Source: Robiginitalea aestuariiviva | GTDB lineage: Bacteria > Bacteroidota > Bacteroidia > Flavobacteriales > Flavobacteriaceae | Assembly: GCF_029537735.1 (NCBI RefSeq) | Contig: NZ_JARPUQ010000002.1 | Span: 984,240-1,048,239 of the forward strand | Length of the DNA: 64,000 bases | Direction: 5' to 3' | Translations under genes and position numbers: made by a program | Shown here: positions 1-64,000 of the stretch, in pieces | Layout: every line of letters begins with the position of its first letter | How positions within the stretch are numbered: the first letter of the stretch is position 1 | The notes under the pieces: generated by a model | The model's input: only the letters and a program-made list of their open reading frames with translations | What the model was told of the DNA's origin: nothing | The model's database searches: none

Positions 1-713
1 CCCCTTTTGATCTTGGTGACCTTGAGGTAAATGGCCGGCAGGTCCAGCTGCTTACACAGGAGTTCGGCGCCGGTGTGCATGGGCACTTCAATCCCCATAA
101 ATGGCGCCCAGTAATGGGTTTTCTTCAGCATGGGGGATTGGTCTGTGAGGATGCCATAAGTGGCTAAAATCCCGTTTTTCCGGTTCTGGGCTACCACCTC
201 CCGGGTCTGTTTGGTCGTGATCAGCGTCATCCCGAATTTACCCCGGATATCCCGGATGAGCTTGTCAAAATCGGGATGATTGATGGGTTGGTATATGCCG
301 AAACCCCGGGAACGGATATGGCTGTCCAGGATAATGGCCCATTCCCAGCTGGCGTAGTGGGGGAATTGGATCATCACACTTTTGCCCTGGTCTTCCAGGC
401 GATGGAGCAACTCCAGGTTGGAAAAGGTAAAGCGGCGGCGCATTTCTTCCGGGGTCATCCCCATGGTTTTGATCATCTCCAGGAACATGTCGCACATATG
501 GGCGTAAAAGCGGCGCTCTATGCGGCTGCGCTCGGCTTCCGGTTTTTCAGGAAAGACGAGTTTCAGGTTTTCCCTCACTACCTTCCTGCGGTAACGCACC
601 AGGTAATATACCAGCAAGAAAACCCCATCCGAAAGGGCGTATAGCAGCGGAAAGGGAAGGCGGGAAACCAGCCAGAGAAAGGGAAAAGAGAGGAGGTATA
701 CGGCTCTTTGCAT
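1..713 (-). CDS. Lipid A biosynthesis (lyso)phospholipid acyltransferase, LpxL/HtrB family, 3' end missing
   Basis: The minus-strand frame is open from an ATG at 713 to the window edge, giving about 237 residues without a stop. The N-terminus has hydrophobic stretches fitting a membrane anchor, followed by a basic segment (RYRRKVVRENL) and the acyltransferase motif region FPHYASWEW, where the histidine and nearby acid correspond to the HX4D/E catalytic motif of the LpxL/HtrB family. A later segment, TDQSPM, is also typical. The family adds secondary acyl chains to lipid A at the inner membrane. The gene is divergent from the rhomboid gene and the two share a palindromic promoter region at 729-746. 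The C-terminal part lies outside the window. Confidence 0.85.
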   Translation of the reverse strand, partial: MQRAVYLLSFPFLWLVSRLPFPLLYALSDGVFLLVYYLVRYRRKVVRENLKLVFPEKPEAERSRIERRFYAHMCDMFLEMIKTMGMTPEEMRRRFTFSNLELLHRLEDQGKSVMIQFPHYASWEWAIILDSHIRSRGFGIYQPINHPDFDKLIRDIRGKFGMTLITTKQTREVVAQNRKNGILATYGILTDQSPMLKKTHYWAPFMGIEVPMHTGAELLCKQLDLPAIYLKVTKIKR

Positions 714-728
714 GGGCTCGATTCTGCG

Positions 729-746
729 CAAATATAGCTATATTTG
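729..746. promoter_or_regulatory. Perfect 18-bp palindrome holding back-to-back -7 boxes of two divergent genes
   Basis: The sequence CAAATATAGCTATATTTG equals its own reverse complement. It contains TATATTTG on both strands, a match to the Bacteroidota -7 consensus TAnnTTTG. The minus copy would serve the acyltransferase (start 713) and the plus copy the rhomboid gene (start 769). I see no good -33 TTG element at normal spacing for either direction, so an operator or an activator-dependent pair is also possible. Confidence 0.5.
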
Positions 747-768
747 AGGCGTCCGATAAGGCTTCACT

Positions 769-1416
769 ATGAATTTACACTGGGCAACCCTGTTGCTGAT
801 CGCCTCCAATGTGCTGGTGAGCATCAAAGGGTTTAACGACCTCGGTTTTTTTGAACGCTATAAGTTTAATGTGAGCGCCATTCGCGCCGGGCAGAAAGAC
901 CGAACCCTCACCTCCGGGTTCCTGCATGTGGATGTGGCCCACCTCTTCCTGAACATGTTCACCCTCTATTTCTTTGCAGATGTGGTGATTGCCTGGTTCG
1001 GCCCCTCCCGGTTTCTGATCCTTTATGCAGCAAGTTTGCTGGCTGGAAGTGTGTTGGCCCTGTATTTCCACCGCAATGAACCGTATTACAGTGCCGTGGG
1101 TGCCAGCGGGGCCGTTACCGGGGTGCTGTATGCGGCCATCCTGTTGCAGCCGGATATGCGCCTGGCCCTGATGTTTATCCCAATCCCTTTTCCGGCCTAT
1201 GTTTTCGGGATTGCCTATCTGCTCTATTCCATTTACGGGATGAAAAGCCGCGTGGGCAACATCGGGCACTCTGCCCACTTTGGCGGTGCCATAGGCGGTT
1301 TTGCCGTCACCCTACTTTTTAAGCCGGACCTGGTGACTGACCATCCGCTTATGGTATTCTTGCTCGCCATTCCCATTTTGCTATTGTTTGTGTTGCAAAA
1401 GATGGGTCGGATTTGA
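769..1416 (+). CDS. Rhomboid family intramembrane serine protease
   Basis: A 215-residue, strongly hydrophobic protein with about six membrane segments. The catalytic dyad is visible: GASG at 111-114 with Ser113, and the C-terminal AHFGG with His170, preceded by GH at 166-167. A loop between the first helices carries HVDVAHLFLNM, the usual rhomboid L1-TM2 region. The family cleaves single-pass membrane proteins within the bilayer; the substrate cannot be predicted from here. Length is normal for the short bacterial rhomboids that lack an extra helix. The divergent lipid A acyltransferase gene shares the promoter region. Confidence 0.93.
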   Translation: MNLHWATLLLIASNVLVSIKGFNDLGFFERYKFNVSAIRAGQKDRTLTSGFLHVDVAHLFLNMFTLYFFADVVIAWFGPSRFLILYAASLLAGSVLALYFHRNEPYYSAVGASGAVTGVLYAAILLQPDMRLALMFIPIPFPAYVFGIAYLLYSIYGMKSRVGNIGHSAHFGGAIGGFAVTLLFKPDLVTDHPLMVFLLAIPILLLFVLQKMGRI

Positions 1417-1480
1417 GCTCCTGATGGCTTATACGAATCCATGGTTATGGGCGTTAGTGTATTAGCAACACCCTAAGCCC

Positions 1481-3112
1481 ATGAACTTCCGACAGGTATT
1501 ACCCGCCCTGCTGTTCTGCCTTTCACTGACTGGTTGCAGCGACCAAACCACCATTTTTGACGAACCCCTTAGGGACCAACTGGTACCCGAAACCCGTGCT
1601 GCTGTGCTGGCAGGGGCGGTTCGTTTTGATACGGCCGGCGTCCTCGAAATCTATGAAGACCCTTCCAATACGGGGAAAGCTGCAGACGTAGCCGGAGATT
1701 TTCCGCTGAACCTGATTGCTTCCGTTGCTCCGCCATCCTATGCCGCCGGAGATCAGTTAACTGCTTCACATGTGGACCTGGACGGCGACTATGCCTATGT
1801 TGGCTATAATACCGTGGGGGAGGAGTTCTATGGCGCCATAGACGTGGTGGACATTTCGGACCCGCATAACCCCAGGGTGAGCGGCCGGATGTTCTACCTG
1901 GAAGCGGACATTAATGCCCTGAAATACGACCAGGGCTACCTGTATATAGTCGGGGGCGTAAATGCGGAAACCTCCGTGGAAGCCACCTCGAATTCCTTTG
2001 TAGCTCAAATCCCGGTACAGGATGGGCAATTGGTAACAGCGGGTATCCGCTACGGCTTTCAGCAGGGCAATAATGCCACGGATGTCCTGACCCTGGACGA
2101 TCGCATCCTGGTCAGCAGCGGGAAGGAAGGCAGTGTAACGGCCTATTCTAAAGCGGATATGAGTATCATGGGGGAGGTATACGTTGCCGATGCCCGGGCC
2201 CTGGCGCGTACCGAAACCGGTTTTGCCGTGCTTGATGCCGGAACCGGGGTACGGCTCATGCAAACAGATTTTACCGAAACGGGCCTTGTTCCCATTGCCA
2301 CAGACCTGGGGCTGGCTACCAAAAGAACCCTGGATTTCCGGGACGGCCGTATCCTTGTGGCAGAAGCCCAGAAGGGTGCAGGGGTTTATGACGCAGCCTC
2401 CGGCAACCTGCTCGAATATCTGGATATCCCCATCCACCCGGACGGGGCCGATACGGCAGATATTGTCACCAACGCCGTAGTGGCCAACGCCGATGCCTTG
2501 TTTATGGCTAATGGGGGTGCAGGGTTTTCCCTCACCCAATGGGGTGGGGCCGCCTCCCGCCTGGTGGGGATTATTGAATTGGAGGGCTCAGTGAATTACG
2601 CGGCCTCCCGTGATGATTATGTCTTTGCCGCTACGGGCCAGGGCGGGCTGCAGGTGATCCGTTTGTTACGCCCTGTGGAATCCCTTGCAGGAAGCTGCGA
2701 GGCCCTTCCCCTGTATGAAGGCAGTTCCAACCTGGTGGTTAACCCCGGGGAAAACCTCGCTTACCGCGGGTCCAAACGCTTCCAGAGTATGGATATCGCT
2801 GGTTCCGCCCTACTATGCGGGGCCTGGACGGTATTTAACCATGTCGATATTCAGGCGGGCGGCACCTTTGAATGGTATGGCAGCCTGGCTGTTGGGCGGT
2901 TTTTCCGCAGGCGGAACATCACTGTGGGCGAAGGAGCCGTCTTGCGGATTGAAGGGGACCTGACCCTGTATGGGGACCTGATCCTGAACGATGGGGCCAC
3001 CCTGGAAATATTGGGCGGGCAGGATTCTGTCCTGGACATTTTCGGGCAGGTGATTACCAACGGGGAGGTTACCATCAACGGAACCTTCAGGGATGTGCGC
3101 CGAAGATTCTAA
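1481..3112 (+). CDS. Lipoprotein with LVIVD-like beta-propeller repeats
   Basis: A 543-residue secreted lipoprotein: signal peptide with lipobox LTGC (Cys19). From about residue 90 there are repeats with aromatic and acidic turns such as AYVGYN and IDVVDISDPHNP, the pattern of LVIVD repeats that form a surface beta-propeller. The last ~130 residues change to short strand repeats (GEGAVLRIEGDLTLYGDLIL, then ILND.ATLEI), resembling a right-handed beta-helix or polymer-like tail. No catalytic residues are recognisable. Its role may be surface binding. The gene is followed by a bidirectional terminator shared with the convergent TlpA-like gene. Confidence 0.7.
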   Translation: MNFRQVLPALLFCLSLTGCSDQTTIFDEPLRDQLVPETRAAVLAGAVRFDTAGVLEIYEDPSNTGKAADVAGDFPLNLIASVAPPSYAAGDQLTASHVDLDGDYAYVGYNTVGEEFYGAIDVVDISDPHNPRVSGRMFYLEADINALKYDQGYLYIVGGVNAETSVEATSNSFVAQIPVQDGQLVTAGIRYGFQQGNNATDVLTLDDRILVSSGKEGSVTAYSKADMSIMGEVYVADARALARTETGFAVLDAGTGVRLMQTDFTETGLVPIATDLGLATKRTLDFRDGRILVAEAQKGAGVYDAASGNLLEYLDIPIHPDGADTADIVTNAVVANADALFMANGGAGFSLTQWGGAASRLVGIIELEGSVNYAASRDDYVFAATGQGGLQVIRLLRPVESLAGSCEALPLYEGSSNLVVNPGENLAYRGSKRFQSMDIAGSALLCGAWTVFNHVDIQAGGTFEWYGSLAVGRFFRRRNITVGEGAVLRIEGDLTLYGDLILNDGATLEILGGQDSVLDIFGQVITNGEVTINGTFRDVRRRF

Positions 3113-3133
3113 TCCCCAGGAACACAAATAAAT

Positions 3134-3163
3134 AACCCCCGAATTCAACAGAATCCGGGGGTT
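3134..3163. terminator. Bidirectional intrinsic terminator
   Basis: A 13-bp stem (AACCCCCGAATTC with GAATCCGGGGGTT, one mismatch) and a 4-nt loop AACA lie between two convergent genes ending at 3112 and 3184. Uridine tracts are weak on both sides. Confidence 0.6.
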
Positions 3164-3183
3164 TACTTTCTGTAGGGGGTATA

Positions 3184-4296
3184 TCACGGCAACAGTTCCG
3201 CGATCTTTTCCTCCAGGGCTGCACCCCTCAGGTTTTTGGCTACAATGACCCCGTTTTCGTCCAGCACAAAACTCGCCGGGATGGCCTGTACATTGTATTG
3301 CAGCGCAATTTCATCATTGAAATACTCCAGGTGGGAGACCTGCGGCCAATCCAGCCCGTCTTCAGCAATAGCCTGCCGCCAGAGGTCGCCGTCGCGGTCC
3401 AGGGAGACCCCAATTACCTGAAAGCCCTTGTCTTTGAATTTATGGTAAACCCGCACCACATTGGGGTTTTCGGCCCGACAGGGTTTGCACCACCCGGCCC
3501 AGAAATCCACCAGGGTCACTTTCCCGAGATTTTCGCTCAGCGTCAGGGTACCCCCATCGGGGGTTGGCCCGCTAAAATCCGGGGCCTGGGAACCTACTGC
3601 CGTTTGCCCCATGGCGTTGAGGCGCTCGCGCAGGGTGCTGGCGTGGTGGCTGTTCAGAATGGACGGATCCAGGCCTTTGTACAGGCTTTCCAGGTCACCG
3701 ATGGGCAGGCTTTCCCCTTCCAGCAGCCGGTTGATGACCAGCACGGAGATCAGAGCGTCGGGATGGGTTTCCACAAAGGTTTTTTCGTAACCAGCCATCT
3801 GGTCCTGCAATTCAAAATATTCGTCCCGTAGGGCGCCAATCACCGCGCTGTCCTGCTGCATCATGGCCTGCCGCAATTCCTGGTTCATGGATTGGCGACG
3901 GGCCGAGAGTTCCCTGGCTCCTTCCAGATAGTCGGCATAGGCTTCGTTTTGGGGGGTACCGCTAACGCGGGCCAGTTGCAGGCTGTCCTTGTGGCCCTGC
4001 ACCTGGACGGTTCCCGGCTCCAGTACCATAGGCACGGCGCCACGGGAGCCTTCCACGAAGATATAGTAGAGTTCCGGCTGGGCGATTTCGCCTTCAAAAC
4101 CAAAGGTGCCGCCCTGCACTGTGGTGGTGTCCACATCGACGGTTTGCAGGTTTTCATCGCTTTTTCGCAAGAAAACCTGTTTCCCGTCTGCCGCGTTTCC
4201 TTCGAGTTGTCCTTCAATCCGGAAGCCCGCCTGGCCTCCCGGGTTGCAGGAAGCGATCAGCATCAAGGCAAAAAGCAGCATAAATGGGTGTTTCAT
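3184..4296 (-). CDS. TlpA-like thioredoxin-fold lipoprotein with N-terminal DUF4369 domain
   Basis: A 370-residue lipoprotein (lipobox IASC, Cys17). Residues ~24-110 match the style of DUF4369, a beta-rich domain placed before thioredoxin domains in Bacteroidota. A helical region follows (120-230), then an AhpC/TSA-TlpA thioredoxin domain with the redox pair Cys270-Cys273 in WAGWCKPC and the cis-proline context QAIPASFVLD. It likely acts as a thiol-disulfide reductase in the periplasm, for instance for cytochrome c maturation or oxidative repair; the partner is unknown. Single gene with its own terminator region downstream. Confidence 0.88.
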   Translation of the reverse strand: MKHPFMLLFALMLIASCNPGGQAGFRIEGQLEGNAADGKQVFLRKSDENLQTVDVDTTTVQGGTFGFEGEIAQPELYYIFVEGSRGAVPMVLEPGTVQVQGHKDSLQLARVSGTPQNEAYADYLEGARELSARRQSMNQELRQAMMQQDSAVIGALRDEYFELQDQMAGYEKTFVETHPDALISVLVINRLLEGESLPIGDLESLYKGLDPSILNSHHASTLRERLNAMGQTAVGSQAPDFSGPTPDGGTLTLSENLGKVTLVDFWAGWCKPCRAENPNVVRVYHKFKDKGFQVIGVSLDRDGDLWRQAIAEDGLDWPQVSHLEYFNDEIALQYNVQAIPASFVLDENGVIVAKNLRGAALEEKIAELLP

Positions 4297-4352
4297 CTGG
4301 GGTCAAATTTGGTGAATGTCAAAGGTAGGGAAGTCCTGAAGAGAAGAAAAGA

Positions 4353-4384
4353 AAAAGCCCTTAACATATGTGTTAAAGGCTTTT
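4353..4384 (-). terminator. Intrinsic terminator of the small barrel gene
   Basis: A 14-bp stem with one mismatch (AAAAGCCCTTAACA / TGTTAAAGGCTTTT) and loop TATG lies just past the stop of the gene ending at 4406. On the minus strand the stem runs into a T/C-rich tract. Confidence 0.6.
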
Positions 4385-4405
4385 AATTTTCTGTTTCTAC
4401 CGAAC

Positions 4406-4900
4406 TCAGAATTGGTATCGGATCCCCAGGGCAATGTCGAAGTCCAGGTTATCGTTAAAACCGTCATAGCCCACCAGCCCGATCTCCGGCCGGAAGTCCA
4501 GGGAGAGCAACAACGGGATATCGAAATTGTATTCAATCCCCAGGTCTCCGGCCCCGAAAATAAAGAGGCCGCCATCATCGGTGGTCACGAAATCCGGGTC
4601 AAAGTCCACGCTGCCCAGGCCGCCGCCCACGCCAAAGTACCAATTGAAATTCCCGTCAAGCGGGCGTACCCATTGGTAGATGCCGGCCAGCTTAAAGGCG
4701 TCGAAATTCCGGGAATCCCGCCAGCCGAGGTCAAATTCCACCCGGTTGTAGCGGGCTACCGATTTTTGGTAGGAAATCTCAGCCCCGAACCCGTCGCTAT
4801 CGCCCAGGCGAAGCCCCAGGGCGTGGTTAGAGATGTCCTGGGCAAACACGCCAGCGGAGGCAAAGAATGCGAATACCGTAATAATGCGAATCAGTTTCAT
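4406..4900 (-). CDS. Small outer-membrane beta-barrel protein
   Basis: A 164-residue exported protein with a clean signal peptide ending in GVFAQ and alternating strands of the 8-stranded barrel type (GLRLGDSDGFGAEISYQ, WYFGVGGGLGSVDF, LGIRYQF). The last residue is Phe in a YQF terminus, a usual C-terminal signature of barrels. I chose the ATG at 4900 because it gives a standard signal peptide; an ATG at 4909 adds three residues. A TAnnTTTG box (minus strand, 4923-4930) lies just upstream. Function unknown. Confidence 0.8.
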   Translation of the reverse strand: MKLIRIITVFAFFASAGVFAQDISNHALGLRLGDSDGFGAEISYQKSVARYNRVEFDLGWRDSRNFDAFKLAGIYQWVRPLDGNFNWYFGVGGGLGSVDFDPDFVTTDDGGLFIFGAGDLGIEYNFDIPLLLSLDFRPEIGLVGYDGFNDNLDFDIALGIRYQF

Positions 4901-4943
4901 AAAGTCCATTTTAATTGAAGATCAAAAATAGGCAGAAGCGGTC

Positions 4944-4972
4944 TTGCTGCCGCTAATAAAAACTTAAATTAG
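4944..4972 (+). promoter_or_regulatory. Putative promoter of the FAD/Fe-S dehydrogenase gene
   Basis: TTG at 4944-4946 is followed after 18 nt by TAAATTAG at 4965-4972, one mismatch from the Bacteroidota -7 consensus TAnnTTTG. The spacing is right, and the predicted transcript would start just before the TTG start codon at 4993. Confidence 0.4.
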
Positions 4973-4992
4973 CCCCTGAAAATTGTTCGGCC

Positions 4993-7905
4993 TTGGAAAT
5001 AAAAGCTCTGGAAAATCTGGCAAGCCGCCTCTCCGGAACCCTGCATTGGGACGCCCTGCACCAAACCCTTTACGCCACAGATGCCTCGGTCTACCGTATG
5101 CTGCCTCTGGCTGTGGCTTATCCCCGGAATGAGGAAGACCTGGGCGTACTGATCCGTTTTGCCGGGGAGCACGGGGTCGGGCTTATCCCGAGAACAGCCG
5201 GCACCTCCCTGGCCGGGCAATGTGTGGGCCCCGGGATTGTAGTGGATGTCTCCCGCCACTTTACCCAGATCCTGGACCTGGATGTGGCCAACCGCCGCGT
5301 ACGGGTACAGCCCGGGGTGGTGCGGGACGAATTAAACCGTTTCCTGGAGCCCCATGGGTTGTTTTTCGGCCCCAATACCTCTACCTCCAACCGCTGTATG
5401 ATCGGGGGGATGGTGGGCAACAACTCCAGTGGCACTACTTCGATCCGATACGGGGTAACCCGCGATAAGGTAGCCGGGATGCGCGTCCTGCTCTCGGATG
5501 CTTCTGCGGTAGAAATAGCGGGTCTTACGCCCCAGGCACTTGAGGAAAAGATCGGGAAAAATAGTCTTGAAGCTTCAATTTACCAAAATATAATTAAAGA
5601 ATTATCAGACAGTGATATACAGCAGGAGATAAAGGCAGAGTTCCCTAATCCTGAGATCCACCGCAGAAACACCGGATACGCCGTGGATGCCTTGCTTGGA
5701 GCCGGCGTATTCTCGGGGAATGAAACCCCGCTGGACCTGGCCCCCCTGCTGTGCGGGAGCGAAGGCACCCTGGCCTTTACCACCGAGATCACCCTGATCC
5801 TTGATGAACTGCCCCCGAAGCATGCGGCTATGGTAGTGCCCCATTATGCCACCCTGGAGCAAAGCCTGGCCGATGTGGTCCCTGCCATGGAGCATCCGCT
5901 TTACCTCTGCGAGATGATGGACAAGGTGATCCTGGACTGTACCAAAAGCAACCGGGAGCAGCTGGAAAATCGCTTTTTTGTAGAGGGGGACCCGGCTGCC
6001 CTGCTCATGCTGGAGGTGCGCGCCCATACCCCGGAGGCCCTGGAGGACGAAATCCGGGGGTTGCAAACCACCCTTAAGGCCAGTGGAAAATCCTATGCCG
6101 CCCCCGTGCTGCGGGGTGACGACATCCGCAAGGCGGTAGACCTGCGCAAGGCTGGTCTGGGCTTGCTGGGCAACATGGTCGGGGATAAAAAGGCGGTGGC
6201 CTGCATTGAAGACACCGCGGTTGCCCTGAAAGACCTCAAGGACTTTATAGGGGAATTCTCTGGCATTATGGACGGCTACGGGCAACAGGCCGTGTATTAC
6301 GCACACGCCGGGGCAGGGGAGTTGCATTTGCGTCCCATCCTGGACCTGAAGAAAACGGAAGATGTTAAACTGTTCCGGGCCATCACCACGGATGTAGCCC
6401 GCCTCACCAAGAAGTACAGGGGCTCCTTCAGCGGGGAGCACGGAGACGGCATTGTACGGGCGGAATTTATCCCGCTCATGATCGGGCAGGCTAATTATGA
6501 ATTGCTTCGGCGCATTAAATCCTACTTTGACCCAAAGGGGATCTTTAACCCCGGGAAGATCGTGGACGCCTTCCCCATGGATCGTTCCCTGCGGTACACC
6601 CCGGACCGGGAAGAGCCTGAAATCCCTACCCTGATGGATTTCTCCGACAGTATGGGGATTTTGCGGGCCGCCGAAAAATGCAATGGCAGCGGGGATTGCC
6701 GCAAATCGCACGAAATGCCGGGGGCCATGTGCCCCAGTTACCAGGCCACGCGACGGGAGCAGGATACCACCCGGGGCAGGGCCAATACCCTGCGGGAGGT
6801 ACTGACTTCGGGTTCAGGGCCTAACCGCTTCAACCGGGAGGAGCTCAAGGAAGTTTTTGACCTTTGCCTGAGTTGTAAGGCCTGTGCCCGGGAGTGCCCG
6901 AGCAATGTGGATGTGGCCACCCTGAAGGCCGAATTCAGTTACCAGTATCAGCAGGCCAACGGCTACAGTTGGCGCAACCGCCTTTTTGCCCACAACACAA
7001 AGATCAATGCCTTTAACAGCAGGATCTCCGGGCTGGTAAACCCGGTGCTCCGCTCCAAAGCCCTGGGTGGCCTGGCCAAACGCGTATTCGGGGTGGCGCC
7101 CCAGCGGTCGCTGCCCCAGGTGGCGCGCTTTGATTTTGATAAAGCCCTAAAAAAACTGCAGCGCCAATACCCGGGCGGGACCCGGCAGGTAGCTTTGTTT
7201 ATTGACGAGTTTACACGCTATCTGGATGTGGAACAGGGCTGTGATGCCCTGGAACTCCTGCTGCGCCTGGGCTATGACCCCCAGGTGTTTTACGCCGAAA
7301 GCGGGCGGACCTATATTTCCAAAGGATTTTTAAAACAAGCCCAGGCCCTGGCCTTAAAGAATGCCCCGGCCCTCAAGGAGCTGGCAGATAATGACATACC
7401 CCTGCTGGGCCTGGAGCCGTCCGCTATCCTCACCTTCCGGGACGAGTACAAAAGGATGGGGCTGCCGGCAGCTACGGCAGAGGCCATTGCTTCCAATTGT
7501 TTTCTGATCGAGGAGTTCCTGGCGGCAGAGGCAGAGAAGGGCCATTTTGGGACGGAGCATTTTACCCGGGAACCCCGTGTGGTTAAAATCCACAACCACT
7601 GCTATCAGAAGGCGCTTTCTACCCAAAAGGTCACCTTTGACCTGCTCAACCTCCCGGAGCATTACCAGGTGAGTATCATCCCCAGCGGCTGTTGCGGGAT
7701 GGCCGGGTCCTTCGGGTATGAAAAGGAGCATTACGAGGTCAGTATGAAGGTGGGCGGGCTTCGATTGTTTCCAGCCATCCGGAAGGCTGGCCAGGAGGTA
7801 TTGCTTGCGGCGAATGGCACCAGTTGCCGTCACCAGATTAAGGACGGCACCGGGCGGCAGGCCCGGCACCCGGTCAGCCTGCTGCTGGAAGCCCTGGAGT
7901 CCTAG
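4993..7905 (+). CDS. FAD-binding and Fe-S-binding dehydrogenase, GlcD/GlpC fusion (YdiJ-like, D-2-hydroxyacid oxidising)
   Basis: A 970-residue fusion. The N-terminal PCMH-type FAD domain has PRTAGTSLAGQCVG (67-80) and IGGMVGNNSSG (137-147). The FAD-oxidase C-terminal domain ends with GEHGDGI and PKGIFNPGKI. A ferredoxin-like part follows with CNGSGDC near 561 and the 4Fe-4S motif CLSCKACARECP near 626, then a CCG-type domain (IPSGCCGMAGSFGYE). Such proteins oxidise D-lactate or related 2-hydroxyacids and pass electrons to the quinone pool. No ATG suits the N-terminus, so the start is the TTG at 4993. Residues ~188-217 are coded by an unusually AT-rich patch. The gene end overlaps the convergent phosphoesterase by 4 bp. 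Confidence 0.9.
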   Translation: MEIKALENLASRLSGTLHWDALHQTLYATDASVYRMLPLAVAYPRNEEDLGVLIRFAGEHGVGLIPRTAGTSLAGQCVGPGIVVDVSRHFTQILDLDVANRRVRVQPGVVRDELNRFLEPHGLFFGPNTSTSNRCMIGGMVGNNSSGTTSIRYGVTRDKVAGMRVLLSDASAVEIAGLTPQALEEKIGKNSLEASIYQNIIKELSDSDIQQEIKAEFPNPEIHRRNTGYAVDALLGAGVFSGNETPLDLAPLLCGSEGTLAFTTEITLILDELPPKHAAMVVPHYATLEQSLADVVPAMEHPLYLCEMMDKVILDCTKSNREQLENRFFVEGDPAALLMLEVRAHTPEALEDEIRGLQTTLKASGKSYAAPVLRGDDIRKAVDLRKAGLGLLGNMVGDKKAVACIEDTAVALKDLKDFIGEFSGIMDGYGQQAVYYAHAGAGELHLRPILDLKKTEDVKLFRAITTDVARLTKKYRGSFSGEHGDGIVRAEFIPLMIGQANYELLRRIKSYFDPKGIFNPGKIVDAFPMDRSLRYTPDREEPEIPTLMDFSDSMGILRAAEKCNGSGDCRKSHEMPGAMCPSYQATRREQDTTRGRANTLREVLTSGSGPNRFNREELKEVFDLCLSCKACARECPSNVDVATLKAEFSYQYQQANGYSWRNRLFAHNTKINAFNSRISGLVNPVLRSKALGGLAKRVFGVAPQRSLPQVARFDFDKALKKLQRQYPGGTRQVALFIDEFTRYLDVEQGCDALELLLRLGYDPQVFYAESGRTYISKGFLKQAQALALKNAPALKELADNDIPLLGLEPSAILTFRDEYKRMGLPAATAEAIASNCFLIEEFLAAEAEKGHFGTEHFTREPRVVKIHNHCYQKALSTQKVTFDLLNLPEHYQVSIIPSGCCGMAGSFGYEKEHYEVSMKVGGLRLFPAIRKAGQEVLLAANGTSCRHQIKDGTGRQARHPVSLLLEALES

Positions 7906-8714
7906 AGGGTTTCGGGTGTTTCCTTTTGTTTGTCCGGTTCTCCGCCCAGCAAGGCCGCCAGCAGGGCGTCCGTATCCCATTGCTTTAACTCCTCATCCGC
8001 ATAAAATGCAGGGAGTTTATCTTCCCGGTAACGGTAGAGCCTCCAACGCTTAAAGGCGTATTCCAGGGCAGTGAGGTGTTCGGTCCAATCTCCCGAATTC
8101 AAATACAGGCATTGGCCCTTGGGGGTTTCTATCCATGCTTTTTCGGGTTGGTGCAGGTGGCCGCAGACCACACTGTCGTATCCCTTGTCGATGGCCAGGT
8201 CCGTCACCGCTTTCCGGAAGGCACCCACCCGTGTTGCTGTGCAACCTGGCGATCGTTTAAATCGGCCCAATTCCCGGGCAAGCCAACCCATTACCCTATA
8301 CCCCGGACTTCCGAAACGGGCCAGCCATCGGGTATTGGATGGCGTAAGGTCCAGGACGTCGCCGTGGAAAAACCAGGCTTTGCGCCCGCCCAGGTTCAAC
8401 ACCAACCGGTCGCGTACCCGCAGATTTCCCAGTTGTGATCCTATAAATTTTCGCATCAGACGGTCCCGGTCCCCGGTCAGGTAATAGACCTGGGTGCCAG
8501 AGGCAGCCAGGTTCATGATCTTGCGGATTATTTTCAGGTGGGATTTGGGGAAAAATCGTACCCCGGGCTCCAGGGATTCAGCGATATCCCCGTTCAGGAC
8601 AAGGATCGAAGGCGAAATACTGCTCAGGTAGGCCAGGAGTTCCTCGGCCCGGCAGGCCTGGGAGCCCAGGTGTACATCCGAAATTACGGCAATGTCAATT
8701 TTCCTTTTTCTCAA
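7902..8714 (-). CDS. Metallophosphoesterase, LpxH/YbbF-like (UDP-2,3-diacylglucosamine diphosphatase family)
   Basis: A 270-residue calcineurin-like phosphoesterase. Metal-binding motifs are in order: DVHLG near residue 13, NGD near 41, GDRD where the family usually has GNHD/E, a buried histidine in FFHGD, and GHLH near 190. The family hydrolyses UDP-diacylglucosamine in lipid A synthesis, but the changed third motif and soluble character make the substrate uncertain. The start is a TTG at 8714, because the frame closes upstream at a stop (8718-8720) and the core fold begins at once; a TAnnTTTG box at 8732-8739 fits this start. Confidence 0.82.
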   Translation of the reverse strand: MRKRKIDIAVISDVHLGSQACRAEELLAYLSSISPSILVLNGDIAESLEPGVRFFPKSHLKIIRKIMNLAASGTQVYYLTGDRDRLMRKFIGSQLGNLRVRDRLVLNLGGRKAWFFHGDVLDLTPSNTRWLARFGSPGYRVMGWLARELGRFKRSPGCTATRVGAFRKAVTDLAIDKGYDSVVCGHLHQPEKAWIETPKGQCLYLNSGDWTEHLTALEYAFKRWRLYRYREDKLPAFYADEELKQWDTDALLAALLGGEPDKQKETPETL

Positions 8715-8731
8715 TGCCTAAATGGTTACTG

Positions 8732-8739
8732 CAAAAGTA
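8732..8739 (-). promoter_or_regulatory. -7 promoter box of the metallophosphoesterase gene
   Basis: TACTTTTG on the minus strand matches TAnnTTTG exactly and sits 18 nt before the TTG start codon, supporting that unusual start. Confidence 0.45.
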
Positions 8740-8848
8740 AGCAGCCACCCGGCCCCGGCCCAGGAATCAAAATCAAGCTTTTCTGACATCTGGGTTAAAT
8801 TTCCATGAAGGATTTATCGCGTGTGTTATGCCAATATTATCGGGCGCC

Positions 8849-8881
8849 TTTTGGCTAAGTTTACCCGATACGGTACCTTTG
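8849..8881 (+). promoter_or_regulatory. aroC promoter (-33 TTTTG, -7 TACCTTTG)
   Basis: TTTTG at 8849-8853 and TACCTTTG at 8874-8881 are separated by 20 nt, a good match to the Bacteroidota housekeeping promoter. The predicted start of transcription is near 8888, which falls at the first base of a perfect hairpin (8888-8903). Confidence 0.6.
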
Positions 8882-8887
8882 GCAGGA

Positions 8888-8903
8888 GCGGGCCTTTGCC
8901 CGC
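8888..8903 (+). other. 5'-terminal stem-loop of the aroC transcript
   Basis: GCGGGC, loop CTTT, GCCCGC: a perfect 6-bp GC-rich stem starting at the predicted transcript 5' end and 18 nt before the aroC ATG. It may protect the mRNA 5' end. Confidence 0.4.
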
Positions 8904-8921
8904 ATTCTGATAGTACACCCT

Positions 8922-9986
8922 ATGGCAGGAAACACCTTTGGCACCGTATTCCGGTTAATGACTTTCGGGGAGTCCCACGGACCCGGCCTGGGCGGGATTA
9001 TTGACGGCTGCCCTGCGGGGGTGGCCCTTGACCTGGATTTGGTACAGCGCGAACTGGACCGGCGCAGGCCGGGGCAATCTGCTATTGTAACCCAGCGCAA
9101 GGAACCGGACCAGGTAGAATTCTTTTCGGGCCTCTTTGAGGGGAAGACTACGGGAACGCCCATCGGCTTCCTCATCCGGAACACCAACCAGAAATCCAAG
9201 GATTACACCCATATTGCAGAGACCTACCGCCCTTCACACGCAGACTGGGTCTACGATCAGAAATACGGGTTCCGGGATTATCGGGGAGGCGGTCGCAGTT
9301 CTGCCCGGGAAACCGTGTGCCGTGTGGTGGCTGGCGCTATTGCCCGCCAGCTCCTTCCGGAGGTGCAGATTCAGGCCTATGTGTCCCAGGTAGGGGAGAT
9401 GGCATTGGAAAAACCCTATACCGAATTGGATCTTACCCAGGTGGAAGCCAATGCGGTGCGTTGCCCGGATCTTGAAATGGCCCGGGAGATGGAAGCTTAC
9501 ATTAAGGCGGTGCGCAAAGACGGGGATACCATTGGCGGGGTGGTGAGTTGTGTGATCCGGAATGTACCGGTGGGCCTAGGCGAACCCGTCTTCGACAAAC
9601 TCCATGCCCGCTTGGGGCAGGCCATGCTCTCCATCAATGCGGTGAAGGGCTTCGAGTACGGCAGCGGCTTTGAAGGGGTTCGCATGCGGGGTAGTGTGCA
9701 TAACGACGCCTACAATCCGGACGGAACAACGACTACCAACCACAGCGGGGGCATACAGGGTGGGATCAGCAACGGGATGGATATCTACTTCCGGGTGGCT
9801 TTTAAGCCTGTGGCCACCCTGATACAGGCCTATGAGACCATAGACAGGGAAGGCAACCCGGCCACCGTGCAGGGGAAAGGCCGGCACGACCCTTGTGTGG
9901 TACCCCGGGCCGTTCCCATTGTGGAAGCCATGGCAGCGCTGGTGCTGGCAGACATGCACCTGCTGGCCCGCCTGTCCAAAATATAA
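8922..9986 (+). CDS. aroC: Chorismate synthase
   Basis: A 354-residue protein covering the whole family length. It opens with the signature [20 protein letters not shown], and contains [11 protein letters not shown] near 124-134 and the C-terminal [19 protein letters not shown]. It converts 5-enolpyruvylshikimate-3-phosphate to chorismate using reduced FMN, the last common step of aromatic amino acid synthesis in the cytoplasm. It is followed after 63 bp by the symporter operon on the same strand and has its own promoter upstream. Confidence 0.98.
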
Positions 9987-10049
9987 CCGGCTTTTGGGGG
10001 GCTCGCCTCAAAATGGTATCTTCCCGTTCCAATAAAAACGACCAATTCT

Positions 10050-11378
10050 ATGAGGAAAATCGAACTGCACTGGCAGATCCTGATCGGGATGTTGCTGGGG
10101 ATTGTCTTTGGTTTCATAATGACCTACCCGGATTGGGGTGCCGGTTTTATACAGGACTGGATCAACCCCTTCGGGACCATCTTTGTGAAATTGCTGAAAC
10201 TCATTGCCATCCCCTTGATCCTGGCCTCCCTAATCAAAGGGATTTCCGACCTCAAGGATATCAGTAAATTCCGGAATATTGGCCTTCGGACCATTGGCAC
10301 TTATGTGGTGACCACCGTGGTGGCCATTAGCCTGGGATTGCTTTTGGTTAATCTGTTACAACCCGGGGAGGGGATTTCCGAAGAAACCATAATCCGGCTT
10401 ACGGATACCTTCGCCTCCGATGCGGGGGTAACCTCCAAGCTGGAGGAGGCCAGCCGGCAGCGGGACAGCGGCCCCCTGCAATTTTTGGTAGACATGGTGC
10501 CGGACAACGCCTTCCGGGCAGTTAGCGATAACGGCCTGATGTTGCAGGTAATTGTCTTTACCATGCTCTTCGGGATCAGCCTGCTGTTGATCGGGGAGGA
10601 AGCCGCCAAACCCCTGAAAAGCTTTTTCGATTCCCTGAACGATGTGGTCCTGAAAATGGTGGACCTCATCATGCTGACAGCGCCCTATGCCGTATTTGCC
10701 CTGCTGGCCAATGTGGTGGTCACCTCCGGTGACCCGGACCTGCTTTTGGCCCTGCTTAAATATTCCGGGGTTGTGGTTCTGGGGCTCCTACTGATGATTG
10801 TGTTTTACGGCCTGGTGGTTTCCTTTTTGGTCGGGTATAACCCCTTCAAATTCCTAAAGGAGATGAGCCCGGCCCAATTGCTGGCGTTTTCCACCAGTTC
10901 CAGCGCGGCCACCCTGCCGGTAACCATGGAGCGCGTGGAGGAACATATTGGCGTAGACAAGGAAGTTTCAAGTTTTGTGCTGCCGGTTGGGGCTACCATC
11001 AACATGGACGGCACCAGCCTTTATCAGGGAGTGGCGGCCGTATTTATTGCACAAGCACTGGGCTTTGACCTGACCTTTGCGGGCCAACTCACTATTATCC
11101 TGACCGCCTTGCTGGCGTCCATTGGCTCTGCCGCTGTGCCCGGTGCGGGGATGGTCATGTTGGTGATTGTGCTGGAATCCATCGGCTTTCCGGCCGATAA
11201 GCTGGCCATTGGCCTGGCCCTGATCTTTGCGGTAGACCGTCCCCTGGATATGTGCCGGACGGTGGTCAATGTAACGGGGGATGCCACGGTTTCCATGCTA
11301 GTGGCCAAATCTGTTGGCAAACTCGGAAAACCCCATGTAAAGAATTGGGACGACCACCTTGACGAAATCAAAAAATGA
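10050..11378 (+). CDS. Dicarboxylate/amino acid:cation symporter (DAACS family, GltP/GltT-like)
   Basis: A 442-residue membrane protein with the DAACS hallmarks: the serine-rich reentrant loop FSTSSSAATLPVT, the GATINMDGTSLYQG motif of TM7, a second reentrant loop GSAAVPGAGMVML, and DRPLDMCRTVVNVTGDA in TM8. In characterised relatives the Arg-Asp pattern of TM8 binds the side-chain carboxylate of aspartate or glutamate. It imports acidic amino acids or dicarboxylates with sodium or protons. Its stop overlaps the start of the ATP-grasp gene by 4 bp (ATGA), so it is probably translated with the next three genes, hinting that glutamate or aspartate is a substrate of that pathway. Confidence 0.93.
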   Translation: MRKIELHWQILIGMLLGIVFGFIMTYPDWGAGFIQDWINPFGTIFVKLLKLIAIPLILASLIKGISDLKDISKFRNIGLRTIGTYVVTTVVAISLGLLLVNLLQPGEGISEETIIRLTDTFASDAGVTSKLEEASRQRDSGPLQFLVDMVPDNAFRAVSDNGLMLQVIVFTMLFGISLLLIGEEAAKPLKSFFDSLNDVVLKMVDLIMLTAPYAVFALLANVVVTSGDPDLLLALLKYSGVVVLGLLLMIVFYGLVVSFLVGYNPFKFLKEMSPAQLLAFSTSSSAATLPVTMERVEEHIGVDKEVSSFVLPVGATINMDGTSLYQGVAAVFIAQALGFDLTFAGQLTIILTALLASIGSAAVPGAGMVMLVIVLESIGFPADKLAIGLALIFAVDRPLDMCRTVVNVTGDATVSMLVAKSVGKLGKPHVKNWDDHLDEIKK

Positions 11379-12415
11379 GGCCTATGAATATTTGTTTCCT
11401 GATGTACCCCTGGGAGGAGATTGATCCGGAAAACGACACCAGCCTGGCGCTCCTTCACGAGTGTGTACGCCGGGGCCACGGCGTAGCCCTGTGCACCCCG
11501 GCCAACCTGACCATCCGCAATAGTGTGACCAATGCCTTCTGTACGGTCATCAACCGTATGGATAAGGTGCCTGTGAGCCTGAAGGCTTTTTATAAAAAGG
11601 CTGTCACGCGGGAAGAGATGCTTCCCCTGGCCGGGTTTGACGTGATTTTTATGCGGGCCAACCCGCCCCTGGACCCCCTGATGCTCAACTTCCTGGATTC
11701 CGTTAAAGACGACGTCTTTATCGTTAATTCCCTGCAGGGGCTGCGGGAAGCGAATAATAAATTGTATACCGCTGCTTTTGGCGACAGCCACAGCAATATT
11801 ATCCCGGCCACCCATGTTTCCAAGAACAAGAATTACCTGATCCGGCAGATCCGGGAGTCCAAATCCGATAAAATGATCCTGAAGCCCCTGAACGGCTATG
11901 GCGGCTCTGGGGTGATTCTGATCGAGAAGTCGGCCATGAGCAATATCAATTCCCTCCTGGATTTCTACATCAGCAATTCGGACGGCACCTCAAATTACGT
12001 TATCCTGCAGGAGTACATCGAGGGGGCTGACCAGGGCGATATCCGCATCCTGTTGCTGAACGGGGAACCCATTGGCGCCATGCGGCGGATCCCGGGCTCG
12101 GAGGACCACCGGTCTAATGTTTCGGCTGGGGGGTCCGTGGCCAAACACGTGCTTACGAAAGAGGAAAAGGCCCTGTGCAAACAAATTGGGCCCAAACTGG
12201 TGAACGACGGGCTGTACTTTGTAGGAATTGATGTGATTGGGGGGAAACTGGTGGAAGTAAATGTGATGTCGCCAGGCGGCATCACATACATGAACAAGAC
12301 GTACAAGACCAAGATCCAGCAAAAGGTGATCGATTTTGTCGAAAGCAAGGTGCTGGATAAGTTGCAAGCCTTCGATCGCCGGTCCCGCCTGCGCAAAGAG
12401 GTGGAGGATGCATAG
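11375..12415 (+). CDS. ATP-grasp amino acid/peptide ligase, glutathione synthetase (GshB)-like
   Basis: A 346-residue ATP-grasp protein. Visible motifs: MRANPPLDP in the N-terminal domain, the ATP loop LKPLNGYGGSGV, and the metal/nucleotide site ending GIDVIGGKLVEVNVMSPGG (Asp, Glu, Asn). GshB joins gamma-glutamylcysteine to glycine, but no GshA-like partner is near. Downstream genes are an N-formylglutamate amidohydrolase and a HExxxH peptidase, so a different acid plus amine may be joined. The start at 11375 overlaps the symporter stop (ATGA); a second ATG at 11384 is possible. Confidence 0.85.
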   Translation: MRPMNICFLMYPWEEIDPENDTSLALLHECVRRGHGVALCTPANLTIRNSVTNAFCTVINRMDKVPVSLKAFYKKAVTREEMLPLAGFDVIFMRANPPLDPLMLNFLDSVKDDVFIVNSLQGLREANNKLYTAAFGDSHSNIIPATHVSKNKNYLIRQIRESKSDKMILKPLNGYGGSGVILIEKSAMSNINSLLDFYISNSDGTSNYVILQEYIEGADQGDIRILLLNGEPIGAMRRIPGSEDHRSNVSAGGSVAKHVLTKEEKALCKQIGPKLVNDGLYFVGIDVIGGKLVEVNVMSPGGITYMNKTYKTKIQQKVIDFVESKVLDKLQAFDRRSRLRKEVEDA

Positions 12416-13232
12416 GCTCACCCCGGCCGAGATGATCTCCCTGATCCGGGCACAAAAACCCTTTGAGGCGGTATCCGATGATTATGCCTTTCGCCTGAAA
12501 GTTGAAGCGTATATACCCCTGGTATGCGGTGCCGTGCATGAAGGACACCAGTTCCGGCCTTCCCTATGGGAGCGGTGCACCCATACCGCATACGAACGCT
12601 GGTACGAGGAAGACCCCTGTACCCTTAGCATGGTTTCGGGCCATCCCATTGTCATCAGCGGGTGCGACAGCCGTTTTGAATATGACCTGAACCGCCCCCC
12701 GGATACCGCCGTTTACGAAGATGCCTGGGGAAAGCCCTTATGGAAGCAACGGTTGCCCCAAAAGGAAAAGGACCGCAGTCTGGAGAAGCACCACCGGTTT
12801 TACGAGGTGGTCCATGCCCTGGTCGAAACCCTGGAGGCCCTGCACGGGGCTGTGCTGGTGGTAGACATGCACAGCTACAACTGGAAACGATGGGACCGGC
12901 CGGTTCCCACCTGGAACTTGGGCACCCACAATATAGACAACCAGCGCTTTGGCGGGGTTATGGAGGCCTGGCGTTCCCGCCTGGCCGATATTCGCCTGCC
13001 CCACGATATCCCGCCCACAGCCCTGATTAATGATACCTTTTACGGAAACGGGTATTTCCTGAAATACATTACCGGGCATTTTGACCATACCCTGGTGATG
13101 GCCACGGAAATTGCCAAGGTGTATTGCGATGAAAGCAGCGGGGTGATCTATCCCGAAGTAGTGGCCTCCGTACGCCGGCAATTGAAAGAATTGATACCTT
13201 TGCAGCTTCTGGAATTCCAGCAAGCCTTATGA
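12408..13232 (+). CDS. N-formylglutamate amidohydrolase family protein
   Basis: A 274-residue hydrolase of the N-formylglutamate amidohydrolase fold. The metal-binding stretch VVDMHSYNWK (Asp-x-His) and NLGTHNID are visible, with FRPSLWE near the N-terminus. Known members release formate from N-formyl-L-glutamate at the end of histidine breakdown; no hut genes are present here. It is embedded between an ATP-grasp ligase and a DUF1704 peptidase, overlapping the first by 8 bp and the second by 4 bp. The internal ATG at 12408 is preferred to an upstream in-frame start that would overlap the ligase by 80 bp. A role in trimming an acylated glutamyl compound is inference. Confidence 0.85.
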   Translation: MHRLTPAEMISLIRAQKPFEAVSDDYAFRLKVEAYIPLVCGAVHEGHQFRPSLWERCTHTAYERWYEEDPCTLSMVSGHPIVISGCDSRFEYDLNRPPDTAVYEDAWGKPLWKQRLPQKEKDRSLEKHHRFYEVVHALVETLEALHGAVLVVDMHSYNWKRWDRPVPTWNLGTHNIDNQRFGGVMEAWRSRLADIRLPHDIPPTALINDTFYGNGYFLKYITGHFDHTLVMATEIAKVYCDESSGVIYPEVVASVRRQLKELIPLQLLEFQQAL

Positions 13233-14401
13233 CGGAGCCCCTTTTGCACCCCGACCTGCAGCGGCAGTACGCCCGCGTTTTAGAAATCGATGCCCACCTG
13301 GACCGGCTGGTCCGCCGCATTGAATTGCTGCAGTACATCAACCCGCTGAACACGGAAAAAGAGAAGCACCGGTTCTTTGCTTCCAAATACACGGAAGAGC
13401 CCCAGTTCAAATACCCCAAACTCAAGTTTGACCCCTACAAGTTGCACCGGCTCTTTTTTGCCCATCGCCTGGATCGTATCGAGGACGAAACCCTGCGGGA
13501 GCTCTACAAGGAGGTGATTTACTTTTACGCCAATATGGTACAGTGCATTGAGACCATCGGCAGCACCAAGCGCTTTTATTATAATTCGCTACGGGTTTAT
13601 GGGACACCCCGGGAAAAGGATGTGGAAAATGCCCGCTTTATCCTGCATTTTGCGGACGAGCCCCAGACTGCACAGATGGAGAAGCGGCATACCCCGGAGG
13701 CGGCCAGGGATTACTTCGAAGCCTTTGCTAAGGACTATGATTTCCCCCTGCAAATCCGGTTTTCCACGCATATTTCTGCAGAGGCCATGGTGAGCAACAG
13801 CAGCCGCACCCTGCATATTAAACGCAACGCCCGTTTCTCGGACAACCAATTGCTGACCCTGGCCCACCACGAAATCGGGGTGCATCTGGTGACCACCTAC
13901 AACGGCCAGGCCCAGCCGCTGAAGATTTTCTCCAATGGCCTGCCCAAGAATGTGGAGACCCAGGAAGGGCTGGCGGTGTTTAGCGAATACATGGGGGGAG
14001 CACTCACCTTAAAAAGACTTAAGGAATTGTCTTATAGGGTATTGGCATCAGATAGCTTAAGTAAAGGTTATAGTTTTGCGGACACCTTCGACCTCATCCA
14101 TAACCAGTACAAACTCAACCGGGATGCCGCCTTTACCATCACCCTGCGCGCCCATCGCGGCGGCGGTTTTACCAAGGACCGATTGTACCTGAGCGGCCTG
14201 CGCAAGATTTACCAGCGGTATCTGAAAGAGGAACCCATGGACCCGTTGCTCACCGGGAAAGTTTCCCTGGATTACGAGCGCCAGATCGCTTATATGCAAC
14301 GCCTGGGGCTGGCCGTAGAAGGCCCGCACCGCTGCCTTTCCTTCCGGGAAAAGCGCAATACCAACCCAACCCTGGATTTTATCCTGAACAACCTCAAGTA
14401 G
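13229..14401 (+). CDS. DUF1704 / QEGLA-motif metallopeptidase (flavohemoglobin expression-modulating family, MATCAP-like)
   Basis: A 390-residue protein of the family annotated as flavohemoglobin expression-modulating QEGLA motif protein. Zinc ligands stand out: HEIGVH at 214-219 (HExxxH) and QEGLA at 245-249, whose Glu246 is the probable third ligand. The same HExxxH-plus-Glu arrangement is known in eukaryotic tubulin tyrosine carboxypeptidases (MATCAP/TMCP), which remove a C-terminal tyrosine; that the bacterial protein is a carboxypeptidase is inference. Last gene of the symporter-ligase-amidohydrolase operon, with ATGA overlap to the gene before. Codons for residues ~260-285 are unusually AT-rich. 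Confidence 0.88.
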   Translation: MTEPLLHPDLQRQYARVLEIDAHLDRLVRRIELLQYINPLNTEKEKHRFFASKYTEEPQFKYPKLKFDPYKLHRLFFAHRLDRIEDETLRELYKEVIYFYANMVQCIETIGSTKRFYYNSLRVYGTPREKDVENARFILHFADEPQTAQMEKRHTPEAARDYFEAFAKDYDFPLQIRFSTHISAEAMVSNSSRTLHIKRNARFSDNQLLTLAHHEIGVHLVTTYNGQAQPLKIFSNGLPKNVETQEGLAVFSEYMGGALTLKRLKELSYRVLASDSLSKGYSFADTFDLIHNQYKLNRDAAFTITLRAHRGGGFTKDRLYLSGLRKIYQRYLKEEPMDPLLTGKVSLDYERQIAYMQRLGLAVEGPHRCLSFREKRNTNPTLDFILNNLK

Positions 14402-14404
14402 CCT

Positions 14405-16420
14405 TCATAGGGTAATGCTGCGACCCCTGGGGTAGCGCACCTGAAAACCGAACTGCCGTACGTCCTGCTGCCGGGGCGCCAATTCCAGGACCCACTCCAG
14501 GATTCCTTTTTCCTTGTCATAGGCTGCATTGCCCGTTTCCTGGTCCGTTACCCGGATTTCCTTGTTCTGGGATATGGGGATCCGATCCAGCAAGCGGACC
14601 CGTACAGGCTGCGTCCCGTTGTTTTTCAGTTCCAGGGTATAGGTGCGGTCCAGTACCCGGGTGCTCCCGCTCAGGTTCTTGCTCTTGAACAGGCGCTCCT
14701 GTTTGCGCCGTACCTGCAACTGGGGGTCTGCCCCAAGGGAAACCTTGAGCTTACGGGATGCCGTATGGGGGTCCAGCAGGGTGTTGCCCACGAATGTGCC
14801 TTCAAAATACACCCGGGCTTCTCCGGGTAACAAATCCCGGTTTTCCCACCCGGAGATTTCGGCGGTCAGGTATACCTGCTCATCCAGGACCGGGGCAGCC
14901 TGGTACTCGTAATCGGCGTCCAGGGAAAAGCGGTCTATGGGCACAGCTGTGAATTCAGGTCCCGAAGGCACCGTGCGCCGGCCGGCAATGGCGAAGCTGG
15001 TGGTGCGGGCCTCTGCCCCGGCCTCCGGTTCCCGGGTGGTGATCAGGATAACCCCGTCCGCTGCCCGGTTGCCGTAAAGGGCTGTGGCTGATGCCCCGTC
15101 CATAGTCGTGATTTCTTCAATCTCACTGGCATCCAGGTCTCCATCCGTATATCCGCTAACGGGCACGCCGTCTATGATATACAGGGGTTCGGGCTCGCGT
15201 GGGGCGCTGGCAGCCCCGCGGATACTTACCCCGGCAGCGCTGGTTCCCATAGCCGTGACAACCACCTCTTCCAAAGTATGGGCATCTTCTTCCAGCCGGG
15301 TATTTATAACCGAAGCGTAAATGGGAAGGGTCTGGCTTTCCATCCCAAGGTAGGAGATGGTCAGTTCCCGGGCGGTGCCCACCTCCAGGCTGTAATACCC
15401 GTCAAAATCTGTTTGCGTACCCCGGGAGGTACCCGGGATTACTACATTCACCCCAGGCAAAGGCAGCCCGCTGGCATCCACGATGTGCCCGCTCACCTTT
15501 CGCACCATAGGATTATATACAAAGCGGCTTTTTCGGGAATCTGGTTTCGGTTGGCGCGCATAGCCGAAATCCAGGAAATGCGGGCGCAGCTCGGGCCGGG
15601 CTATCCCGCGCCGGGGACGTGCCGTGGAGAGGGTAAGGGGTACGTCGGTCCAGTCTACCCCCGTTTGCTGATAGACATGCCCGCGATACGTCATTGCCAG
15701 TGGGGCTCCCATCCTGGCTGAACGCAATTCATAAGAAGGTACCCATCCGGCGTCGGACACCAGGTAGGAAACCACCAGCCTGGCCTCCCGGGCCTGGGGC
15801 GCCAGCAGGGTAAGCAGGATTTCCCCTGTGGGTTCCCTGTTTTTGCCACCGGCCTGTGCGATTTGCAGGGTGAGTTCCTTTTGGTCTTCCCGCAAATGGG
15901 CCAGTTCTTGTTTGAAGGCCTGGATGCGGTCGCCAATCTGGGTGATGCGCTCCCGGTAATAGGTCCCCATAGCCTGGATTTCGGAAAGGGTGGCTTTACC
16001 ATCCGGGCCACCAATATTCCGGTTGTCTTCCAGCACCTTTTCTTCGGCTTGCAGGCCTGCTATCTTGTTTTCTACCTGCCCCATCCGGGTTTCCAGATCC
16101 TTCAGGCGCCGCCCTAATGCCTGCTTAAACGTACGGGTGGCTGCGGGTTGGATGTAGTTGACCTGGTAAGAGGTGGCCTCCAGGCTCAGGCCCAGCAGGC
16201 CTTTCACCTGTATGCTGTTCTCGTCGATCCGGTGCGATAGCCCGGTCAGCAGTAGTTTGGTGGTTCCTGCTGGGAGGGTAACGGTGGCTTCGCGCTCTAT
16301 TTCGGCCCCATTCACAAAAAGGGTGACCCCCGATATCCGTGAGGGGAGTTCCAGGGTGTCGCGGGATTGTGCAAAAGTCCAGAAGGGGAGTAGCAGCAAA
16401 AGGGAAAATAGGGTTTTCAT
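14405..16420 (-). CDS. MuiA-family protein (DUF4140/DUF4139) with an inserted carboxypeptidase-like domain and SusC-type TonB plug
   Basis: A 671-residue exported protein. Signal peptide ends WTFAQ. Residues ~25-95 fit DUF4140, ~98-195 a coiled coil, and ~200-280 plus ~470-671 the two halves of DUF4139 (AGWVPSYELRS, then VLDEQVYLTAEISGWENRDL). Between them, ~308-380 is a carboxypeptidase-like regulatory domain (VSGHIVDASGLPLPGVNVV, DFDGYYSLEV) and ~383-462 a plug with LEEVVVTAMG, PLYIIDGVPV and the SusC signature ALYGNRAADGVILITT. No TonB receptor barrel follows. MuiA proteins are linked to envelope phenotypes; the insert suggests docking to a SusC/D-like or TonB system. The ATG at 16420 gives the signal peptide; an upstream in-frame start is unlikely. 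Confidence 0.85.
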   Translation of the reverse strand: MKTLFSLLLLLPFWTFAQSRDTLELPSRISGVTLFVNGAEIEREATVTLPAGTTKLLLTGLSHRIDENSIQVKGLLGLSLEATSYQVNYIQPAATRTFKQALGRRLKDLETRMGQVENKIAGLQAEEKVLEDNRNIGGPDGKATLSEIQAMGTYYRERITQIGDRIQAFKQELAHLREDQKELTLQIAQAGGKNREPTGEILLTLLAPQAREARLVVSYLVSDAGWVPSYELRSARMGAPLAMTYRGHVYQQTGVDWTDVPLTLSTARPRRGIARPELRPHFLDFGYARQPKPDSRKSRFVYNPMVRKVSGHIVDASGLPLPGVNVVIPGTSRGTQTDFDGYYSLEVGTARELTISYLGMESQTLPIYASVINTRLEEDAHTLEEVVVTAMGTSAAGVSIRGAASAPREPEPLYIIDGVPVSGYTDGDLDASEIEEITTMDGASATALYGNRAADGVILITTREPEAGAEARTTSFAIAGRRTVPSGPEFTAVPIDRFSLDADYEYQAAPVLDEQVYLTAEISGWENRDLLPGEARVYFEGTFVGNTLLDPHTASRKLKVSLGADPQLQVRRKQERLFKSKNLSGSTRVLDRTYTLELKNNGTQPVRVRLLDRIPISQNKEIRVTDQETGNAAYDKEKGILEWVLELAPRQQDVRQFGFQVRYPRGRSITL

Positions 16421-16530
16421 AAGGCAAAGGGTATGGATTATACGCCTAAACCTAGCGCTATAAGGATGTACGGGCAACCCCGAATGATTCCAGGGGCGAA
16501 ATGGCCTAGGGAAGCCCTCATGCGGGCGAG

Positions 16531-16944
16531 TTAGGGCAGGAATTTACCCGCAACTTCCGGCGAAGGCACCATGCAATGGGTTTTGTGGCCAAACCAACGG
16601 TAGCGGTTGCGGGCAATCAGGTCGTAAACGGCATCCCGAAGGCTGCGTGGGATCCACCCGAGGAGCCGGGGTATCCAGCGGTATCCGCTAAGCTGGCGCG
16701 CAATTTCCAGGGCGGCATCGGATTTGATGTAGTAAGCGGTACCCGGGTCGATCAGGAGGATGGAATCCACCTCCCGGGTATCGATGCCGCGTTGTGCAGT
16801 CAGGATCCGGCCCGTTTCCCCTTGCAGGGGGGCAAAGCGGAAACGGTCTGAACGGTCGCGTTCCAACAGCCACTGCACAGAGCGGTTGCACAGGTTGCAG
16901 ACCCCGTCAAAGAGGATAATGCGTTTGCCTTCCGGGAGTTCCAT
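16531..16944 (-). CDS. DCC family protein (thiol-disulfide oxidoreductase-like, DUF393)
   Basis: A 137-residue protein whose N-terminus carries the family motif DGVCNLC (Asp-Gly-Val-Cys-x-x-Cys) followed by RSVQWLLERDR. The DCC family has a thioredoxin-like fold and is thought to act in redox reactions, with no fixed substrate. A TAnnTTTG promoter box lies five bases upstream of the ATG. It stands between convergent-free neighbours on the same strand (mutS2 upstream, MuiA downstream) and is probably transcribed alone. Confidence 0.9.
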   Translation of the reverse strand: MELPEGKRIILFDGVCNLCNRSVQWLLERDRSDRFRFAPLQGETGRILTAQRGIDTREVDSILLIDPGTAYYIKSDAALEIARQLSGYRWIPRLLGWIPRSLRDAVYDLIARNRYRWFGHKTHCMVPSPEVAGKFLP

Positions 16945-16948
16945 AGGG

Positions 16949-16956
16949 CAAAGATA
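16949..16956 (-). promoter_or_regulatory. -7 promoter box of the DCC gene
   Basis: TATCTTTG on the minus strand matches TAnnTTTG exactly and lies 5 nt before the ATG at 16944, so the message would be nearly leaderless. Confidence 0.4.
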
Positions 16957-17044
16957 CGGCGGGAAATTTTGCTTTCCCGTGCTGGGAAGGTGCAGGCCGA
17001 GGGGTTAATTTGAATGGGTGGGGGGAGGGGGTCCCCCTTCCAGC

Positions 17045-19228
17045 CTACTTTTTCCCCTCCACCAGTTCCAGTTTATCCAAACTAACCTGGGTGGTAAAAA
17101 TACCATAGTTTACCACCGCCCTGTTTTTCTCAATCTGGTCTATACTGCCCACGGATTTGCTGTCGGCCAGGCGTACCCGGTCGCCCACCTTTAATACGGG
17201 CCTGGGTTTGCTGGCTTCTTTTTTGGCTGCAGCCTCCTTTTTACGCGTCTTTTCCTTGCGTATGGCCGCCACTTCCCTGGCCACCTCTTTGGCAACCTGC
17301 TCCGGCGGCGCCGGTGGTGCAGCTTTTGCCTTTTTGGGAGCCTTGGCCTTGCGTTTGCTGTTTTCGGTTTCCACCAGCCGCAGCAGTTCGGCAACCAGGG
17401 GGCGTTTTTTCTTGTCTTTGAAGTACTGGGCAGCCACTTTATCCACCCGGGTGCCCAGGTGGATCATCCGTTGGTTATAGTCGTACAATTCCTGGTAATT
17501 GCTCAGCTTGTCCCGAAGTTTGGCATTGAGGGTCTCCATTTTCTGAGCTTCCTCACGCGCCCGGGTTTCTTCCTCCTGCAGCCGGTTCCCGGTGCGCGCC
17601 ATTTTACTGCGTTCCTTTTGCAGTTTCGCAATGCTCTCATCAAAGCGCACCTTCCCGCGTGTTACCTTCTTTTTTGCCCGGTTAATCAGGCCATAGGGGA
17701 TGCCGTTCTTCTGGGCTACCTCAAAGGTAAAGGAGCTTCCCGGTTGCCCCATTTCCAGCTGGAAGGTGGGTTCCAGGGTGCGGCTGTCAAAAAGCATATT
17801 GGCGTTGGTGGCGTGGGGCAGTTCCCCGGCCAGGGCTTTCAGGTTGGCGTAGTGGGTAGTAATAACGCCAAAGGCCTCCCGCTCGTAAAAAGTCTCCAAA
17901 AATACTTCCGCCAGGGCTCCACCCAGTTCCGGGTCGCTCCCGGTGCCGAATTCGTCGATCAGGAACAAGGTGTCCGCATCGCATTTGCGCAGAAACCGGT
18001 TCATGTTTTTCAGGCGATAGGAATAGGTGCTCAGGTGGTTTTCAATGGACTGGTTATCCCCGATATCCGTGAGGATTTGTCCAAACAGGCACACGGTACT
18101 GCGGGGGTGTACGGGGATCAGCAGCCCGCTTTGCAGCATCAGCTGCAACAGGCCAATAGTCTTTAGGGTAATGCTTTTACCGCCCGCATTCGGCCCCGAA
18201 ATTACAATAATCCGGTTCTCCGGATGGAGTTCAATGGTCTGCGGCCAGGTTTTCTCCCCTTTAGCCTTGTTGTTAAGTAATAGCAGGGGGTGGTAGGCTT
18301 CCCTGAGTAGCAGGCGCTGGTTCGGGTTGCGTTCCGGGAGTACCCCTTGCATGGACTGGGCCAGGGCTGCCTTTGCAGCGGTAAGGTCCATTTCCGTCAT
18401 GATCTCCTGATAGGATTCCAGATAGGGGATATAGGGCCTAAGGTCTGCGCCCAGGGCGCGTAGGATGCGCTGGATTTCTTCCCGTTCCTCCAGTTCCAGC
18501 AGTTGTAGTTCCCGGCTCTGACGGACCGAGGCCTCGGGTTCGATATATACGATGCTCCCGGTTTTGGAGGTGCCCAGAACCTGTCCCTGCACTTTGCGCC
18601 GGTGCATGGCTTTTACGGCCAGTACCCGGCGGTTGTCCACCACGGACTCCCGGATTTCATCCAGGTAGTCGGCCTGTACACAACGCGCCATTGCAGCATT
18701 GAAGGTTTGGTTGATCTGCCCCCTCACGGCGTGCATGCGCCTGCGTATCTGCTGCAGGTTTTCCGAAGCATTGTCCCGGATTTCCCCGAACCGGTCAATC
18801 ACCTGCCCGATGCGCTCGGGGAGGTAGGCCTGGAATTCGGCCCGTGAAACCCATCGATGCAGGGCGGGGTAATAGTCCTCGAATTTCTTAAAAAAACGCT
18901 GGTGCGTCCGGATCTGTTCCGCAAGGGCACCCATATCCCGGAAGGCTTCAACCGGGAGCAGGCTGTTTTCCACCCGCAGGAGTTCCAGGTGGGGCAGGAC
19001 GGGCTCAAACTGACTCCCGGGTATACGGTTGTCGTTGTCGTAGCTGGCACTGTACTCGCTGGTGCGCAACAGGGATTCCTCCAGTTCTTCGGGCTCCCGG
19101 AAAGGGGAAAGGCTCAGGGCCACAGCCCGGCCCGGCCCGGTCTGGCAATAAGCAGACAGGTGCTCGCGGATCTGTGAGAATTCCAGATCCTCAAGGGTTT
19201 TTTTTAATATTTTCTTCAACGTTCCCAT
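17045..19228 (-). CDS. mutS2: MutS2-type ATPase (endonuclease MutS2 family), without Smr domain
   Basis: A 727-residue MutS2 homologue. It has the helical core and clamp (1-310), then the ATPase with Walker A GPNAGGKS at ~345-352, signature region DIGDNQSIENHLSTYS and Walker B LFLIDEFGTGSDP, then a long charged Lys/Ala/Glu-rich linker and a small KOW-like domain (VLKVGDRVRLADSKSVGSI). The Smr nuclease domain that normally ends MutS2 is absent; instead the protein stops after the KOW-like part. MutS2 acts in recombination control or rescue of collided ribosomes in other bacteria. The ATG at 19228 is chosen because a TTG at 19240 would lie inside the promoter box. Confidence 0.9.
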   Translation of the reverse strand: MGTLKKILKKTLEDLEFSQIREHLSAYCQTGPGRAVALSLSPFREPEELEESLLRTSEYSASYDNDNRIPGSQFEPVLPHLELLRVENSLLPVEAFRDMGALAEQIRTHQRFFKKFEDYYPALHRWVSRAEFQAYLPERIGQVIDRFGEIRDNASENLQQIRRRMHAVRGQINQTFNAAMARCVQADYLDEIRESVVDNRRVLAVKAMHRRKVQGQVLGTSKTGSIVYIEPEASVRQSRELQLLELEEREEIQRILRALGADLRPYIPYLESYQEIMTEMDLTAAKAALAQSMQGVLPERNPNQRLLLREAYHPLLLLNNKAKGEKTWPQTIELHPENRIIVISGPNAGGKSITLKTIGLLQLMLQSGLLIPVHPRSTVCLFGQILTDIGDNQSIENHLSTYSYRLKNMNRFLRKCDADTLFLIDEFGTGSDPELGGALAEVFLETFYEREAFGVITTHYANLKALAGELPHATNANMLFDSRTLEPTFQLEMGQPGSSFTFEVAQKNGIPYGLINRAKKKVTRGKVRFDESIAKLQKERSKMARTGNRLQEEETRAREEAQKMETLNAKLRDKLSNYQELYDYNQRMIHLGTRVDKVAAQYFKDKKKRPLVAELLRLVETENSKRKAKAPKKAKAAPPAPPEQVAKEVAREVAAIRKEKTRKKEAAAKKEASKPRPVLKVGDRVRLADSKSVGSIDQIEKNRAVVNYGIFTTQVSLDKLELVEGKK

Positions 19229-19237
19229 GGGCGAGGG

Positions 19238-19245
19238 CAAAGGTA
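19238..19245 (-). promoter_or_regulatory. -7 promoter box of mutS2
   Basis: TACCTTTG on the minus strand, an exact match to TAnnTTTG, ends 10 nt before the ATG at 19228. It excludes the in-frame TTG at 19240 as start. Confidence 0.45.
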
Positions 19246-19358
19246 CGAAAGGCTCCGTTATTCGGGAAGTTACAGGCTTATGGCTTTTTCAGGAGGGGGG
19301 AATTTCGTACTTTTAGGAAAGAGAACAAGGTGGGGTACGCCCCAATAAATAATGCGCT

Positions 19359-19883
19359 ATGGACATCCAGAAAAAATACGACACCGCCACCTGGGAACGT
19401 ATAGGCCGGTTGCCCTATATGGTAGCCATTGGGATGGAAGGGGCTGGCCGGAGCGGCCTGTCTGGTTCCGCCCAGGAACGCCATGCTACCGTGCTTAGTA
19501 TCCTCTCGGCCCGGGAAGCCTTTTCGGGCAACCCCCTGATTGAAGCGCTTCTCCCGGAAGGGGAGGACCCCCAATGTGAACTGGAGGTGATGCGTCGTCA
19601 CGATGCCGTGCTGGATTTCCTGGACCAGTCCGGGATACAGAGCTCGCAGGCCCTTTGGGACCAGATCGAGTCCTGTGCTACTGGAGTGTTGCAGGACCTT
19701 TCCGGGCACGAGGCAGGGGATACGGCCGAGGAATTTGCGCGCTGGCTGCTGCGCATTGCCAGCGATGTTTCGGTTGCAGCCAAGGAAGGCGACTTCCTGG
19801 GGCTGGGTGGCGCCCGCATCAGTGCTGAGGAAAAAAGCGGGTACGACCGGCTGGAACGTGTTTTGCAGCCCTATCTTCCATAA
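19359..19883 (+). CDS. Conserved-looking hypothetical protein, 174 aa
   Basis: I do not recognise this family. The protein is soluble and largely helical, acidic, with a glycine-rich stretch near the N-terminus (MVAIGMEGAGRSGLSGSAQE) and repeated Asp/Glu/Gln helices. There is no signal peptide or membrane segment. It is 9 bp upstream of ung on the same strand, so the two are probably co-transcribed, and it is divergent from mutS2. Codon use is like the neighbours, supporting a real gene. A link to DNA maintenance is suggested only by position. Confidence 0.75.
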   Translation: MDIQKKYDTATWERIGRLPYMVAIGMEGAGRSGLSGSAQERHATVLSILSAREAFSGNPLIEALLPEGEDPQCELEVMRRHDAVLDFLDQSGIQSSQALWDQIESCATGVLQDLSGHEAGDTAEEFARWLLRIASDVSVAAKEGDFLGLGGARISAEEKSGYDRLERVLQPYLP

Positions 19884-19892
19884 TCTCTCCGG

Positions 19893-20558
19893 ATGAAGGT
19901 ACAGATGGCCCCAGCCTGGCAGGAATTGCTGCAACCCGAATTCGATAAGCCTTACTTCCATGACCTGACAACCTTTGTGCGGGAAGAGTACAGGAACCAT
20001 ACCTGTTTCCCGCCCGGTCCGGAAATCTTTGCGGCTTTTTCGCATTGTACCCCGAAGGCCCTGAAAGCAGTCATAATAGGTCAGGACCCGTATCACGGAC
20101 CCGGGCAGGCCCATGGTTTATGCTTTTCGGTGAGGGACGGAAATGCCCATCCGCCCTCGCTCATCAATATTTTTAAGGAAATTCAAGCCAACACAGGGGC
20201 AGGGTACCCGGAAAGCGGGGATCTTTCCCGTTGGGCCAAACAGGGGGTGTTGTTGTTAAATGCAACCCTTACGGTGAGGGCGCACCAGGCGGGCAGCCAC
20301 CAGAAAAAGGGATGGGAAACTTTTACCGATGCGGTCATACAACGGGTGTCGGCCTCCCAAGAGGGACTGGTATTCCTGCTCTGGGGGGGATACGCCAAAC
20401 GGAAAAGTGTGTTGATCGACCGGGAGAAACACCGGGTATTGACTTCGGGACACCCATCACCCTTAAGTGCGAACCGCGGCCTGTGGTTCGGGAACGGGCA
20501 TTTTACCCAGGCCAATGCCTTTTTGGAACGCCAGGGTAAAACACCTATTATCTGGTAG
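19893..20558 (+). CDS. ung: Uracil-DNA glycosylase
   Basis: A 221-residue family 1 uracil-DNA glycosylase of full length. Motif 1 GQDPYHGPGQAHGLCFSV carries the catalytic Asp and the uracil-stacking Phe, LLLNATLTV is the next signature, and HPSPLS with its essential His is near the C-terminus. It removes uracil from DNA formed by cytosine deamination or dUTP misincorporation. It follows an unknown 174-aa gene by 9 bp, and ends 2 bp from the convergent solute-binding-like gene, with no clear terminator between. Confidence 0.97.
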   Translation: MKVQMAPAWQELLQPEFDKPYFHDLTTFVREEYRNHTCFPPGPEIFAAFSHCTPKALKAVIIGQDPYHGPGQAHGLCFSVRDGNAHPPSLINIFKEIQANTGAGYPESGDLSRWAKQGVLLLNATLTVRAHQAGSHQKKGWETFTDAVIQRVSASQEGLVFLLWGGYAKRKSVLIDREKHRVLTSGHPSPLSANRGLWFGNGHFTQANAFLERQGKTPIIW

Positions 20559-20560
20559 GT

Positions 20561-21406
20561 TTACGCCAGGATCTGGCTGGGCGAAATATCTTTATTTAAA
20601 AGGTTTAACTTGGACAACGTAGTAATTGCATTGTCAAGCACTTCCGAATCTATTTGATGCTGGCTCCATCGGGTGAGTTCCAGCCAGGTTTGCACGTCCT
20701 CAAGGCGCAGGCCATAGCGGTTAGACAGGGTGCGGTCTATGCTGGGAATTTGCCTGAATTCAGAAGTATAGGTATTGATAATCCTGCAGATCGCCTGGGC
20801 CAGGGAGCGCTGTGCCTGCAGGAATTCACTCCGCCCGGCCAGTACAAAACAGGGCCAGGGGGTAGGGCATTCGCCAATACGCCGGAACACTCCCCGGTCT
20901 ACTACCGGTTGTGTCGTAAAGCGTTCCCAGAGGAAGTAATCCGCTCGTCCGGCAGTTAATGCTTCAATAGCCCCGTTCAGGGTGTGAACCACTTCAAACT
21001 TTAATGCCTCCAGGGGCCAGCCCATCTCTTTGGCATGTACATAGGCCATAAGCTGGCTGCCGCTGCCCGGCCGGCTGATGGCTGCCACCTTTCCCGAAAC
21101 ATCGGAACTTGTCTTATAGGGGCTTTTTGCGGCCACATGAATACCCCAGAGCAGGGGAGAGCCCACATATTCCTGCAGGATGCGGGCCTCCAGACCGTCT
21201 GCTACCGCTTTCAGCAGGCCGTCGGTCAGGATCAGGGCCAGGTCCGCTTCGTCCGCTTTCAGCATCTGGGCCATACGCCCGCTCCCTTCCGGGATATCCT
21301 CCCATACCAGGTCGATACCCTGCTCGGCGAAGGCGCCTTCTTCCAGGGCCATCATCCAGGGGAGGTTAAAATGTTCTGGGACTCCAATAACGCGAACGTG
21401 TTGCAT
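20561..21406 (-). CDS. Periplasmic-binding-protein-like protein without signal peptide (SsuA/THI5-like fold)
   Basis: A 281-residue protein resembling the type 2 substrate-binding proteins of ABC importers (NMT1/SsuA-like): VIGVPEHFNLPWMMALEEGAF at the start (split here by reading), GRMAQMLKADEADLALI, and GKVAAISRPGSGSQLMAY are typical. Unlike exported relatives it begins directly with the first beta strand and has no signal peptide or lipobox, and no ABC permease or ATPase is nearby. It is thus probably cytosolic, as a binding protein or enzyme. The cysteine cluster of yeast Thi5 is absent. It is 3 bp downstream of a nucleoside phosphorylase and likely in its operon. Confidence 0.75.
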   Translation of the reverse strand: MQHVRVIGVPEHFNLPWMMALEEGAFAEQGIDLVWEDIPEGSGRMAQMLKADEADLALILTDGLLKAVADGLEARILQEYVGSPLLWGIHVAAKSPYKTSSDVSGKVAAISRPGSGSQLMAYVHAKEMGWPLEALKFEVVHTLNGAIEALTAGRADYFLWERFTTQPVVDRGVFRRIGECPTPWPCFVLAGRSEFLQAQRSLAQAICRIINTYTSEFRQIPSIDRTLSNRYGLRLEDVQTWLELTRWSQHQIDSEVLDNAITTLSKLNLLNKDISPSQILA

Positions 21407-21409
21407 GGT

Positions 21410-22288
21410 TTAAGAGGTAGATTGAGTCAGGCATTCCAGGCAATGATCGATAAGTCTTTCCACAGCTTTCCGTGGTTGGGAGGAAAAGGTATGTGCTGCC
21501 CGGTTGGCCAGGATGCAATTCATGGAGGCAGCCCTGTGCCCCATAAGGCCGGCCAGGCCAAAGATCCCTGCAGTTTCCATTTCCATATTGGTGATACGCA
21601 TGCCCTGGTGGCTGAAGGCCTGTATCCGGTCCATCATTCCGGAATCTGAAGGCCGCAGCCGCAAACGCCGGCCCTGGGGCGCATAAAAGCCTCCATTTGT
21701 GGCTGTGAAACCCATGGAGATTTGAGGCCCGTCAAAAACACCGAGCAATTGTGGGCTGGCAGATACCACATATGGCGTTGCCTTGTCCGAAGACCACTGG
21801 GTCTGGGCCACAAAAGAAGCTTCGAATTCTTTATTCCGAACACGGTCCGACTCGTAAAAGTGCAGCAAGCCGTCAAAACCAATGGCCATCCGGCTGAGTA
21901 CCATGGCGTCTACCGGGATATCTTCCTGCAAAGCACCGGAGGTGCCTACCCGGATCAGGTCCAGTCGTACGGGATGGGCCCTGGGCGCCCGGGTTTCGAA
22001 GTCGATGTTGGCAAGTGCATCCAACTCGTTTAGGACAATATCGATATTATCCGTCCCGATCCCCGTAGAGATTACGCTCAGGCGCCTGTTACCCAGCCAC
22101 CCCGTATGGGTGATAAATTCCCTTTTGGATTTACGAACTTCAACGCGGTCCAGTCGCTCGGACACCATGGGGACGCGCTCAGGGTCCCCAACCAGGATCA
22201 CCGTGGTGGCCAGGTCTTCGGGGTGCAGGTGCAGGTGGTAGATGGATTGGTCCGCATTCAGGATCAATTCGGACGGCTCTAAGGACAT
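21410..22288 (-). CDS. Nucleoside phosphorylase (uridine phosphorylase-like)
   Basis: A 292-residue PNP/UDP-family phosphorylase. Signs: VILVGDPERVPMVSERLD (phosphate-binding start), STGIGTDNIDIVLNELDAL, IRVGTSGALQEDI, and the nucleoside site NMEMETAGIFGLAGLMGHRA with the Met-Glu pair that contacts ribose. It cleaves a nucleoside with phosphate to base and ribose-1-phosphate in salvage; the base preference cannot be fixed. It sits 1 bp after the DUF1835 gene and 3 bp before the cytosolic binding-protein-like gene, so a shared job around a nucleoside or base is plausible. Confidence 0.92.
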   Translation of the reverse strand: MSLEPSELILNADQSIYHLHLHPEDLATTVILVGDPERVPMVSERLDRVEVRKSKREFITHTGWLGNRRLSVISTGIGTDNIDIVLNELDALANIDFETRAPRAHPVRLDLIRVGTSGALQEDIPVDAMVLSRMAIGFDGLLHFYESDRVRNKEFEASFVAQTQWSSDKATPYVVSASPQLLGVFDGPQISMGFTATNGGFYAPQGRRLRLRPSDSGMMDRIQAFSHQGMRITNMEMETAGIFGLAGLMGHRAASMNCILANRAAHTFSSQPRKAVERLIDHCLECLTQSTS

Positions 22289-22289
22289 A

Positions 22290-23222
22290 TTACAGCTTAA
22301 GGATCCTTCCGGCTTCGGTATTGTAGAGAAAGTTGTATTTGAGTGCGCCGCCCAAATAGGCTTCGTTGTTGCGCAATTCAGAGTAATAGCTAGTCTGGTT
22401 CCCTAGTATTTCTTTGCCCTTTGCGCTCAGGCGGGCGGGGCTAAACCCTGTAAACAGGGGTTTGAGTGTTTGCAGGATGCGCTGGTACTGGGAGTCTCCG
22501 AAGCCATACCAGCCCTGATCTTCCAAAAGCAGGCCCATCAGGGCTTTTTTGGATTTGGGTTTTTGGTTGGCCACAAGGTCCAGGATATGGTTTTCCACTT
22601 CGTTCAGGCCATTTTTAATGGTGGGGAAGCGTTTAAGGTGGGCCTTGATGGTCGGTTCCAGGTATGGGAAATGATAGTTTTCGAAGTCGCTCAGGTTTTC
22701 CAGGCGGATGGGGTTGTCGCTGCAGTACAGCTGCCACACATAATCTGCATATTCAATATCGTCCTGGTTAAGCGCCACGCGGTTCTTGTAGAGTTCCTGA
22801 AGTTGTTCCTCGCTGAGATCGGCCAGGGCATGTAGCTTATTGCTGCCCGCCATATGGCCGCTGCAGGCCAGGGTGATGCGGGCATGGCGACGGTGGGTTT
22901 TAAGCCAGCTGATCACCGCCAGCATATTAATCTGGCAAAACAGGTCGTATTCAAACCACAGTATAATCTCGTCCTGTTGCTTGTGGTTGCAGAGGGAGCG
23001 GTACTCCTTCAGGGTTTTTTCGATAAACCAGGATTTACTGACGTTGTAGTTCTTGTGGAGGAATTCGAAGCGGGTCTTCCAGAAACTCTCGCTGCCGACA
23101 TTAGTTTCGGTCTTCCCTTCGCAGAGCATTTCACGCCAGGTAATGATGTCCCCCTTAAACTTCAGTTTCAAAAGCCGTTGGGTGAACGCGTCCCCGTTCG
23201 TGATGTGTAGCTGCGAACTCAT
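22290..23222 (-). CDS. DUF1835 domain-containing protein
   Basis: A 310-residue soluble protein. The N-terminal pattern HITNGDAFTQRL followed by GDIITWREMLCEGKT is the DUF1835 signature; a C-terminal helical part (EVENHILDLVANQKPKSKKA) resembles the associated DUF3658-like region. Function is unknown. The ATG at 23222 is chosen, since upstream codons from 23279 form an unlikely basic extension. The gene is in a minus-strand run and is followed after 1 bp by the nucleoside phosphorylase gene. Confidence 0.82.
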   Translation of the reverse strand: MSSQLHITNGDAFTQRLLKLKFKGDIITWREMLCEGKTETNVGSESFWKTRFEFLHKNYNVSKSWFIEKTLKEYRSLCNHKQQDEIILWFEYDLFCQINMLAVISWLKTHRRHARITLACSGHMAGSNKLHALADLSEEQLQELYKNRVALNQDDIEYADYVWQLYCSDNPIRLENLSDFENYHFPYLEPTIKAHLKRFPTIKNGLNEVENHILDLVANQKPKSKKALMGLLLEDQGWYGFGDSQYQRILQTLKPLFTGFSPARLSAKGKEILGNQTSYYSELRNNEAYLGGALKYNFLYNTEAGRILKL

Positions 23223-23315
23223 GGGTGTCAGTTGTTTGGTTTTCGACTTATAAAGGTAACATTTCGTCGAAAATATCAAAAACTATTTAACAGAAACCCC
23301 GGTTCTGGAAGGGAG

Positions 23316-23651
23316 TTACCCGCCTACCCGTTTTATTTTAAAGCCCATGCCTTTAAGGACTTCCATAATGCGATCCCGGTAATCGCCCTGTATAATGATG
23401 CGTTCGTCCTTGTAGCCGCCGCCTACGTGCAGCTCCTGTTTCAGGATGCGGGTCAGGGTTTTGAAATCGGAATCTGCCCCGGTATATCCTTCAAGGATGG
23501 TAACCGGCTTTCCCTTCCGTTTTTCAAAGACGCAGCGAATGGGGGCCTCCTGCAGCCAGAGCCCCTCGGGCTTTGCATCGTCTGCTGTTTCGTGTTCTTC
23601 CTCCGGCACATGGTCCGGGAACAGATTTTTGAGCTGATCTGATAGGTCCAT
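23316..23651 (-). CDS. SUI1/eIF1-family translation factor (YciH-like)
   Basis: A 111-residue protein with a short acidic N-terminal extension and a SUI1 domain: IRCVFEKRKGKPVTILEGY, LKQELHVGGGYKDERIIIQG and KGMGFKIKRVGG. YciH-like proteins resemble eukaryotic eIF1 and bind the 30S subunit, affecting start-codon fidelity; the function in this phylum is not established. The gene begins 1 bp after the stop of the 2OG oxygenase gene, so they are probably co-transcribed. Confidence 0.92.
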   Translation of the reverse strand: MDLSDQLKNLFPDHVPEEEHETADDAKPEGLWLQEAPIRCVFEKRKGKPVTILEGYTGADSDFKTLTRILKQELHVGGGYKDERIIIQGDYRDRIMEVLKGMGFKIKRVGG

Positions 23652-23652
23652 G

Positions 23653-24603
23653 TTATCCTTTAATCAACCCCAATTCAATCAGGCGTTCGTGCAGGAATTC
23701 CCCGGCGGTAATATCTTCATATAACCTGGGGTGTTCGGCGTCCACGCAGTGCTCCAGGCAATCCAGGGGCATGTCGCTTACCGGGTGCATAAAGAAAGGG
23801 ATGGAATACCGGGAAGTACCCCAAAGTTCCCGGGGTGGGTTTACCACCTGGTGGATGGTGGATTTCAGGCGGTTGTTGGAAAGGCGTGAGAGCATATCTC
23901 CCACATTGATCATGAGCTGGTCCGGCTCTGCAATGGCATCGATCCACTCCCCTTCGTGGTTCTGTACCTGCAGCCCTTTCCCGTGGGCCCCCATGAGCAG
24001 GGTAATCAGGTTGATATCCCCGTGGGCTGCCGCCCGCACGGCATCCTTCGGCTCTTCGGTAATGGGCGGGTAGTGGATGGGGCGCAGGATGGAATTCCCA
24101 TTGAGGATGTACGGGTCAAAATACTCCTCGGGCAGCTCCAGGCGCAGGGCCAGGCCGCGCAACACATATTTGGCCGTTTTCTCCAGCATCTTGTAGGCTT
24201 CCTTCCCGGCGCGGTTGAATGCAGGCAGCTCTTCCACAAAAACATTATCGGGGTATTCAGCTTCCAGGGCGGGGTTGTTTTCCACGTACTGCCCGAAATG
24301 CCAGAACTCTTTCAGGTCGCCTGCAGAACGCCCTTTGGCGTGCTCTTTTCCAAAGGAGGTGTACCCCCGCTGGCCCCCAATTCCTTCGATTTCATATTTG
24401 GCCTTTACGTCTTCTGGGAGGTCAAAAAAGGCCTTGACCTGGGCGTAAAGCCGGTCTACCAGTTCGTCCGACAGGAAATGCCCCCGCAGGGCCACAAAGC
24501 CGATTTGCTCAAAGGCGTTGCCGATTTCTTCTACAAACTGCTGCTTGCGCTTGGGGTCGCCGGAGGTGAAGTCCCTCAAATCGACGCTGGGTATATGGTT
24601 CAT
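23653..24603 (-). CDS. Isopenicillin N synthase-family 2OG-Fe(II) oxygenase
   Basis: A 316-residue non-heme iron oxygenase. The N-terminal DIOX_N part (IPSVDLRDFTSGDP, GFVALRGHF) is followed by the double-stranded beta-helix with the iron ligands: AAHGDINLITLL (His-x-Asp) and the distal His in KSTIHQVVNPP, and an arginine that would hold 2-oxoglutarate in SRYSIPFF. The substrate is unknown; the family covers antibiotic, hormone and pigment synthesis. I chose ATG 24603 because the family start motif follows at once; the longer frame to 24681 would cover the promoter. Confidence 0.88.
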   Translation of the reverse strand: MNHIPSVDLRDFTSGDPKRKQQFVEEIGNAFEQIGFVALRGHFLSDELVDRLYAQVKAFFDLPEDVKAKYEIEGIGGQRGYTSFGKEHAKGRSAGDLKEFWHFGQYVENNPALEAEYPDNVFVEELPAFNRAGKEAYKMLEKTAKYVLRGLALRLELPEEYFDPYILNGNSILRPIHYPPITEEPKDAVRAAAHGDINLITLLMGAHGKGLQVQNHEGEWIDAIAEPDQLMINVGDMLSRLSNNRLKSTIHQVVNPPRELWGTSRYSIPFFMHPVSDMPLDCLEHCVDAEHPRLYEDITAGEFLHERLIELGLIKG

Positions 24604-24623
24604 GTGAAAGGATGTTAGCGGCC

Positions 24624-24671
24624 CAAAGTTAAAAAAAATGGGGCCACCTTCCGGCCGAATATGTAGATTTG
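24624..24671. promoter_or_regulatory. Divergent -7 boxes for the oxygenase and the E1 dehydrogenase genes
   Basis: TAACTTTG on the minus strand (24624-24631) and TAGATTTG on the plus strand (24664-24671) both match TAnnTTTG and point outward to genes starting at 24603 and 24697. No clear -33 elements are visible. Confidence 0.4.
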
Positions 24672-24696
24672 TGTACCGCAATTCAACGCCCTGACC

Positions 24697-26688
24697 ATGT
24701 CCAAACCCCTTCTGGATTTCACGGAATACGACCTTTCAAAAGAGGAGATGCTTCTCTTATACCGGGGAATGCTCAAGCCCCGGTTAATCGAGGAAAAAAT
24801 GCTGATCCTGCTGCGGCAGGGTAAGATTTCCAAATGGTTCAGCGGGATAGGGCAGGAGGCTATTTCGGTAGGGGTTGCCCAGGCGCTGGACCCGGAGGCC
24901 TATATTTTACCCATGCACCGCAATCTGGGGGTTTTTACTACCCGCAATGTACCCTTGTACCGGTTGTTTGCCCAATGGCAGGGCAAGGCTGCCGGGTTTA
25001 CCCGCGGGCGGGACCGGAGTTTCCACTTTGGCACACAGGAACATCGCATTGTCGGGATGATTTCCCACCTTGGGCCCCAATTGGGGGTGGCAGACGGGAT
25101 TGCCCTGGCCGAGGCCCTGCAGGGTACGGGCCGGGTAACTGCAGTTTTTACAGGCGAGGGCGCCACCAGTGAAGGGGATTTTCACGAAGCCCTGAACCTG
25201 GCCTCCGTCTGGGATCTGCCGGTGCTTTTCTGCATCGAAAACAACGGCTATGGTCTTTCCACGCCCGTGTCCGAGCAATACCGTTGTGAACACCTCGCGG
25301 ACCGGGGTCCGGGTTACGGGATGGAATCGCATATTATTGAAGGCAACAATGTCCTGGAGGTTTATACCCGGGTGAAAGCCCTGGCAGAAGACGTAGCTCA
25401 AAATCCCAGGCCGGTGTTGCTGGAATTCAAAACCTTCCGGATGCGGGGGCACGAAGAAGCCAGCGGCACCAAGTACGTCCCCCAGGAACTCATGGACCAT
25501 TGGGCCCTGAGGGACCCCCTGGAAAACTACGCGGCCTACCTGCGAGGCGAAGGGGTGCTTACCGAGGTGTTGGAGGTGCGTTACAAAAAGGAAATTCAGG
25601 CCGAAATCCAGGAGGCCCTGGATGCTGCTTATGCCGAATCCCCTGTAGAATTCGAAGAAAGCATTGAATTAAATGATGTATTTCAAAAATTTGTATATCA
25701 AGAAATTAAACCCGCAAAAAACACTCAGGAAATCCGGCTGGTAGATGCGGTGTCCCAAGGGTTGAGGCAAGCCATGGAAAGGCATGACAACCTCGTAGTC
25801 ATGGGGCAGGATATCGCCGATTACGGTGGGGTATTCAAGGTTACCGAGGGCTTTGCCGAAGCCTTTGGAAAGGACCGGGTGCGCAATACCCCCATCTGTG
25901 AATCCGGAGTGGTATCGGCGGCCATGGGCTTGTCCATAAAAGGGATGAAGGCTGTGGTGGAAATGCAGTTTGCTGACTTTGTAAGTTCCGGGTTTAATCC
26001 CATTGTCAATTACCTGGCCAAGGTCCATTACCGCTGGGGGCAACCTGCGGATGTGGTGGTGCGCATGCCCTGCGGGGCAGGGGTTGGGGCGGGGCCCTTC
26101 CACTCCCAGACCAACGAGGCCTGGTTTACCAAGGTGCCGGGCCTGAAAGTGGCTTATCCAGCCTTTCCCTACGACGCCAAAGGATTGCTGGCAACCGCCG
26201 TGGAAGACCCCAACCCGGTGTTGTTTTTTGAACACAAGGCCCTCTATCGATCGGTTTATGGCCCGGTGCCCGAATCGTATTACAACCTGCCCTTTGGGAA
26301 GGCCAATGTGCTGCGTCAGGGGGAAGGGTTGTCTCTGATTACGTACGGGGCCGGTGTCCACTGGGCCCTGGAACTCCTGGACCAGCAAGGCCTGGAAGAT
26401 GTGGACCTCCTGGATTTGCGGACGCTTTGCCCCCTGGATTGGGACGCCGTCTTCGACTCGGTCAAAAAAACCGGCAAAGTGTTAATCCTACAGGAAGACA
26501 GCCTGTTTGGCGGAGTTGGCTCGGACCTGGCGGCGCGTATTGCGGACACCTGCTTTGAATACCTGGACGGGCCGGTTAAGGTGGTGGGCAGCCTGGAGAC
26601 CCCCATTCCCTTTGCCCGTAGCCTGGAAGCCGGATACCTGCCCAAGCAGCGGCTGCAAGAGGCCATGGAGGCCTTACGGGCCTATTAA
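24697..26688 (+). CDS. 2-oxoacid dehydrogenase E1 component, alpha and beta fused (branched-chain type)
   Basis: A 663-residue fusion of the two E1 subunits. The alpha part (1 to ~325) holds the thiamine diphosphate motif starting GEGATSEGDFHE at 153 and closing with ENN at 181-183, and MRGHEEASG. The beta part (~345-663) has VVMGQDIADYGGVFKVTEG, CESGVVSAAMGL, MPCGAGVGAGPFHSQ and the GSLETPIPFA end region typical of E1beta. The complex oxidatively decarboxylates branched-chain 2-oxoacids or pyruvate; E2 and E3 are not here. The junction between the two parts is coded by an AT-rich patch (25655-25725). Confidence 0.93.
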   Translation: MSKPLLDFTEYDLSKEEMLLLYRGMLKPRLIEEKMLILLRQGKISKWFSGIGQEAISVGVAQALDPEAYILPMHRNLGVFTTRNVPLYRLFAQWQGKAAGFTRGRDRSFHFGTQEHRIVGMISHLGPQLGVADGIALAEALQGTGRVTAVFTGEGATSEGDFHEALNLASVWDLPVLFCIENNGYGLSTPVSEQYRCEHLADRGPGYGMESHIIEGNNVLEVYTRVKALAEDVAQNPRPVLLEFKTFRMRGHEEASGTKYVPQELMDHWALRDPLENYAAYLRGEGVLTEVLEVRYKKEIQAEIQEALDAAYAESPVEFEESIELNDVFQKFVYQEIKPAKNTQEIRLVDAVSQGLRQAMERHDNLVVMGQDIADYGGVFKVTEGFAEAFGKDRVRNTPICESGVVSAAMGLSIKGMKAVVEMQFADFVSSGFNPIVNYLAKVHYRWGQPADVVVRMPCGAGVGAGPFHSQTNEAWFTKVPGLKVAYPAFPYDAKGLLATAVEDPNPVLFFEHKALYRSVYGPVPESYYNLPFGKANVLRQGEGLSLITYGAGVHWALELLDQQGLEDVDLLDLRTLCPLDWDAVFDSVKKTGKVLILQEDSLFGGVGSDLAARIADTCFEYLDGPVKVVGSLETPIPFARSLEAGYLPKQRLQEAMEALRAY

Positions 26689-26766
26689 AACCGGAAAATT
26701 CCTACCCCGCGCAAACCGAAACACCCTCCGGCCTCGTATATAGGGGCAGAACCAAAAACCGTAACT

Positions 26767-27249
26767 ATGAAACATGCCATTTACGGGTTCCTGATGCTGG
26801 CCCTGGTGCTGCAAGGCTGCTCCATCAGCAAGTCTGTACGCGCACAGCGCAACCTGATCAGCGGAACCTGGAACCTTACCGACGTCCGTTACCAAAACAA
26901 TACCGGGGCTTTTCAGGCCACCCTGTTCGATGACGCAGATGCCATCTGCTTCGAAGACAGCGAGTGGTTTTTCCGGGACAACAACTCTACCGGGCGTTAT
27001 ACCATCACCCAGGGCAGCCTCTGCCAGGGGGGCGACCGCTTCTTCCGTTGGTCGGTGATCGAGCGGCCGGAAAGCTACAAGCCCATCTTCCAGTTTAAGT
27101 TTATCGACGAAAACCGCAAAGATATTGGCGGGGGCACAGGGTATCGCCTCAATATTGAATCCCTTACGGCGGAAACCATGCAATTGAGTTCTAATGTGCA
27201 GGTAGACGGAGCCCCCATAACCATTGTATACACCTTCAACAAAAAATAA
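26767..27249 (+). CDS. Lipocalin-like lipoprotein
   Basis: A 160-residue lipoprotein with lipobox LQGC (Cys18) and a beta-rich body that starts with ISGTWNLTDVRYQ, the G-x-W motif of lipocalin-like families in Bacteroidota. One cysteine pair could form a disulfide (near 60 and 88). No ligand is predictable. It is 4 bp upstream of an OmpA-family gene on the same strand and probably co-transcribed. Confidence 0.8.
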   Translation: MKHAIYGFLMLALVLQGCSISKSVRAQRNLISGTWNLTDVRYQNNTGAFQATLFDDADAICFEDSEWFFRDNNSTGRYTITQGSLCQGGDRFFRWSVIERPESYKPIFQFKFIDENRKDIGGGTGYRLNIESLTAETMQLSSNVQVDGAPITIVYTFNKK

Positions 27250-27253
27250 AGGC

Positions 27254-27940
27254 ATGAAAGGATTAAAGATTTTGAGCATGGGCCTGGCGCTGGTATTGAT
27301 GCTGGGCTGTAATGCGATTAAAAATGCAAACAACAAACAGAAAGGCGCTGTAATCGGGGCCTCAGGCGGGGCCGTGGTAGGCGGCGTCATCGGGAATAAT
27401 GTCGGCAAGGGCAATACCGTGCTGGGCGCCATTATCGGTGGTGTGGTTGGCGGCGTGGCCGGCGGTTATATCGGTGACCGCATGGACCGGCAGGCCGAGC
27501 GGATCGAAGAAGAAGTTCCCGGGGCCGAAGTTACCCGTGTAGGGGAGGGGATTAACGTGACCTTCACTGAAGAAGCCGGGGTGTATTTCGACACCAATAA
27601 GGATGAAGTGAAAGGCACCTCAGGGGAAACCCTGCAACGCCTGGCCGGTATTTTCCAGGAATACCCCAAGACCATTATCCTGATCGAGGGCCATACCGAC
27701 AGTGCCGGCCCGGAGGAATACAATATGGATCTGAGCCGCCGCAGGGCGCAATCTGTGGCCAACTACCTGATTGGGCAGGGTGTGGACGCCAGCCGTTTTA
27801 CGGTGAAATGGTACGGGGAAACTCAGCCCAGGGCAGATAACAGTACCCCGGAAGGCAAAGCCAAGAACCGCAGGGTGGAACTCGGGATCATCGCCAGCGA
27901 GGCGTTGAAAGAGGAAGCCCGGCAGGAAACGGGCAATTGA
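27254..27940 (+). CDS. OmpA-family peptidoglycan-binding lipoprotein with glycine-zipper segment
   Basis: A 228-residue lipoprotein (lipobox LMLGC). Residues ~30-75 form a glycine-zipper (GAVIGASGGAVVGGVIGNN, then GAIIGGVVGGVAGGYIGD), and ~100-215 an OmpA domain: YFDTNKDEVKG, IEGHTDSAGPEEYN with its Asp, LSRRRAQSVANYL and KNRRVEL with the Arg that binds diaminopimelate. It tethers the outer membrane to the cell wall. The ATG at 27254 gives the signal peptide; a more upstream start would overlap the lipocalin gene. A strong terminator follows. Confidence 0.92.
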   Translation: MKGLKILSMGLALVLMLGCNAIKNANNKQKGAVIGASGGAVVGGVIGNNVGKGNTVLGAIIGGVVGGVAGGYIGDRMDRQAERIEEEVPGAEVTRVGEGINVTFTEEAGVYFDTNKDEVKGTSGETLQRLAGIFQEYPKTIILIEGHTDSAGPEEYNMDLSRRRAQSVANYLIGQGVDASRFTVKWYGETQPRADNSTPEGKAKNRRVELGIIASEALKEEARQETGN

Positions 27941-27946
27941 TGATAT

Positions 27947-27972
27947 ATCCCGGCTTCGGCCGGGATTTTTTT
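27947..27972 (+). terminator. Intrinsic terminator with UUCG loop
   Basis: ATCCCGGC, loop TTCG, GCCGGGAT, then a run of seven T: a classical terminator 6 nt after the OmpA-family gene. Confidence 0.9.
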
Positions 27973-28068
27973 GCCCCGGTGCATTTTATCGGATAAATAT
28001 CCTGCACACCGGCAAAATAGGACCTTTAGTCGAAAACGGCTGTACTTTACCAGGTACACTATACGACA

Positions 28069-28416
28069 ATGAAAAGGTTCCTTCTCATGGGAATGCCGTT
28101 ACTCGGATGTTTCCTGTTGGGGGTTAACGGTGTTCTCGCACAGTCAGGGAGCACCCCGCCTCAGCCCCCCAAAGTAAAAACCCATACGGTGCTGGCGCAA
28201 TACGCACCGGACCTGGTGGTTCCGGCCACTGAGCGCAGCGAAATGAAGCAGGATCGCCTGGCCCTTATCCGGGAGCGACGGGCCATGCTGGACACCCTGC
28301 AATTGTCTCGCAAAAAGAAATTGCGCCTCTTGCGGGAGCTATATCTGAAACCTTCAGGAGCGCACTGGGATCACTTGTATGCAGATCTCACCATGGAGAG
28401 CGAACCCCCTGAATAA
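28069..28416 (+). CDS. Small exported protein of unknown function
   Basis: A 115-residue protein with a signal peptide ending GVLAQ, a proline-rich spacer (TPPQPPK) and a basic helical C-terminal half (RLALIRERRAMLDTLQLSRK) ending in acidic residues. I do not recognise a family. The helix could interact with nucleic acid or membrane or form a coiled coil. It stands alone between the OmpA gene terminator and the convergent hibernation factor gene. Confidence 0.65.
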   Translation: MKRFLLMGMPLLGCFLLGVNGVLAQSGSTPPQPPKVKTHTVLAQYAPDLVVPATERSEMKQDRLALIRERRAMLDTLQLSRKKKLRLLRELYLKPSGAHWDHLYADLTMESEPPE

Positions 28417-28427
28417 TAAGCTATAAC

Positions 28428-28730
28428 TTAATGTGATTTCAAGCGTTCTTTACGCTTACGGAGCTGCCGTTCCAAATCGTCACTGGCTTCTGCAATGGAG
28501 GCTTCAAAATTGCCGTTGGAAGCTTCGGCAAACAGGCGCGGCCCGGGAAGGCTCAGGCGGATGTTGCATATCATTCCGGTGTCCGGGTCCGAGGTATTTT
28601 CCTTTTTGAAGAACACGTCTGCCCGAACAATGAAGTCGTATTTCTGGGCGAGTTTCTCCAAACGCTGCCCGGCCATGATCTCGAGGCGGGCACTGGCTTT
28701 TACCTGGTTGTATTCGAAGTTGATGTCCAT
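28428..28730 (-). CDS. Ribosome hibernation promoting factor (HPF/YfiA family, short form)
   Basis: A 100-residue protein of short HPF length. Strand 1 (MDINFEYNQVKASARLEIMA), AQKYDFIVRADVFFKKEN and the C-terminal helix ASIAEASDDLERQLRKRKER match the beta-alpha-beta-beta-beta-alpha fold. It binds 30S subunits in the decoding region and stops translation in starved cells. The gene stands alone, convergent with a small exported protein gene 11 bp away. Confidence 0.92.
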   Translation of the reverse strand: MDINFEYNQVKASARLEIMAGQRLEKLAQKYDFIVRADVFFKKENTSDPDTGMICNIRLSLPGPRLFAEASNGNFEASIAEASDDLERQLRKRKERLKSH

Positions 28731-28805
28731 ATGCTACTATTTACTCCCTAAATATAGGGCAAAGGTTTTGGGTATGGGTATGATAATCCTCATTGTACCG
28801 GTTTC

Positions 28806-29756
28806 TCATGAGGTTGGTCCTGATTTTTTAGGCAGGTACACGGAAAAAAGGATACCTGCGGCCAGGGATACGGTAATTACGGAAAGGGAAATCCATTCCG
28901 GCAGGACCACCTGGTGGGAGAAGATCATCTTCAGGCCCACAAAAGCCAGGATCACCACCAGGCTGTAATTGATATATCGGAATTTCTGCAACATCCTGGA
29001 AATCAGGAAATACATGGAGCGCAGCCCAAGGATGGCCAGGATGTTGGAGGAAAATACAATAAACGGGTCTGCCGTGATGGCCAGGATGGCCGGGATACTG
29101 TCCAGGGCAAAGAGGATGTCCGTGAGCTCAATGATCACCAGGGCCACAAACAGGGGGGTGGCCGCATAAAGCCCCATCCGGCGCACAAAGAAATCGTGAC
29201 CGTTCAGGGTGGTAGTGATTGGGAAAATGCGCTTCAGTTGCCGGAAAACCCAGGATTTTTGGGGATTGAACTGGTGGTTTTCCGAATGCAGCATCCGGTA
29301 TGCCGTATAGAGCAGGAAGGCCCCGAAAACATAAATGATCCAGTCAAAACGGTTGATTAGTGCCACCCCGAAGAGGATCATCAACCCGCGGAAGACAATG
29401 GCACCCAGGATGCCCCAGAACAGCACCCGGTGCTGGAATTTGGGCGGGATGGCAAAGGCCTTGAAGATTACGGCAATCACAAAGACATTGTCGATGCTCA
29501 GGGAGAGTTCAATCAGATAGCCCGTAATATATTTCAGGGTGGCATCACCCGGGGTAAGCCCGGTTGGGTTTTCCACATAGCCTCCCTGGAATAAGCCGTA
29601 AATGGCGGCGCTGAAACCGAGGGCAATGCTTACCCAAACCGCAGTCCAACCGGCGGCTTCCTTAGAGCGGATTTCGTGGTCGTGTTTGTGGAAAACGCCC
29701 AGGTCCAGGGCCAGGAATACCGTGATAATGGCAATAAAGCCAATCCAGATCCACAT
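28806..29756 (-). CDS. TerC/Alx family integral membrane protein
   Basis: A 316-residue membrane protein with about nine helices. Typical features: a start with WIGFIAIITVFLALDLGVFH, the acidic intramembrane helix ELSLSIDNVFVIAVIF, and the paired motif ELTDILFALDSIPAI with Asp residues thought to bind metal. Members relate to tellurite resistance or manganese export and alkaline response; which applies here is unknown. An exact TAnnTTTG box (29776-29783, minus) lies just upstream. Confidence 0.93.
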   Translation of the reverse strand: MWIWIGFIAIITVFLALDLGVFHKHDHEIRSKEAAGWTAVWVSIALGFSAAIYGLFQGGYVENPTGLTPGDATLKYITGYLIELSLSIDNVFVIAVIFKAFAIPPKFQHRVLFWGILGAIVFRGLMILFGVALINRFDWIIYVFGAFLLYTAYRMLHSENHQFNPQKSWVFRQLKRIFPITTTLNGHDFFVRRMGLYAATPLFVALVIIELTDILFALDSIPAILAITADPFIVFSSNILAILGLRSMYFLISRMLQKFRYINYSLVVILAFVGLKMIFSHQVVLPEWISLSVITVSLAAGILFSVYLPKKSGPTS

Positions 29757-29775
29757 GGGGAATTTTGCTTTTCTA

Positions 29776-29783
29776 CAAAGATA
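29776..29783 (-). promoter_or_regulatory. -7 promoter box of the TerC-family gene
   Basis: TATCTTTG on the minus strand, exact TAnnTTTG match, 19 nt upstream of the ATG at 29756. Confidence 0.4.
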
Positions 29784-29806
29784 AGGAACCTGGGGGTTGT
29801 AACCGC

Positions 29807-31009
29807 TTATCGTGCCGCACGAAGGCGATAATTGCTATAGCCCAGCAGGAGCAGGGCGGTGGCCCCGCAGGCCAGGAACCCCAGGAACAGCGGCAGGACG
29901 GAGCCCTCCACAAAGCGCCCGATCCAGGTGCTGATCACCACGGACATGATGGTTGCGATAAAACCGGTAACTGCAGCCCCGATCCCGGCAATATGCCCCA
30001 GCGGCTCCATCGCCATGGAACGGAGGTTCCCGAACAGGAACCCTACCGCAAAGAATTGCAGGGCCAGAAAGACCATCAGGATCCACACCTGGGGGTTGTC
30101 ACCTCCGGGAAACAGCAGCCAGTAGGCCAGGGGGATTAGCGTATAAACGACCAGGGAAACCGTAATGAGCCTGCGCATTCCGAACCGGAGTACCAGGGTG
30201 CCATTCAGGAAGGTAGCCGAACCGATGGTGATGGCCAGGCCTGCAAACAGGTAGGGAAACAAATCCGGGACTCCATACTGGGTTTCGAAGATTTGCTGGG
30301 AGGTACTCAGGTAAACCAGGAAAGACCCGGTGACCAACCCCCAGATATAGGTAAAGATCATGGTCCTTCGGTATCCCAGTACCTCCCGGAAGCCCTTCAG
30401 AATCATTACGGCCTTAAACCCGGTGCGGTTGCGCTGGGGCAGGGTTTCGGGCTGCCGTTTCCAGAACCAAAGGGCGACCAGCACGCTAAAGCCTACCTGC
30501 ACATAGAAGATGGCCTCCCAGCCCAGGTAATCCAGAACCAGTTTGCCAAAGGCCGGGGCCACGATAGGGACCAGGATAAATACCACGGTCACAAAAGACA
30601 TGATGCGAGCCATATAGTCCCCGCTGAACCGATCCCGTATCATCGCAATGCTGATGGTCCGCGGGGCCGAAAGGGACATGCCCTGCAGGATCCGGCCTAC
30701 GATCATCCATTCCAGGCTGCGCGCCGCCACGCATATGGCGCTTGCCCCAACGAATAAGGCAAACCCGATATAGACAATTGGTTTGCGACCCACGCTGTCG
30801 GATACCGGGCCGAACAGCAGGGGCCCCGTGCCCATACCCAGGAAAAACAAAGTGATCAGCAACTGATTGTTTGCCGGGTCCTGGTTGCCAATGGCCACCC
30901 CAATGATATCCAGGGCAGGGAGCAGCGCATCCAGTGCCAGGGCTACAATGGACATCAAGGCTGCCATCAGGGCAATGAATTCAGTGTGGTTGCGGCGGGT
31001 TGTTTCCAT
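29807..31009 (-). CDS. Multidrug efflux MFS transporter (Bcr/CflA family)
   Basis: A 400-residue 12-helix transporter. The loop 2-3 motif GPVSDSVGRKPIVYIG and the motif C-like region of helix 5 (VPIVAPAFG) are those of drug:H+ antiporters of the Bcr/CflA type, with ALDALLPALDIIG in helix 1. It exports drugs or small sulfur compounds across the inner membrane. ATG 31009 is used; the longer frame to 31078 adds a proline-rich, unlikely leader and would include the TAnnTTTG box at 31042-31049. Confidence 0.9.
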   Translation of the reverse strand: METTRRNHTEFIALMAALMSIVALALDALLPALDIIGVAIGNQDPANNQLLITLFFLGMGTGPLLFGPVSDSVGRKPIVYIGFALFVGASAICVAARSLEWMIVGRILQGMSLSAPRTISIAMIRDRFSGDYMARIMSFVTVVFILVPIVAPAFGKLVLDYLGWEAIFYVQVGFSVLVALWFWKRQPETLPQRNRTGFKAVMILKGFREVLGYRRTMIFTYIWGLVTGSFLVYLSTSQQIFETQYGVPDLFPYLFAGLAITIGSATFLNGTLVLRFGMRRLITVSLVVYTLIPLAYWLLFPGGDNPQVWILMVFLALQFFAVGFLFGNLRSMAMEPLGHIAGIGAAVTGFIATIMSVVISTWIGRFVEGSVLPLFLGFLACGATALLLLGYSNYRLRAAR

Positions 31010-31041
31010 ACAGGGGATCGGGCTTGATGGCCGGGGAGGGG

Positions 31042-31049
31042 CAAAGATA
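31042..31049 (-). promoter_or_regulatory. -7 promoter box of the MFS gene
   Basis: TATCTTTG on the minus strand, exact TAnnTTTG match, 32 nt before the ATG at 31009; it argues against the longer N-terminus. Confidence 0.35.
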
Positions 31050-31119
31050 GGGCAAATCCCCGGGGTAGGCGCCTGCATTCGACGCCCGGAAATCGTATCT
31101 TTAGGAAAAAGGAAGGGAT

Positions 31120-31491
31120 ATGAAAATTCGGATGGAAGGAAATAGCGTCAGGCTACGGCTCAGGCGCTCTGAGGTAGAGGAGTTGGCGCAGGGCAAGGCA
31201 GTTCGGGGAACCGTGGCCTTTCCGGAGGGCTTATGGCAATACGCCCTGGAACCGGCTGCGGGTGCTTCACGTCTGGGGGCACGTCTGACAAAGCTGGGGA
31301 TCACGGTAACCTTGCCGGAAGACTGGGCCCTGGCCTGGGCGGATTCGCCCCAGGTTGGGTTCGAACATAATCTGGTACTGGAAACAGGGGGTCCATTGTA
31401 TTTGCTTATCGAAAAAGATTTCGTCTGCCTGGACCGGGATCCTTCCGGGCAGCAGGATCAGTTTCCCAACCCTAAAGCGGGAAACTTCTAA
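31120..31491 (+). CDS. DUF7009-like small protein
   Basis: A 123-residue soluble protein beginning MKIRMEGNSVRLRLRRSEVE, a start I associate with the DUF7009 family of Bacteroidota; the family function is unknown. The rest is beta-rich with a conserved-looking end region YLLIEKDFVCLD. It stands alone between divergent and convergent neighbours. Confidence 0.75.
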   Translation: MKIRMEGNSVRLRLRRSEVEELAQGKAVRGTVAFPEGLWQYALEPAAGASRLGARLTKLGITVTLPEDWALAWADSPQVGFEHNLVLETGGPLYLLIEKDFVCLDRDPSGQQDQFPNPKAGNF

Positions 31492-31551
31492 GCTATACAT
31501 TCGTGTATGAGGAACCGGCGGGAGAAATGTCCAGGCCAGTGTGGGGCCGGG

Positions 31552-32451
31552 TTACTCCGAAGTGGGGAGATGAAACCGGTAGGTAAGCCTGAATTGAAAA
31601 AGCAGGCCGGAGCGAACGGACTGGTTTAGGCTGCTGCGCGGGTCGTCGAAAAAAATATTGGCGATGGAGATTTTAACCGTGTCCTCGGCACCGTAAACCC
31701 GATAGGATCGGGCAATACTGTAGCCGGCCTTAAACCCGATCAAAAGGGAGGGGGAGAAGTGGTGCTGCAGGTACAGGCTCAGGTCGTTGGAGATGCGTTG
31801 CACATAAGCCGGCCCGAATTCCGGGGTTTCAATGGGAAAGGAGCTTCCTAAAGCGTCAAAGGAGGTGCCGGCACGCCAGCGCTCGCTCAGGCGGACGTTA
31901 AAATCCCCCCGGGAAGGAAACAGGAGTCGTACTTCCCAGGCGTCCTGCGGATGGTGCAAATAGTAGGTTAGCAGGGGAACCCACATCACCCCGTACTCTT
32001 CCGTGTTCAAATAAAATCCGAAACCCAGGGTCTGGCGGTCTCCGCGTTTGCGCTCCAGTAACTGCAGGGTGCCCCACTGCCATTGGGCCCGTCCGTTATC
32101 GAATGCCGAAGCCAGGCGGGGTAGCAGCATGTGGGTAGATGTCCACCCATTGCGGTGTGTGAGGTTCAGCCCAAGATACAGGGCTGCCGAATACAACTTG
32201 AGTTCAGGGCTGCCCGGGTCGGGCTGCAGCCGGTTATAAGCCCCTGTGCTGCCAGTGAGCAGGGTAGTGCGACCCCCTAAGGGGATCGGGAGAAGCAAAT
32301 CGTAATCCGCAAAGGTGATCCCGGTCTGCAGGTTGTCGTCTTCAAAAGCGGTTTCCGGGGAATAGCCATATCCAATTTTCAGCAGGTCCACATAGGATTG
32401 GCCCGAAAGCCATAAAGGCAGCAGCAGCAACAAAAAGGGCAGTGGCTTCAT
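31552..32451 (-). CDS. DUF6268-like outer-membrane beta-barrel protein
   Basis: A 299-residue exported protein; signal peptide ends LWLSGQ. The body alternates amphipathic strands and turns (GYGYSPETAFEDDN, LGFGFYLNTEEYGVMWVPLL) and ends with FRLTYRFHL, a barrel-type terminus. It has the style of DUF6268 proteins. Function unknown. ATG 32451 gives the signal peptide; the longer frame adds 15 residues with no purpose. Confidence 0.75.
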   Translation of the reverse strand: MKPLPFLLLLLPLWLSGQSYVDLLKIGYGYSPETAFEDDNLQTGITFADYDLLLPIPLGGRTTLLTGSTGAYNRLQPDPGSPELKLYSAALYLGLNLTHRNGWTSTHMLLPRLASAFDNGRAQWQWGTLQLLERKRGDRQTLGFGFYLNTEEYGVMWVPLLTYYLHHPQDAWEVRLLFPSRGDFNVRLSERWRAGTSFDALGSSFPIETPEFGPAYVQRISNDLSLYLQHHFSPSLLIGFKAGYSIARSYRVYGAEDTVKISIANIFFDDPRSSLNQSVRSGLLFQFRLTYRFHLPTSE

Positions 32452-32598
32452 GAGCGCATTTCTGGAGCGAAGATACTTCAAATTTGGAGTGCCCACATCG
32501 AGAAATGAGGCCCGCCCCCGCGATAAAAACCCCTTTTAAGTGTAACGAACCCCCGAAAATCCGATCTAATAGGGCACATCCATCAAAAAACGCAAGAA

Positions 32599-34239
32599 AT
32601 GTATATGAAATCCATCTGGGTTGGGGCGCTATGCTTGCTGCTGACAAGCGGCCTGCAGGCCCAGGAAACCCTAACCCCGGAACAATGGCAACAGGACCTT
32701 GACCATTTGCAGGCAACCCTGCATCAGGAGTATCCCTTTCTCTTTAAAAAAATCACCCCTTCGGATTTTGATACCCGGGTTGCAGCCCTGCGGCAGGCGA
32801 TCCCGGATATGGAAGCCCATGAGGTCATGGTGGGCCTGGCGCGGCTGGTAGCCGGGTTTGGCTATGGGCATACCATTTTGGGGTACTGGGAAGGGAAGGT
32901 GCCTTACCACCAGTTGCCCCTGGTGCTTTACCAGTTCGACGACGGCATTTACCTGGAAGGGGTGCATCGTGATTATGCCTCCCTGGCGGGCGCGCGCCTA
33001 ACCGCGATTGAAGGCATGCCAGTAGCCGAAGTCCTGGAGCGGATGCGGCCGGTGGTACCCGCGGAAAACGAGATGTTTGTAAAGGCCTACGGCATCCATT
33101 ACCTCACCTTTCCGGAATTCCTCCATGCCCAGGGCGTCCTGCCCCGGTTACAGCAGGAAATTACCCTGACGCTGGAGAAGGACGGGAATACCTTGCAGGC
33201 ATCAGTTAAAGCGGTGCCTGCCTTTCGCATTCCCACCCGGTACGGACGGGTAAAACCGGGGGCGGACTGGGTATCTGCGCGCGACACTGCAAACACCCCG
33301 TTGTACCTCAAACACCTGGATCGGATTTATTACTACCAGTACCTGCCCGGGGAAAATACGGTGTACGTCCGCCACAGCCAGATCCAGGACGATTCCCTGC
33401 AAACCATCCCGGCTTTTTACCGGGAGGTCTTCGATTTTGTGGAGCAGCACCAGGTAGAGAAGCTCATCCTGGATGTGCGCCTGAACGGGGGAGGGAACAA
33501 CTACAAAAACAAACCGATTGTAACCGGCCTGATTCGCTCCCGGGTCAATAAACCCGGAAAATTAATGGTAATTATCGGCCGCAGGACCTTTTCGGCCTGC
33601 CAGAACCTGGTAAACGAGATCCATAATTATACCCATGCGGTTTTTGTAGGGGAACCCACAGCCGAAAACATTAATTTTTATGGCGATAACCGGCCGCTTA
33701 CCCTGCCCAATTCCGGGCTGCATGCCTATGTGTCTTATGCCTGGTGGCAGGACAAACCCCAATGGGAGAACGCAGACTGGCTGGCGCCCCAGCTTCCTGC
33801 CGGCCTAACCTTTAAGCAGTATCAAAACAATCAGGACCCGGCCCTGGAAGCCGCCCTCGCTTTCCGGGACTCAACCTTTATAGGAGACCCCATGGCGCAT
33901 CTGACCAAGCTGTTTAATGCCGGGGAGATAGAACAGGTAAAATCCGAGGCGGCACGGATGATTGCAGATCCGAATTACGCCTACTTCGACTTTGAAGCAG
34001 AGTTTGATATGATATCAAATAGGCTATTAAAAGACAACTTGTTACAGGAATCTTATTTTGTTTCTGAAATGCTGGTTTCCTTCTTTCCTGAGTCTGCAAG
34101 CGCCTGGCTTACCCGGGCCCGCATTTTTAACGCGCTGGGCAACCGGGAGCAAGCCGTTATTAGTGCTGAAAAGGCGTTAACCCTGGGGCTGGATGCCACC
34201 CAAAAGGAAGAGGCGGAAGCCCTGATTCAAGGCGGGTAA
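32599..34239 (+). CDS. S41-family peptidase-like exported protein with C-terminal TPR-like part
   Basis: A 546-residue exported protein, signal peptide ending GLQAQ. After an N-terminal helical domain (to ~110) comes the tail-specific protease fold: ILDVRLNGGGNN, then the nucleophile Ser332 in RRTFSAC, preceded by the strand KLMVIIG, and FVGEPT after it. No clear PDZ domain is seen. The last ~110 residues form TPR-like helices. The family cuts periplasmic proteins, but the usual lysine is not obvious so activity is likely, not sure. Residues ~465-495, at the start of the TPR part, are coded by an AT-rich patch. Confidence 0.85.
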   Translation: MYMKSIWVGALCLLLTSGLQAQETLTPEQWQQDLDHLQATLHQEYPFLFKKITPSDFDTRVAALRQAIPDMEAHEVMVGLARLVAGFGYGHTILGYWEGKVPYHQLPLVLYQFDDGIYLEGVHRDYASLAGARLTAIEGMPVAEVLERMRPVVPAENEMFVKAYGIHYLTFPEFLHAQGVLPRLQQEITLTLEKDGNTLQASVKAVPAFRIPTRYGRVKPGADWVSARDTANTPLYLKHLDRIYYYQYLPGENTVYVRHSQIQDDSLQTIPAFYREVFDFVEQHQVEKLILDVRLNGGGNNYKNKPIVTGLIRSRVNKPGKLMVIIGRRTFSACQNLVNEIHNYTHAVFVGEPTAENINFYGDNRPLTLPNSGLHAYVSYAWWQDKPQWENADWLAPQLPAGLTFKQYQNNQDPALEAALAFRDSTFIGDPMAHLTKLFNAGEIEQVKSEAARMIADPNYAYFDFEAEFDMISNRLLKDNLLQESYFVSEMLVSFFPESASAWLTRARIFNALGNREQAVISAEKALTLGLDATQKEEAEALIQGG

Positions 34240-34313
34240 ACGATCTCTTAAAAAGATGTGAATTGGCAGGAAATTGGCAATAAAAACAAAGGGGAGCAGT
34301 TACCTTAGAAGGT

Positions 34314-34895
34314 ATGAAGCTTCGGAAAAACCAGATTTTCTTCCTGTGCTACGGGGGTTGGGTACTCGGCATTGTCTGGGTGCTGATGGCAGCCAATACG
34401 GGTTGTAGTACGCCCCGATCTCTTACGGCAGAACAGCGGGAGACACTGGACGCCCTGGTGGCCGGCCGTGAAATTTATTTCGATGCCCGTTATGCCTTAC
34501 CCACGGCGTCCCAGGAATACATACAGGCAGCCAATATGGGGTTTACGCAGGTAAGGGGTAATTCCGTAGCCAGCATTAACCTGCAAGGGGAGCAGTATTT
34601 CCTGAAAATCCACGGGGATTCGGTGCGGTCATTCCTGCCATACTTTGGAAGGCGGTACAATATGGCTCAGCCGGGTGACCGGGGCGCCATAGAAGTGGAT
34701 AATGTTATGGAAGCCTTCGATTCCAGGAACACAGACCGGGGAACCACCCTGGAATTCTTTGCCCGCAACGGTTTTGAACGCTTCCGGTTTCTGGTGGACC
34801 TGCAACCTTCCGGAAATATGATGGTTTCCGTCTACAGCCCGCAGCGGGATGTGATACGCTTTAAGGGAACCCATCGATTCGACGCCCCCAATTAA
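34314..34895 (+). CDS. DUF4251 domain lipoprotein (copy 1)
   Basis: A 193-residue lipoprotein with lipobox NTGC after a long N-terminal helix. The body shows the DUF4251 pattern: EIYFDARYALP, INLQGEQYFLKIHGDSV, LPYFGRRYNM, then strands ending VSVYSPQRDVIRFKGTH. Family structures show a periplasmic beta-fold of unknown function. A paralogue follows 75 bp downstream, so this is a tandem pair. Confidence 0.85.
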   Translation: MKLRKNQIFFLCYGGWVLGIVWVLMAANTGCSTPRSLTAEQRETLDALVAGREIYFDARYALPTASQEYIQAANMGFTQVRGNSVASINLQGEQYFLKIHGDSVRSFLPYFGRRYNMAQPGDRGAIEVDNVMEAFDSRNTDRGTTLEFFARNGFERFRFLVDLQPSGNMMVSVYSPQRDVIRFKGTHRFDAPN

Positions 34896-34970
34896 TTTAG
34901 GATTTTGACAATCAGTATTTTGCTGTTTTTTTCATACCTTATATTCCATTATCCCACTTAGCGCATCGTG

Positions 34971-35504
34971 ATGAAAGGTATAATCGGAATTTTAGGAAGT
35001 CTTGTGGTTTGTTTGTGGATAGCAGGTTGCCAGCCTGCCGGCAACCTTGTTGCAGAGGTGGATCAAGGGGTTACTGTGATTGAGGCGCCACTGCGCATCG
35101 CCTTTGAAATTGAAGATTCGTCTGAGAGCGCACTGATCAGGTCCCTGGGAACCCCTGGGTTTGGTTCTCAAATCGGGGATTTCAGAAAGGCAGGATTTTA
35201 TCTGCAAATACATGGGGACCAGGTAACAGCCATATTGCCGCATTATGCCGGCAAGCAACTTTTCCCCGACGTTTACCAAAAGCCGGAAATTACGATCGAA
35301 AACAAATTTTTGGAGAATCTGGAGTATAAGCGCTATAAGGATCCCCGGGAGTTTACACTGCAGTTTGATGTTTGGAACCTTACCGAACGCCTGCGCTTTG
35401 AGTTGCACGTATTACCGGATCAGACGGCTTATATGAATGTGCGGAGCGCTCAAAGACGTATGATCACCGGATATAGGGGGAAGGTAAGTAGTCTTTTGTT
35501 ATAA
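34971..35504 (+). CDS. DUF4251-like lipoprotein (copy 2)
   Basis: A 177-residue lipoprotein (lipobox IAGC) that parallels copy 1: GFYLQIHGDQVTAILPHYAGK corresponds to YFLKIHGDSVRSFLPYFGR, and MNVRSAQRRMITGYRG to VSVYSPQRDVIRFKG. Overall similarity is otherwise low, so the duplication is old. It is less GC-rich than copy 1 and borders the AT-rich island. The ATG at 34971 is preferred to a GTG at 34968. Confidence 0.78.
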   Translation: MKGIIGILGSLVVCLWIAGCQPAGNLVAEVDQGVTVIEAPLRIAFEIEDSSESALIRSLGTPGFGSQIGDFRKAGFYLQIHGDQVTAILPHYAGKQLFPDVYQKPEITIENKFLENLEYKRYKDPREFTLQFDVWNLTERLRFELHVLPDQTAYMNVRSAQRRMITGYRGKVSSLLL

Positions 35505-35796
35505 GTATGAACTCTGTTAACCTGGGGGCTTTTTATATTATAATTTGACATAATATAAATTATGATACAAATACATGGTATAAAAAAAGCTTCGTATCGT
35601 GCCTTTCTAATCCAATTAACCATAAAGTCCTAAGATCGTAAAACCTCCTTGATAAATAATCCGGGTGGAATAAGCTAACTCTTTTAATGTCAGAGTGCAT
35701 GCAACGTTGCGTTTGGGTAGTTGTTTCGCTATAATTTATAGTTTATTATCACTGAGCAATAAAATCTAAATATTCATTCAGATAATATCAAATGAA
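35505..35796. other. AT-rich intergenic stretch
   Basis: About 290 bp with low GC, far below the surrounding genes. It has short inverted repeats (for instance ATAATTT / AAATTAT near 35540 and TGAAT / ATTCA near 35793), but I see no gene, tRNA, direct repeat pair or transposase remnant. With the following gene it forms an island of foreign-looking composition. Confidence 0.6.
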
Positions 35797-36594
35797 TTAA
35801 TATTCATAGGTAACTGGATCAAGCTTAAAGTAATATTCTCCCATTCTTAGATAAACCTCGTAATGTTCAAAATAGTAGGCTATTTGCTCATTATAATAAG
35901 CATATTTTAAACCTTTTGAAGTATTTTTTTGATACGCTATATATTCTTCAATATCATTTATAAACGCATCCTCCGAAATCTCTAAAGAGCTAAATTCTCT
36001 ATCGGTTAATTTATCTTTTACACTAAAATATAAACCCCCTTTTCTGGTTTTATCGGTGAGAGTAAAGATTTGTTTGCCATATTCAGGTTCAAAAGAGGTA
36101 TTCCATCTGTGTTCTTCAAATTGAAAAACCAGGGTGTCCTTTTGTCTCTTATCAACATAGTTGAAGCCCTTTCCTTTCGGGTAGAATGTGTTGTACTGAA
36201 TATATTTAGGAATTATAAAGGAATCATTGCGGACGAAAATTACTTGATACTTATCAAGTAATTTTGATTCTAATTTATTCTTGTTTACTAATCTGTTAAA
36301 AGGCCCATCAAAGTAATATTTCTTATTTTCTATCGTCTCTTTTAGGGATAGAACGTTTTCTGGTTTATATCCAACCTTAATAGTGTCTTTTAAGAGATAG
36401 ATGTATCCTTCATATTCACTTTTTTTTTGCAGTTTGAAGACTTTAAGTAAAAGTTGATCTCGGTTATTTGGAATAATATCTCCATCCAGAATATAATCTG
36501 GATCATACTCAAAGAAGAGGGTGTCTCTCTTTAAATCTTGACCAAAACATACTTGAATAAGCAGTAAAATGATATTAAAATAAATCCATTTCAT
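35797..36594 (-). CDS. Exported hypothetical protein, AT-rich orphan
   Basis: A 265-residue protein with a signal peptide ending CFGQ and a Tyr/Lys/Asp/Asn-rich body. I do not recognise a family. Codon choice is strongly AT-ended (for example TTT, AAA, ATA and TTA), unlike every neighbour, which suggests recent transfer from a low-GC member of the phylum. The body looks like a beta-rich surface or periplasmic domain with repeated tyrosine-rich strands (YNEQIAYYFEHYEVYLRMG). No partner gene is present. Confidence 0.8.
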   Translation of the reverse strand: MKWIYFNIILLLIQVCFGQDLKRDTLFFEYDPDYILDGDIIPNNRDQLLLKVFKLQKKSEYEGYIYLLKDTIKVGYKPENVLSLKETIENKKYYFDGPFNRLVNKNKLESKLLDKYQVIFVRNDSFIIPKYIQYNTFYPKGKGFNYVDKRQKDTLVFQFEEHRWNTSFEPEYGKQIFTLTDKTRKGGLYFSVKDKLTDREFSSLEISEDAFINDIEEYIAYQKNTSKGLKYAYYNEQIAYYFEHYEVYLRMGEYYFKLDPVTYEY

Positions 36595-36665
36595 CCTTTA
36601 TCTCAGGTTGGGAACCCATTCAGGTTTTAGGACGGGCAGGTATAGTTTTCCGTGTAGCGCTTTGC

Positions 36666-37118
36666 TTATAAAACCTGCTTTTTCACCCGCACCGCATTCC
36701 AGCCTTTGGGGCCTTTTTCCAATTCAAACTGCACCTTGTCGTCCTCGTGGATTTCGTCCAGCAGGCCGGTAACGTGCACAAAATAGCGCTCCTGGGTTTC
36801 GCTGTCCGTGATGAAGCCGTACCCTTTGGAAGCATCAAAAAAGGCGACTTTGCCGGTGTGGATGGGGTCAATTTCTTCCTCCTCTTTTTGGGGGATTCCA
36901 AGGACAATGTCCTCGGCCTTGACCTTGATTTTTTCAGACGGATCCGGAGGGGTGTCCGTGAGGTTGCCATAGGCATCTACATAGGCGAACGGAATTCCGC
37001 CCTCCCCCTCGCTGGCTTCAGCCCTTCGGGCCTCTTTCTTCTTTTGCTTTTCTTCGCGTTTTTTTTGTCGCTTCTTCTCTTTTTCCCTTTTGCCAAAGGA
37101 GTCTTGTGATCTCGCCAT
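36666..37118 (-). CDS. Cold-shock domain protein with charged N-terminal extension
   Basis: A 150-residue protein: a Lys/Glu/Arg-rich helix (residues 8-35), a linker, and a C-terminal cold-shock domain (~86-150) with the RNP1 motif KGYGFIT and RNP2-like YFVHVT. The aromatic residues that stack on RNA are kept. It binds single-stranded RNA or DNA as a chaperone. ATG 37118 is used; the longer frame to 37226 has an unrelated leader. The extension makes it longer than classical CspA (~70 aa), a type common in this phylum. Confidence 0.9.
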   Translation of the reverse strand: MARSQDSFGKREKEKKRQKKREEKQKKKEARRAEASEGEGGIPFAYVDAYGNLTDTPPDPSEKIKVKAEDIVLGIPQKEEEEIDPIHTGKVAFFDASKGYGFITDSETQERYFVHVTGLLDEIHEDDKVQFELEKGPKGWNAVRVKKQVL

Positions 37119-37249
37119 GAAAAATATTGTGCCGTGAAGGTATGAGTTTTTATGACCAATGACGATTTTTTGGCAATAAAGCGTATTGATTTCCCCCGTC
37201 ATGCTTATTTTACACTTCCTTACCACAGCCGCAATAATCCGCCGAAACC

Positions 37250-38008
37250 ATGATCAAATCCTTTCGCAAAGCCCTCCACACCGACGAGCCCCTGCATGGC
37301 GTACTGATGACCCTGCCTTCCCCGGAACTGGTGGAAATGGTGTCCGGGGCCGGGTTTGACTGGATGTTCCTGGACATGGAACACTCCCTGATCGATTTTG
37401 AGACCCTGCAGCACCTGATCCGCGCCGTGTCCGGGTCCTGCCTGGTGGCCGTACGTGTGCCCGAAGCCACCAAGACCTATGTTTCCAAGGTGCTGGATGC
37501 CGGGGCCGAAGCGGTGATCTTCCCCATGGTGTCCACCCCGGGAGAAGCCCGGCATGCCGTTTCCCTTTGCAAGTACCCCCCTCAGGGGCGCCGGGGTGTG
37601 GGCCTGGGCCGGGCCGCCGGGTACGGGAAGGATTTTGCCCCATACCTGGAGGCTGCAAATGACCATATTGCCTGTATTGTGCAGATCGAGGATGCCGCCG
37701 GGGCCCAAAATGCAGCTGAAATTGCGGCCGTAGACGGAGTAGACGCTTTATTTATTGGGCCTTACGACCTATCCATGGACATGGGCCTCCCGGGGCAGGT
37801 ATCCCATGCCCGCATCCGGGAAACCATTGCTTCCATAGCCTGTTTAAAGGCCCCGGGCACAGCCCTGGGCATTTTCTCCACAGATCCGGAGGCTACCCGG
37901 GCATATGAAGCCATGGGCTTCCGCCTGCTGGCCTGCGGCATAGACACGGCCCTGATCCAAAACGGAGCGCAGCGCCTGCTCGGAGAGCTCAGGGGTTCAT
38001 CCGAATAA
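37250..38008 (+). CDS. HpcH/HpaI-family aldolase (2-dehydro-3-deoxy-sugar-acid aldolase type)
   Basis: A 252-residue class II metal-dependent aldolase. Motifs: DWMFLDMEHS, AVRVPEATKTYVSKVLDAGA, the catalytic region KYPPQGRRGVG, the metal-binding Glu in CIVQIEDAAG and Asp in FIGPYDLSMDMG. Such enzymes cleave 2-keto-3-deoxy acids to pyruvate and an aldehyde. There is no neighbouring sugar pathway, so the substrate is open. The gene stands alone. Confidence 0.9.
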   Translation: MIKSFRKALHTDEPLHGVLMTLPSPELVEMVSGAGFDWMFLDMEHSLIDFETLQHLIRAVSGSCLVAVRVPEATKTYVSKVLDAGAEAVIFPMVSTPGEARHAVSLCKYPPQGRRGVGLGRAAGYGKDFAPYLEAANDHIACIVQIEDAAGAQNAAEIAAVDGVDALFIGPYDLSMDMGLPGQVSHARIRETIASIACLKAPGTALGIFSTDPEATRAYEAMGFRLLACGIDTALIQNGAQRLLGELRGSSE

Positions 38009-38041
38009 GCGCTGCGCTTGTAACACACTGTTTTAGGGCGT

Positions 38042-40147
38042 CTATGTGGCTTTGGTCAGCTCCTTTTGGATGTTGTCCGGCACTACCTCATAGGATTCAA
38101 AAGCGCTGGCAAAGGTAGCCTTGCCCTGGGTCAGGGAGCGCAGGCTGGTGGAATATCCGTATAACTCCGCCTCGGGGGTGGCGCATTTCAGGATCTGGAA
38201 GTGGTCTTTGTTTTCCATCCCCAGGATCAGCGACCGCCGGCTTTGCAGGTCCGTCATCACCCCGCCCATCATGTCTTCCGGCACCTTTACCGTAAGCTGG
38301 TGGATGGGCTCCAGCAATTTGGGCGCGGCATTCAGGAAAGCTTCCTTAAAGGCGTGTGCGCCTGCGATTTTAAAAGAGATATCGTTGGAGTCTACGGAGT
38401 GCATTTTCCCGTCGTACACCATCACCCGTACATCCCGGATGTAGGATCCGGTAAGCGGGCCGGATTCCATCACCTCCAGGATACCCTTTTTAATGGACGG
38501 CAGGTAGCGTTGGTCTATAACTCCGCCCACAATGCAGTTGTAGAATACCAGTTTACCGCCCCAGGACAGGTCAATTTCCTCCTTGCCCCTGAGGCTGAAG
38601 CCTTCGGGTTCGGGCATGCCTTCAAACCAGGGTTCGATTTTCATATGGACCTCCGCAAACTGCCCTGCCCCGCCGGATTGTTTCTTATGGCGGTAACTGG
38701 AAGTGGAAGAACGGTTTATGGTTTCCCGATACGCAATTTTCGGGGCTTCAAATCGCGCCTCCAGGCCATAGATATTTTCCAGCATCCATTTAATGTTGGC
38801 CAGGTGGAGTTCTCCCTGGCACCCCAGGATTTGTTGCTTGAGCTCGCTGGAATACTGTATGGTTACGGTGGGGTCCTGGCTGTGGATTTTCTTCAGGGCA
38901 TCCGTGAGTTTTTCCTCGTCGCTTTGCTGGGTGGCAAAAACGGCTTTTTTGGTGCGGGGTTGCGGATAGGCAATTGGGCGGATGGTTACCGGGTGTGATT
39001 CTGCATGCAGGGTATCATTGGTCTCGGTATCCTTTAGCTTCAGGGTTGCCCCGATATCGCCCACCATAAGTTGATTCACCGCAAGGCGTTTCTTACCGTC
39101 CATGATAAAGAGCTGGTTCAGGGTCTCGGCTTCCCCGGTACGGGAATTCACCAGCTTGTCGTTCAACTTAACCGCCCCGGACTTCACCTTAAAGAAAGTG
39201 ACCTGGCCCACATTGGGTTGTTGCAGCGTTTTAAAGACAAAAAGGGCTGTGGGGGCCTCTGCGGTGGGCTCCACCGGGTTGCCCTCCATGCTTTGTTCCG
39301 GTTTCAGTTCGGCCGCTGCAGGGGCTACATTGTCGATAAAGCCCATCAGCCTGCCGCTGCCCATATCCTGAAGGGCGGACATACAGAAGACGGGGAAGAG
39401 TTCATGATGAAGCATTCCGGCCTTGATGCCTTGCCGCATCTCGTCTTCGGAGAGCGTACCTTTTTCAAAATACAATTCCAGCAAAGCTTCGTCGTTTTCC
39501 GCGGCTTTTTCCACCAGCTCGTTGTGCAGGCGGTTGGCCTTTTCCTGTTCGGCCTCCGGGATGGGTAATTTTTCGGGCTTGCCGCCTTCGGGAGGGAACT
39601 TGTAGAGGCGCATTTTCAGCACGTCTATGATCCCCTGTGCCCCATCTACCTTTATGGGATACTGAATCTGGGCAGCGTTGTTTCCCACCAGGTTGCGGAT
39701 GTCGCGCAGGCTGTCTTCAAAACTGGCGTTGGGGTGGTCAATCTGGTTCACCACAAACAGGGTGGGCCGGTTGTACCGGTCAATGTAGTTCCAGATAATT
39801 TCCGTGCCCACTTCCACCCCATTGCGGGCATTGATCACGGTAACCACCGTATCGGCCACGCGAATGGAAGACAGGATCTCCCCGATGTAATCGTCCAGGC
39901 CTGGGGTGTCTATGATGTTGATCTTGTAGTTGCGCCATTCCGTATGCAGGGGGGTAGCAAATACGGATGCTCCCCGCTCGTGTTCCAGCTCGTGGTAATC
40001 GGAAACCGTGTTCTTGTTTTCTACTGTACCCCGGCGGTTGATCAGCTCTGCTTCAAAGAGCATGGTCTCCGCCAGGGTCGTTTTGCCACTGTTATGGGCG
40101 CCTACAAATACAATGTTCTTGATGTGCTTATCGTCGTATATTTTCAT
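38042..40147 (-). CDS. Elongation factor G paralogue with altered GTPase motifs (EF-G2-like)
   Basis: A 701-residue protein with the five EF-G domains (G domain, domain II near 290-390, III, IV with GGVIDQRYLPSIKKG, V with VPEDMMGGVMTDLQSRR). In the G domain, G1 is GAHNSGKTT (16-24) and G4 is NQID (134-137, usually NKxD). In G2 the region after ERG reads ASVF in place of ITIT-like, and in G3 the motif is DTPGLDD (80-86), so the catalytic His of DTPGHVD is Leu84. Bacteroides has an EF-G2 reported to work without GTP hydrolysis. This gene may be its counterpart; the standard fusA should lie elsewhere. Confidence 0.9.
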   Translation of the reverse strand: MKIYDDKHIKNIVFVGAHNSGKTTLAETMLFEAELINRRGTVENKNTVSDYHELEHERGASVFATPLHTEWRNYKINIIDTPGLDDYIGEILSSIRVADTVVTVINARNGVEVGTEIIWNYIDRYNRPTLFVVNQIDHPNASFEDSLRDIRNLVGNNAAQIQYPIKVDGAQGIIDVLKMRLYKFPPEGGKPEKLPIPEAEQEKANRLHNELVEKAAENDEALLELYFEKGTLSEDEMRQGIKAGMLHHELFPVFCMSALQDMGSGRLMGFIDNVAPAAAELKPEQSMEGNPVEPTAEAPTALFVFKTLQQPNVGQVTFFKVKSGAVKLNDKLVNSRTGEAETLNQLFIMDGKKRLAVNQLMVGDIGATLKLKDTETNDTLHAESHPVTIRPIAYPQPRTKKAVFATQQSDEEKLTDALKKIHSQDPTVTIQYSSELKQQILGCQGELHLANIKWMLENIYGLEARFEAPKIAYRETINRSSTSSYRHKKQSGGAGQFAEVHMKIEPWFEGMPEPEGFSLRGKEEIDLSWGGKLVFYNCIVGGVIDQRYLPSIKKGILEVMESGPLTGSYIRDVRVMVYDGKMHSVDSNDISFKIAGAHAFKEAFLNAAPKLLEPIHQLTVKVPEDMMGGVMTDLQSRRSLILGMENKDHFQILKCATPEAELYGYSTSLRSLTQGKATFASAFESYEVVPDNIQKELTKAT

Positions 40148-40315
40148 GGTCTCGGAAGAAAAAGGTTAGCGAATCGTTAAGGTTGTCCTGTAAAGGTAGC
40201 CGCAAGCAGCCGCCAAAAACATGACATTTTCCCATATTCTTCACCTGCCGGTGCACAATCGGCAGGACCCGGGACCAGAAGTGTCAGGGCGGGCTCCCCT
40301 ACCCGCTCCCCTGCC

Positions 40316-41485
40316 CTACCGGGCAGCCACGGGCTCCGAATAGGTGACCCGGTAGATGGCGTCCCCGAAATCGTCCGAGATCAACAGGGAGCCGTCCTCC
40401 AGGAAGAGCAAATCCACAGGCCGTCCAAATTGTTCCTGGGTTTTGTTGTCCAGCCAGCCTTCAATGAAGGGTTCATAGCCCACCGAAGTGTTGCCGTCCA
40501 GGCGCACCATGGAAATCCGGTATCCGGACTTCTCGCTTCGGTTCCAGGAACCGTGCTCGGCTATCAGCGGGTTGTTGCGGTATGCGGGCGGGAACATGTC
40601 CCCGGAGGCAAATTTCACGCCCAGGGGCGCAACGTGGGCCCCCAGGTTCTGGGCTGGGGCCACAAATTCATCACAGGAATGCTGGTCGCCGTATTCCGGG
40701 TCTGCAATGGTCCCTCCATGACAGAAGGGGTACCCGAAATGTTGCCCCACCTCGCTTACGCGGTTTAGTTCGCAGGGCGGGATATCGTCTCCCATCATGT
40801 CCCGTCCGTTGTCGGTAAACCACAACTCTCCGGTTTGCGGGTGCCAGGTGAACCCGACAGAATTCCGTACCCCATGGGCTACGATCTCCCGGTTACTCCC
40901 ATCCGGGTCCATACGGGTAATGGAGGCGTATCGTGGGTCCGCCACGGCCGAATCGCAGATGTTGCAGGGGGCGCCCACGGGCACGTAGAGCTTGTCGTCC
41001 GGCCCAAAAGCGATATACTTCCACCCATGGTGGAATTCGGTGGGGTAATCGTCATAGACTACAACCGGGGCGGGCGGGTTTTCCAGTTTACTTTCAATAC
41101 TGTCGTAACGCAGCAGGCGGCCCACCTCGGCCACATAGAGCGAACCCTTGCGGAACGCGATCCCGTTGGGGACGGACAGGGTGGAATCCAGGATCAGGAT
41201 GCGGTCGGCCTTGTAATCTTTGTCCCGGTCCTGAATGGCGTATACGGTTTTATCGTTACGGGTGCCTACAAACAGGGTGCCGTCCTCCCCCATGGCCATG
41301 GAACGGGCACCGTCCACACTGTCTGCGTAGACCTCAATCTGAAACCCCGGGGGCAGCTTTAACCGATCCAGCGGAAGGTTGCTGGGGGCTTCTTCATACT
41401 GTACCAGAGGGGCTTCCACCTCCTTCTCTTTACAGGAATAAACGGCCACAACCAAAAGGGCCATAATCATGGATTTCAAGGGCAT
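40316..41485 (-). CDS. PQQ-dependent sugar dehydrogenase-like (sorbosone dehydrogenase family) lipoprotein
   Basis: A 389-residue six-bladed propeller lipoprotein (lipobox VYSC). Blade motifs include DGTLFVGTRND, LYVAEVGRLLRYD, FHHGWKYIAFGPDDKLYVPVG, NSVGFTWHPQTGELWFTDNGRD and FLEDGSLLISDDFGDAIYRV. The conserved His and Arg residues of the soluble glucose/sorbosone dehydrogenase active site appear in HGVRNSVG and in the HGSWNRSEKSGY region. Whether it truly uses PQQ is unknown. I chose ATG 41485, which gives a compact signal; an ATG at 41500 adds five residues. Confidence 0.85.
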   Translation of the reverse strand: MPLKSMIMALLVVAVYSCKEKEVEAPLVQYEEAPSNLPLDRLKLPPGFQIEVYADSVDGARSMAMGEDGTLFVGTRNDKTVYAIQDRDKDYKADRILILDSTLSVPNGIAFRKGSLYVAEVGRLLRYDSIESKLENPPAPVVVYDDYPTEFHHGWKYIAFGPDDKLYVPVGAPCNICDSAVADPRYASITRMDPDGSNREIVAHGVRNSVGFTWHPQTGELWFTDNGRDMMGDDIPPCELNRVSEVGQHFGYPFCHGGTIADPEYGDQHSCDEFVAPAQNLGAHVAPLGVKFASGDMFPPAYRNNPLIAEHGSWNRSEKSGYRISMVRLDGNTSVGYEPFIEGWLDNKTQEQFGRPVDLLFLEDGSLLISDDFGDAIYRVTYSEPVAAR

Positions 41486-41605
41486 GTGCTTGAGGATCAT
41501 CAGAAGTGTTTTTTTTTTGGAAGCCCTAAAATACGGAATCTTCAGCCAAATTGCATCGCCCTCCCATGGGAAAAGTGTTACATTTACATTTTATTGAAGT
41601 TCTCC

Positions 41606-43810
41606 ATGTATCGTTTTATATTCCTTCTTGCGCTGGCGGCCTTGCACGCCGGGCTCTTAGGCCAGGAACCCCTTCAGGTAGCCCGGGTAAGCGGGATTGT
41701 GTTAGACGGGCATGTAGACGAACCGGCCTGGGAAGCCATTCCGCCCCTGCCCATGGTCCAGTACGAGCCCAATGCCGGGGCATCGCCTACGGAGCGCACG
41801 GAGATCCGCATTGGTTATGATGAGGATTATTTTTATGTATCCCTGAAGGGATACGACCGGGACCCGGACGGAATTCGTGCCACCTCCCTCTACCGCGACC
41901 GCATTTCCGGTTCCGACCACCTTGAGGTGATGCTCGATACCTATAACGATAACCAGTCCGGCTTTATCTTTACGACCACCCCGGCGGGTATCCGAAACGA
42001 CCTGGCAATCTACAATGACGCCACCGGGGGTACCATCTCCTCTTCGAGTTGGGCCAACCGGGACTTTAACACCTTTTGGGACGCCGAGACCACGGTAACC
42101 CCTGAAGGGTGGTTTGCAGAGATCCGGATTCCCTTCAGCAGCCTGCGGTTCCAGGATACGGATGGGCGCGTGGTCATGGGTTTTACGGCCCAGCGGAAAA
42201 TCGCACGCCGCCGCGAACGCCTGGTTTACCCGGCCATTGGCCCTATTACCAATTTTGCCTTCCTGCGGCCTTCCCTGGCGCAGAAGATTGTTTTTGAAGG
42301 CATCCGCCCCAGCCATAAGCTCTATGTAACCCCTTATGTGCTGGGCGGGCATGAACGGGTGCAGGAATTGAACGCGGCTGGCACAGGGTATACCCCGGCT
42401 GAAGACTTTAAACGCAATGCCGGTGCCGATGTAAAACTTTCGCTTACCAATAACCTTACGGCGGATTTTACCGTAAATACTGATTTTGCCCAGGCCGAGG
42501 CGGACGACCAGCAAGTGAACCTCACCCGTTTTTCCTTGTTTTTTCCGGAGAAGCGGCAATTTTTTCTGGAGCGGGCCTCCATCTTCGATTTTCGGACCGG
42601 GGGACTTAGCCGGCTCTTTTTTAGCCGCCGCATCGGACTTACCGGCGATGGCCGGCAGGTGCCGATATGGGGAGGGATGCGGCTAACGGGTCGGATGCAA
42701 TCCTGGGATGTGGGTGTGCTCAATATGCAAACCCAGGCACTGGATTCCCTGCCTTCCGAAAATTTTGGGGCCCTTCGCCTGCGCAAGCGGGTCCTGAACC
42801 AGCATAGCTATATTGGCGGGATGTTTACCAGCCGCCTGGACGGACAGGGTCATGCTAACCTGGCCTATGGCCTGGACGGACTTATCCGCGTTGTGGGGGA
42901 CGACTACCTGACGCTCCAATGGGCGCAGACCTTCGACAACCGGGACCCTATCGATGTCGGAGGGCTGGAAAACGGGCGCCTGGCTGTGGAATTAAACCGC
43001 CGCAGGCGCAAGGGCTTCGGGTATACCCTTGGGGCCATATATTCAGGAGCGGGATATGCCCCGGGGATCGGGTTTGTAGACCGTCGGGATTTTAAATACG
43101 GGGCTGTGGAAGTGTCCCATACCTGGCTGCGGGAGAAAGGGCCCTTTATCTGGCACCAGGGCAAACTTTTGGGCAACGCCTACCTGGCCAACACCGGGGG
43201 GGAGGTGCTCTCCTCCCAGACTGGCGCGGCCTGGACTTTCAGTACCCGCGGCCTGGATAGTGGGGAACTTTCCCTGGTACAGGCCTTCGAACGGCTGCCA
43301 GCTGAATTTCCGCTGGCACAGGGGGGGGTAATTCCGGTGGGCACCTACGACTTCCAGCGGGCCAAAGCAGCCTATACTATGGCCGTAGATAAAAAGCTGC
43401 GCACGGGGGTTTCCCTGGATATGGGTTCCTTTTATGACGGCAGGTTGCTAACCCTGGGGGTAACCCCTTCCTGGTATCAGTCCAAATACCTGCAGTTTAA
43501 TCTGGAATACAGTTACAACCACGGGTATTTCCCGGCCCGGGACCAGCGCCTGGATTTCCACCTGGCTCGGCTGCGGGTGGGGACAGCTTTAAACCGTGAG
43601 ATTTCCACCAATGCTTTTATGCAGTATAACGGGGCTGGGGACCTGCTCACCTTTAACGTGCGCTTCCGCTGGAATTTCAGGGAAGGACAGGACCTGTGGG
43701 TGGTATTCAATTCCGGACGCAATACGGACCGATGGGCCATACAACCGAGGCTACCGGCCTGGCAGTCGCGTTCCTTCCTGGTGAAATACACCCATACGTT
43801 TATTTTTTAA
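41606..43810 (+). CDS. DUF5916 outer-membrane protein with N-terminal CBM9-like domain (copy 1)
   Basis: A 734-residue exported protein, signal peptide ending GLLGQ. Residues ~20-210 resemble the carbohydrate-binding module 9 fold (DGHVDEPAWEAIPPL, IRIGYDEDYFYVSLKGYD). The DUF5916 barrel follows, with the hallmark TDFAQAEADDQQVNLTRFSL and FFPEKRQFFLE. It ends YTHTFIF, a barrel terminus. It is probably a surface binding or transport protein. The ATG at 41606 is chosen because it starts the signal peptide; an upstream in-frame start would cover the gene's leader. A paralogue lies at 44808. Confidence 0.88.
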   Translation: MYRFIFLLALAALHAGLLGQEPLQVARVSGIVLDGHVDEPAWEAIPPLPMVQYEPNAGASPTERTEIRIGYDEDYFYVSLKGYDRDPDGIRATSLYRDRISGSDHLEVMLDTYNDNQSGFIFTTTPAGIRNDLAIYNDATGGTISSSSWANRDFNTFWDAETTVTPEGWFAEIRIPFSSLRFQDTDGRVVMGFTAQRKIARRRERLVYPAIGPITNFAFLRPSLAQKIVFEGIRPSHKLYVTPYVLGGHERVQELNAAGTGYTPAEDFKRNAGADVKLSLTNNLTADFTVNTDFAQAEADDQQVNLTRFSLFFPEKRQFFLERASIFDFRTGGLSRLFFSRRIGLTGDGRQVPIWGGMRLTGRMQSWDVGVLNMQTQALDSLPSENFGALRLRKRVLNQHSYIGGMFTSRLDGQGHANLAYGLDGLIRVVGDDYLTLQWAQTFDNRDPIDVGGLENGRLAVELNRRRRKGFGYTLGAIYSGAGYAPGIGFVDRRDFKYGAVEVSHTWLREKGPFIWHQGKLLGNAYLANTGGEVLSSQTGAAWTFSTRGLDSGELSLVQAFERLPAEFPLAQGGVIPVGTYDFQRAKAAYTMAVDKKLRTGVSLDMGSFYDGRLLTLGVTPSWYQSKYLQFNLEYSYNHGYFPARDQRLDFHLARLRVGTALNREISTNAFMQYNGAGDLLTFNVRFRWNFREGQDLWVVFNSGRNTDRWAIQPRLPAWQSRSFLVKYTHTFIF

Positions 43811-43845
43811 AGAAGCTCAGGCGCCAAGTTAAAAGCATGGCGGTC

Positions 43846-44589
43846 CTACCCTACTACTAAAAGGGATCCCTGAAGTTTTCCAATCATTTTTTTGGCCAGG
43901 CTGCGGTTCACCCCTTTCGGAATACAAAAAAGTCCGGTAGGCACCTTATCCGCAAAAGCGGTCAGGCGTTCCAGGGCATCCCCTTCATCGGTAAACACGA
44001 AATGGTTTCCTGACACCCGGGTTTGGGGTAAGGAGTCCTGCTTTACGCTAAAATACCTCATGGCATCGGATTCCATCTCCAAAAGGGCATCCCAGGGCTC
44101 CAGCTCAATTTCTCCCCGGTCTGCAAATACCCCAACAGTTTCACTGTGCAGGCCTTTTTCCAGATCCACGATGAGCACCGATCCCCGGGCTTCCTCCAAG
44201 ACCCATTCCGTAAGCCGGTCGCCTAATAAGCCGCCGAGTTTCGGGCGGCGGCGCCCCAACACGACCACATGAGGGTTGCTCTCGCGAATGGTTTCCCGTA
44301 CCCCGGAACTGATATGGGAGTAAATCAGGTTACAGGTGGCAGGAACGGGCAGGTCCTTACACAGGGCTTTCAGTTGCTCCGCGGTATTCCCGTAATCCTG
44401 GTAGAGTTCCTTCTTGGCCGAGAACTGGTTGTCCTGGCGAATGGCTTTGGCCGGCTCTTTAACGTGCAGGACGGCAAGGGGAACCTGCATTTTCTCTGCA
44501 ATGCGGGCTGCCTGGTCCAACAAGATGCGGCTACTTTCATCTAAGGTGGTCAAGGCAAGGACGCCCCTGTTCGTATTCGAGTTAGGCAT
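43846..44589 (-). CDS. Universal stress protein family
   Basis: A 247-residue protein. The first half is a UspA domain: GVLALTTLDESSRILLDQAA, VPLAVLHVKEPA, and the ATP-loop-like segment GRRRPKLGGLLGDRLTEWV followed by GSVLIVD. The second half (~150-247) looks like a degenerate second Usp domain ending GKLQGSLLVVG. Members respond to starvation or respiratory stress. It stands between the two DUF5916 genes on the opposite strand. Confidence 0.85.
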   Translation of the reverse strand: MPNSNTNRGVLALTTLDESSRILLDQAARIAEKMQVPLAVLHVKEPAKAIRQDNQFSAKKELYQDYGNTAEQLKALCKDLPVPATCNLIYSHISSGVRETIRESNPHVVVLGRRRPKLGGLLGDRLTEWVLEEARGSVLIVDLEKGLHSETVGVFADRGEIELEPWDALLEMESDAMRYFSVKQDSLPQTRVSGNHFVFTDEGDALERLTAFADKVPTGLFCIPKGVNRSLAKKMIGKLQGSLLVVG

Positions 44590-44766
44590 AGTTCGGTTTT
44601 AGGATATGTCCTTAATATAATCAACTGCTGGAAATGGCTTCGGGTTTTAACCTTTTCTTGACATGTTTACCGAAATTCCGCTCCGAATTAAAGGCCCCTT
44701 GGAAGGCTAGTCTGTCTTCCGGGAAAACGGGTGGGGGTTTTGTTTTGCCGGTATGGTTAAAAATGT

Positions 44767-44785
44767 GTGTTTAACACTATATTTG
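44767..44785 (+). promoter_or_regulatory. Operator-like palindrome abutting the -7 box of the second DUF5916 gene
   Basis: GTGTTTAACAC (44767-44777, an odd palindrome) is directly followed by TATATTTG (44778-44785), an exact TAnnTTTG box. Related palindromes lie upstream of the fasciclin gene and of the 73-aa gene, so a shared repressor is possible. Confidence 0.4.
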
Positions 44786-44807
44786 AGACTTAAACCAACC
44801 GTTTACC

Positions 44808-47033
44808 ATGAAAAGTCCTTGCCTATCCCTGTTTGTGTGGATTTTTGTTCTTTCCGCTTCCCCTGTGCTTGCCCAGAATTCCAGGCCCGGAGACAGCCTT
44901 GCTTCCCGTCCCGCTTACCAGGCAGTGCGCCTGGAAAACGAGCCCCAGGTAGATGGGGATATCCTGGGAGACCCCGTTTGGCAGGCTATCCCGGCCATTG
45001 AGGATTTACAGCAGATCCGCCCGAATTACGGGGCTCCGGTAAGTGAGCGGACGGCAGTACGCATTGCCTACTCCCGCAGCACATTTTATGTAGGGGTGGT
45101 GTGTTACGACAAGGATCCGGATAAAATCGTAATCTCGGATTCCCGCCGCGATGCCGACCTGAACGACGAAGACAGCTTCCTCTTTATCATCGATACCTAC
45201 CATGACCGGCAAAACGGTTTCCTTTTCGGAACGAACGCCCAGGGCATGGAATACGATGCCCAGATCGACAATGAGGGTAAGGGAAATTTTAACGCCAACC
45301 GCCAGCAGGGCGGGGTTATTGGGGGTACCAATCTAAACTGGGATGCCACCTGGACCGTGAAGACCCAGGTGGGCAACTACGGGTGGAGTGCCGAATTTGC
45401 TATTCCTTTGCGCTCCCTGCGGTTTGCCTCCGGCGACCTCAAGACCTGGGGTCTGAACTTCCAGCGCAACATCGCCAAGAATACCGAAACGGCGTTCTGG
45501 GCCAACCTGCCCCTGGGCTTTGACCTGAAGCGGATTTCCCTGGCCGGGCAGCTCACCGGGCTTAGCCTGCAAAACCCAGGGAACCTGAAACTGATTCCCT
45601 ACGTTCTGGGGCAGGCGGTGCGCGATCAGTCTGTATCCCCTACCGAAACGGACACCCGGGCGGATGCCGGGCTTGATGTGAAATACAGCGTAACCCCCAG
45701 CCTCACCCTGGACCTCACTTACAATACGGATTTTGCCCAGGTAGAGGTAGACGACCAGCAGGTCAACCTGGACCGGTTTAATTTGTTCTTCCCGGAAAAA
45801 CGGGCATTCTTTTTGGAAAACGCCGGGCAATTTACCGTAGGCAGCCCCGGAGAAGTAGATCTGTTTTTTAGCCGTAAAATTGGGCTTTCTGCAGATGGAA
45901 GCGTGGTGCCCATCATTGGGGGTGGCAGGCTCTCGGGCAAGGTGGGGAGCACCAACATCGGGTTGCTCAGTATGTTTACCGAGGCTGTTGAAGGCTCCGG
46001 GATAGAGGAAAACAATTTCTCTGTGGCCCGGGTAAACCACAATTTTCCCGGGACGCGCTCGGCCCTGGGCGGCATTTTCATTAACCGGGCCGGTCTGGGT
46101 AGTGCCCCGGACGATTACAACCGGGTGTATGCCGTGGATGGCAAATGGGGGATCGGGAACAAGGCAGAGGTGACGGGCTTCCTGGCCAAGAGCCTTACCC
46201 CGGGGATCGATTCACGCGACCACGCCTTTAAACTGACGGCCAATTACAACTGGGCCGGATGGAACCTCACGGCCGGCTATACCGAGGTAGGCGAAGGCTT
46301 TAACCCCGAGGTGGGCTTCCTGCAGCGGACGGCCTTCCGCAAACCGGAATTATTGATTTTCAAGGCCCACCGCCTTAAAAATGCCGGGAATTTCCTGGAA
46401 ATACGCCCCCACACCTCCTATAGGGGGTATTGGAATTTCCAGGACCAGCTGGTCACGAGTTTCTGGCACATCGACAACCACTGGGTTTGGCGCAGCGGCT
46501 TTGAGGTACACACCGGCATCAATTTAACGGCAGAAAACGTCTTGCAGCCTTTTAACCTCGCCGGGCTTCCTGTGCCTGTGGGGTATTATAACAATGAAGA
46601 ACTGCAACTGGTGGTCATTACCAACCCCAACAATGCCTTTTCCCTGAGCACCCGGACGTTTATCGGGGGGTATTTTGACGGGAAACGCATCTCCAACAGC
46701 GGGACGGCCAACTTCCGGGTGGGCGACCGTTTCAATTCATCCCTCACTTTCAGCCACAACGATATCAAACTGGGCAGCGGGGATGTGACCGCCCTGGTCG
46801 GGGGGTTGCGCCTCTCCTACTCCTTTACGCCAAGGATGTTTATACAGAGCCTGATCCAGCGCAACAACGTCTCGGAAATCACTTCGGTAAATGCCCGTTT
46901 CGGGTGGCTGCAGAATGCGAATACCGGACTGTTTGTGGTGTTCAACATCGTGAAAGACGATAATTTGCTGGACGCCCTGAATAACCAGGTGCTCACCATT
47001 AAATACACCCACCGGTTCGATCTGGTGAAATAA
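44808..47033 (+). CDS. DUF5916 outer-membrane protein with N-terminal CBM9-like domain (copy 2)
   Basis: A 741-residue exported protein with signal peptide ending PVLAQ. It shares the layout of the gene at 41606: a CBM9-like part (VDGDILGDPVWQAIPAI, VRIAYSRSTFYVGVVCYD), the hallmark TDFAQVEVDDQQVNLDRFNL, FFPEKRAFFLE and a C-terminal barrel. Extensive divergence indicates an old duplication or separate arrival. Stop is 4 bp from the convergent EamA gene. The likely role is outer-membrane handling of glycans or peptides, by family analogy only. Confidence 0.88.
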   Translation: MKSPCLSLFVWIFVLSASPVLAQNSRPGDSLASRPAYQAVRLENEPQVDGDILGDPVWQAIPAIEDLQQIRPNYGAPVSERTAVRIAYSRSTFYVGVVCYDKDPDKIVISDSRRDADLNDEDSFLFIIDTYHDRQNGFLFGTNAQGMEYDAQIDNEGKGNFNANRQQGGVIGGTNLNWDATWTVKTQVGNYGWSAEFAIPLRSLRFASGDLKTWGLNFQRNIAKNTETAFWANLPLGFDLKRISLAGQLTGLSLQNPGNLKLIPYVLGQAVRDQSVSPTETDTRADAGLDVKYSVTPSLTLDLTYNTDFAQVEVDDQQVNLDRFNLFFPEKRAFFLENAGQFTVGSPGEVDLFFSRKIGLSADGSVVPIIGGGRLSGKVGSTNIGLLSMFTEAVEGSGIEENNFSVARVNHNFPGTRSALGGIFINRAGLGSAPDDYNRVYAVDGKWGIGNKAEVTGFLAKSLTPGIDSRDHAFKLTANYNWAGWNLTAGYTEVGEGFNPEVGFLQRTAFRKPELLIFKAHRLKNAGNFLEIRPHTSYRGYWNFQDQLVTSFWHIDNHWVWRSGFEVHTGINLTAENVLQPFNLAGLPVPVGYYNNEELQLVVITNPNNAFSLSTRTFIGGYFDGKRISNSGTANFRVGDRFNSSLTFSHNDIKLGSGDVTALVGGLRLSYSFTPRMFIQSLIQRNNVSEITSVNARFGWLQNANTGLFVVFNIVKDDNLLDALNNQVLTIKYTHRFDLVK

Positions 47034-47036
47034 TCC

Positions 47037-47963
47037 CTAATGGGCTTTGCTGCGGAACCACCGGGACCTGATCGGGTTGCGGTGTACGTTGATGAAGTAG
47101 ACCCCGGTAAGCAGGATAACAGCGGCCACAACGGACTGGGCGCTAATGGTTTCGTCCAGGTAGAGCCAGCCAAAAAGCATGGCCACAATGGGGTTTACAT
47201 AGGTGTTGGTGGACACCTTTTCCGGGGAGACGGTTTTCAGCAGGAAATTAAAGGCGGTAAAGGCGGCAATACTGCCAAATAATATAAGCAGCAGCATAGA
47301 CCAGTGGGTTTGGGCCTGCCAGTCCAGGGGATTGGTCCAGGTTTCCCCTAAGGCCCAGCTCATCCCCATCAGCATCACCCCGCCGGTGGCCATCTGGTAA
47401 CCTGTATTAACAAAGGTATTTCGCGGCAGGTCTGCCGTTCCCACAAAAAGGCTGCCATAGCCCCAGGCCAGCATGGCCGCAAAAATCATGGCCACCCCTG
47501 CCCAGGCGTATTGATCGCGGATTACGGCGTCCTGGTTTACCAAAAGGTAAATCCCCAGGATGCCCAGCAGGATGCCGATCATGGACATAGGGCGGATGGC
47601 CTGCCCCCGGATACCCCACATCATCAGCAGTACAATCAGGGGCTGGGCCGAAATCTCCAGGGCTGCAAAATTGCTGTCCACGTATTTCAGGGCCCAAACC
47701 ACTACCCCATTCCCGAAGCTTAAAAACAGGAAACCGGCCACGGCTGTATTCCACAATTGCCGCGGGGTGATCTTCAGGCTTTTGCCCATGAGGGCTGCCA
47801 GGCCAAAAATAAGGACGCTGGCAATCGTGAACCGGAACCCGGCCAACATAAAGGGCGGCAATTCAGAAACAGCTACTTTGTTGAGCAGGTAGGTAGATCC
47901 CCAGATCACGTAAATCGCAAAAAACGACAACAGGACCAGGATGCGCTGGGAGCGGTTTTCCAT
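47037..47963 (-). CDS. DMT-superfamily transporter (EamA, YedA-like)
   Basis: A 308-residue protein with ten membrane helices made of two EamA repeats: WGSTYLLNKVAVSELPPFML in the first, and VSTNTYVNPIVAMLFGWLYL in the second. The family exports amino acids or other small metabolites across the inner membrane. It is convergent with the DUF5916 gene and has no terminator visible between them. Confidence 0.9.
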   Translation of the reverse strand: MENRSQRILVLLSFFAIYVIWGSTYLLNKVAVSELPPFMLAGFRFTIASVLIFGLAALMGKSLKITPRQLWNTAVAGFLFLSFGNGVVVWALKYVDSNFAALEISAQPLIVLLMMWGIRGQAIRPMSMIGILLGILGIYLLVNQDAVIRDQYAWAGVAMIFAAMLAWGYGSLFVGTADLPRNTFVNTGYQMATGGVMLMGMSWALGETWTNPLDWQAQTHWSMLLLILFGSIAAFTAFNFLLKTVSPEKVSTNTYVNPIVAMLFGWLYLDETISAQSVVAAVILLTGVYFINVHRNPIRSRWFRSKAH

Positions 47964-48075
47964 TCCGCAATATTAGCACATTCCCGGATGCCAAAAGATA
48001 ACCGGCACTGGGAATTTCCTCCTGTTACGTAACAATGAAGGCATGTTGTTCGTCTTTGGGGTAAAGGCAACCGAT

Positions 48076-48189
48076 ATGAAAGCCCTGAATATGCAATTCG
48101 ACTGGCGAAGCCTGAGGTATACCCCAGCAGAGGGATGGCGATTTAAGCGCATGTACCAGGTTCGGTTACAGACCACCCCCATGGCTTAA
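48076..48189 (+). CDS. Possible 37-codon basic small protein
   Basis: A frame beginning ATG at 48076 codes 37 residues rich in Arg and Trp/Tyr (DWRSLRYTPAEGWRFKRMYQ in the middle). It has a net charge of about +5 and is in an otherwise empty 348-bp gap. Its length equals that of the tandem small genes at 50411 and 50576, and it shares TPxExxRF with them, but a stretch this short can match by chance. No start context is visible. Confidence 0.25.
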   Translation: MKALNMQFDWRSLRYTPAEGWRFKRMYQVRLQTTPMA

Positions 48190-48232
48190 CACCCATTCAC
48201 ATCCTTTTTCGAATGTTTAACGATAATACAAG

Positions 48233-48244
48233 ATGTTTAAACAT
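48233..48244. promoter_or_regulatory. 12-bp palindrome upstream of the fasciclin gene
   Basis: ATGTTTAAACAT is a perfect palindrome, with a partial copy AATGTTTAACG about 15 bp upstream. Similar elements occur at 49249-49280 and 44767-44777. It lies about 30 bp before the -7 box at 48275. Confidence 0.4.
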
Positions 48245-48274
48245 TAAATTAGAAGGTAATGACTCTCATTTGCC

Positions 48275-48282
48275 TAATTTTG
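48275..48282 (+). promoter_or_regulatory. -7 promoter box of the fasciclin gene
   Basis: TAATTTTG is an exact match to TAnnTTTG, 29 nt upstream of the ATG at 48312. No good -33 element is visible. Confidence 0.4.
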
Positions 48283-48311
48283 AGGTGTTTAACTGAAAAA
48301 ATAAGAAGCAG

Positions 48312-48890
48312 ATGAAAAAGATTACGATCGGGGCCCTGGCCCTGACCACCCTGCTGGCCCTTTCCTGCGGCCAGTCCCAAAAGAATTCAGAACCCACGGC
48401 CAGTCTTGCCCAGAACCAGGAAATGGCGCAAGAGGCCTGGAATTCGGACCCTACCCTGGTAGGCGTAGCCAGTAACAACGAGCAATTCTCTACGCTGGTG
48501 GCTGCAATCGGGGCCGCAGACCTGGCCGGCACCCTGAATTCCCCAGGGCCTTTTACCGTCTTTGCTCCTACCAATGAAGCATTTGAAAAATTGCCCCCGG
48601 CTACCCTGGAAAACCTGTTACAACCAGAAAACCGTTCGAAACTGATTCAAATCCTGACCTACCATGTGGTGCCGGGAAAATATACGGCAAGTCAGGTGAT
48701 GGAGGCTATCAAGGCCAATAACAATGCCTTCCCGGTAGAAACCGTGGAGGGATCAGTTATTACCCTGAGCCTGGAAGAGGGCGCCGTGGTCCTGACCGAT
48801 GCAAAAGGAAGTACCAGTACCGTTACCACGGCAGACGTAGAGGCATCCAATGGGATTATCCACGTTATTGATACTGTGGTGCTGCCTTAG
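48312..48890 (+). CDS. Fasciclin-domain lipoprotein
   Basis: A 192-residue lipoprotein (lipobox ALSC). After a Gln/Ser-rich linker, residues ~55-190 form a fasciclin (FAS1) domain: STLVAAIGAADLAGTLN, GPFTVFAPTNEAFEKLP (the FAS1 H1 box), YHVVPGKYTA and IHVIDTVVLP. FAS1 domains mediate adhesion. The gene has an exact -7 box, an operator-like palindrome upstream and a strong terminator downstream. Confidence 0.93.
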   Translation: MKKITIGALALTTLLALSCGQSQKNSEPTASLAQNQEMAQEAWNSDPTLVGVASNNEQFSTLVAAIGAADLAGTLNSPGPFTVFAPTNEAFEKLPPATLENLLQPENRSKLIQILTYHVVPGKYTASQVMEAIKANNNAFPVETVEGSVITLSLEEGAVVLTDAKGSTSTVTTADVEASNGIIHVIDTVVLP

Positions 48891-48912
48891 GGTTTGCCGG
48901 TATATCCATTAA

Positions 48913-48946
48913 AAAATCGCCCCGATCCGGGGCGATTTTCTTTTTC
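48913..48946 (+). terminator. Intrinsic terminator after the fasciclin gene
   Basis: A perfect 12-bp stem (AAAATCGCCCCG / CGGGGCGATTTT) with loop ATC is followed by CTTTTTC. It can work in both directions because of the flanking A and T runs. Confidence 0.85.
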
Positions 48947-48972
48947 ATAGCATGTGTTGAAATATGATGGGG

Positions 48973-49194
48973 TCAGACAGTAAGCTGAGGCTTAAGGCGG
49001 GATTCCACCTTCCTTTTGATTTCCGTGAGCCGTTTCATTACATCCATCAGATGCTGGTCACGGTTCTTCTTATAAACCTCGTTGATCTCCAAAATAAGAT
49101 TTTTCAGATCGCGGGAGGCCTGAACCCTGTCGCTGGTCGAAATCCGAGACCATTTCCGGTTCTCAAACTCGCTGGCTTTTTCCAGTAATTCCAT
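48973..49194 (-). CDS. Small helical hypothetical protein
   Basis: A 73-residue charged protein, almost wholly helical (SRISTSDRVQASRDLKNLIL, then MDVMKRLTEIKRKVE). No signal peptide or membrane segment. I do not recognise a family. Two copies of a TGTTTAAACA-like element lie upstream, like the one before the fasciclin gene, so the two genes may share a regulator. Confidence 0.65.
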   Translation of the reverse strand: MELLEKASEFENRKWSRISTSDRVQASRDLKNLILEINEVYKKNRDQHLMDVMKRLTEIKRKVESRLKPQLTV

Positions 49195-49248
49195 ATGGGT
49201 AAGGATTATATTTAAGGTTTACGAGGTCAAGATAGCCAATCCCATCAC

Positions 49249-49280
49249 ATGTTTAAAATGATTAACAAAAGTTTAAACAT
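49249..49280. promoter_or_regulatory. Two near-copies of the ATGTTTAAACAT element
   Basis: ATGTTTAAAATG (49249-49260) and AGTTTAAACAT (49270-49280) lie upstream of the 73-aa gene and repeat the fasciclin-gene palindrome. Confidence 0.35.
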
Positions 49281-49311
49281 CCCATACAGAAAGACATTCT
49301 GTTTCTGCGGG

Positions 49312-50064
49312 TCAATGCATGTAACTCCCTGCATTTACATCTACTACGGTACCGGTGGCATGGTCCATCTGCCCGGAGCACATAAAGCCAATCAGGGGGG
49401 CTACATCTTCCGGTCGGGTTAGGGTATTCAAGGCAATTTCGTCCAGGACACGCTGCTCCCCGTGCTCGGCAATAAAGGCCTCGGCCATGGCCGTACGGGT
49501 AAACCCGGGGGCCACCACCATGGCGGTAATGTTCTCTTTTCCAAAGGAACGCGCCACCGATCGCGCCAGGGAGGTAAGCCCGCCTTTAGAGGCCGCATAG
49601 GCCAGGTAGGCATCGGTTTCGCCCCTGAAGGCCGCACGGCTGCCAATATAGATCAGGCGTCCCCCACCCTGCGCGCGGAAATGCAGGATGGCCCTGTGGG
49701 TCAGGAGCCCTGGGGCATCCAGGTTAATGGCCAGGGTTGTTTTCCAGGTTTCCCACCAGGCTTCCGGGGTCTGGGAAGGCAGATGGGACAGGAACACGCC
49801 GGCATTGAGTACCACAGTATCGATATGTCCGAGGGCCGTTACGGCTGTATCCCAGAGCCTGGCGACTTCTTCCGGCGCCTCCAGGTTGGCCTGCAGGGGT
49901 ACCCCCTGGCTTTCAAATCCTTCCAGGAGCTTGAGGGCGGCCTCCTTATTACGATTGTAGTGCAGCCCAACGCGTGCACCCTGCTCCAGCAAATAGCGGG
50001 CAATGGCCGCGCCAATGCCCTGGGAAGCACCGGTAACCAGTATGTTTTGTCCGTGAAGATCCAT
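49312..50064 (-). CDS. SDR-family oxidoreductase (FabG-like 3-oxoacyl-ACP reductase type)
   Basis: A 250-residue short-chain dehydrogenase. The cofactor motif ILVTGASQGIGAAIARYL, NAGVFLS, the catalytic IYIGSRAAFRG serine and YAASKGG (Tyr-x-x-x-Lys), and the end region CSGQMDHATGTVVDVNAG are all present. It uses NAD(P)H; FabG-like sequence suggests a 3-oxoacyl or related ketone. It is monocistronic as far as can be seen. Confidence 0.9.
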   Translation of the reverse strand: MDLHGQNILVTGASQGIGAAIARYLLEQGARVGLHYNRNKEAALKLLEGFESQGVPLQANLEAPEEVARLWDTAVTALGHIDTVVLNAGVFLSHLPSQTPEAWWETWKTTLAINLDAPGLLTHRAILHFRAQGGGRLIYIGSRAAFRGETDAYLAYAASKGGLTSLARSVARSFGKENITAMVVAPGFTRTAMAEAFIAEHGEQRVLDEIALNTLTRPEDVAPLIGFMCSGQMDHATGTVVDVNAGSYMH

Positions 50065-50410
50065 GTTTGCATTTTCCCCGAAGGTAGGCAGTTTACTGCA
50101 TTATTCCAATGGGATTCTCCGTACAGCATAAGCCTTGTCGATTCCTTTATAGTCCCCGGGGTTACCCCCCTGCACTACCCGCTTTAAGGCATAAATATGT
50201 TAAAAATTGCTTAAGATGGTACCTTTTTATGCAAGGTACTGTAACAATTTAAAAACTCAACCGTCTTATCAGTGTAACCGCAAAGGGAAGAAGCCATGAA
50301 GGCACAGGCAAAACATCTTGAAATCAAACAGGTCTTCTTCCTGGGATTCGGATGGAACACCTCCCAGGCCGCGGTAAAACAGAAAAACATCATCAAAAAA
50401 ACATATCGTC
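50065..50410. other. Intergenic leader region of the tandem small genes
   Basis: About 345 bp without a convincing gene. It holds TACCTTTT near 50220, a near match to the -7 box. Its last ~55 nt (from CAGGCCGCGG to GTCATGAAA) match the spacer between the two small genes, with the shared string AAAACAG and CATCATCAAAAAA. A 43-codon frame from 50296 overlaps the first small gene and is probably not coding. Confidence 0.4.
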
Positions 50411-50524
50411 ATGAAAACCTCTTTTAAATCTACACCCACCGATGCCCGCAGATTTACCTATTTCTCAAGCTTTAAGGGCAGCCCCAGGGTACGTTGGTCC
50501 GCCAGCAGGAATTATACTTCCTAA
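50411..50524 (+). CDS. Small basic protein, tandem copy 1 (37 aa)
   Basis: A 37-codon gene, too short for routine calling. Segments: MKTSFKSTPT, DARRFTYFSSFKG, RVRWSASRNY. It is identical to copy 2 (50576) at 23 of 37 positions with no gaps. Several identical residues use different codons (for example Arg CGC/CGG, Tyr TAT/TAC, Val GTA/GTG), as expected for selected protein sequence. Net charge about +7, no signal peptide, aromatic-rich centre. Upstream leader is shared with copy 2. Function unknown; it could bind RNA, DNA or ribosome. Confidence 0.75.
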   Translation: MKTSFKSTPTDARRFTYFSSFKGSPRVRWSASRNYTS

Positions 50525-50575
50525 GGCCGTCAAAACAGCAACGATCTCATCATCATCATCAAAAAACAAACAGTC

Positions 50576-50689
50576 ATGAAACCTTTTTTCAAACAAACGC
50601 CCACCGAGTCCCGGAGATTTTCCTACTTCTCCAATTTCAAGGACAGCAAACGCGTGCGGTGGACCGAGAGCAGGCATTACGTCTACTAG
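50576..50689 (+). CDS. Small basic protein, tandem copy 2 (37 aa)
   Basis: A 37-codon paralogue of the gene at 50411, starting exactly 165 bp downstream. Segments: MKPFFKQTPT, ESRRFSYFSNFKD, RVRWTESRHYVY. Shared pattern: MKxxFKxTPT[DE]xRRF[ST]YFSxFKxSxRVRW, read here in parts. Spacer of 51 nt is itself similar to the region before copy 1, so unit and leader were duplicated together. A terminator follows 18 nt after the stop, marking the end of a short transcription unit. Confidence 0.75.
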   Translation: MKPFFKQTPTESRRFSYFSNFKDSKRVRWTESRHYVY

Positions 50690-50706
50690 TCCACCCCGAA
50701 AACGAC

Positions 50707-50735
50707 AAAGGCCCGGAATTTCCGGGCCTTTTTTT
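50707..50735. terminator. Bidirectional intrinsic terminator
   Basis: AAAGGCCCGG / CCGGGCCTTT with a 5-nt loop and a T run on each side. It ends the tandem small genes and the convergent lipoprotein gene (ends at 50752). Confidence 0.85.
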
Positions 50736-50751
50736 ATTTGGTAAACCGCGC

Positions 50752-51543
50752 TCAGAGCGTTATTGGCTCCTGTGCGCCGTTCGGGTAAGTGAGCATGGCC
50801 TGGTCGTCGCAGGTCCCGTCACCCAGGTCTACGGTAATGGCCAACCCGTTCTTGGAAAGTTCCAAAACGCCGCTTACCAGGTAGCCACAGCCAAAATTTC
50901 CGGTCAGGGGCTCCTGTACCACGGCGCTGTACAGGTTGTTGTCCATACTGATGTTCCAGGATCCGGTAATGGTAAACGTGCTCTCTGCCAGGGTATTGCC
51001 AAAGTAGAATGCCACAGTTTTATTGCCGGTTTCCGAAATCACGCGTTCATCCGGAAGGGTAACCGTCATGTCGCTGGTCACGTCTATGGTGATGTCGGCC
51101 GCGCCACCGGTAGTCAGGGTGTAGGTGCGGGTACCGTTTAATTCGACGTCGTTTACAAAAAACGCTTCAAAAACGGCGGTAAAGGAAGCGGTTTCGGCCT
51201 GTAAATCATACGTGACCGTTAGGGTTCCATTGGCATTATCCGTTCCATTGAGGACACAATTGTTAAAGACGGCTACAAAACCGGTATCGGAATAGGTAAC
51301 CTCATAACAGGCCGGAAAGGATTTTCCGGAAGCCGAATTGCCGTTCTGATAGATTTCTGCCAGGGCTGCGTCTGCTGCACCGGTCCATTGGTCCGTGTTC
51401 ATAACGGCCTGGAATTCCACCTGGGTCAGGCGGGCCTCCTCCGGGATTATCAATTCATCTGCATCGGTACTGCAGGCCTGCAGCACCACTATTCCAACCA
51501 TCAGGGACAGTACCTGCCCGATTTTAAGGGATTTGCCAATCAT
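50752..51543 (-). CDS. Hypothetical lipoprotein, beta-rich
   Basis: A 263-residue lipoprotein (lipobox LQAC). The mature part is beta-rich with several cysteines that could pair (PACYEVTY, NNCVLNGTDN, FGCGYLVSG, DGTCDDQAML). I do not recognise a family. It shares the bidirectional terminator with the small tandem genes and lies downstream of the molybdenum-cofactor operon, 88 bp after the amidohydrolase gene's end, so it may or may not be co-transcribed. Confidence 0.75.
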   Translation of the reverse strand: MIGKSLKIGQVLSLMVGIVVLQACSTDADELIIPEEARLTQVEFQAVMNTDQWTGAADAALAEIYQNGNSASGKSFPACYEVTYSDTGFVAVFNNCVLNGTDNANGTLTVTYDLQAETASFTAVFEAFFVNDVELNGTRTYTLTTGGAADITIDVTSDMTVTLPDERVISETGNKTVAFYFGNTLAESTFTITGSWNISMDNNLYSAVVQEPLTGNFGCGYLVSGVLELSKNGLAITVDLGDGTCDDQAMLTYPNGAQEPITL

Positions 51544-51631
51544 TTGGGTGCGATTTTGCGTTTATCCCTATAAAACGCCGTGTACTGCCGAATTAGTACC
51601 CGGGAAGCCCTGCATTCGACCAACGGCACGC

Positions 51632-52729
51632 TTATTCCCCGGTTTCCGGGAAGAGGCTGCGGTCAATCCCCGGGAGCAGCTCCAGCGCATTCTGATAATA
51701 CACCTTCCGCAGGACTTCCTCCGGCAGGTCCAGGCCGTACATGGCCCAGAACGCATGGTATTTCTTGTAGTAGGGAAAATACTCGTCGTTGGATTCCAAC
51801 ACCCGGAAATAGGTTGGGTATTCCGAAGGATTCCAGGCATCCTTCCCAAAGAGGATGCGGTCCTGGTATTTTTCAAAAAAGGCCTTTGCCATGCGGGGCT
51901 GGCGACCCAGTTCCGCAATAATGGCACCGATTCCCACATACATATTGGGCATCTCATCCAGGAGTTTCCCCAAGTGGGCCAGGTCGTTGGCAAACCAACC
52001 CATATGGGCGTTGATAAACTTGGTATCCGGGTGTTTGCGGAACATGCGGTGCTGCTCTTGGATGATTTGCTCCCAGGGCGCCGGATCGGTATCACTGCGC
52101 TTGCGTCTGGGCCTGAGTTTCAGTTCCAGCCACCGTTCGTTCAGGGAATCCATGGGGTCCCAAAAGGAACGGGGATCGGCTGAGTGGATCAACACCGGGA
52201 TCCCCAATTCAGCACATTTCGCCCAGATCGGGTCCAGGCGTGGGTCGTCTACCGGGATGCGGTTGCCATGAACATCTCGGTTGCGCAGCCCCAAACTCTT
52301 AAATACCTTCAGACCGGAAGCCCCATTGCGGACATCCTGTTCCAGTTGGGCTGCAGCGGTTTCGCCCCACCCGGGGTTACCCACCCCGCTGAAATCCACA
52401 TTTGCAAACAAGAGAAAACGGTTCGGATAATGGGTGCGGATATTCGCCATCGCGCCGGTAATGCGGTCTGCAGACCCTCCGCTCAGATTTACCATTACCG
52501 CCATGTTCAAGGTGTCCATGGCAGCTATCAGTTGGGAAAGGTCCTGCTCCGGCATCCGGTAGTGGTGGCTGTGGACATCCACGAAGGGGAATTTGGCCCG
52601 GGATACCGGGTGCTGGGGAACCTTCAGGGTTGAAGCAGGATTGTAGGCCTCAAAGTCCATCTTTTGGGCCTCTGCCAGGGTAACTGACAGAAGAACCGCA
52701 GTCAATATCCAAATACGTTTGTTTTTCAT
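51632..52729 (-). CDS. Exported amidohydrolase-family protein
   Basis: A 365-residue protein with signal peptide ending LAEAQ. The TIM-barrel metal motif HSHHYRMPE (His-x-His) begins the mature part, with HSADPRS and NAHMGWFAND as further metal-ligand candidates and FGKDAWNPS carrying the terminal Asp. It belongs to the amidohydrolase-2 (ACMSD-like) group, exported to the periplasm. Its start overlaps the preceding gene by 4 bp, tying it to the molybdenum-cofactor operon. The substrate is unknown. Confidence 0.85.
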   Translation of the reverse strand: MKNKRIWILTAVLLSVTLAEAQKMDFEAYNPASTLKVPQHPVSRAKFPFVDVHSHHYRMPEQDLSQLIAAMDTLNMAVMVNLSGGSADRITGAMANIRTHYPNRFLLFANVDFSGVGNPGWGETAAAQLEQDVRNGASGLKVFKSLGLRNRDVHGNRIPVDDPRLDPIWAKCAELGIPVLIHSADPRSFWDPMDSLNERWLELKLRPRRKRSDTDPAPWEQIIQEQHRMFRKHPDTKFINAHMGWFANDLAHLGKLLDEMPNMYVGIGAIIAELGRQPRMAKAFFEKYQDRILFGKDAWNPSEYPTYFRVLESNDEYFPYYKKYHAFWAMYGLDLPEEVLRKVYYQNALELLPGIDRSLFPETGE

Positions 52730-53349
52730 AGGTTCTCTGGTGTTTTAAGCCCGGCAGCCCGCAGGAGCTCCAGGTACATCTCGGGGGTATCCATATCCCG
52801 GATCGCGCCACCGGGATCCACTACCCTAACCTTTTCTACTTCCCTTGCGATCAATTTTCGGGCTCCTTTGCCGGGTGGGAGGCTCGACAGGTCCTTAAAG
52901 CAGCGTGCAGGAAACAGGGCCGGTACGCCTGCCCCATCGGGGTTTCGGCTGGCTACGAGTATGGGTGGATCTGCTTCCAGGTGCCACTCGCGCAGCTGAC
53001 GGAGGTAGGCTGCCGATATCAGGGGCTGGTCTGCCAGCAGGATCAATACCCCGGTGGCATCGGGCCACTGCTTTTGCATGTAGGCCATACCGCAGCCAAT
53101 ACTCGTGCCCATACCTTTATGCCATTCCCAATTGTGAGCTATTAGGGTGGATGTTCCCTCCAGCAGCTGCGAAATCTCGCCGTGGTGGGCCCCGGTAACC
53201 ACCACGTAATTGGGGTACCCGGCCTGTTTTAGCACCTCCAATTGGTGCTCCAGTACGGTGTGGCGGCCCCAGGGCAACAAGGCCTTGGGTGTCCCCATGC
53301 GGCTGGAGGCCCCTGCGGCCAATACGATGGCGGGTGTCTTCCCCTCCAT
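52726..53349 (-). CDS. MobA-like nucleotidyltransferase (MocA type, molybdopterin cytosine dinucleotide branch)
   Basis: A 207-residue nucleotidyltransferase with the loop LAAGASSRMGTPKALLPW and the later LLADQPLI. It resembles MocA, which makes molybdopterin cytosine dinucleotide, the cofactor of xanthine-dehydrogenase-type enzymes. Neighbour XdhC supports this. It overlaps the XdhC gene by one base and the amidohydrolase gene by four. The exact nucleotide cannot be decided by eye. Confidence 0.85.
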   Translation of the reverse strand: MEGKTPAIVLAAGASSRMGTPKALLPWGRHTVLEHQLEVLKQAGYPNYVVVTGAHHGEISQLLEGTSTLIAHNWEWHKGMGTSIGCGMAYMQKQWPDATGVLILLADQPLISAAYLRQLREWHLEADPPILVASRNPDGAGVPALFPARCFKDLSSLPPGKGARKLIAREVEKVRVVDPGGAIRDMDTPEMYLELLRAAGLKTPENL

Positions 53350-54359
53350 TAAGAATGAATGGCGCCTGTCTTTTCGCGTAGCGAGACAGGAATAGTTCTC
53401 TGGCGCAGCACGCTCAGAATTTCGGCCAGAATGGAGACGCCGATTTCCTGAGGGGTGATGGCCCCTATATCAAGCCCCGCTGGGCCATAAACGGCATCTA
53501 TCCATGGAGGGATGTCTCCGAAATACCGTTCCAAAAAATCTCCGAGGAGCTTTTCCCTCCGGGCAGCAGGTCCCAGAATCCCCAGGTAACCGGGACTGGC
53601 CTGTGCCAGGCGCATCAGATATTTCAAGTCCTTGGTATAGCTGTGTGTCATTAATACCACGGCGGTTTGCGGATCCACATCCGAGGCATCGAGGGATTCC
53701 GGAATCAGGGCCCTTAATTCGCAAACCCCTGGGAAATCTTCCGGGTGTTTGGCCTCATCTGATGCTACGGTTACCCTTACTTCCCAGCCCAATCGGGCGC
53801 CCAGGGCCGTAAGCTGAACCGCGTCGTGTTCGCCCCCGTAGATATCCAGGCGTAATCTGGGTGGCATTTCCTGTTTTAATACAAGGCCAGTCTCCCCGGG
53901 CATATGCCCAGATATAGCATGAACTTCCCCGTTCAAAAGCAAGATTGTCCCTGAGCCGGGCGCTTGCCCAATCTGGGTGTGATAGTAGGTTTCCATTCGG
54001 AAGGTCTCGCGCGACCGCACTACGGCCTCAAAGGCTTCCAGAGTTGTCTCGGCCGGCTCAAATGGTTCAATCAGGATGTAGAGTATGCCTTCACACCCCA
54101 GTCGGAACCTGCCGTCGTATTCCATTATTTTGGGTTGCCCCGTTTGAAACACTCCGGCCGCCTGGCGAAAGATCTCCTTTTCCACGCACCCACCACTAAC
54201 AGCCCCATAGGCCGTTCCGTTTTCAAGCAATAACATGCGAACCCCTGGTTTGCGATATGAGCTACCCTGGAGTTCCACAACGGTTGCCAGGGCGGTTTTC
54301 AACCCCGTCTCCCGGGCTTTGTGGTACCCGGATATCAGTTGTATGATTTCATGTGTCAT
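53349..54359 (-). CDS. xdhC: XdhC/CoxI family protein
   Basis: A 336-residue protein. The N-terminal XdhC/CoxI domain has ATVVELQGSSYRKPGVRMLL and the Cys motif GGCVEKEI; the C-terminal part is a Rossmann-type domain ending GLDIGAITPQEIGVSILAEI. XdhC loads sulfurated cofactor onto xanthine dehydrogenase-type enzymes. ATG 54359 forms an ATGA overlap with moeA; an ATG at 54365 is also open. No molybdenum enzyme itself is in the window. Confidence 0.9.
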   Translation of the reverse strand: MTHEIIQLISGYHKARETGLKTALATVVELQGSSYRKPGVRMLLLENGTAYGAVSGGCVEKEIFRQAAGVFQTGQPKIMEYDGRFRLGCEGILYILIEPFEPAETTLEAFEAVVRSRETFRMETYYHTQIGQAPGSGTILLLNGEVHAISGHMPGETGLVLKQEMPPRLRLDIYGGEHDAVQLTALGARLGWEVRVTVASDEAKHPEDFPGVCELRALIPESLDASDVDPQTAVVLMTHSYTKDLKYLMRLAQASPGYLGILGPAARREKLLGDFLERYFGDIPPWIDAVYGPAGLDIGAITPQEIGVSILAEILSVLRQRTIPVSLREKTGAIHS

Positions 54360-55582
54360 TCCCATGGGCTGAAAGGTATAACAGGAACCAAGGTGCCTTC
54401 GGCGAAATCCTCAATTCCAGGTTCCAGTACCATAAAGCAAGACGCCTTGCTCAGGCATTGGAAATCCCCGGAATTATTCATTGGCACCTCATGTGCCCAG
54501 GCATGCCCTTCCTTTCTTACCAGTGTGGCAGGCCTGAAATGGGTCAACAGTGTATGGTTAGCTGCCGATCCTGCTAGGCGGGCTTGTTGCACCTGCCTTG
54601 GCAGGCCCATTCTACTTTGGAACCAATCCCTAAAATACAAATGAAAGTTTAAAAATGCCGAAACCGGGTTTCCCGGAAGCGAAAATACCCGGCAATTGAG
54701 GCTGCGATGCCAGCCAAACCATAAGGGTTTCCCCGGTCGCTGGGCTACTCTATGGAAACGCTGCTCTACTCCCAACTCCAGTAAAACGGAGGGTAGAAAA
54801 TCAAATTTACCCATGGATACACCCCCTGTAATAATTAAAACATCGTGTTGCCGAAGGGCTGTGGAAAGCTGCTGCGCAATTACTTCCTTGTGGTCGGGCA
54901 AATGAAGGAGTTCCGCTGCCATCCCCATTTGCTCCAGGGCGGCTCGCAGCACGGGCAGGTTTGAACTTCGGATTTGGTGTGGTTCCGGTTGCCGATGCGG
55001 CTCCACCAGTTCGTCCCCACTGGAAATCAGGCAAATCCTAGGGAGCGCAAAGACTTCCACATCAGTGCAGCCAACGGAGGCCAGTACCCCGATTTCGGCC
55101 GGCCGGATCACTCGCCCCATGGGTACAAGGATATCTCCTTTTCGGGCATCGCTTCCTTTGGCATGGATGTTCTGTCCGGGTTGGCAATGCGTTGCATGGA
55201 TACAAAACCCCTGTCCGGTAGCTGTAAGGTCCTCATAGCGCACCACAGCATCTGCACCCTGCGGTAGAACTGCACCGGTGGCTATCTCTATGCAGGCCTC
55301 GAGATCTTCAAGGCGTATCCCCGGCATTCCTGCCGCAGCATAGGCCTGTCTTTTAAATTCGCGTCTACCGGCCTGAAAGGTAGCTGCCTTCAGCGCAATG
55401 CCGTCCATGGTTGCCCTGTGGTATGGGGGCAAGTCCCGGTCTGCACGCACCGAAGCTGCCAGCACCCTTCCCGCGGCGTTCTCCAGGGCCACTCGGACGG
55501 TAGCCGGGCGTTCGCAGGTTTCCTGAACCAATTCCCAGGCTTCTGCGACTGAAATCAGCTCCGTGGGTTCAGATTTTCTCAT
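54356..55582 (-). CDS. moeA: Molybdopterin molybdotransferase MoeA
   Basis: A 408-residue protein with the MoeA domains: LISVAEAWELVQETC start, RADRDLPPYHRATMDGIAL, the GAVLPQGADAVVRYED loop, the molybdopterin-binding ISSGDELVEPHRQPEP, TGGVSMGKFDF and PGNPVSAF. It inserts molybdate into adenylylated molybdopterin. ATG 55582 is used, since 55588 is a TTG. It overlaps the ThiF-like gene by 14 bp and xdhC by 4 bp. Confidence 0.96.
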   Translation of the reverse strand: MRKSEPTELISVAEAWELVQETCERPATVRVALENAAGRVLAASVRADRDLPPYHRATMDGIALKAATFQAGRREFKRQAYAAAGMPGIRLEDLEACIEIATGAVLPQGADAVVRYEDLTATGQGFCIHATHCQPGQNIHAKGSDARKGDILVPMGRVIRPAEIGVLASVGCTDVEVFALPRICLISSGDELVEPHRQPEPHQIRSSNLPVLRAALEQMGMAAELLHLPDHKEVIAQQLSTALRQHDVLIITGGVSMGKFDFLPSVLLELGVEQRFHRVAQRPGKPLWFGWHRSLNCRVFSLPGNPVSAFLNFHLYFRDWFQSRMGLPRQVQQARLAGSAANHTLLTHFRPATLVRKEGHAWAHEVPMNNSGDFQCLSKASCFMVLEPGIEDFAEGTLVPVIPFSPWE

Positions 55583-56651
55583 TATCAAGATTAAAGAATG
55601 TATGCATCCCCTCCTCGATGGAATACAGGGTTACCCCATCCAAAAGGCCTTCCAGGCGCTGGCATGCCTGGGCACTCCGGCTGCCGGATTTACAATAGAA
55701 ATAAATATGCGGTGTTTGCCTGAATTCGGGCTGATCCGGCTTCAGGTTTCCCAGGGGGATGTTGATGGCATCCGGCAGGTGTGCACGGTCGAATTCCTCC
55801 GGCTCCCGAACGTCTACCAGCAAATGGGCTTCCCCCCCTGCCTTTCGCTCCTGGTATTCAGAAAGGGAAATTCCTGTTCCCGGCCCGCACGAGGCAACGT
55901 ACTGGTAAGCGTTGGCGTCTAACCGGCGGGGCTGCTGCTGCGGGTTCCTTGGAAACGCTATGGCTTGCATCCGCTGGTCCAGGGCATTGTACAGCAAGAG
56001 TTTACCGCGTAGTACTTCACCTATTCCGCAAAGCACTTTTACCGCTTCAAGCGCCTGGAGGGTGCCGATAATTCCAGGGAGGACCCCCAGGGTCCCCAGG
56101 GTATTGCAATCCGGAATTTCCCCGGCCTTGGGCATCTTGGGAAATAAACAGCGATAGGTTGGGCCTTCCTGGTAGTTAAATACGCTTACCTGCCCCTCAA
56201 ACCCGTGCAGGGCTCCATATACCCAGGGAATCCCCCGAAGTACGCAGGCATCGTCCAGCAGGTAGCGTACCGGGATCCGGTCTGTGGCATCCACTACCAG
56301 GTCATACGCAAGGAGCAGGTTGGAGACCTTAGAAGGCTCCAGGAATTCCGGATAAGCCCGTATGGTGATGTCCGGGTTTTGCCGATGCAGCACCTCCTGC
56401 AGCACGTCCACCTTCAGCTGGCCCACGTCTGCAGGGGTATAGGCCGGTTGCCGATGCAGGTTGGAGGTTTCCACCCGGTCCCCGTCAATGATACCCAGGG
56501 TACCCACCCCCATAGCGGCCAGGTACTGGCTCACCGGTACGCCCAGGCCCCCTGCCCCTACGACCAGGACACGGGCCCTTTCGAGCCGCTGCTGGCCTTC
56601 GGGGCCAAAGCCCTGGAGTTTTTGTTGTCTGTTGTACCGGGAACCGGTCAT
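55569..56651 (-). CDS. MoeB/HesA-type E1 enzyme with C-terminal rhodanese domain
   Basis: A 360-residue fusion like human MOCS3. The ThiF/MoeB adenylation domain has VLVVGAGGLGVPVSQYLAA, the R-finger-like NLHRQ, IIDGD and the probable thiolating Cys in IPDCNTLGTLGV. One CxxC zinc pair seems reduced. A rhodanese domain (~265-355) carries Cys in YCKSGSRS. It adenylates and may sulfurate the C-terminal Gly-Gly of MoaD. It sits in the molybdenum-cofactor operon. Confidence 0.92.
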   Translation of the reverse strand: MTGSRYNRQQKLQGFGPEGQQRLERARVLVVGAGGLGVPVSQYLAAMGVGTLGIIDGDRVETSNLHRQPAYTPADVGQLKVDVLQEVLHRQNPDITIRAYPEFLEPSKVSNLLLAYDLVVDATDRIPVRYLLDDACVLRGIPWVYGALHGFEGQVSVFNYQEGPTYRCLFPKMPKAGEIPDCNTLGTLGVLPGIIGTLQALEAVKVLCGIGEVLRGKLLLYNALDQRMQAIAFPRNPQQQPRRLDANAYQYVASCGPGTGISLSEYQERKAGGEAHLLVDVREPEEFDRAHLPDAINIPLGNLKPDQPEFRQTPHIYFYCKSGSRSAQACQRLEGLLDGVTLYSIEEGMHTFFNLDNEKI

Positions 56652-57247
56652 AAACGCCCCATTTTAGCCATTAATGCCTCGTAGTCCTCAGGGGCATTGG
56701 CATTGGCCAGCCACAGGTCGTCCTCCGGGTTTACCAGGGATGCTTCCTGGCGGATCAGGAATTTGCGGGGGCAGGTACTTTCCCCCTGTTCCAGAAAACC
56801 GATGGCCTGTTGCAGGCCCGATGGCTCCCATAGCGCTGCCATGGGTTCGGGAAGCCCGGTCTCTTGGGTAGCAAAGGCGGTGGCGGGAGCCTGGGGGTTC
56901 CTTCGCTCCAGCAAATACCTCAGGGCTGCCGTATCCATCATCGGGAGGTCGCAGGCCACCACCAGCCAGGCAGCATCCGGAAATTTGTGGTGGGCGGATA
57001 ACAAGCCGTTAAAGGGGCCCCTATATAGGTTTTCATCCAGGATGTATGGCAGGTGATCCGGCAGGTCGCTTTCCTGCCCGGGACGCAGGCTCAGGTATAC
57101 CTCGGAACACAGGGGCTGTAACTGATGGTACAGGTACTCCCGCTGCGGCTTGCCGTGGTATTCGAGAAGGCCCTTGTCCCGTCCCATACGGCGGCTCTGG
57201 CCCCCGGCCAAAACCAGGCCCTTCACAATTGGGTTTGTCGTTTTCAT
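56648..57247 (-). CDS. mobA: Molybdenum cofactor guanylyltransferase
   Basis: A 199-residue nucleotidyltransferase with LVLAGGQSRRMGRDKGLLEY at the start and VACDLPMMDT later. MobA attaches GMP to molybdopterin. Having both this and a MocA-like gene in one operon suggests both guanine and cytosine dinucleotide forms are made. It overlaps the E1 gene by 4 bp. Confidence 0.9.
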   Translation of the reverse strand: MKTTNPIVKGLVLAGGQSRRMGRDKGLLEYHGKPQREYLYHQLQPLCSEVYLSLRPGQESDLPDHLPYILDENLYRGPFNGLLSAHHKFPDAAWLVVACDLPMMDTAALRYLLERRNPQAPATAFATQETGLPEPMAALWEPSGLQQAIGFLEQGESTCPRKFLIRQEASLVNPEDDLWLANANAPEDYEALMAKMGRL

Positions 57248-57274
57248 AGCTGTAATAAATGTATTGAACCGGAG

Positions 57275-58258
57275 CTAGCCCCCGATGGAAGTCATGGAAC
57301 TCCCAAAGATCGACCCGAAACGCTCCTGGGCCTCAAAGCCATCCTTGGCCCGGGAACCTACGGCCTGCACAAGCAGGTCTTCCACAATAGCGTCATCATG
57401 CGCAAATCGCAGGGGAGACCTCAGGTTGGCTACGGGCTTGCCATAGAGGCAGGTGATCAGGTCTCCGGTGGCGGTTACCCGCAGGCGGTTGCAACTGCCG
57501 CAGAAGGTGCGCGTAAAGGAAGGGATAATCCCGAAAGACCCCTGGTGCCCGGGGATCTTATAGTTCACCGAGGTAGAGGTCAGGGGTGCGGGCTGCTTTT
57601 CAAATTCCGGATACCGCTGCCGGATATGCTCCAGGATGGCCCGGTGGTTCCATTTGAGTTTTACAAAATCCCGGCTCCCCCCGTTAAAGGGCATTTCTTC
57701 CAGGAATCGCACCCGGACGGGATATTGCTCCTGGAATTCCATCATATGGTAGACGTCATCCACGTTCTGCCCGTCCAGGACAATAAAATTGATGCGCACC
57801 TCCATTTTGGAATCGATCAGCCGCATCAGGTTTTCGTATACCGTATGGAACTGGTCGCGACGGGTAATCCGGGCAAAGGAATCCGGCCGGATGGCATCCA
57901 GGCTCACGTTTACGCTATTGATCCCCAGCGCCTCCAGGCGGTTAATATGTGGGCCGATCAGGGTGGCATTGGTGGTGATGGATACCTCCTTCAGGGTTTC
58001 CAGGGTAGCCAGGTGTTCCAGCAGGTCCATCAGGTCCTTGCGCACAAAGGGCTCCCCACCGGTGATCCGGATCTTATCCACCCCCCGTGCCACCAGGATG
58101 TTGCAAAGACGCTTCATTTCGTCTATTCGCAATAAATCGTCCTTGCGTGAAAAGGCAATACCCTCTTCCGGCATGCAATAGTTACATCGCAGGTTGCAGC
58201 GGTCCGTTACGGCCAGCCGCACATAATTGATGACCCTGTCGTGGTTGTCAATCAGCAT
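57275..58258 (-). CDS. moaA: GTP 3',8-cyclase MoaA
   Basis: A 327-residue radical SAM protein. The first Fe-S motif is CNLRCNYC, the C-terminal cluster motif is FCGSCNRLRVTATGDLITC and the chain ends GG, needed for activity in MoaA. It makes the first intermediate of molybdopterin from GTP. It follows moaD by 10 bp. Confidence 0.96.
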   Translation of the reverse strand: MLIDNHDRVINYVRLAVTDRCNLRCNYCMPEEGIAFSRKDDLLRIDEMKRLCNILVARGVDKIRITGGEPFVRKDLMDLLEHLATLETLKEVSITTNATLIGPHINRLEALGINSVNVSLDAIRPDSFARITRRDQFHTVYENLMRLIDSKMEVRINFIVLDGQNVDDVYHMMEFQEQYPVRVRFLEEMPFNGGSRDFVKLKWNHRAILEHIRQRYPEFEKQPAPLTSTSVNYKIPGHQGSFGIIPSFTRTFCGSCNRLRVTATGDLITCLYGKPVANLRSPLRFAHDDAIVEDLLVQAVGSRAKDGFEAQERFGSIFGSSMTSIGG

Positions 58259-58268
58259 AGGTTATTAT

Positions 58269-58514
58269 TTATCCCCCGCTAACCGGTGGGATGAGTGCAA
58301 TTTCGTCCTGGGTATCCAGGGGGTCGGTATCGGTAGCATAAGCCTTATTTACGGCCACGGCCAGCGAGCTCAGGTGGTCCAGCGCGGGATACCTGTGCCT
58401 CAGGAATGCCTTTAAGGCCCCAACAGTTGCCAGTTCCCCCGCCTCGGCAGAGGGAATGGACAGGGCTGCTTCCCCTACAATGTCCCGGGTAACCCCGAAC
58501 AAAAGTACTTTCAT
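58269..58514 (-). CDS. moaD: Molybdopterin synthase sulfur carrier subunit MoaD
   Basis: An 81-residue ubiquitin-like protein ending IALIPPVSGG, with the C-terminal Gly-Gly that becomes thiocarboxylated. It carries sulfur for MoaE. It is first gene of the eight-gene operon; moaE and moaC are not in the window. A 10-bp inverted repeat starting 8 nt before its ATG may control the operon. Confidence 0.9.
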   Translation of the reverse strand: MKVLLFGVTRDIVGEAALSIPSAEAGELATVGALKAFLRHRYPALDHLSSLAVAVNKAYATDTDPLDTQDEIALIPPVSGG

Positions 58515-58521
58515 TTGGTTC

Positions 58522-58620
58522 CAACTCAGGTTCAGGCCCCGGGAAACTCCCGGGATGGATCCGGTTAAAAATACAAAAAATAGCGGTAGAAAAGATCACG
58601 GTTGTACCCCACCTGAGTTG
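58522..58620 (-). promoter_or_regulatory. Long-range inverted repeat in the moaD leader (candidate regulatory RNA)
   Basis: CAACTCAGGT (58522-58531) and ACCTGAGTTG (58611-58620) pair perfectly and enclose 79 nt, within which CCCGGGA / TCCCGGG (58538-58554) forms a second hairpin. The near arm sits 8 nt from the moaD ATG. A near-match to the -7 box (minus, about 58573) lies within the loop, so the far arm might be outside the transcript; then the structure would not form. Confidence 0.4.
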
Positions 58621-58753
58621 CCTTGTTATTCTACTGGATTCAACGGTTAAAAGTCCGGTTTTGTGACCAATGTTACTGTCTTCTTCCGTCTATAGTATGA
58701 ATTTCACCCCCTGAAAATGTACTTCGCCCAGGGCATATGCCGGGCTGATCGAT

Positions 58754-59782
58754 ATGGATGAACTCAGAACCCTGGCCAGGAAGCTCGGTTTCCTGTTTGC
58801 CACCATGTTTGCGCTTATTACCGCCCTGTTCACGGGGTTGCTTACCTATACCCCCGATTCAAGGGTGTCCCTTTCTTCCATGGACCCGATCAGGAAATTG
58901 GAAGCCTGGCACCCGCGCGATATTACCCAGAATGCCACCCAGGCCCCATCCCGGGTACGCAAGGGGTATGAGCTGGTTGCCCATACAGCGGATTACCTGG
59001 GTCCGGAAGCCCCGGACCCGGAGATGCGTTTTACGGGGAACCACATGAACTGTACGAGTTGTCACCTGAAGGCCGGTACCCAGGCCGGGGCTGCTTCATG
59101 GGTGGGGGTAGCCGCCCGTTTTCCCCAGTTCGGCGGGCGTTCCAATCGCGTAGGCACGCTCGAAGACCGCATTAACGGGTGTATGGAACGCAGTATGAAT
59201 GGGCGCAAACTTCCGGTGGATTCCGAACCTATGCAGGCCATGGTGGCTTATATGGAATGGTTGGGGGAAGATTTACCTGAGGCAGAAGCCGCTGCGTACC
59301 AGGGCTTTCCCCGCTTAAAGATTCCCGAAGGCGCCGTAGACCTGCAAGCCGGGGAGGCCGTTTATGCAAAGGACTGTGCAGTATGCCACGGGGCCGGCGG
59401 CCAGGGGATTTCCAAACCGGACGGAGGTTACATTTATCCCCCGCTGTGGGGTCCGGACAGTTTTAATGACGGGGCCGGTATGCACCGGGTTTTGACCGCA
59501 GCACAATTTATAAAAGGTAATATGCCCTACGGGCTGGCTACCCGGGAATCCCCGGTGTTGACGGACGAAGAGGCCTTTCAGGTTGCCGGCTACATCAACA
59601 GTTTTGACCGGCCGCATAAAACGGGAACCGAAGCGGACTATCCGGATCGTACCCTGAAACCGGTTTCTACCCCCTATGGCCCCTGGGCGGACGATTTCAG
59701 CCCGCAACAGCACCAATATGGGCCTTTTCCTCCCATTATAGCCTATTACAAAGAATATTATAACCTCACAAAGACCAAATGA
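58754..59782 (+). CDS. Diheme c-type cytochrome, TsdA-like (thiosulfate dehydrogenase family)
   Basis: A 342-residue protein anchored by one N-terminal helix. It has two heme motifs, CTSCH at 100-104 and CAVCH at 208-212. The stretch GRSNRVGTLEDRINGCMERS and the MNGRKLP segment following it are typical of TsdA and related diheme cytochromes. TsdA converts thiosulfate to tetrathionate or the reverse. Whether that is the reaction here is not proven. It overlaps the porin-like gene by 4 bp and is divergent from the molybdenum-cofactor operon. Confidence 0.85.
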   Translation: MDELRTLARKLGFLFATMFALITALFTGLLTYTPDSRVSLSSMDPIRKLEAWHPRDITQNATQAPSRVRKGYELVAHTADYLGPEAPDPEMRFTGNHMNCTSCHLKAGTQAGAASWVGVAARFPQFGGRSNRVGTLEDRINGCMERSMNGRKLPVDSEPMQAMVAYMEWLGEDLPEAEAAAYQGFPRLKIPEGAVDLQAGEAVYAKDCAVCHGAGGQGISKPDGGYIYPPLWGPDSFNDGAGMHRVLTAAQFIKGNMPYGLATRESPVLTDEEAFQVAGYINSFDRPHKTGTEADYPDRTLKPVSTPYGPWADDFSPQQHQYGPFPPIIAYYKEYYNLTKTK

Positions 59783-61134
59783 CCCTGAGGCTGCTATTTC
59801 ATTATATGATGGGAACCCTAATGGGGACGCTCCCGGTTCTGGGCCAGGAATCGGCTGAAAAGCAGGTATCCGGTTCTTTTTCCGGGGAATGGAGGACGTA
59901 TTATATGCAGACGGTCAACAAAGGGGCGTTACAGGATTTTCAAGCCCTGGCAACCGGTGGGCACCTGGCATACACCCTGCGCCTCGGCAAGTCCTGGGAG
60001 CTGGGCGCAGCCCTCTACAAGACCACCGACCTTGGCCTTGGGCAGTGGAATACCCCGGACCCGCAGACCGGCAAGGCCAGCCGCTATGAGGAAGGCCTGT
60101 TTAACCGTCTGGAGCCTTCGGCGGATATGGTACTTTTGCTGGGGAACCTCTATCTGGATTACCACCATAAGGGACATGCCATTCGCCTGGGGCGGATGAA
60201 GGTAAACACCCCCCTGATCAACTCCCAGGACGGGCGTATGATCCCCACCCTGGTTGAAGGGTTATGGTATGCCTACCAATTCCCGGACCGGTATGGGTGG
60301 CAATTGGGCATCGTGAACCGGATTGCCCCGCGCTCTACCGGAGATTTTATGGGCATAGGGGAAAGTATAGGTGCCTATCCGGCCGGCCGGGACCCCGAAG
60401 GCCGTACAAGCCTGTATCCCGGTCATACCCGTTCGGACGTGGTCGTGGTGGCCCACGGGCAGGTTCGCCCCATGGAATCCCTGCAGCTGCTGGCCTGGAA
60501 CTATTACATTGAAAACGTATCCAATTCCTTCTACCTGAAATCCCAGATCTCCCTGGGAGGCCCGTGGGAAGTGGCTGCGGAATGGCTCCATCAAAACCGT
60601 TTGGGGGAAGGGGGTAATGGGCTGGACTCCCTTCGGTATTTTGATCAGGCCCGGGCAGACCTGCTGGGGGTTCAGCTGCGTTATGGCAACAACAAATCCG
60701 GGGCTTCCCTGGCATACGACCATATCCTGCCCCATGGCCGGTTCCTGTTCCCCAGAGAATGGGGCAGGGAGGAGTTGTTCAGTTTCCAGAAGCGGGAACG
60801 CAGTGAAGGATCGGCACAAAACCACGCCCTGGTTATCACCTACCGGAAACCTTTGGTTGTTAAGAAGGATGAGGCCACCGTGCAGGCTATCCTGAGCGCC
60901 GGCCGGCACTGGAAGCCCCCGGTGCAGGATCCCGCCCTGAATAAATACGCCTTCCCGGATTACACCCACCTGAACCTGGATTTTTTTCTAACCCTCCAGG
61001 ATTTTCCGGGCTTCCGGCCGGAGTTGCTGCTCACCTTTAAACGTGCCCATGGGGACCTGCCGGACAACCCCAATCTGTTTTTTAACAAGGCAGACCTGTT
61101 CCACATGAGCCTGGTCTTCAATTACCGGTTCTGA
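59779..61134 (+). CDS. Porin-like outer-membrane barrel protein (OprD-like)
   Basis: A 451-residue exported protein. The mature part starts ESAEKQVSGSFSGEWRTYYM and runs as alternating strands to a terminal NYRF, a barrel end with Phe. The length and many aromatic girdles fit a 16- to 18-stranded porin such as OprD. ATGA overlap with the cytochrome gene indicates co-translation and possibly a shared substrate (a sulfur oxyanion is a guess). Confidence 0.78.
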   Translation: MTLRLLFHYMMGTLMGTLPVLGQESAEKQVSGSFSGEWRTYYMQTVNKGALQDFQALATGGHLAYTLRLGKSWELGAALYKTTDLGLGQWNTPDPQTGKASRYEEGLFNRLEPSADMVLLLGNLYLDYHHKGHAIRLGRMKVNTPLINSQDGRMIPTLVEGLWYAYQFPDRYGWQLGIVNRIAPRSTGDFMGIGESIGAYPAGRDPEGRTSLYPGHTRSDVVVVAHGQVRPMESLQLLAWNYYIENVSNSFYLKSQISLGGPWEVAAEWLHQNRLGEGGNGLDSLRYFDQARADLLGVQLRYGNNKSGASLAYDHILPHGRFLFPREWGREELFSFQKRERSEGSAQNHALVITYRKPLVVKKDEATVQAILSAGRHWKPPVQDPALNKYAFPDYTHLNLDFFLTLQDFPGFRPELLLTFKRAHGDLPDNPNLFFNKADLFHMSLVFNYRF

Positions 61135-61169
61135 TCCTGTTTTCGGTCGGAAAGGGTACCTGGATATGA

Positions 61170-61188
61170 CCAAAATTGCGAATTTTGG
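61170..61188. repeat. 8-bp inverted repeat between porin-like and VWA genes
   Basis: CCAAAATT, loop GCG, AATTTTGG. There is no T run, so it is unlikely as a terminator; it overlaps GAATTTTG, a near match to the -7 box, and could be an operator. Confidence 0.3.
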
Positions 61189-61249
61189 CCCCAGAAATAC
61201 TAGAAAAGCCACATCTCCGTTTTCCTAGGAAATCAAAACGAACACGTAT

Positions 61250-62341
61250 ATGAAAATGCCCAGAATCTTATTGTTTTTCCTTGGAATTACCCTGGTCCTC
61301 TCTTCCTGCGGGAATTCCGAAGACGACGTACGCCTGGACCTGAACCTTGGAGGAGACCTGGGGCTTGGGACCCCTGCGGATGATTGTCTTGGGTTTGGCG
61401 AGAGCGAACTCATCCTGTCCATACAGGACCAATACACCACCCTTCCGGGAAAGGTGTCCATATTTTTCAGGGTTTCCGACAACCTGGGGAATCCCGTAGC
61501 CGGACTCACGGCTTCGGATTTCACCATTTATGAGCAGGGCCGCAATGATGCCTGTTTCAACACCATTTCCGCTTCGGAATCCTTTGCGCGTATTTCGCCT
61601 AATACCCAGATTTTCAAAAACCATACGCTGTTGGTGCTGGACCTGAGTAACAGCGTACTCAGCACCAGCCTCACGGAACTGAAGACCGCCGCCAGCAGTT
61701 TTATCGACAACGTGATGCCCGCCCAGGAAGCGGAATCCTTCCAAATGGCCATTTACTGGTTCGATGGGGAGGATGTCTTGCATGAACTGCAGCCGCTAAC
61801 CCCCTCGGCTACCCAGCTAAAGGCTGCTGTGGACGGGATTACGTCCGATATCAGCAACGACCCGTCTACGGACTTATACGGGGCGGTCCTGAAAAGTACG
61901 GACCTGGCGGAAGGTCTGGTAAATGAGAGCGTACAGGGCGGAACGATAGGGGCCGCTTCCGTGGTGATCTTTACCGACGGTACGGACCAGGCCTCCCGCT
62001 ACACCGAACAGGCGGCCCTGCAGAAAGTTGAGGACGCAGACAGCAACATCTCCTTCTTTACCATTGGCCTGGGCGCGGAGATCGACGCCACGGTACTGGA
62101 GGAAATCGGGAAAACCTTCAGCGTATTTGCCGGCAATAAAGAGGAGTTGGAAATCACCTTCAACCAGTTGTCTCAGAAAGTGTCCGAGCGGGCCAACAGT
62201 TATTACCTGTTCGAATATTGTAGCCCCAAGCGGGACGGCAGCGGGGAAAACAACCTGGTCATCCGGGTGGTCCGCAACACCCTGCAGGGTTCGGTACAAA
62301 CCGCCTTTAACGCCACCGGCTTTACCGGGGGTTGCCAATAG
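61250..62341 (+). CDS. VWA-domain lipoprotein
   Basis: A 363-residue lipoprotein (lipobox LSSC). Residues ~120-320 form a von Willebrand A domain with the metal site DLSNS (D-x-S-x-S) and IFTDGTDQASR with its Asp. The N-terminal ~50-110 segment is a beta-domain. C-terminal part has two cysteines that may pair (FEYCSPKRDG and FTGGCQ). It may mediate surface protein binding. A strong terminator follows. Confidence 0.88.
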   Translation: MKMPRILLFFLGITLVLSSCGNSEDDVRLDLNLGGDLGLGTPADDCLGFGESELILSIQDQYTTLPGKVSIFFRVSDNLGNPVAGLTASDFTIYEQGRNDACFNTISASESFARISPNTQIFKNHTLLVLDLSNSVLSTSLTELKTAASSFIDNVMPAQEAESFQMAIYWFDGEDVLHELQPLTPSATQLKAAVDGITSDISNDPSTDLYGAVLKSTDLAEGLVNESVQGGTIGAASVVIFTDGTDQASRYTEQAALQKVEDADSNISFFTIGLGAEIDATVLEEIGKTFSVFAGNKEELEITFNQLSQKVSERANSYYLFEYCSPKRDGSGENNLVIRVVRNTLQGSVQTAFNATGFTGGCQ

Positions 62342-62362
62342 CGCAATCTGTCAAGAAATGCG

Positions 62363-62388
62363 AAAGCCTCCTTCGGGAGGCTTTTTTT
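62363..62388 (+). terminator. Intrinsic terminator with UUCG loop
   Basis: AAAGCCTCC, loop TTCG, GGAGGCTTT, then five more T, 22 nt after the VWA gene. Confidence 0.92.
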
Positions 62389-62506
62389 ATGTACTGGGCA
62401 GATAAGCTTACAAGTAGGGTTTGCAGCCTCTGGGTTGTTTTATAGATACAACTGCCTTTACATCCTGAAAACCAAACAGAATACGAACCCTTAAAACGGG
62501 ACTGCC

Positions 62507-62674
62507 ATGGATGTAATTTATAGAATCATACAGCAAAGCGCCATAGGCCCCAGGCCGGAATGGTTGCAAAAACTGGTCATTGGCCTCTTCCTGGCCATTG
62601 TACTGACCCTCCTTAGTATGCTCGGGGTATTACTCACCCTGGGGCAGCACGCCCATTTCAGTTACGGGTATTAG
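62507..62674 (+). CDS. One-helix small membrane protein (55 aa)
   Basis: A 55-codon gene with an amphipathic start, RPEWLQK, one long hydrophobic helix (VIGLFLAIVLTLLSMLGVLL) and a short His-rich end. Basic residues sit before the helix, so the N-terminus is probably inside. The stop is 3 bp from the convergent M14 peptidase gene, and codon use is like the neighbours. I do not recognise a family. Confidence 0.55.
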   Translation: MDVIYRIIQQSAIGPRPEWLQKLVIGLFLAIVLTLLSMLGVLLTLGQHAHFSYGY

Positions 62675-62677
62675 CCC

Positions 62678-64000
62678 TTAATCCAGTACCAGGCTGTTTT
62701 TGCCTTTTCCGCTGCGGTTTTCCAGGTCGTAGAGGAAGCCGTTTACCACGGCATAGGCCGGCTTGCCGTCCTTGTAGAGCACAAAGGTTGGGTTGTCCCC
62801 TACATCCCATTTGGCCGGGGGTGCCTCAAAGTCCGGGCCTGTGATGTGCACCGGCAGGGCTACCGCCGGGGTGTTGGCGGGGCGTTTCCGGACGCGGATG
62901 TACGTATACCCGCCGGCAAGTACCTCCCAGAGATCCAGGGCGGCAACAGCATTAAGGTCATCCAGCGTGTGCGGGAACACCTTTCCGGCCTCCATCCGGT
63001 ACCCTTTGGCATCCAGGGTTTCATATCCATAGAAGGTAGACAGGTCGCCCATATCGATAATACGGCTGCTGTTCCAGAAATCCCGATGGCCCTCCAGGTC
63101 TACTTCGTTCCGGTAAATCCCGAAATCCATCAGATAGTCTGTGCCCAACAACGGATAGGTAACCCGCTCAATCTTCAGGTCCAGCATTTTCCGGTCGTTC
63201 TCGGGGATGTTGTAGTAATCGTCCAGGGGAACCGCAGCAAAACTCCCGGAGGAAATGGCGTAAATGGCGGAAAGGATGGAAACGTAATTCAACTTTCGGA
63301 TTTCCTGTTTTTCCAGGTCTTCCGGGTAGCCCCCGGATTCGATTAGGATGGCACTGGTACCCCATTTCTGGATGTTGTCCCCAAAGGCGCGGGGTTCGAA
63401 GTCGTCGTTGTACCTGCCAACCTGCCCCGGGGCGTATTGCTGCAAAATGCGGTTCATATAGCCAATCACCTGCATAGCCCGGTGACGTACGGGGTTAACT
63501 TCCTTTTCGTAGTTGTAGGCTGGCGCCAGGTAAGAGATGGTGGCCGGTTTTTCGGTTTGTTCGGCATTGTAGTACCGGCTCTGGTCGTGCAGGTTAAATC
63601 CGAATTCGGCATCCAGGCTGTCCCGAACGCGTTTCAGGGTACGGCCTTCCGGGGATTGTAGCCTCAGGGCGTCCCGGTTAATGTCGATCCCCAGATAATT
63701 CCGGCGTTGGAATTGCTGGGCCCCATCGGGGTTCAGCATGGGCAGGAAATGGATGCGGACCGTGGCAAGCAGGGCCGCTTTTTCTTCCGCAAAATCCGGG
63801 GAAGCCATAAAATTGAGGATGTCGAAGATGGCCTGGGTGGCCGTGGGTTCATCTCCGTGCATCTGGGACCAGAGGAAGATGTCCGTTTCACCGGACCCCG
63901 TACTGATCAGCCGAAAGGGCCGGCCTTCAATGGATACGCCCACTTCATTCACTTCAAACCCGGGCTTGGCGGCAATGGCGTCAATCAGGGGTTGCAAGTC
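62678..64000 (-). CDS. M14-family zinc carboxypeptidase, 5' end missing
   Basis: At least 439 residues in frame to the right edge. The zinc site HGDEPT (His-x-x-Glu), NPDGAQQFQRRNYLGIDINRD with the substrate-binding Arg, and FNLHDQSRYYNAEQ with the third zinc His fit family M14. A C-terminal extension of ~200 residues follows. The first codon in the window (a TTG at 63997) is probably not the true start, since a signal peptide is expected further upstream. It digests peptides in the periplasm or outside. Confidence 0.85.
   Translation of the reverse strand, partial: DLQPLIDAIAAKPGFEVNEVGVSIEGRPFRLISTGSGETDIFLWSQMHGDEPTATQAIFDILNFMASPDFAEEKAALLATVRIHFLPMLNPDGAQQFQRRNYLGIDINRDALRLQSPEGRTLKRVRDSLDAEFGFNLHDQSRYYNAEQTEKPATISYLAPAYNYEKEVNPVRHRAMQVIGYMNRILQQYAPGQVGRYNDDFEPRAFGDNIQKWGTSAILIESGGYPEDLEKQEIRKLNYVSILSAIYAISSGSFAAVPLDDYYNIPENDRKMLDLKIERVTYPLLGTDYLMDFGIYRNEVDLEGHRDFWNSSRIIDMGDLSTFYGYETLDAKGYRMEAGKVFPHTLDDLNAVAALDLWEVLAGGYTYIRVRKRPANTPAVALPVHITGPDFEAPPAKWDVGDNPTFVLYKDGKPAYAVVNGFLYDLENRSGKGKNSLVLD

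Follow-up and report, generated by a model that had tools for sequence, protein, structure and literature searches.

Does a bacterial relative of the enzymes that trim tubulin tails work within a dedicated enzyme set, and if so, which genes belong to that set? The question is raised by four genes in the window, the 64,000-nucleotide stretch of Robiginitalea aestuariiviva DNA that was analysed. All four lie on the + strand: a GltP-like acidic amino-acid symporter gene (10050..11378; SDF family, 425.9 bits), a GshB-like ATP-grasp ligase gene with a predicted amide-forming product (11375..12415; PRK12458/NF009110 "glutathione synthetase," 470 bits, cut-off 408), a gene for FGase, a carboxypeptidase-fold N-acyl-amino-acid amidohydrolase (12408..13232; PF05013, 54.8 bits, cut-off 28.9), and a gene for a MATCAP/QEGLA zinc carboxypeptidase (13229..14401; PF08014, 362.5 bits, cut-off 27). 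The first-pass annotation had described these as one system with overlaps of 4, 8, and 4 bp. The overlaps were exact when the coordinates were re-checked, and the profile scores bear out all four families.

The importer's place in the system was not borne out. Among the best 80 of 169 named relatives, 69 loci carry the complete set in order, 9 have only the symporter and MATCAP genes, with neither ligase nor FGase alongside, and 2 end at contig ends. The 8-bp overlap of ligase and FGase is kept in 68 of the 70 loci in this set with matches to all four genes, as estimated from tblastn ends, and the symporter-ligase overlap is found by the same estimate in just 1 of the 70, so the coupling of the symporter is local. 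Moreover, close orthologues of the symporter (62-87%) are present in 9 of 11 MATCAP-free genomes searched, and 8 of these 9 have an aroC or DCC gene within the 1.5-kb flanks; of the other two genomes, one has a divergent copy with an insertion and one has distant copies only. We therefore rejected the symporter as a module component; it is probably a conserved neighbour. Its score against the GltP equivalog, still its top NCBIfam match, is 264.7 against a cut-off of 638, and the motif D..LD..RT..N, which we take to be acidic amino-acid binding, is shared by every one of the 78 symporters found in the best 80 loci. The true unit is three genes: ligase, FGase, and MATCAP.

This trio was found in Flavobacteriaceae, other Bacteroidota, Photobacterium, rhizobia, and a Roseateles record. 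The grouping of the three enzymes proposed from the single locus thus extends far beyond the genus. Within the phylum, MATCAP is encoded by 19 of 395 genomes; a full-length module ligase (at least 396 bits) is encoded by 18, all of them among those 19, and by none of the 376 genomes without MATCAP. In a set of 60 relatives, 23 have MATCAP and 22 of the 23 have a strong ligase match (one is cut at a contig end), compared with 0 of the 37 MATCAP-free relatives. Co-occurrence of the module ligase and MATCAP is almost perfect. The module FGase follows less closely, being present in 19 of the 23. Distances between partners are correlated as well (r of 0.88 to 0.93; for every pair, none of 2000 permutations reached so high a value), a result that was obtained with 41 of 106 eligible loci and partly reflects shared ancestry. 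These figures bear on a purely catabolic reading, in which acidic peptides, once imported, would be broken down by MATCAP and FGase while the ligase would be unrelated or a side branch. The symporter upstream and the 9 of 80 loci with symporter and MATCAP alone are consistent with that reading; however, the ligase accompanies MATCAP (18/19 and 22/23) more closely than FGase does, and the symporter occurs without MATCAP in other genomes. We consider it distinctly unlikely. MATCAP does have some independent use, as seen in the nine loci just mentioned, in locus L127, where an FGase-MATCAP fusion has no adjacent ligase, and in four solo MATCAPs with neither partner alongside. Among the immediate neighbours at loci L125-L177, we saw no other gene that recurs beside the trio across groups except an AstE/AspA gene, which stands where FGase would be. 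A DUF413 (MaoP-like) gene and a LysR gene are located upstream in three Vibrionaceae records.

By alignment and by fold match, the peptidase is truly homologous to the MATCAP carboxypeptidases of eukaryotes. The zinc motif picked out in the first-pass annotation, H214-E-I-G-V-H219 together with E246 of QEGLA, is confirmed and aligns with human MATCAP. H214 and E215 are present in 134 of 134 MATCAPs and H219 and E246 in 133 of 134; a single member, L157, has lost HExxxH. R307, K316, D317, and Y320 are likewise found in 134 of 134. The best Foldseek match of the model (pLDDT 81) is human MATCAP (7z5g/7z6s), and the related NCBI model TIGR02421 scores 309.7, under its cut-off of 338.65. The bacterial protein thus shares with the MATCAP/TMCP tubulin carboxypeptidases (PF08014; human KIAA0895L) the fold, the HExxxH plus distal Glu, and the R307/K316/D317/Y320 block. 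It differs in that its gene shares an operon with those of a ligase and an N-acyl amidohydrolase, and in that some relatives are fused to an active-looking or degenerate FGase domain. We know of no substrate or activity for bacterial members of the module. With a definite partner set, these kin of a tubulin-trimming enzyme have an original reaction that becomes testable with three proteins. The eukaryotic homologues, according to PMC10499314, are carboxypeptidases that also remove glutamates, and TMCP2 prefers Glu and Ala.

The fold of the second enzyme, FGase, was also modelled (pLDDT 84), and its top match is the N-formylglutamate amidohydrolase 2q7s. H44, E67, D93, N95, R96, D153, and E234 are conserved in 111 of 111 FGases and H155 in 110 of 111. 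We rejected a HutG-type deformylase identity, the equivalog TIGR02017 giving 19.1 bits against a cut-off of 278.75. In rhizobia, 5 of 12 loci have a GGAAC-N16-19-GTT site, presumably a candidate stress promoter motif, close to FGase, a raw count with no shuffled control. FGase and MATCAP share one reading frame in 6 of 133 loci (L126, L127, L136, L152, L162, and L169). In a second architecture, type II, the order is FGase, a degenerate FGase domain fused to MATCAP, and ligase. The degenerate domain was recognized by hhalign (probability 96.7, E = 3.2e-10, 191 columns; controls against the MATCAP and ligase profiles gave 0.1 and 0.5). RxExDxNR and DxH(S/C)YN occur in 0 of 28 such domains and in 108 and 107, respectively, of 110 FGases. 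Where type II loci have no separate FGase, 7 of 8 have an AstE_AspA (aspartoacylase/succinylglutamate-desuccinylase family) gene beside the ligase, and the AstE_AspA HMM matched in no other of the 133 loci. This exchange narrows the substrate to something that an acidic-amino-acid deacylase could handle.

The third enzyme could in principle be an ordinary glutathione synthase, with FGase and MATCAP recycling glutathione or gamma-glutamyl peptides. Indeed, the ligase matches GSH-S_N and GSH-S_ATP, scores above the cut-off for the glutathione synthase model PRK05246 (289.4 versus 272), finds 1gsa in the PDB (E = 3.6e-41), and belongs to the same ATP-grasp family as GshB. Module and canonical ligases share the residues at the positions of E. 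coli R210, R225, R233, E281, and N283, which we take to be the GshB catalytic residues. However, TIGR01380 is missed (243.5 versus 299.05), and at the position of T288 in the SPT loop all 59 module ligases have G where all 5 canonical GshB sequences have T. In a tree with long branches flagged and the root not fixed, type I (31 rows), type II (28), and canonical GshB (5) split apart with 100% support, and the ligase of this genome falls outside the canonical group. Gamma-glutamylcysteine synthetase of the PF04262 type had no match in any of the 60 relatives, among which this genome is counted, and that of the PF04107 type was matched in 10 of 60 but not in this genome; PF08886 gave no match here, nor in any control. 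In Shinella sp. PSBB067, one record carries a ligase gene together with those for FGase and QEGLA, and another carries a second ligase that groups with canonical GshB. Given the separate clade, the T288-to-G change, the tie to FGase and MATCAP, and the lack of PF04262 and PF04107 matches in the genome, we rejected ordinary glutathione synthase as the identity of this ligase, and we regard the glutathione-recycling reading as very doubtful. To judge by clade, gene context, and these missing synthetases, the first-pass annotation appears right to hold the ligase apart from ordinary glutathione synthase. This suggests that genes labelled "glutathione synthetase" beside QEGLA genes often encode something other than a glutathione synthase, a point that bears on published transcriptomes.

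What might the trio do? On balance, we favour a module for forming and breaking an amide bond, with a small acidic peptide or an N-acyl amino acid as its substrate. This substrate would contain a glutamyl or aspartyl residue if a peptide. The ligase would use ATP to activate a carboxylate and join an amino acid to it, MATCAP would take the C-terminal amino acid back off, and the N-acyl bond to the acidic amino acid would be cut by FGase or, in some relatives, by the AstE/AspA-family enzyme. Sequence comparison and structural models show family membership, conserved catalytic residues, linkage, fusions, and replacement; what we infer beyond this is which reactions run and in which direction, that the substrate is a small acidic molecule, and that the module plays a part in osmotic or general stress. 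Since the three genes stand side by side in distant bacteria and MATCAP is kin to a tubulin-tail trimmer, they probably form a set for building and recycling a small acidic peptide. The first-pass annotation had likened the ligase and peptidase to tubulin tyrosine ligase (TTL) and the detyrosinases. By sequence, the ligase resembles GshB, and the tubulin parallel is supported at the level of reaction type and logic only.

A cycle on protein tails was weighed against this reading. Here the ligase would add an amino acid to a protein C terminus or side-chain carboxylate and MATCAP would trim it, in the manner of RimK/RimB or of TTL/TTLL and MATCAP on tubulin. In its favour, eukaryotic MATCAP homologues work on protein tails (PMC10499314), RimK/RimB is a bacterial ligase/peptidase pair for a protein tail (PMC12239564), and in Photobacterium damselae at low salt, genes annotated rimK, GshB, and QEGLA are up 52-, 38-, and 27.5-fold (PMC10308900). 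Against it, the ligase is of the GshB type rather than the RimK type (470 versus 93.3 bits, the RimK cut-off being 143.4), and the immediate neighbours listed for L125-L177 showed no recurrent gene for a substrate protein. FGase and AstE/AspA are, by general family knowledge, small-molecule amidohydrolase families; the recurrence of FGase and its exchange for AstE/AspA favour a small acidic metabolite over a protein tail. We think the protein-tail cycle unlikely. A bolder version, which we would call improbable, is a bacterial writer-eraser cycle on the acidic C-terminal tails of a protein or signalling peptide, written by the GshB-type ligase and erased by MATCAP. If it were true, the eukaryotic tubulin-trimming MATCAPs would descend from this older cycle, tubulin ligases having replaced the writer.

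Work on ATP-grasp operons was reportedly done by Iyer et al. in 2009. Our searches of open-access literature turned up no account of the module, and an earlier one is possible; nor did a term search find it in PMC13269789, PMC4431377, and PMC2922099. The low-salt transcriptome paper takes the 38-fold gene as a glutathione synthetase (PMC10308900); going by its annotated QEGLA neighbour, we judge it to be a ligase of the module type. The RimK/RimB system, which acts on ribosomal protein S6, and the rlo operon, linked to growth at low salt (PMC12239564), resemble the trio in pairing an ATP-grasp ligase with a peptidase. Their peptidase, however, is retropepsin-like, a family unrelated to the zinc MATCAP and absent from the family matches of the locus proteins scanned; moreover, the trio's ligase is of the GshB type, and the transglutaminase-like RloB is absent from the trio. 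Another operon, RimK-like ligase/GCS2/FGase, was found in two genomes, G016 and G023 (L197 and L198). As in the trio, FGase there adjoins an amide-forming ligase, but that ligase is a different one, and the operon has a GCS2-type enzyme and no MATCAP.

In the window, chorismate synthase aroC (8922-9986) lies upstream of four plus-strand genes whose families, as inferred in the first-pass annotation, were confirmed by family profile scores: a GltP-like symporter (SDF family, 10050-11378), a GshB-like ATP-grasp ligase matching PRK12458 (11375-12415), an FGase (PF05013, 12408-13232), and the QEGLA zinc peptidase MATCAP (PF08014, 13229-14401). Successive overlaps are 4, 8 and 4 bp. The minus-strand gene at 14405-16477 encodes a protein with DUF4140 and DUF4139 domains, with CarboxypepD_reg and TonB Plug domains inside the DUF4139 stretch; its module-adjoining relatives share ~40-50% identity.

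The ligase, FGase and MATCAP genes form a conserved three-enzyme module made of known families, for which no name was found in the literature searched. Among the best 80 of 169 relatives collected with the window's MATCAP as query, 69 have the order symporter-ligase-FGase-MATCAP, nine have symporter-MATCAP alone and two are cut off. The 8-bp ligase/FGase overlap recurs in 68 of 70 loci, and the symporter overlaps the ligase in just one of the 70. Of 11 MATCAP-free genomes searched, nine have a close symporter orthologue (62-87% identity); G036 has a more divergent copy (about 51-59%) with an insertion, and G040 only distant homologues. aroC is visible beside the symporter in seven of these nine, while G011 shows only a DCC gene and G033 neither. 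The DCC gene lies at most 300 bp from the symporter, without the module between, in the Robiginitalea relative G004 and in G010, G011, G020 and G030. Module remnants (entries L195/L196) also occur behind the symporter: a decayed short ligase fragment at the module's place in G014, and in G019 an FGase on its own, its HxGH site altered. Thus the three genes are often gained or lost together, with MATCAP or fragments staying in place in some genomes. The importer, originally counted as part of the system, is a neighbour and probably not a module component.

The ligase tracks MATCAP closely. PF08014 is present in 23 of 60 relatives and in 19 of 395 phylum genomes, sets that overlap by a few members. 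PRK12458 scores strongly (at least 336 bits, plus G024 with 201 bits at a contig end) in 22 of the 23 MATCAP-bearing relatives and in none of the other 37; at phylum scale, 18 of 19 MATCAP genomes and none of the other 376 reach at least 396 bits. The curated cut-off is passed by 18 and 17 genomes, respectively. MATCAP lacks a strong ligase match in G009 (symporter-MATCAP) and G242 (solo MATCAP). The matches of 194 and 215 bits in MATCAP-free G134 and G250 are presumably canonical GshB; many genomes also give lower-scoring hits that resemble ligases of the RimK type. PF05013 occurs in 23 of the 60 relatives, and the module FGase in 19 of the 23 with MATCAP. We consider it very probable that the three enzymes act together.

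The ligase appears not to be an ordinary glutathione synthase. It has 30 strongly conserved positions in common with canonical GshB, including the GshB catalytic residues R210, R225, R233, E281 and N283 (E. coli numbering). However, position T288 is Gly in 59/59 module ligases and Thr in 5/5 canonical enzymes, and the two groups separate with full support in a tree of 64 rows (only five canonical, type I thinned, long branches flagged). No gamma-glutamylcysteine synthetase of PF04262 or PF04107 was found in the R. aestuariiviva genome. Shinella sp. PSBB067 carries the trio plus a separate ligase grouping with canonical GshB.

Predicted models, built on alignments of 28 sequences each (60-87% identical to the window's protein), agree with the family assignments. 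For FGase (pLDDT 84) the top structural hits are 2q7s and 2odf, with E values from 8e-9 to 6e-6, followed weakly by carboxypeptidase-fold proteins (E about 0.002-0.003 and up). For MATCAP (pLDDT 81) they are chains of human MATCAP (E 1e-7 to 4e-7) and, less well, Thermus and Pyrococcus carboxypeptidases (E 0.001-0.005). Across 134 MATCAP sequences there is almost no variation at the zinc residues or in the R307/K316/D317/Y320 block, and both are present in the human alignment. The tubulin parallel drawn in the first-pass annotation is fair for reaction type; a cycle on a protein tail itself we regard as unlikely.

The 134 sequences comprise the window and 133 loci scanned with profile HMMs (80 relatives, the best 80 of 169; 35 further Bacteroidota; 18 plasmid records). 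Ninety-six are of the short form, whether or not the other module genes accompany them, six are fused behind FGase, four are solo, and 28 (type II) carry an N-terminal domain of roughly 230 residues. By profile comparison, this domain is a degenerate FGase: two FGase motifs are absent from all 28, with a loose HxG(H/G) match left in one. In type II the ligase is placed behind MATCAP, with FGase in front in 20 of 28; this order holds in all 12 scanned plasmid loci from rhizobia and Roseateles, two of which come from a single species, and, by annotation, in a thirteenth. Mixed sets show that module parts are exchangeable: L137 and L138, from two genomes, carry in succession a ligase of type I, an FGase, and then MATCAP and ligase both of type II, and in L161 the FGase is of type I but its partners are of type II. 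In G016, which also has a type II module, a MATCAP behind the symporter (L157, 5881-7032) has lost HExxxH. On a Sinorhizobium medicae plasmid (L173, 1393-4551), two annotated group II intron reverse-transcriptase genes lie between FGase and MATCAP. Candidate GGAAC-N16/17-CGTT sites, corresponding to a general-stress sigma motif, occur near the rhizobial FGase start in L125, L130, L173 and L174. Three Vibrionaceae records (L126, L127, L169) have a DUF413 (MaoP-like) gene and a LysR regulator directly upstream of the module.

FGase is absent from eight of the 28 type II loci. In seven (L145, L146, L148, L156, L158, L163, L164) an AstE_AspA-family gene (65-73 bits, cut-off 25) adjoins the ligase, reading in the same direction as it in six loci and towards it in the seventh; neither gene is present in L154. 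An HMM built from the seven matched nothing in any other of the 133 loci, and the two proteins scanned fell far short of the NCBI cut-offs for true desuccinylase/aspartoacylase. Ligases of six of the seven loci form one supported clade. Because the enzymes characterised in either family hydrolyse N-acyl linkages to acidic amino acids, this swap is the strongest hint to the chemistry. Our best reading, held at slightly better than even confidence, is that the three enzymes cycle a small acidic peptide.

A role of the module at low salt is a lead only. In Photobacterium damselae, the GshB-annotated A0J47_RS17020, discussed there as glutathione synthetase, was up 38 fold at 1% vs 3% NaCl, the QEGLA-annotated RS17025, by its tag a neighbour, 27.5 fold, and RimK 52 fold (PMC10308900). 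Ligase and an FGase::MATCAP fusion are side by side on two other Photobacterium plasmids. COG3930 corresponds to the MATCAP/QEGLA family. A Vibrio vulnificus gene table places a COG3930 gene beside "glutathione synthetase" (VV2_1203/1204; PMC3091676). G016 (L197, 3955-7355) has an operon of another kind, in which Pfam recognises a RimK-like ATP-grasp gene together with GCS2 and FGase genes, and G023 (L198, 4066-7419) has a matching one.
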